A stretch of 10,057 nt of DNA from an uncultured Atopobiaceae bacterium (GTDB lineage: Bacteria; Actinomycetota; Coriobacteriia; Coriobacteriales; Atopobiaceae). The notes under the pieces were generated by a model. That model was not told where the DNA came from. It searched no databases and saw only the letters and a list, made by a program, of their open reading frames with translations. Below, piece after piece: positions 1-10,057 of this stretch (positions are counted from its first letter, which is position 1; the number at the start of each line of letters is the position of its first letter). A program made the translations under genes and the position numbers. The DNA lies in the NCBI GenBank assembly GCA_944321005.1, contig CALUJT010000060.1:1-10057 (forward strand), given 5' to 3'.

Positions 1-724
1 TGCGGGAGGGGTCTCCCGGGTAGAAGCGCTCCGTAAGGCGAGCGGGGTCGAGGCGGGCGGCGTCCTCGGGCGCCACGGGGTTCTCCACCGTGAGCGCCGC
101 GCCCTCCACGCGCACGCTCGGAGCGCCCGCGCCGTGAGCGAGGGCGTTCTCCAGCAGGTTTGCTATCACGCGGGCGAGCGCGTCGGGCGCGGCGAGCACT
201 GGCGCGGTCTCGCCGAGCCGCACGTCCGGCTCCCAGCCGCGCGCGGCGAAGGCCTCGTAGCGCGCCGCGAGCGCGTCCGTCGCGGCCTGGGCGAGGTCGC
301 AGGGCTCGAGCTCCGGCTCCCACGAGGGGTCCGCGGCACGCGCGTACGTGAAGAGGTCGTCCACCAGCACGCGCATGGCGTCGAGGCGCTCCTCCGCGCG
401 CTCGAGGTAGCGGGCCGCGCGCTCCGGGTCCCCCGCGCGCCGGGCGAGCTGCAGGTAGCCCTGCGCCCCGGCGAGCGGCGTGCGGATGTCGTGGCTGAGC
501 GCGGCGAGCTGCTCGCGGAGGCGCTCGTCTGCGGCGCGACGCTGGAGGTCGCGCTCGAGGTCCGCGTCCAGGTGTCGGTCCACCGCGCGGGCGAGCGCCG
601 CCACGGCGGGGTCCGCGGACTCCAGGCGGGCGCGCGGCGCCGGGTTGGCCGTCGCACGATCGAGCAGGTCCGCCAGCCGCGCGAGGTCACGGCTGCGCGC
701 TCCATGCGGGGGAAAGGCGCTCAC
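1..724 (-). CDS. Sensor histidine kinase, no membrane segments, 3' end cut by the window edge
   Basis: The 241 visible codons start at GTG 724, with AAGGA nine bases upstream. Residues 1-70 are Arg/Ala/Asp-rich and probably helical, with no signal peptide, transmembrane segment or recognisable sensor domain. The H-box follows (LSHDIRTPL, phospho-acceptor His78), with a HisKA-type helix pair to about residue 140. The N-box is LLENALAHG (Asn193), the start of the HATPase_c domain; the ATP-binding G-boxes lie beyond the left edge. Such kinases autophosphorylate and pass phosphate to a response regulator. The gene sits 50 bp after the second ABC permease, on the same strand, behind a small hairpin that may lower its expression. 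It may partner the OmpR-type regulator at 4584-3865, although the transporter genes lie between them. The kinase family is certain; the partner and stimulus are inferred. Lack of membrane segments suggests it either senses inside the cell or reads the exporter itself. Confidence 0.88.
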   Translation of the reverse strand, partial: MSAFPPHGARSRDLARLADLLDRATANPAPRARLESADPAVAALARAVDRHLDADLERDLQRRAADERLREQLAALSHDIRTPLAGAQGYLQLARRAGDPERAARYLERAEERLDAMRVLVDDLFTYARAADPSWEPELEPCDLAQAATDALAARYEAFAARGWEPDVRLGETAPVLAAPDALARVIANLLENALAHGAGAPSVRVEGAALTVENPVAPEDAARLDPARLTERFYPGDPSR

Positions 725-750
725 GTCACACCGTCCTTCTCGCCAAGCGG

Positions 751-771
751 AAAAGGGAGGGCTCTCCCTCC
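751..771 (-). terminator. Small hairpin with T-run after the second permease gene
   Basis: On the minus strand GGAGGG and CCCTCC form a 6-bp stem with an AGAG loop, followed by C and four Ts. It begins four bases after the permease stop codon. This fits a weak intrinsic terminator or attenuator between permease and histidine kinase. The stem is short, so partial readthrough into the kinase gene is likely. Confidence 0.45.
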
Positions 772-774
772 ACC

Positions 775-1536
775 CTACACCGTCCTTCGGGCCATAACGC
801 CGCGCACCAGGGCGAGGAGGGCGACCAGCCACACGAGCGGCACCACGAAGGCGCGCAGGGGGTCGAGGGGCATGAGCGCGGCGTACGGCGCGAACATCAC
901 GTTCGCGCTCATTCCCTCCAGGGGCAGGACGAAGCCCAGGGCCTCCGAGAGCGTCACGCCCATCGGCGTGGGCGATCCGGGCGGGACGACCGCGAGGGCA
1001 ACCAGGCAGAGCGCGACGTAGGCAACCACCACGACGCCGGCCGTCGCTATCGCGCTGTGGCTCCTGGTGACCACGCCCGCGGCAAAGGCGAGCTCGGCGA
1101 TCACGAGGTACGTGAGCACGCCGGCGACCACGCGCTCCAGTACGCACATCCTCGGCGACGCGGCGATGACGGACGCGCCCGGCACCAGCGCGCCGGCGGC
1201 AACGTCGAGCGCCGCCGTCACCGCGAGCAGCCCCAGCGTGAGCGCTGCCACGGCAACGAAGCGCGAGAGCGCATAGCCCAGACGCCCCCTCTCGGCGCCG
1301 CACGCCGAGCGCAGGGCCCCGCCGCGCTGGTCGAAGACGGCCACGCTCGCTCCGGCAAAGAGGAAGACGAGCACGAGCGCCTTGTCGCGAAAGATCGAGT
1401 CCTGCAGGCCGTAGGTCACGCCCTGCGTCACGCGCCAGGCGGAGTAGGCCCGGTCGAGCGCGACCAAGCCGAGCGCGATCCACGTCCGGTAGTTGCGCAC
1501 GATCGTGTAGAGCGCGGCGCGAATCTGGTTTGCCAT
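775..1536 (-). CDS. ABC-2 type permease, LanE/LanG-like (second membrane subunit)
   Basis: The protein has 253 residues and about six hydrophobic segments (near 17-30, 53-68, 93-118, 135-155, 162-184 and 229-249). The ATG start has a strong GGAGGTG site five bases upstream. Its length and topology match the small paired permeases of lantibiotic-immunity and bacitracin-type exporters (LanE/LanG, MutE/MutG, BcrB-like), which form a channel driven by one ATPase. The N-terminus (ANQIRAALY) closely matches that of the neighbouring permease (ANQLRAALY), so the two are probably diverged duplicates forming a heterodimer. It follows the first permease after a 100-bp spacer full of repeats. The substrate cannot be read from sequence; a membrane-active peptide is the family-based guess. 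Confidence 0.82.
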   Translation of the reverse strand: MANQIRAALYTIVRNYRTWIALGLVALDRAYSAWRVTQGVTYGLQDSIFRDKALVLVFLFAGASVAVFDQRGGALRSACGAERGRLGYALSRFVAVAALTLGLLAVTAALDVAAGALVPGASVIAASPRMCVLERVVAGVLTYLVIAELAFAAGVVTRSHSAIATAGVVVVAYVALCLVALAVVPPGSPTPMGVTLSEALGFVLPLEGMSANVMFAPYAALMPLDPLRAFVVPLVWLVALLALVRGVMARRTV

Positions 1537-1636
1537 GGGGCACCTCCAAAATTAACGTACTTTGAAATGGCATCGCATAGAGCCCAACTGGGCAAACGTA
1601 CTTTTTCAGGAAACCAAAGTACGTTATTCTCCGCCG
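1537..1636 (-). promoter_or_regulatory. Structured spacer between permeases: three AACGTACTTT repeats
   Basis: The 10-mer AACGTACTTT occurs on the plus strand at 1554-1563 and 1595-1604, and inverted (AAAGTACGTT) at 1616-1625. In the minus-strand transcript the 1625-1616 copy can pair perfectly with the 1604-1595 copy (10-bp stem, 11-nt loop) or with the 1563-1554 copy. The second of these ends six bases before the GGAGGTG ribosome site of the second permease. A small GCCCA/TGGGC hairpin lies between. The spacer is AT-richer than the flanking genes. It could be a pair of operators or an RNA switch; no promoter is obvious. Confidence 0.5.
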
Positions 1637-2401
1637 CTAGAGCGAAGCCCGCGTCATCACGCGGTGCGCGAGTGCCCAGCAGACGGTTACGTAGACGACG
1701 GGCAGCACGACGAGACGGGCATCTGCCACGAAGGTGTCACCGAGCAGGGTGCTCGGCAGGATGGGCACGATCAGCTGGAGCGCCTCGAAGGCGAGCTCCT
1801 GGGAGAGCGGGATGAGCACCATCACCGGCACAAAGAGCACCACGTTGAGAAAGCCAGCACCCAGGATGACCGCCACGAAGAACGTCGAGGCAAAGCCGCG
1901 GGAGCGTCGGGAGAGCCAAAGGAGGAGCATGCAAAAGACGGCATACGTCCAGCCCATCAGGACGTGAGCCGCCACGCGGAGCGCCAGCTCGCCCGCGGGC
2001 ATTCCCTCGAAGGCCACGCTGGGGCTAAGCAGCAGAATCATGCCCAGCAGCACGGACCACAGGCCGAGAAGAACCGCGAGCAACAGCGCCAGAATCATCC
2101 GGGATGCTACGTACCCCTCTCGCCCGCGCGCGGTGAGGGTTGCCGCGCGCAGACCGCCCGACGAGACGTCGTGCGTGACGACGCCCGCCATGGCGAGGCA
2201 GGTGCCAAAGAGGGCGCCCGCGCGGACGAGACCGAGGACCGCCTTCTCGAAGATCACGTGCATGTTGGCATCGGGGAAGAGCAGCATCAGGAGGATGGTC
2301 AGCACCACATAGAGCGCCGGCAGCACGAAGGCGCCCTTCACGTAGGCGTCACGCGAGGCGAGGTAGAGCGCGGCACGGAGCTGGTTGGCGAAGGTGGTCA
2401 T
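1637..2401 (-). CDS. ABC-2 type permease, LanE/LanG-like (first membrane subunit)
   Basis: The protein has 254 residues and six predicted membrane segments (about 22-44, 54-76, 100-122, 140-162, 168-196 and 228-248). ATG at 2401 was chosen because it gives the conserved short amphipathic N-terminus (TTFANQLRAALY) shared with the downstream permease. The open frame continues upstream only inside the ATPase gene. An AGGTGA ribosome site overlaps the ATPase stop codon and the gap is five bases, so the two genes are surely co-transcribed and probably translationally coupled. The subunit most likely pairs with the second permease in a lantibiotic-immunity-type exporter that expels peptides from the membrane. 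It belongs to the ABC-2 superfamily; the exact substrate is unknown. Confidence 0.85.
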   Translation of the reverse strand: MTTFANQLRAALYLASRDAYVKGAFVLPALYVVLTILLMLLFPDANMHVIFEKAVLGLVRAGALFGTCLAMAGVVTHDVSSGGLRAATLTARGREGYVASRMILALLLAVLLGLWSVLLGMILLLSPSVAFEGMPAGELALRVAAHVLMGWTYAVFCMLLLWLSRRSRGFASTFFVAVILGAGFLNVVLFVPVMVLIPLSQELAFEALQLIVPILPSTLLGDTFVADARLVVLPVVYVTVCWALAHRVMTRASL

Positions 2402-2406
2402 GGCGC

Positions 2407-3387
2407 TCACCTGCCCCTCTTTGCAGCCGCTCCGTCGATGAGGCGAACGAGCTCCGCCTCCACGTCCGGCTCGCTCACGGCGAGCTCCGTCACGGCAATG
2501 CCCGCGGAGAGGAGCACGTGAGAGAGCACCGTGCGGTCCGGCTCTCCCCCGCCCGGGGCGGTCACGCGCAGGGCGCCGTCCGGCAGCACGCGAACCGTGA
2601 GGCCCGGCAGCTCCTCCGCGAGCACGGCCACCGCGCGCTCCGGCGCGTCCACGCGCAAGGTGAGGTAGGTGGCGCAGGCGTCGACGAGCTCCTCGGAGGT
2701 GAGCTGGCGCGTAAGGGCGCCGTCGCGCATGATGCCGTAGTGCGTGCACATGCGCTCGAGGTCAGCGAGGACGTGCGAGCTCACCACCACGGTGACGCCG
2801 CGCTCCCGGTTGAGGCGGACGAGCAGCGCCCGCAGGCTCGCCACGCCCGTGGGGTCGATGCCCGTGAGCGGCTCGTCGAGCAGCAGGACCTCGGGGCTGC
2901 CGATGAGCGCGAGGGCGACGCCGAGTCGCTGACGCTGCCCGGTGGAGAGGTCATCCACGTAGGTGCCGCGCGGCCAGAGGGCGCGGCCGCGGCCGTCGCC
3001 GGCGGTGCGCGCGTCGAGGCCCACGAGGTCGAGCGCTTCTCGGCACGCCTTCTTTGGGTCCGGCAGGCCGAGCACGAGCGCCCGGTTCATCAGGTTCTCG
3101 AAGGCGTCGAGCCTGCCGTAGACCGCGGGCGCCTCCACGAGCGCGCCGACGCGCGGGTGGGACTCGCAGGGACGCAGTTGCCGGCCGAGCACGCTCACGG
3201 TGCCCGCGTCCTGCCGCATGAGGCCCGCGATGACCTTGAGCAGGGTGGACTTGCCCGCACCATTCTTGCCCACCAGGCCAAAGACGGAGCCGGCGGGCAC
3301 GGCGAGGCTCACGTCGCGCACCGCCCGAACCGAGCCGTGCGAGAAGGACTTGGAGAGGCTGCTCGTCTCTATTGCGTTTGCCGCCAT
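2407..3387 (-). CDS. ABC transporter ATP-binding protein, LanF/BcrA-like with E-loop
   Basis: This 326-residue nucleotide-binding subunit powers the two permeases encoded just downstream. Walker A is GKNGAGKST (residues 40-48), the signature is LSTGQ (147-151), Walker B is VLLLDE (167-172), and the H-loop is SSH shortly after residue 200. The usual Q-loop glutamine is replaced by glutamate (LVEAPAVY, Glu85). This E-loop is a known mark of lantibiotic-immunity LanF ATPases, and similar acidic loops occur in bacitracin exporters. The region after about residue 230 is a C-terminal extension of unknown role, as in many BcrA-like proteins. ATG 3387 is preceded by GGGGGA. No convincing promoter lies directly upstream. 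Family assignment is firm; peptide export or immunity is inferred. Confidence 0.92.
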   Translation of the reverse strand: MAANAIETSSLSKSFSHGSVRAVRDVSLAVPAGSVFGLVGKNGAGKSTLLKVIAGLMRQDAGTVSVLGRQLRPCESHPRVGALVEAPAVYGRLDAFENLMNRALVLGLPDPKKACREALDLVGLDARTAGDGRGRALWPRGTYVDDLSTGQRQRLGVALALIGSPEVLLLDEPLTGIDPTGVASLRALLVRLNRERGVTVVVSSHVLADLERMCTHYGIMRDGALTRQLTSEELVDACATYLTLRVDAPERAVAVLAEELPGLTVRVLPDGALRVTAPGGGEPDRTVLSHVLLSAGIAVTELAVSEPDVEAELVRLIDGAAAKRGR

Positions 3388-3487
3388 GGCTCCCCCTTCC
3401 GTCGTTGCTTTCAGCCTACCCGGAAGGGTTGGGCAAACGCTCCAGAGACCTACAAGACTTTGACAAGAAGCTCAGAGGGCAATTGTT

Positions 3488-3501
3488 GTATACGCGTATA
3501 C
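3488..3501. promoter_or_regulatory. Perfect 14-bp palindrome GTATACGCGTATAC (operator candidate, left copy)
   Basis: A perfect two-fold symmetric 14-mer lies between the divergent ABC ATPase and small-ORF genes. A near-identical copy (13 of 14 bases) lies at 3797-3810. It overlaps a TATACT -10-like hexamer (3497-3502) facing the small ORF, so a bound protein would block that promoter. The GTATAC half-sites resemble GntR-type operators, but no GntR-family gene is in the window. Confidence 0.5.
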
Positions 3502-3502
3502 T
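3497..3502 (+). promoter_or_regulatory. TATACT -10 element for the small-ORF transcript
   Basis: TATACT matches the -10 consensus in five of six positions and lies eight bases before the ATG of the five-codon mini-ORF, so the transcript would be almost leaderless. A perfect TTGACA is present at 3460-3465 but is 31 bases away, too far for a standard -35. No good -35 exists at 16-18 bases, so an activator may be needed. Confidence 0.4.
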
Positions 3503-3510
3503 AGATAGAC

Positions 3511-3528
3511 ATGGCCAACGACACGTAA
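3511..3528 (+). CDS. Possible five-codon leader peptide (MANDT)
   Basis: The reading frame is ATG, four codons (Ala, Asn, Asp, Thr) and TAA. It starts eight bases after a TATACT element and ends 12 bases before the hairpin that hides the small-ORF ribosome site. Position and size resemble leader peptides of translational attenuators, where ribosome stalling or passage changes a downstream hairpin. It has no ribosome site of its own, so it would need leaderless initiation. It could be a chance ATG. Confidence 0.25.
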   Translation: MANDT

Positions 3529-3540
3529 GTCCCGTTCGCT

Positions 3541-3569
3541 GGGCCGCACCTCCGAAGGGAGGTGAGCCC
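3541..3569 (+). promoter_or_regulatory. Hairpin that sequesters the ribosome-binding site of the small ORF
   Basis: CACCTCC (3547-3553) pairs perfectly with GGAGGTG (3558-3564) around a GAAG loop. GGGC (3541-3544) and GCCC (3566-3569) add an outer stem. GGAGGTG is the Shine-Dalgarno sequence of the ORF starting at 3571, with six-base spacing. The folded RNA would therefore be untranslatable until opened. No T-run follows, so this is not a terminator. Confidence 0.7.
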
Positions 3570-3570
3570 C

Positions 3571-3690
3571 ATGGATCAGCTGATTGCACTCCTCAAGATC
3601 GCTGGCGCGCTGGCCAGCTTGATTGCAGGTATCATCCGGATTCTGTCCGCAGCGAGCGAGTTCCGCAACCGGGATGAGAAGGGCCGCTAG
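3571..3690 (+). CDS. 39-residue hydrophobic small protein (type I toxin-like or membrane-active peptide)
   Basis: I do not recognise this exact protein. It runs from ATG 3571 to TAG 3690, with a near-ideal GGAGGTG site six bases upstream. Residues 3-28 form a Leu/Ile/Ala-rich helix long enough to cross a membrane (it begins DQLIALLKIAG), with single charges at Lys9 and Arg23. Residues 29-39 are a charged tail (EFRNRDEKGR) with net positive charge. This plan matches small toxins such as BsrG or TisB and also amphipathic peptides such as phenol-soluble modulins or leaderless bacteriocins. Codons such as ATT, GCA and TTG are commoner here than in neighbouring genes. It is divergent from a LanFEG-like exporter, which could handle it if it is a peptide. 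Initiation signal, hidden ribosome site and stem-loop at the stop all argue for a real gene. The function is not known. Confidence 0.6.
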   Translation: MDQLIALLKIAGALASLIAGIIRILSAASEFRNRDEKGR

Positions 3691-3761
3691 CCTAGCGAGC
3701 TAGCGGCCCATCCCCATCTCTAACGGGCGCGGCCCTGCCACCCACAGCGGGCTGTGCCGTT
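3676..3761 (-). ncRNA. Candidate short antisense RNA overlapping the 3' end of the small ORF
   Basis: A promoter-like element on the minus strand (3796-3768) predicts a start near 3761. Directly after it comes a CACAG/CTGTG hairpin (3756-3743). About 35 bases on is the 11-bp stem-loop at 3709-3681, followed on this strand by TTCTC. Termination there would give an RNA of about 85 nt complementary to the last codons and terminator of the small-ORF mRNA, as in convergent type I toxin-antitoxin pairs. If it reads through, it could instead be the leader of the ABC operon. Confidence 0.3.
3681..3709. terminator. 11-bp stem-loop over the small-ORF stop codon
   Basis: GGGCCGCTAGC (3681-3691) pairs perfectly with GCTAGCGGCCC (3699-3709) around a 7-nt loop. 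The TAG stop of the small ORF lies inside the left arm. Bases after the stem on the plus strand (ATCCCCATCTC) are only weakly T-rich; on the minus strand TTCTC follows. It is probably a bidirectional terminator or mRNA-stabilising 3' structure. Confidence 0.6.
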
Positions 3762-3767
3762 GGCTAC

Positions 3768-3796
3768 AGTATACCCAACTGAAGGCAGCACCATAA
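3768..3796 (-). promoter_or_regulatory. Minus-strand promoter candidate facing the small ORF
   Basis: TATACT (3773-3768) lies exactly 17 bases from a weak -35, TTATGG (3796-3791). The 14-bp palindrome copy at 3797-3810 abuts the -35, and a GTATAC half-site (3769-3774) overlaps the -10. It could drive an antisense RNA or, with readthrough, the ABC-kinase operon. Confidence 0.4.
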
Positions 3797-3810
3797 GAAT
3801 ACGCGTATAC
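3797..3810. promoter_or_regulatory. Second palindrome copy GAATACGCGTATAC (operator candidate)
   Basis: It differs from the perfect palindrome at 3488-3501 by one base and lies 309 bp from it. The two bracket the small ORF and its possible antisense RNA. The shared ATACGCGTAT core suggests one regulator binding both sides, possibly with DNA looping. Confidence 0.45.
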
Positions 3811-3864
3811 ACCACAGTGAGGACATCGAAGCGACGTCGAAGCCGGGTGCCCGCGGCCATGCGA

Positions 3865-4584
3865 CTATGCCTCGAGCTTGAAGCCGATGCCCCAGACGGT
3901 CTGGATGTAGGCGTCGGTGCCGGTTGGACGCAGCTTGGCGCGCAGGTTGCTCACGTGCGTGGCGATGGTGCGCTCCTCCGTGAGGGCCTCCTCGTTGCGG
4001 GCGAGCTCGAAGAGCGCCCGCTTGGTGAAGACGCGCCCGTGCTCGGCCATCATGGCGGCGAGGATGTCGAACTCCGTGCGCGTGAGGCGCACGGGCGCGC
4101 CGTCCACGGCAAAGGCGCGCGCGGCGGGGTCGAGCTCCCAGCGACCGAGGCGCAGCGTCCCCGGCGCCCCCGATGCGGGCGTGGGCGCGATGCGGTCACG
4201 CAGCTGAACCTCAACGCGCGCGAGCAGCTCGTCCAGGTCGAAGGGCTTGACCAGGTAGTCGCTCGCGCCCAGGCGCAGCAGGCCCACGCGGTCGGTCACG
4301 GCGGAGCGCGCCGAGGTCACGATCACGGGCGCGTCCACGCCGGCGGCGCGCAGGTGTCCGATGAGCTCCTCTCCGGGGAGGCCGGGTAGCATGAGGTCGA
4401 GGATCACGAGGTCGAAGGGCTCGTTCTTCTCGCCCGCGCGCTCCGCGAGCAGCAGGGCCTCGGTGCCGGAGAACGCGGGCACGCACGCATGGCCCTCGTC
4501 CCCGAGGAAGGTGCAGACCACCTCGGAGAGCGCGGCGTCGTCCTCCACCACGAGGACGCGCGGGATGTTGGCGCGAGTATCCAT
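3865..4584 (-). CDS. OmpR/PhoB-family response regulator
   Basis: The protein has 239 residues. The receiver domain (about 8-125) has the acidic pair Glu14-Asp15-Asp16, phospho-acceptor Asp63 (LVILDLMLPG), the TSAR switch at 90-93 and Lys113 (LVKPFD). A winged-helix DNA-binding domain follows, with LTRTEFDIL, the recognition-helix region ERTIATHVSNLRAKL, and the final wing VWGIGFKLEA. On phosphorylation it would dimerise and bind promoter DNA. ATG 4584 was chosen because it starts just before the receiver and lies six bases after TATACT, the spacing expected of a leaderless transcript. A GTG at 4626 would overlap the HAD gene and has no usable ribosome site. The likely partner kinase is at the left edge, beyond the transporter. 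Targets probably include the ABC genes; that is inferred from neighbourhood. Confidence 0.92.
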   Translation of the reverse strand: MDTRANIPRVLVVEDDAALSEVVCTFLGDEGHACVPAFSGTEALLLAERAGEKNEPFDLVILDLMLPGLPGEELIGHLRAAGVDAPVIVTSARSAVTDRVGLLRLGASDYLVKPFDLDELLARVEVQLRDRIAPTPASGAPGTLRLGRWELDPAARAFAVDGAPVRLTRTEFDILAAMMAEHGRVFTKRALFELARNEEALTEERTIATHVSNLRAKLRPTGTDAYIQTVWGIGFKLEA

Positions 4585-4590
4585 GGGGCC

Positions 4591-4596
4591 AGTATA
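4591..4596 (-). promoter_or_regulatory. TATACT -10 element of the response regulator (leaderless promoter candidate)
   Basis: TATACT on the minus strand ends seven bases before the A of ATG 4584, so transcription would start at the start codon itself. No Shine-Dalgarno sequence lies before this ATG, which fits leaderless initiation. The overlapping GTATAC (4592-4597) matches the half-site of the palindromes near the small ORF. The -35 region is weak. Confidence 0.4.
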
Positions 4597-4607
4597 CGTC
4601 TCGCGGA

Positions 4608-5423
4608 CTAGCGCTCGAACGGCCACTCCCCCGCCGCGAGCGCCTCTATCGCGGCGGCCACGGCGTCGTCCTCGCAGGCGCCGATGTGCCAGCGCGAGGC
4701 GGCGGCGACCTCGGGCGAGGCGCCTGCCACCGTCACGGAGTTGGGCACCGCGCGCAGCATGGGGAGGTCGTTGTCCGCGTCCCCGAAGACCACGACGTCA
4801 TCGAGGCCCACGCCCAGGCGCTCCGCGAGCCAGGCCACCGCGGTCCCCTTGTTCCAGCCGCGCGGCATGATGTTGGAGTAGGTGGGCATGGCGCGGTCCA
4901 CGTCGAGCTCGGGGACCTCCGCGTTGAGGCGCGCCACGAGCTCGACTGCCGCGGGCTCGCCCGCGCCCGTGAAGACGTTGGCCTTGACCACGGCAAAGTC
5001 CGGGAGCTCGCGGGTCACGCGGCAGCGCTCGGCGTAGGCAGGGAAGTGCGCCGCCAGGTCCTCCAGCGAGCCCTCCACCAGAAGCGGCGTCGCGTCGTCA
5101 AAGCAGACGAGGCCCGCGCGCGGCGTGGCGGCAACGATGGCGCGCAGGTGCTCGAGGGCGCCCGGCGCGAGCGTCTGCTCCATGACCTTCTCGCCGTCGA
5201 GGTAGACCTGCATGCCGTTGGTCGCGAGCGCCGTGGAGCAGCACGCCTGGTCCTCGCCAAAGAAGTCGGGGATCCACGAGTATCCGCGGCCGCTCGCGGG
5301 GCCCACCACGATGCCGGCGTCCACCGCCGCGTGGAAGGCCGCCGCCGTGCGCGCGGAGACCTGGCGCTGCCCGCGCGGAAGGATGGTCCCGTCGATGTCT
5401 GTGAGGATGAGCTTCACGGCCAC
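4608..5423 (-). CDS. Cof-type HAD-IIB sugar-phosphate phosphatase
   Basis: This 271-residue cytoplasmic hydrolase belongs to the haloacid dehalogenase superfamily, type IIB (Cof/YidA-like). Motif I is DIDGT (nucleophile Asp9, acid Asp11), motif II includes PASGR (near 42-46), motif III is Lys192 (WNKG), and motif IV is GDADND (214-219), which binds magnesium. The middle section is the C2 cap that selects substrate. Family members remove phosphate from sugar phosphates or similar metabolites; the substrate here cannot be read. The start is GTG 5423 with AAGGGAG upstream. It lies 47 bp after the DeoR-family gene on the same strand, so the two are probably an operon. The response regulator follows 23 bp downstream and might be partly co-transcribed. 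Confidence 0.9.
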   Translation of the reverse strand: MAVKLILTDIDGTILPRGQRQVSARTAAAFHAAVDAGIVVGPASGRGYSWIPDFFGEDQACCSTALATNGMQVYLDGEKVMEQTLAPGALEHLRAIVAATPRAGLVCFDDATPLLVEGSLEDLAAHFPAYAERCRVTRELPDFAVVKANVFTGAGEPAAVELVARLNAEVPELDVDRAMPTYSNIMPRGWNKGTAVAWLAERLGVGLDDVVVFGDADNDLPMLRAVPNSVTVAGASPEVAAASRWHIGACEDDAVAAAIEALAAGEWPFER

Positions 5424-5470
5424 GTTCTTCTCCCTTCAAGAGGCACTCGGCCAGTCCGACCCGGCCCGGC

Positions 5471-6238
5471 TTAGTATATGACGCGACATCCCAGCTCGGC
5501 GGCGTCCGCACCCACGACGCCCCCCGGGTCGGCGTCCATGACCACGGCGTCCACGCCCTCGAGCGTCCCGAACCAGAGAAGCCCCGCCGCGCCGACCTTG
5601 CTCTGGTCCATGAGGACGTACGTGTGCGCGGCGCAGCCCAGGTACGCGCGCTTGAGCTCGGCCATGTCCTGGTTGTTGGTCATGAGGCCGCGCCCGGGCA
5701 CGAATGACGTGGGCGTGACGAAGGCCTTGTCCGGGTGGAGCATCTCGAGCGTGCGCATGGCGAGCGGCCCCGCGGTGTAGCGGTGGCCCTTGCGGAGGCT
5801 CCCGCCCAGGATGATGACGTCGAGCGAGGGCGCGGAGCGGTCGACGTAGTCCGCGATGGTGAAGTCGTCGGTCACGATGGTAACGCCGGACCTGCCGGAG
5901 ATGGCGCGCACGAGCTCGAGCGCGGTGGTACCCGAGTCCACCAGCACCGAGTCCCCGTCCTCCACGAATGGGGCCGCCAGGCGCGCGATGGCCCGCTTCG
6001 CCTCGACGTTCACGTTGATGCGGCGGTCCTGGACGGAGACCGTGAGCGTCTTGGAGAGCGAGACGGCGCCCCCGTGCGTGCGACGGAGCTTGCCGTCGCG
6101 CTCGAGGGCGTCGAGGTCGGCGCGCGCCGTCACGCGAGACACGCCAAAGGCCTCGGCGAGCTGCGTCACCTGCACGGACGTCGCGCGGTCGAGCATGTCC
6201 AGGATGGCGGCGCACCGCTCCTCGGATGACATGGCCAT
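5471..6238 (-). CDS. DeoR-family transcriptional regulator of sugar metabolism
   Basis: The protein has 255 residues. The N-terminal winged helix-turn-helix (about 5-60) shows the DeoR signature: LAEAFGVSRVTARADLDAL, then LRRTHGGAV. The C-terminal DeoRC sensor domain has the phosphate-sugar-binding VDSGTTALEL, an ILGGSLRKG segment, and VLMDQSKVG. Members are usually repressors released by a phosphorylated sugar. ATG 6238 was chosen for its AAGGGCGG site and because it leaves the usual few residues before the helix-turn-helix; the frame stays open upstream but is Arg-rich and unlike the family. It is divergent from the aldolase and upstream of the HAD phosphatase, so both are candidate targets. 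The effector is unknown. Confidence 0.92.
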   Translation of the reverse strand: MAMSSEERCAAILDMLDRATSVQVTQLAEAFGVSRVTARADLDALERDGKLRRTHGGAVSLSKTLTVSVQDRRINVNVEAKRAIARLAAPFVEDGDSVLVDSGTTALELVRAISGRSGVTIVTDDFTIADYVDRSAPSLDVIILGGSLRKGHRYTAGPLAMRTLEMLHPDKAFVTPTSFVPGRGLMTNNQDMAELKRAYLGCAAHTYVLMDQSKVGAAGLLWFGTLEGVDAVVMDADPGGVVGADAAELGCRVIY

Positions 6239-6430
6239 GGTTGCCGCCCTTCTCGATGTTCTTCTCGCCCGCTCTTCTCGCCCGCCACGCACGATTTCAG
6301 CCACGCGCGTTTGTGTGCGAATTGTGTTTCCTTTTCTTTCCTTACAGGCAATCTATCACATTGCTTTTGCTTTCGTTTTGGAAAGAAGACGGATGCAGGG
6401 GCATCCGGGGGACCCAAACGGACAAGGGGC

Positions 6431-6560
6431 TCATTTGTAGGGTATTTTCCAGGCGCGACTGCAAGTACACTACACTTTTGCCAGGCTTCTGACCTGCGAA
6501 AACTCGCAGTTTCATTTGTAGTGTACTCAAGTAAGCCCCCGGGAAATACTCTACAAATGA
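6431..6560. repeat. Long imperfect inverted repeat (fold-back element) with four CATTTGTAG/TGTAGTGTA units
   Basis: TCATTTGTAG (6431-6440) is the exact inverse of CTACAAATGA (6551-6560). AGTACACTACA (6464-6474) is the exact inverse of TGTAGTGTACT (6517-6527). Both pairs share the same centre (6495.5), so each arm is about 44 bp, with roughly three quarters of bases matching. Each arm is itself a weaker inverted repeat. A CTGCGA/TCGCAG hairpin (6494-6509) lies near the centre. Similarity may extend outward (CAAGG-GC on both sides). It could be a multi-site operator, a MITE-like repeat or a structured RNA. Confidence 0.65.
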
Positions 6561-6648
6561 ACTTCGCTCCTTGCGCTTGGTTTCCCTTTGGCGGAGCGGG
6601 TCCAACCGCCCACAGCGTCCCATCTGAGCACACGTTTGCCACCCTTCG

Positions 6649-6654
6649 TACAAT
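6649..6654 (+). promoter_or_regulatory. TACAAT -10 element for the aldolase gene
   Basis: TACAAT matches the -10 consensus in five of six positions and predicts a start near 6661, giving a 28-nt leader that contains the GAAGGGAG ribosome site. No strong -35 is present at the usual distance (TGAGCA at 18 bases is the best). Confidence 0.4.
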
Positions 6655-6688
6655 GGCGCTATCAGCCGCTCCGAGGAAGGGAGTTCAG

Positions 6689-7540
6689 ATGCTCGTCACC
6701 ACGAAGGAAATGCTGCTCGACGCCCAGGCCGGCCACTACGCCGTCGGCGCGTTCAACGTCGAGAGCCTCGAGTTCGTCATGGCCGTCGTGAAGGCCGCCG
6801 AGGAGCTGCGCTCCCCCGTCATCATGCAGACCACGCCCGGCACCGTGAAGTACGCCAACCTCGACTACTTCGCCGCCATGTGCCGCGTCGCCGCAGAGCA
6901 GGCGAGCGTCCCCGTGGCCATCCACCTCGACCACGGCGACGGCTTCGACCGCGCCGTCCAGGCCATGAAGGCCGGCTACACCTCCGTCATGATCGACGGC
7001 TCCCACGACACCTTCGAGGACAACATCGCCCTCACCTCCTCCGTGACCAAGGTCGCCAAGCCGCTGAACATCCCCGTCGAGGCCGAGCTCGGCAAGGTGG
7101 GCGGCAAGGAGGACGACGGCCCGGCCGTCGAGGGCGAGAGCCCCTACACCGACCCCGAGGAGGCCCGCGAGTTCGTCGAGCGCACCGGCTGCACCTCGCT
7201 CGCCATTGGCGTGGGCACCGCGCACGGCGTCTACACCGAGACCCCGCACATCGAACAGAGCGTGGTGAAGGCCATCCGCTCCGTCGTTGACGTGCCGCTC
7301 GTGCTCCACGGCACCTCCGGCGTGCCCGACGACCAGGTGGCCGAGGCCATCAAGAACGGCATCTGCAAGGTCAACTACGCCACCGAGCTTCGTCAGGCCT
7401 TCATGCGCGGCTTCATGGGCTACATGGCCGAGAACCCCGGCGCCTTTGACCCCAAGAAGCCGAACAAGCCCGGCATGCAGGAGATCACCGACCTCGTCAA
7501 GGTCCGCATGACCAACCTCGGCTCCGTCAACAAGGCGTAG
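6689..7540 (+). CDS. Class II ketose-bisphosphate aldolase (GatY/KbaY-like; fructose- or tagatose-1,6-bisphosphate)
   Basis: This 283-residue zinc aldolase would split a ketose 1,6-bisphosphate into dihydroxyacetone phosphate and glyceraldehyde 3-phosphate. Visible active-site residues are Asp81 and His82 (HLDHGD), Glu133 (VEAELGKVGG), His179 (GVGTAHG), His207 (VLHGTSG) and Asn229 (KVNYATE). These positions, the TTPGT segment (48-52) and GTAHG are closer to GatY/KbaY tagatose-bisphosphate aldolases, as I recall them, than to Bacillus FbaA (GSVHG). It may still serve as the glycolytic fructose-bisphosphate aldolase. ATG 6689 was chosen for its GAAGGGAG site and the family N-terminus; the longer open frame upstream runs through the fold-back repeat. 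A strong terminator follows. The divergent DeoR-family gene is a plausible regulator. Confidence 0.9.
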   Translation: MLVTTKEMLLDAQAGHYAVGAFNVESLEFVMAVVKAAEELRSPVIMQTTPGTVKYANLDYFAAMCRVAAEQASVPVAIHLDHGDGFDRAVQAMKAGYTSVMIDGSHDTFEDNIALTSSVTKVAKPLNIPVEAELGKVGGKEDDGPAVEGESPYTDPEEAREFVERTGCTSLAIGVGTAHGVYTETPHIEQSVVKAIRSVVDVPLVLHGTSGVPDDQVAEAIKNGICKVNYATELRQAFMRGFMGYMAENPGAFDPKKPNKPGMQEITDLVKVRMTNLGSVNKA

Positions 7541-7563
7541 GGCCGCAAAGAGACGTCGCAGGC

Positions 7564-7599
7564 AGAGGCGGCGCGTCCGGAACTGGGCGCGCCGCCTCT
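7564..7599 (+). terminator. Strong stem-loop after the aldolase gene
   Basis: AGAGGCGGCGCG (7564-7575) pairs perfectly with CGCGCCGCCTCT (7588-7599), and the stem may extend to about 15 bp. It lies 23 bases after the aldolase stop. The following TTGTC is a poor T-run but the GC-rich stem is typical of a terminator in high-GC genomes. It also separates the convergent sugar kinase gene. Confidence 0.75.
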
Positions 7600-7648
7600 T
7601 GTCATGCGGGACTCCGACAAGCTACCCGGGCATCTTTGTCGTGACGGG

Positions 7649-8614
7649 CTACTCCAGGCTGGGCGTCCTGGACTCGCGGCGGATGCGCAGGGCCTCGTAG
7701 GCGCTGCCGTACATGGCCGCCTGGTTGCCCAGGCTCGCCACCTCGATGCGCGCCGCGCGTGACGGCTTCAGCGCGTACGCGTCGAAGCGCTCGCGCAGCA
7801 TGGGCGCGAAGGTGTCAAAGGCGCCGGCCACGCCGCCGCCGATGAGATAGAGCTCCGGGTCAACGATGCAGGAGATCTGGGACATGACGAGGCCCAGGTA
7901 GTCGCACATGACCTCGACCGCGTACTTGGCGCACTCGTCGCCGTCCGCGAGCGCCCTGAAGACGGAGAGCGTGTCCGTGGCGTGCTCGACGTCCACGGGC
8001 TTCACGCAGCGGCGCTCGCACTCCTCGAGATAGGTGCGCACGATGCCCTGCGCGGAGGCGTACTGCTCGAGGCAGCCGTAGCGCCCGCAGCCGCACTGAC
8101 GCGTCTCGTCGCGGTTGACGGTCACGTGGCCCGCCTCGCCTGCGGCGCCAAAGGCGCCCGCCACGAGCCTGCCGTTGGCCACGATGCCGGCGCCCACGCC
8201 CGTGCCCACCGCGATGACCACGCAGCTGTTGGCGCCCTTTGCGGCGCCGGCCCACATCTCGCCCAGCGCGGCGGCGTTGGCGTCGTTCACGAAGGCGATG
8301 GAGGCCTGCGGGAAGGCGGCCTTGAAGGCGGCGACGAAGCCCTTGGGGTCGAGCTCCACGTTGGCGATGATGCCGAGCGTGCCGTCATCGGCCACGGGGC
8401 CGGGAACGTCGAGGCCGCAGGCGATGACGTCCTCGGGCCCGGCGTCGTGCTCGGCGAGAAACGCCGTGATGGCACCGGTCACCGCCGCAAAGGCCTGCTC
8501 GCTCACGAGCTCGGTGGTGGTGATCTTCCTCTCGTCGAGGAACTTCCCCTCGGGCGTGAAGAGGCCGACCTTGATGCTCGTCCCGCCCACGTCGATGCCA
8601 AGAACCATGTCCAT
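7649..8614 (-). CDS. ROK-family sugar kinase (glucokinase-like)
   Basis: This 321-residue cytoplasmic kinase would phosphorylate a hexose, most likely glucose, using ATP. The phosphate-binding DVGGTSIK (from Asp8) starts the fold, catalytic Asp111 lies in VNDANAAALGE, and the sugar-binding GEAGH (Glu160 to His163) is followed by the zinc site CGCGRYGCLE (Cys174, Cys176, Cys181, with His163). No N-terminal helix-turn-helix is present, so it is an enzyme and not a ROK repressor. ATG 8614 was chosen for the GGAGGA site just upstream; an earlier in-frame start would add 14 residues unlike the family. It is convergent with the aldolase gene and divergent from the carboxypeptidase gene. Other ROK substrates (fructose, N-acetylmannosamine, allose) cannot be excluded. 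Confidence 0.9.
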   Translation of the reverse strand: MDMVLGIDVGGTSIKVGLFTPEGKFLDERKITTTELVSEQAFAAVTGAITAFLAEHDAGPEDVIACGLDVPGPVADDGTLGIIANVELDPKGFVAAFKAAFPQASIAFVNDANAAALGEMWAGAAKGANSCVVIAVGTGVGAGIVANGRLVAGAFGAAGEAGHVTVNRDETRQCGCGRYGCLEQYASAQGIVRTYLEECERRCVKPVDVEHATDTLSVFRALADGDECAKYAVEVMCDYLGLVMSQISCIVDPELYLIGGGVAGAFDTFAPMLRERFDAYALKPSRAARIEVASLGNQAAMYGSAYEALRIRRESRTPSLE

Positions 8615-8656
8615 GAGAAGTCCTCCCTTCGCTGCGGGCGCCTGCCCCGCGACCAT

Positions 8657-8805
8657 ACGTGGCTTCCGATGATACGAGGCCGCGCGCGGCTTGTGGCCAT
8701 CTTCTGCGCGGGCGGGTCAGCTCGTCGGCGGACGGGTAAACTGGGGGTGTGGGCACGGCGCCCGAGCCGGCCCCGCAGCACCCTCACGACCACCGAGGAG
8801 CAACC
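8657..8805. promoter_or_regulatory. Divergent promoter region between kinase and carboxypeptidase genes
   Basis: The 149-bp gap holds TAAACT (8738-8743) as a possible -10 for the plus-strand gene and TATCAT (8674-8669) for the minus-strand kinase. Neither has a good -35. No repeats or operators stand out. Confidence 0.3.
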
Positions 8806-10057
8806 ATGGCAGAAACGAACCCCGCACAGCTCAACGCCGCCCTCGCCAACCCGCGCGCGGACATGGAGGCGCTCGACTCCCTGGAGCGCACGCTCTTCTC
8901 GCTTGGCTACGCCATGGGGGAGATCGGCTCCCTCGGGCCCGTGATCGACCCGCCCAAGGCCACCGAGGAGCGCGCCGAGGCGCTCGCGACCCTCCAGCAG
9001 GCCAGCGTCGAGGCCCTCTGCGACCCCGCGGTGGGGTCGCTTCTCGACCGGCTGGTGCAGGAGCCCGAGCTCGTGGGCAAGACCCGCATGGCCCAGATAA
9101 AGATCCTCAAGCGCGACCGCGCCGCCCTCGTTGACGTCCCCGCGGAGGAGCAGGCCGAGTTCAGCCGCCTCACCATGGAGGCCAACGACGTCTGGCGCCG
9201 CGCCAAGCCCGCCAACGACTGGGAGAGCTTCGCCCCCTACCTCGACCGCATCGTGACCGCCCTCAAGTCCATGGCGGCCAAGAAGGACGCCGAGAAGGAC
9301 CCGTACGACGTCTGGCTCAACGAGTACGAGTGGGGCACCGACCGCGCCTTCTACGAAAGGTTCTTCTCGCAGGTGAAGGACTGCGTGGTCCCGCTTCTGG
9401 CGGACTGCATGGCGAGCCGGCACAAGCCCGGGCACTCCTGTGTGGACGGCAACTTTGACGAGGAGCGCCAGTGGAAGCTCGCCCGCGACCTCATGAGCCT
9501 CGAGGGCCTGGACGAGGACGCCCTCTGGATCGGCCGCACCGAGCACCCGTTCACGGGAGGCCCGTCGAGGAGCTTTGTGATCATCGCGAGCCACGCCTAT
9601 CAGGACAACCTCCTCTCCAACGTCTTCTCCATGCTCCATGAGGGCGGCCACGCGCTCTACGAGCAGAACACGGACCCCGCGTATCGCTACACGTCGCTTC
9701 GCGGCGGCACCTCGATGGGCATGCACGAGGCGCAGTCCCGCTTCTTCGAGAACCTCGTGGGCCGCTCCGAGGCCTTTGCCGCCCCGCTGCTGCAGTGCCT
9801 TGTGAAGCGCTTCCCCGGGCAGCTCCGCAGCGTGACGCCGCACCTGCTCTACCTGGCCGAGAACTGCGCCGAGCCCGGGCTCGTGCGCACCGAGGCCGAC
9901 GAGCTCACCTACCCGCTCCACATCCTCGTTCGCTACGAGATCGAGCAGCTCCTCTTCTCCGGCGAGGCGCGGGCGGCGGACGTCCCGCGCCTCTGCGCCC
10001 AGAAGTACCGCGAGTACCTCGGCGTGAGCGTGCCGGACAACACGCGCGGCGCGCTCC
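8806..10057 (+). CDS. M32-family metallocarboxypeptidase (Taq carboxypeptidase type), 3' end cut by the window edge
   Basis: The 417 visible codons are most of a protein usually near 500 residues. M32 enzymes remove C-terminal amino acids from peptides using one zinc. The zinc site is HEGGH (His278 and His282, catalytic Glu279) with the third ligand Glu308 in MHEAQSRFFEN, the family's second signature (normally HESQS; Ser is Ala here). Other M32 marks are EHPFTGG (about 247-253) and ADELTYPLHILVRYEIE (about 365-381). The mostly helical N-terminal half closes over the active site. There is no signal peptide, so it is cytoplasmic and likely recycles peptides. ATG 8806 has GAGGAG five bases upstream. 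It is divergent from the sugar kinase gene. HEXXH could suggest an M3 oligopeptidase, but the other motifs are M32-specific. Confidence 0.92.
   Translation, partial: MAETNPAQLNAALANPRADMEALDSLERTLFSLGYAMGEIGSLGPVIDPPKATEERAEALATLQQASVEALCDPAVGSLLDRLVQEPELVGKTRMAQIKILKRDRAALVDVPAEEQAEFSRLTMEANDVWRRAKPANDWESFAPYLDRIVTALKSMAAKKDAEKDPYDVWLNEYEWGTDRAFYERFFSQVKDCVVPLLADCMASRHKPGHSCVDGNFDEERQWKLARDLMSLEGLDEDALWIGRTEHPFTGGPSRSFVIIASHAYQDNLLSNVFSMLHEGGHALYEQNTDPAYRYTSLRGGTSMGMHEAQSRFFENLVGRSEAFAAPLLQCLVKRFPGQLRSVTPHLLYLAENCAEPGLVRTEADELTYPLHILVRYEIEQLLFSGEARAADVPRLCAQKYREYLGVSVPDNTRGAL

Follow-up and report, generated by a model that had tools for sequence, protein, structure and literature searches.

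A putative fold-locked type I toxin-antitoxin family with a predicted 3′-overlapping antisense RNA in Coriobacteriia

What does a small gene with a concealed ribosome-binding site do beside an exporter in a gut-lineage bacterium? The 10,057-nt stretch of Atopobiaceae DNA analysed here (the window) carries a 39-codon gene adjoining an ABC transporter, and an earlier note made from the letters alone had read it either as a gene resembling a type I toxin whose ribosome site is locked or as a membrane-active peptide handled by the transporter. Comparing the locus with its relatives, we put the chance at roughly three in four that the cassette represents a type I toxin-antitoxin family that combines a fold-locked mRNA with a 3′-overlapping antisense RNA and is linked to LexA in some clades. 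We infer its transcripts, toxicity, antisense action and SOS induction from sequence.

The cassette encodes a single-helix membrane peptide framed by RNA hairpins. On the plus strand, a −10 box (TATACT, 3497–3502; predicted transcript start near 3509) precedes a five-codon mini-ORF read directly from the sequence (ATGGCCAACGACACGTAA, 3511–3528), a Shine-Dalgarno-sequestering hairpin at 3547–3564 (CACCTCC at 3547–3553, GAAG, GGAGGTG at 3558–3564) and the ORF itself (3571–3690). A further hairpin (3678–3712; arms 3678–3691 and 3699–3712) lies over the stop codon. All five elements had been described in the earlier note and are present where it placed them; the ORF and both hairpins recur in relatives and so stand beyond chance. 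The mini-ORF lacks conservation, which rules it out as a translated leader: L020 and L003, both close copies, share the leader without its ATG, so it is part of the 5′ pairing arm read as codons. The peptide has 39 residues, a charged tail and one hydrophobic stretch (Kyte-Doolittle maximum 2.37 over 19 residues), and the small one-helix hydrophobic form aligns in 60 copies, which were selected partly for hydrophobicity. Absent from the earlier note are a pairing between the 5′ and 3′ ends, a promoter that points inward from the right end and the scattering of copies over different sites.

The peptide family recurs across the window's order. When 60 relatives were searched first, it turned up in the genus of the window, and a 30-copy profile (E≤1e-5) matched 63 of 395 genomes of the order, spread over 19 of 123 genera. 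Within the window's genus, 11 of 31 genomes carry it, one of them (G025) doubtfully, with the match inside a 135-aa frame. With a profile built from 8 copies and a loose threshold of E≤0.1, 93 of 396 genomes of the class gave a match. Searching genome contigs for the DNA pattern of the 3′ arm gave 45 loci, 19 of them in Collinsella, and a script found the family ORF in 13 of those; carriers found in this way include Collinsella aerofaciens, C. ihumii and other Collinsella. The remaining 26 loci, outside Collinsella, hold no family ORF (one has an unrelated 35-aa frame) and are treated as chance matches. A phylum scan matched 8 of 396 genomes at E≤0.001, seven from the window's order; the eighth match has an internal stop and lies in a 749-aa frame, and was counted as spurious. 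In the class scan, 11 genomes from other orders matched at E 0.016–0.058, nine of them inside frames of at least 183 aa, and neither of these two sampled scans yielded a convincing copy outside the window's order. The cassette is scattered in Coriobacteriia, including gut Collinsella. One genome (L045 840–2500, L046) encodes peptides of 47–50 aa with a longer tail and a strong hairpin at or just after the stop codon.

Profile searches placed the peptide in no named toxin family. Pfam and NCBIfam gave no toxin family at cut-off for 7 members, and Pfam likewise gave none for 30, the lowest E being for DUF6223 (0.0024, 4 members). TisB_toxin (PF13939) matched 6 of the 30 below threshold (best E 0.048; no match for the window copy). 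One member scored 12.1 bits against a cut-off of 25. Rfam returned nothing in the window at gathering scores, and among PHROGs one of 30 members matched a single unnamed family (E 0.0023). No copy was found in phages by tblastn with the window peptide, in plasmids by tblastn with one Collinsella peptide, or in viral contigs by the 3′-arm DNA pattern.

Comparative analysis used cassettes gathered by explicit features. A script collected 60 distinct cassettes from the fetched loci, asking for a hydrophobic ORF of 25–52 aa, a Shine-Dalgarno-like motif upstream of it, and two sides that match each other in inverted orientation over 7 nt or more; unrelated ORFs were taken out by hand, and removing 15 near-identical copies left 45 for comparison. 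The set is therefore biased towards possessing these features at all; that selection did not extend to the promoters, to the stop hairpin, or to where the stems lie, how they covary and which strand they prefer.

Selection on the ORF is mostly purifying. dN/dS between the window copy (L001) and its two closest relatives is 0.17 (L020) and 0.26 (L003), that between these two, both at the same site, is 0.38, and the range among L001, L020, L003 and L021 is 0.17–0.54. Comparable values came from L006–L007 (0.35), from L027, L030 and L053 (0.18–0.27) and from the Collinsella copies (0.21–0.50). Values were higher in clades with few changes: 0.51–0.76 in the L019 clade, 0.48–0.65 in G227 and 0.53–1.34 among L040, L050 and L071. 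Two pairs had zero synonymous changes.

The two ends of the mRNA appear to pair with each other through long-range stems. The 5′ arms A (3514–3524) and A2 (3531–3536) face the 3′ arms A2′ (3746–3751) and A′ (3754–3764), all on the plus strand; the A2 and A2′ arms were taken from duplexes and sequence, and of the two helices only A entered the pair counts. Between them lies stem B, the best supported, with its 5′ arm GGGCCGCACC at 3541–3550 and its 3′ arm GGCGCGGCCC at 3726–3735 on the same strand and one A-C mismatch in the window copy. When 45 leaders were joined by a spacer to their 3′ ends, RNAalifold returned one helix, stem B, whose 8 core pairs are standard in 356 of 360 cells, the other four being A-C. 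Across stems A and B in a 44-row alignment, 91.3% of cells form standard pairs against 83.7% when shuffled (A alone 83.4%, B 98.2%), and slid versions of the stems are 28–55% paired. Double changes fill 65 cells against 16.9 ± 4.0 in shuffles, a count matched by none of 500; because the shuffle control is inflated by related sequences and the structure was derived from the same sequences, the variety of pair types matters most. The leader-3′ duplex is also stronger in native combinations, at −54.6 kcal/mol against −43.5 kcal/mol with 3′ ends swapped between copies, and among the 45 possible 3′ ends the native one has a median rank of third. Compensatory changes are found in a long-range stem, and sequence comparison points to a leader that pairs with the 3′ end via two covarying stems, a feature new here.

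The same mRNA probably hides its ribosome site, as prediction and conservation both indicate. At least three of five Shine-Dalgarno core bases lie in the paired 3′ arm of the local hairpin in 44 of 45 copies, with a median hairpin z of −2.0. The earlier proposal of a type I toxin-like gene whose ribosome site is locked gains support here by the conservation check that came with it, since the protein and the Shine-Dalgarno hairpin are both kept in relatives. Stem B and the hairpin overlap by a few bases (3547–3550 in the window) and so would compete at the edge. Stem B is within the minimum-energy fold in 25 of 44 copies; the window copy folds without it, and forcing it costs 10.8 kcal/mol. As a switch that opens the Shine-Dalgarno, stem B was rejected: imposing B leaves most of the core unpaired in just 3 of 44 copies.

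Strand preference can help to tell an RNA fold from a DNA repeat. A DNA-acting repeat should be indifferent to strand. On the mRNA strand, the stems hold 16 G-U against 4 A-C pairs (p 0.012, from copies that are not independent). For the transcribed arms, the sense strand gives the stronger duplex in 32 of 45 copies (p 0.0013). The duplex preference is significant only when restricted to the transcribed arms; across the unrestricted region, sense and antisense duplexes do not differ significantly (23 vs 21, p 0.54).

Conserved signals at the right end predict a separate antisense gene. In 39 of 45 copies an inward-facing −10 matches the consensus at 5 or more of its 6 bases (the best hit no more than 3 positions from the aligned one). 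Upstream of it, −35 boxes at spacers of 16–18 average 3.24 matches against 2.16–2.51 at other spacings, and at least 4 of 6 bases match in 16 of 45 copies against 2–7 at control spacings. In the window copy, the minus strand carries the −10 TATACT at 3768–3773 and, at a spacer of 17, the −35 TTATGG at 3791–3796, a moderate box that is closer to consensus in some relatives. The sense −10 matches 5 or 6 of 6 bases in 34 of 45 copies; this score alone is weak evidence because the best of about 48 positions was chosen, and the sense promoter shows no −35 enrichment (2.42 vs 1.96–2.67).

The hairpin over the stop codon is predicted to terminate transcription in the antisense direction. It overlaps the stop codon in 44 of 45 copies (median z −2.1), beginning only within the codon in 4 of the 44. 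The flanking ten nucleotides are T-rich one way only, averaging 4.27 T antisense against 1.05 sense. On the coding strand, A per 10 nt there is 4.30 against 1.94 in the preceding 40 nt (n 43, p 3e-8), supplied by the lysine and glutamate codons before the stop. In the window copy, where the U-run is weak, the predicted product would be a minus-strand RNA of about 93 nt, from 3761 to 3669 with both ends inferred, and the complement of the 3′ arms and of the stop hairpin. A putative antisense gene that overlaps or adjoins the toxin mRNA is marked by conserved promoter and terminator signals, additional to the compensatory changes.

Possible operators flank the window copy. A perfect 14-bp palindrome, GTATACGCGTATAC (3488–3501), overlaps the sense −10 and is a possible operator; its site is the only match to the pattern GTATACGNGTANAC in the window's genome, which is 85% complete. 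As a family-wide operator the palindrome was rejected, bearing merely a loose likeness to sites in L019, L023 and L024. The 12-mer ATACGCGTATAC occurs at both cassette ends, over the sense −10 and, in a second exact copy at 3799–3810, just outside the antisense −35. The pair is possibly a shared operator.

In some clades, the toxin promoter is putatively under LexA, in the manner of tisB. A LexA-type pattern, CGAACNNNNGTTYG, fixed after some copies had been viewed, matches upstream of the toxin start in 19 of 60 copies (3 expected) and in 12 of the 45 non-redundant ones against 2.25 expected, both at shuffle p≤0.05. Of the 11 copies in one Collinsella clade, 10 carry the box at exactly −104, as do 4 of the 5 non-redundant ones. 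Other copies in the genus (four of G227, one of G143) are without a strong LexA-type box, and the window copy has none. Like boxes stand upstream of lexA and recA genes in Collinsella, of recA in another family and of lexA in the window's own genome, these lexA-like and recA-like genes being named by reading the sequence rather than by profile search. Genome-wide, the pattern is barely more frequent than its reversed control (43 vs 41 in six genomes); the argument therefore depends on where it stands, ahead of the cassette and of lexA-like and recA-like genes.

These features suggest how the cassette might work. The plus-strand mRNA would encode a one-helix membrane peptide that, by analogy, could depolarise or perforate the membrane of its own cell. 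Its strong Shine-Dalgarno would be concealed in the local hairpin, and pairing between the 5′ leader and the 3′ end would yield an inert, folded-back mRNA. From the separate right-end promoter, a short antisense RNA ending at the stop-codon hairpin would be made and, being fully complementary to the 3′ arms, would trap the mRNA for degradation. In copies with a LexA-type box, DNA damage would lift toxin mRNA above antisense RNA, as in tisB/IstR-1.

Each of these controls has a counterpart in a known type I system. In E. coli, tisB is described as LexA-repressed with a structured mRNA (PMC8309996, PMC4147584), and those accounts match the present cassettes in the small single-helix membrane peptide, in the inaccessible, structured Shine-Dalgarno and, for some copies though not the window's, in the LexA-type box at the toxin promoter; the sub-threshold TisB_toxin matches add a weak protein likeness. 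IstR-1 is described as divergent and acting on the 5′ UTR, whereas the antitoxin predicted here is cis-encoded and overlaps the 3′ end. In Helicobacter, the aapA mRNAs of aapA/IsoA are said to be kept locked by a long-distance interaction together with hairpins at the Shine-Dalgarno (PMC6733600), a likeness to the 5′-3′ lock that we draw by description; unlike in that account, the antisense RNA predicted here covers the 3′ end. The Bacillus pairs bsrG/SR4, txpA/RatA and yonT/SR6 are alike in layout, Gram-positive type I RNAs being reported to overlap at their 3′ ends with the ribosome site hidden (PMC4147584), and SR6 is given as 100 nt long (PMC5848175). They differ in that our peptides match no such family at cut-off and that the descriptions in PMC4147584 mention no 5′-3′ lock or LexA link.

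LexA control, a 5′-3′ lock and a 3′-overlapping antisense RNA are so far known from different systems. We lean, somewhat beyond even odds, towards an Actinomycetota type I family apart from the known ones that combines LexA control (in some clades), a 5′-3′ fold-back lock and a 3′-overlapping antisense RNA whose terminator U-run lies inside the toxin's last codons. Type I systems are described as known only from Proteobacteria, Firmicutes and Tenericutes, to which a 2025 paper adds Cyanobacteria (PMC12390103), and among the titles listed by our searches of the open-licence literature none reports one from Actinobacteria or Coriobacteriia. If the reading is right, the type I range widens to a major gut lineage, and an SOS-linked membrane toxin would have arisen, or survived, in a lineage remote from E. 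coli. Thanks to its covarying stems and the sequence set, the family is directly testable and offers a model for finding more.

The window's site is one of several that the cassette occupies, and it is usually empty. Among 22 other same-genus loci fetched by their regulator gene (at least 80% identity), all but L160 could be followed as far as the exporter, which left 21. Seventeen of these have 78–181 nt between the reference points and no cassette; three hold 666–672 nt, and one (244 nt; L144 of genome G003) has a truncated cassette whose left part is lost. The sister genome G003 holds a full copy, L019, elsewhere. In L143, the insert at 925–1436 encodes a toxin recognised as ParE at E 1.6e-10 together with its DUF6290 partner, and L156 and L157 carry the same ParE-type module DNA at 92–93% identity over 512 nt. 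The exporter/regulator junction thus appears to be a shared landing spot for toxin-antitoxin modules. Ten same-genus copies share both flanks in three pairs and one flank in L023/L024; the flanks of L001 and L019 match none of the others. Same-strand tandem copies lie within a few kilobases of each other in some other genera (L045 840–2500, L048, L049, L052, L053).

Such scatter raises the question of whether the cassette is itself a miniature mobile element, its inverted ends serving as transposon terminal repeats with the ORF and hairpins riding along. This explanation would account for the long inverted ends, for copies that lie in tandem or at various sites, and for a window site empty in 17 of 21 relatives. 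We consider it unlikely: the G-U preference and the stronger transcribed-arm duplex favour the sense strand (the whole-region comparison being not significant), −35 boxes at promoter spacing lie outside one end only, and the ORF is under selection. The arms also co-change across clades, though matched repeats could do likewise, and comparison of the window site with empty sites recognised no target-site duplication, although the junction has diverged.

A non-toxic membrane regulator or stress peptide, controlled by antisense RNA and in some clades by LexA, is likewise improbable. A single helix with a charged tail would be in keeping with such a role, and a regulated promoter and an RNA lock would suit it too, but patchy presence (11 of 31 genomes in the window's genus), different sites and tandem copies suit a toxin-antitoxin system better. 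The alternative in the earlier note, a modulin or leaderless bacteriocin that the neighbouring transporter would export or resist, fits the size, the hydrophobic helix and the position in the window but is hardly credible: the junction lacks any insert in 17 of 21 relatives and holds a ParE-type module in three and the truncated cassette in one, the nine other same-genus copies have flanks unlike the window's, and such a peptide would need neither antisense RNA nor lock. A type I toxin-antitoxin cassette remains our reading of the locus. Palindromes, for example around GGGGTCTGTCCCC, stand at gene-free junctions (L139, L141, L142, L145–L147, L151, L153–L155 and L158) and are possibly terminators or repeat elements.
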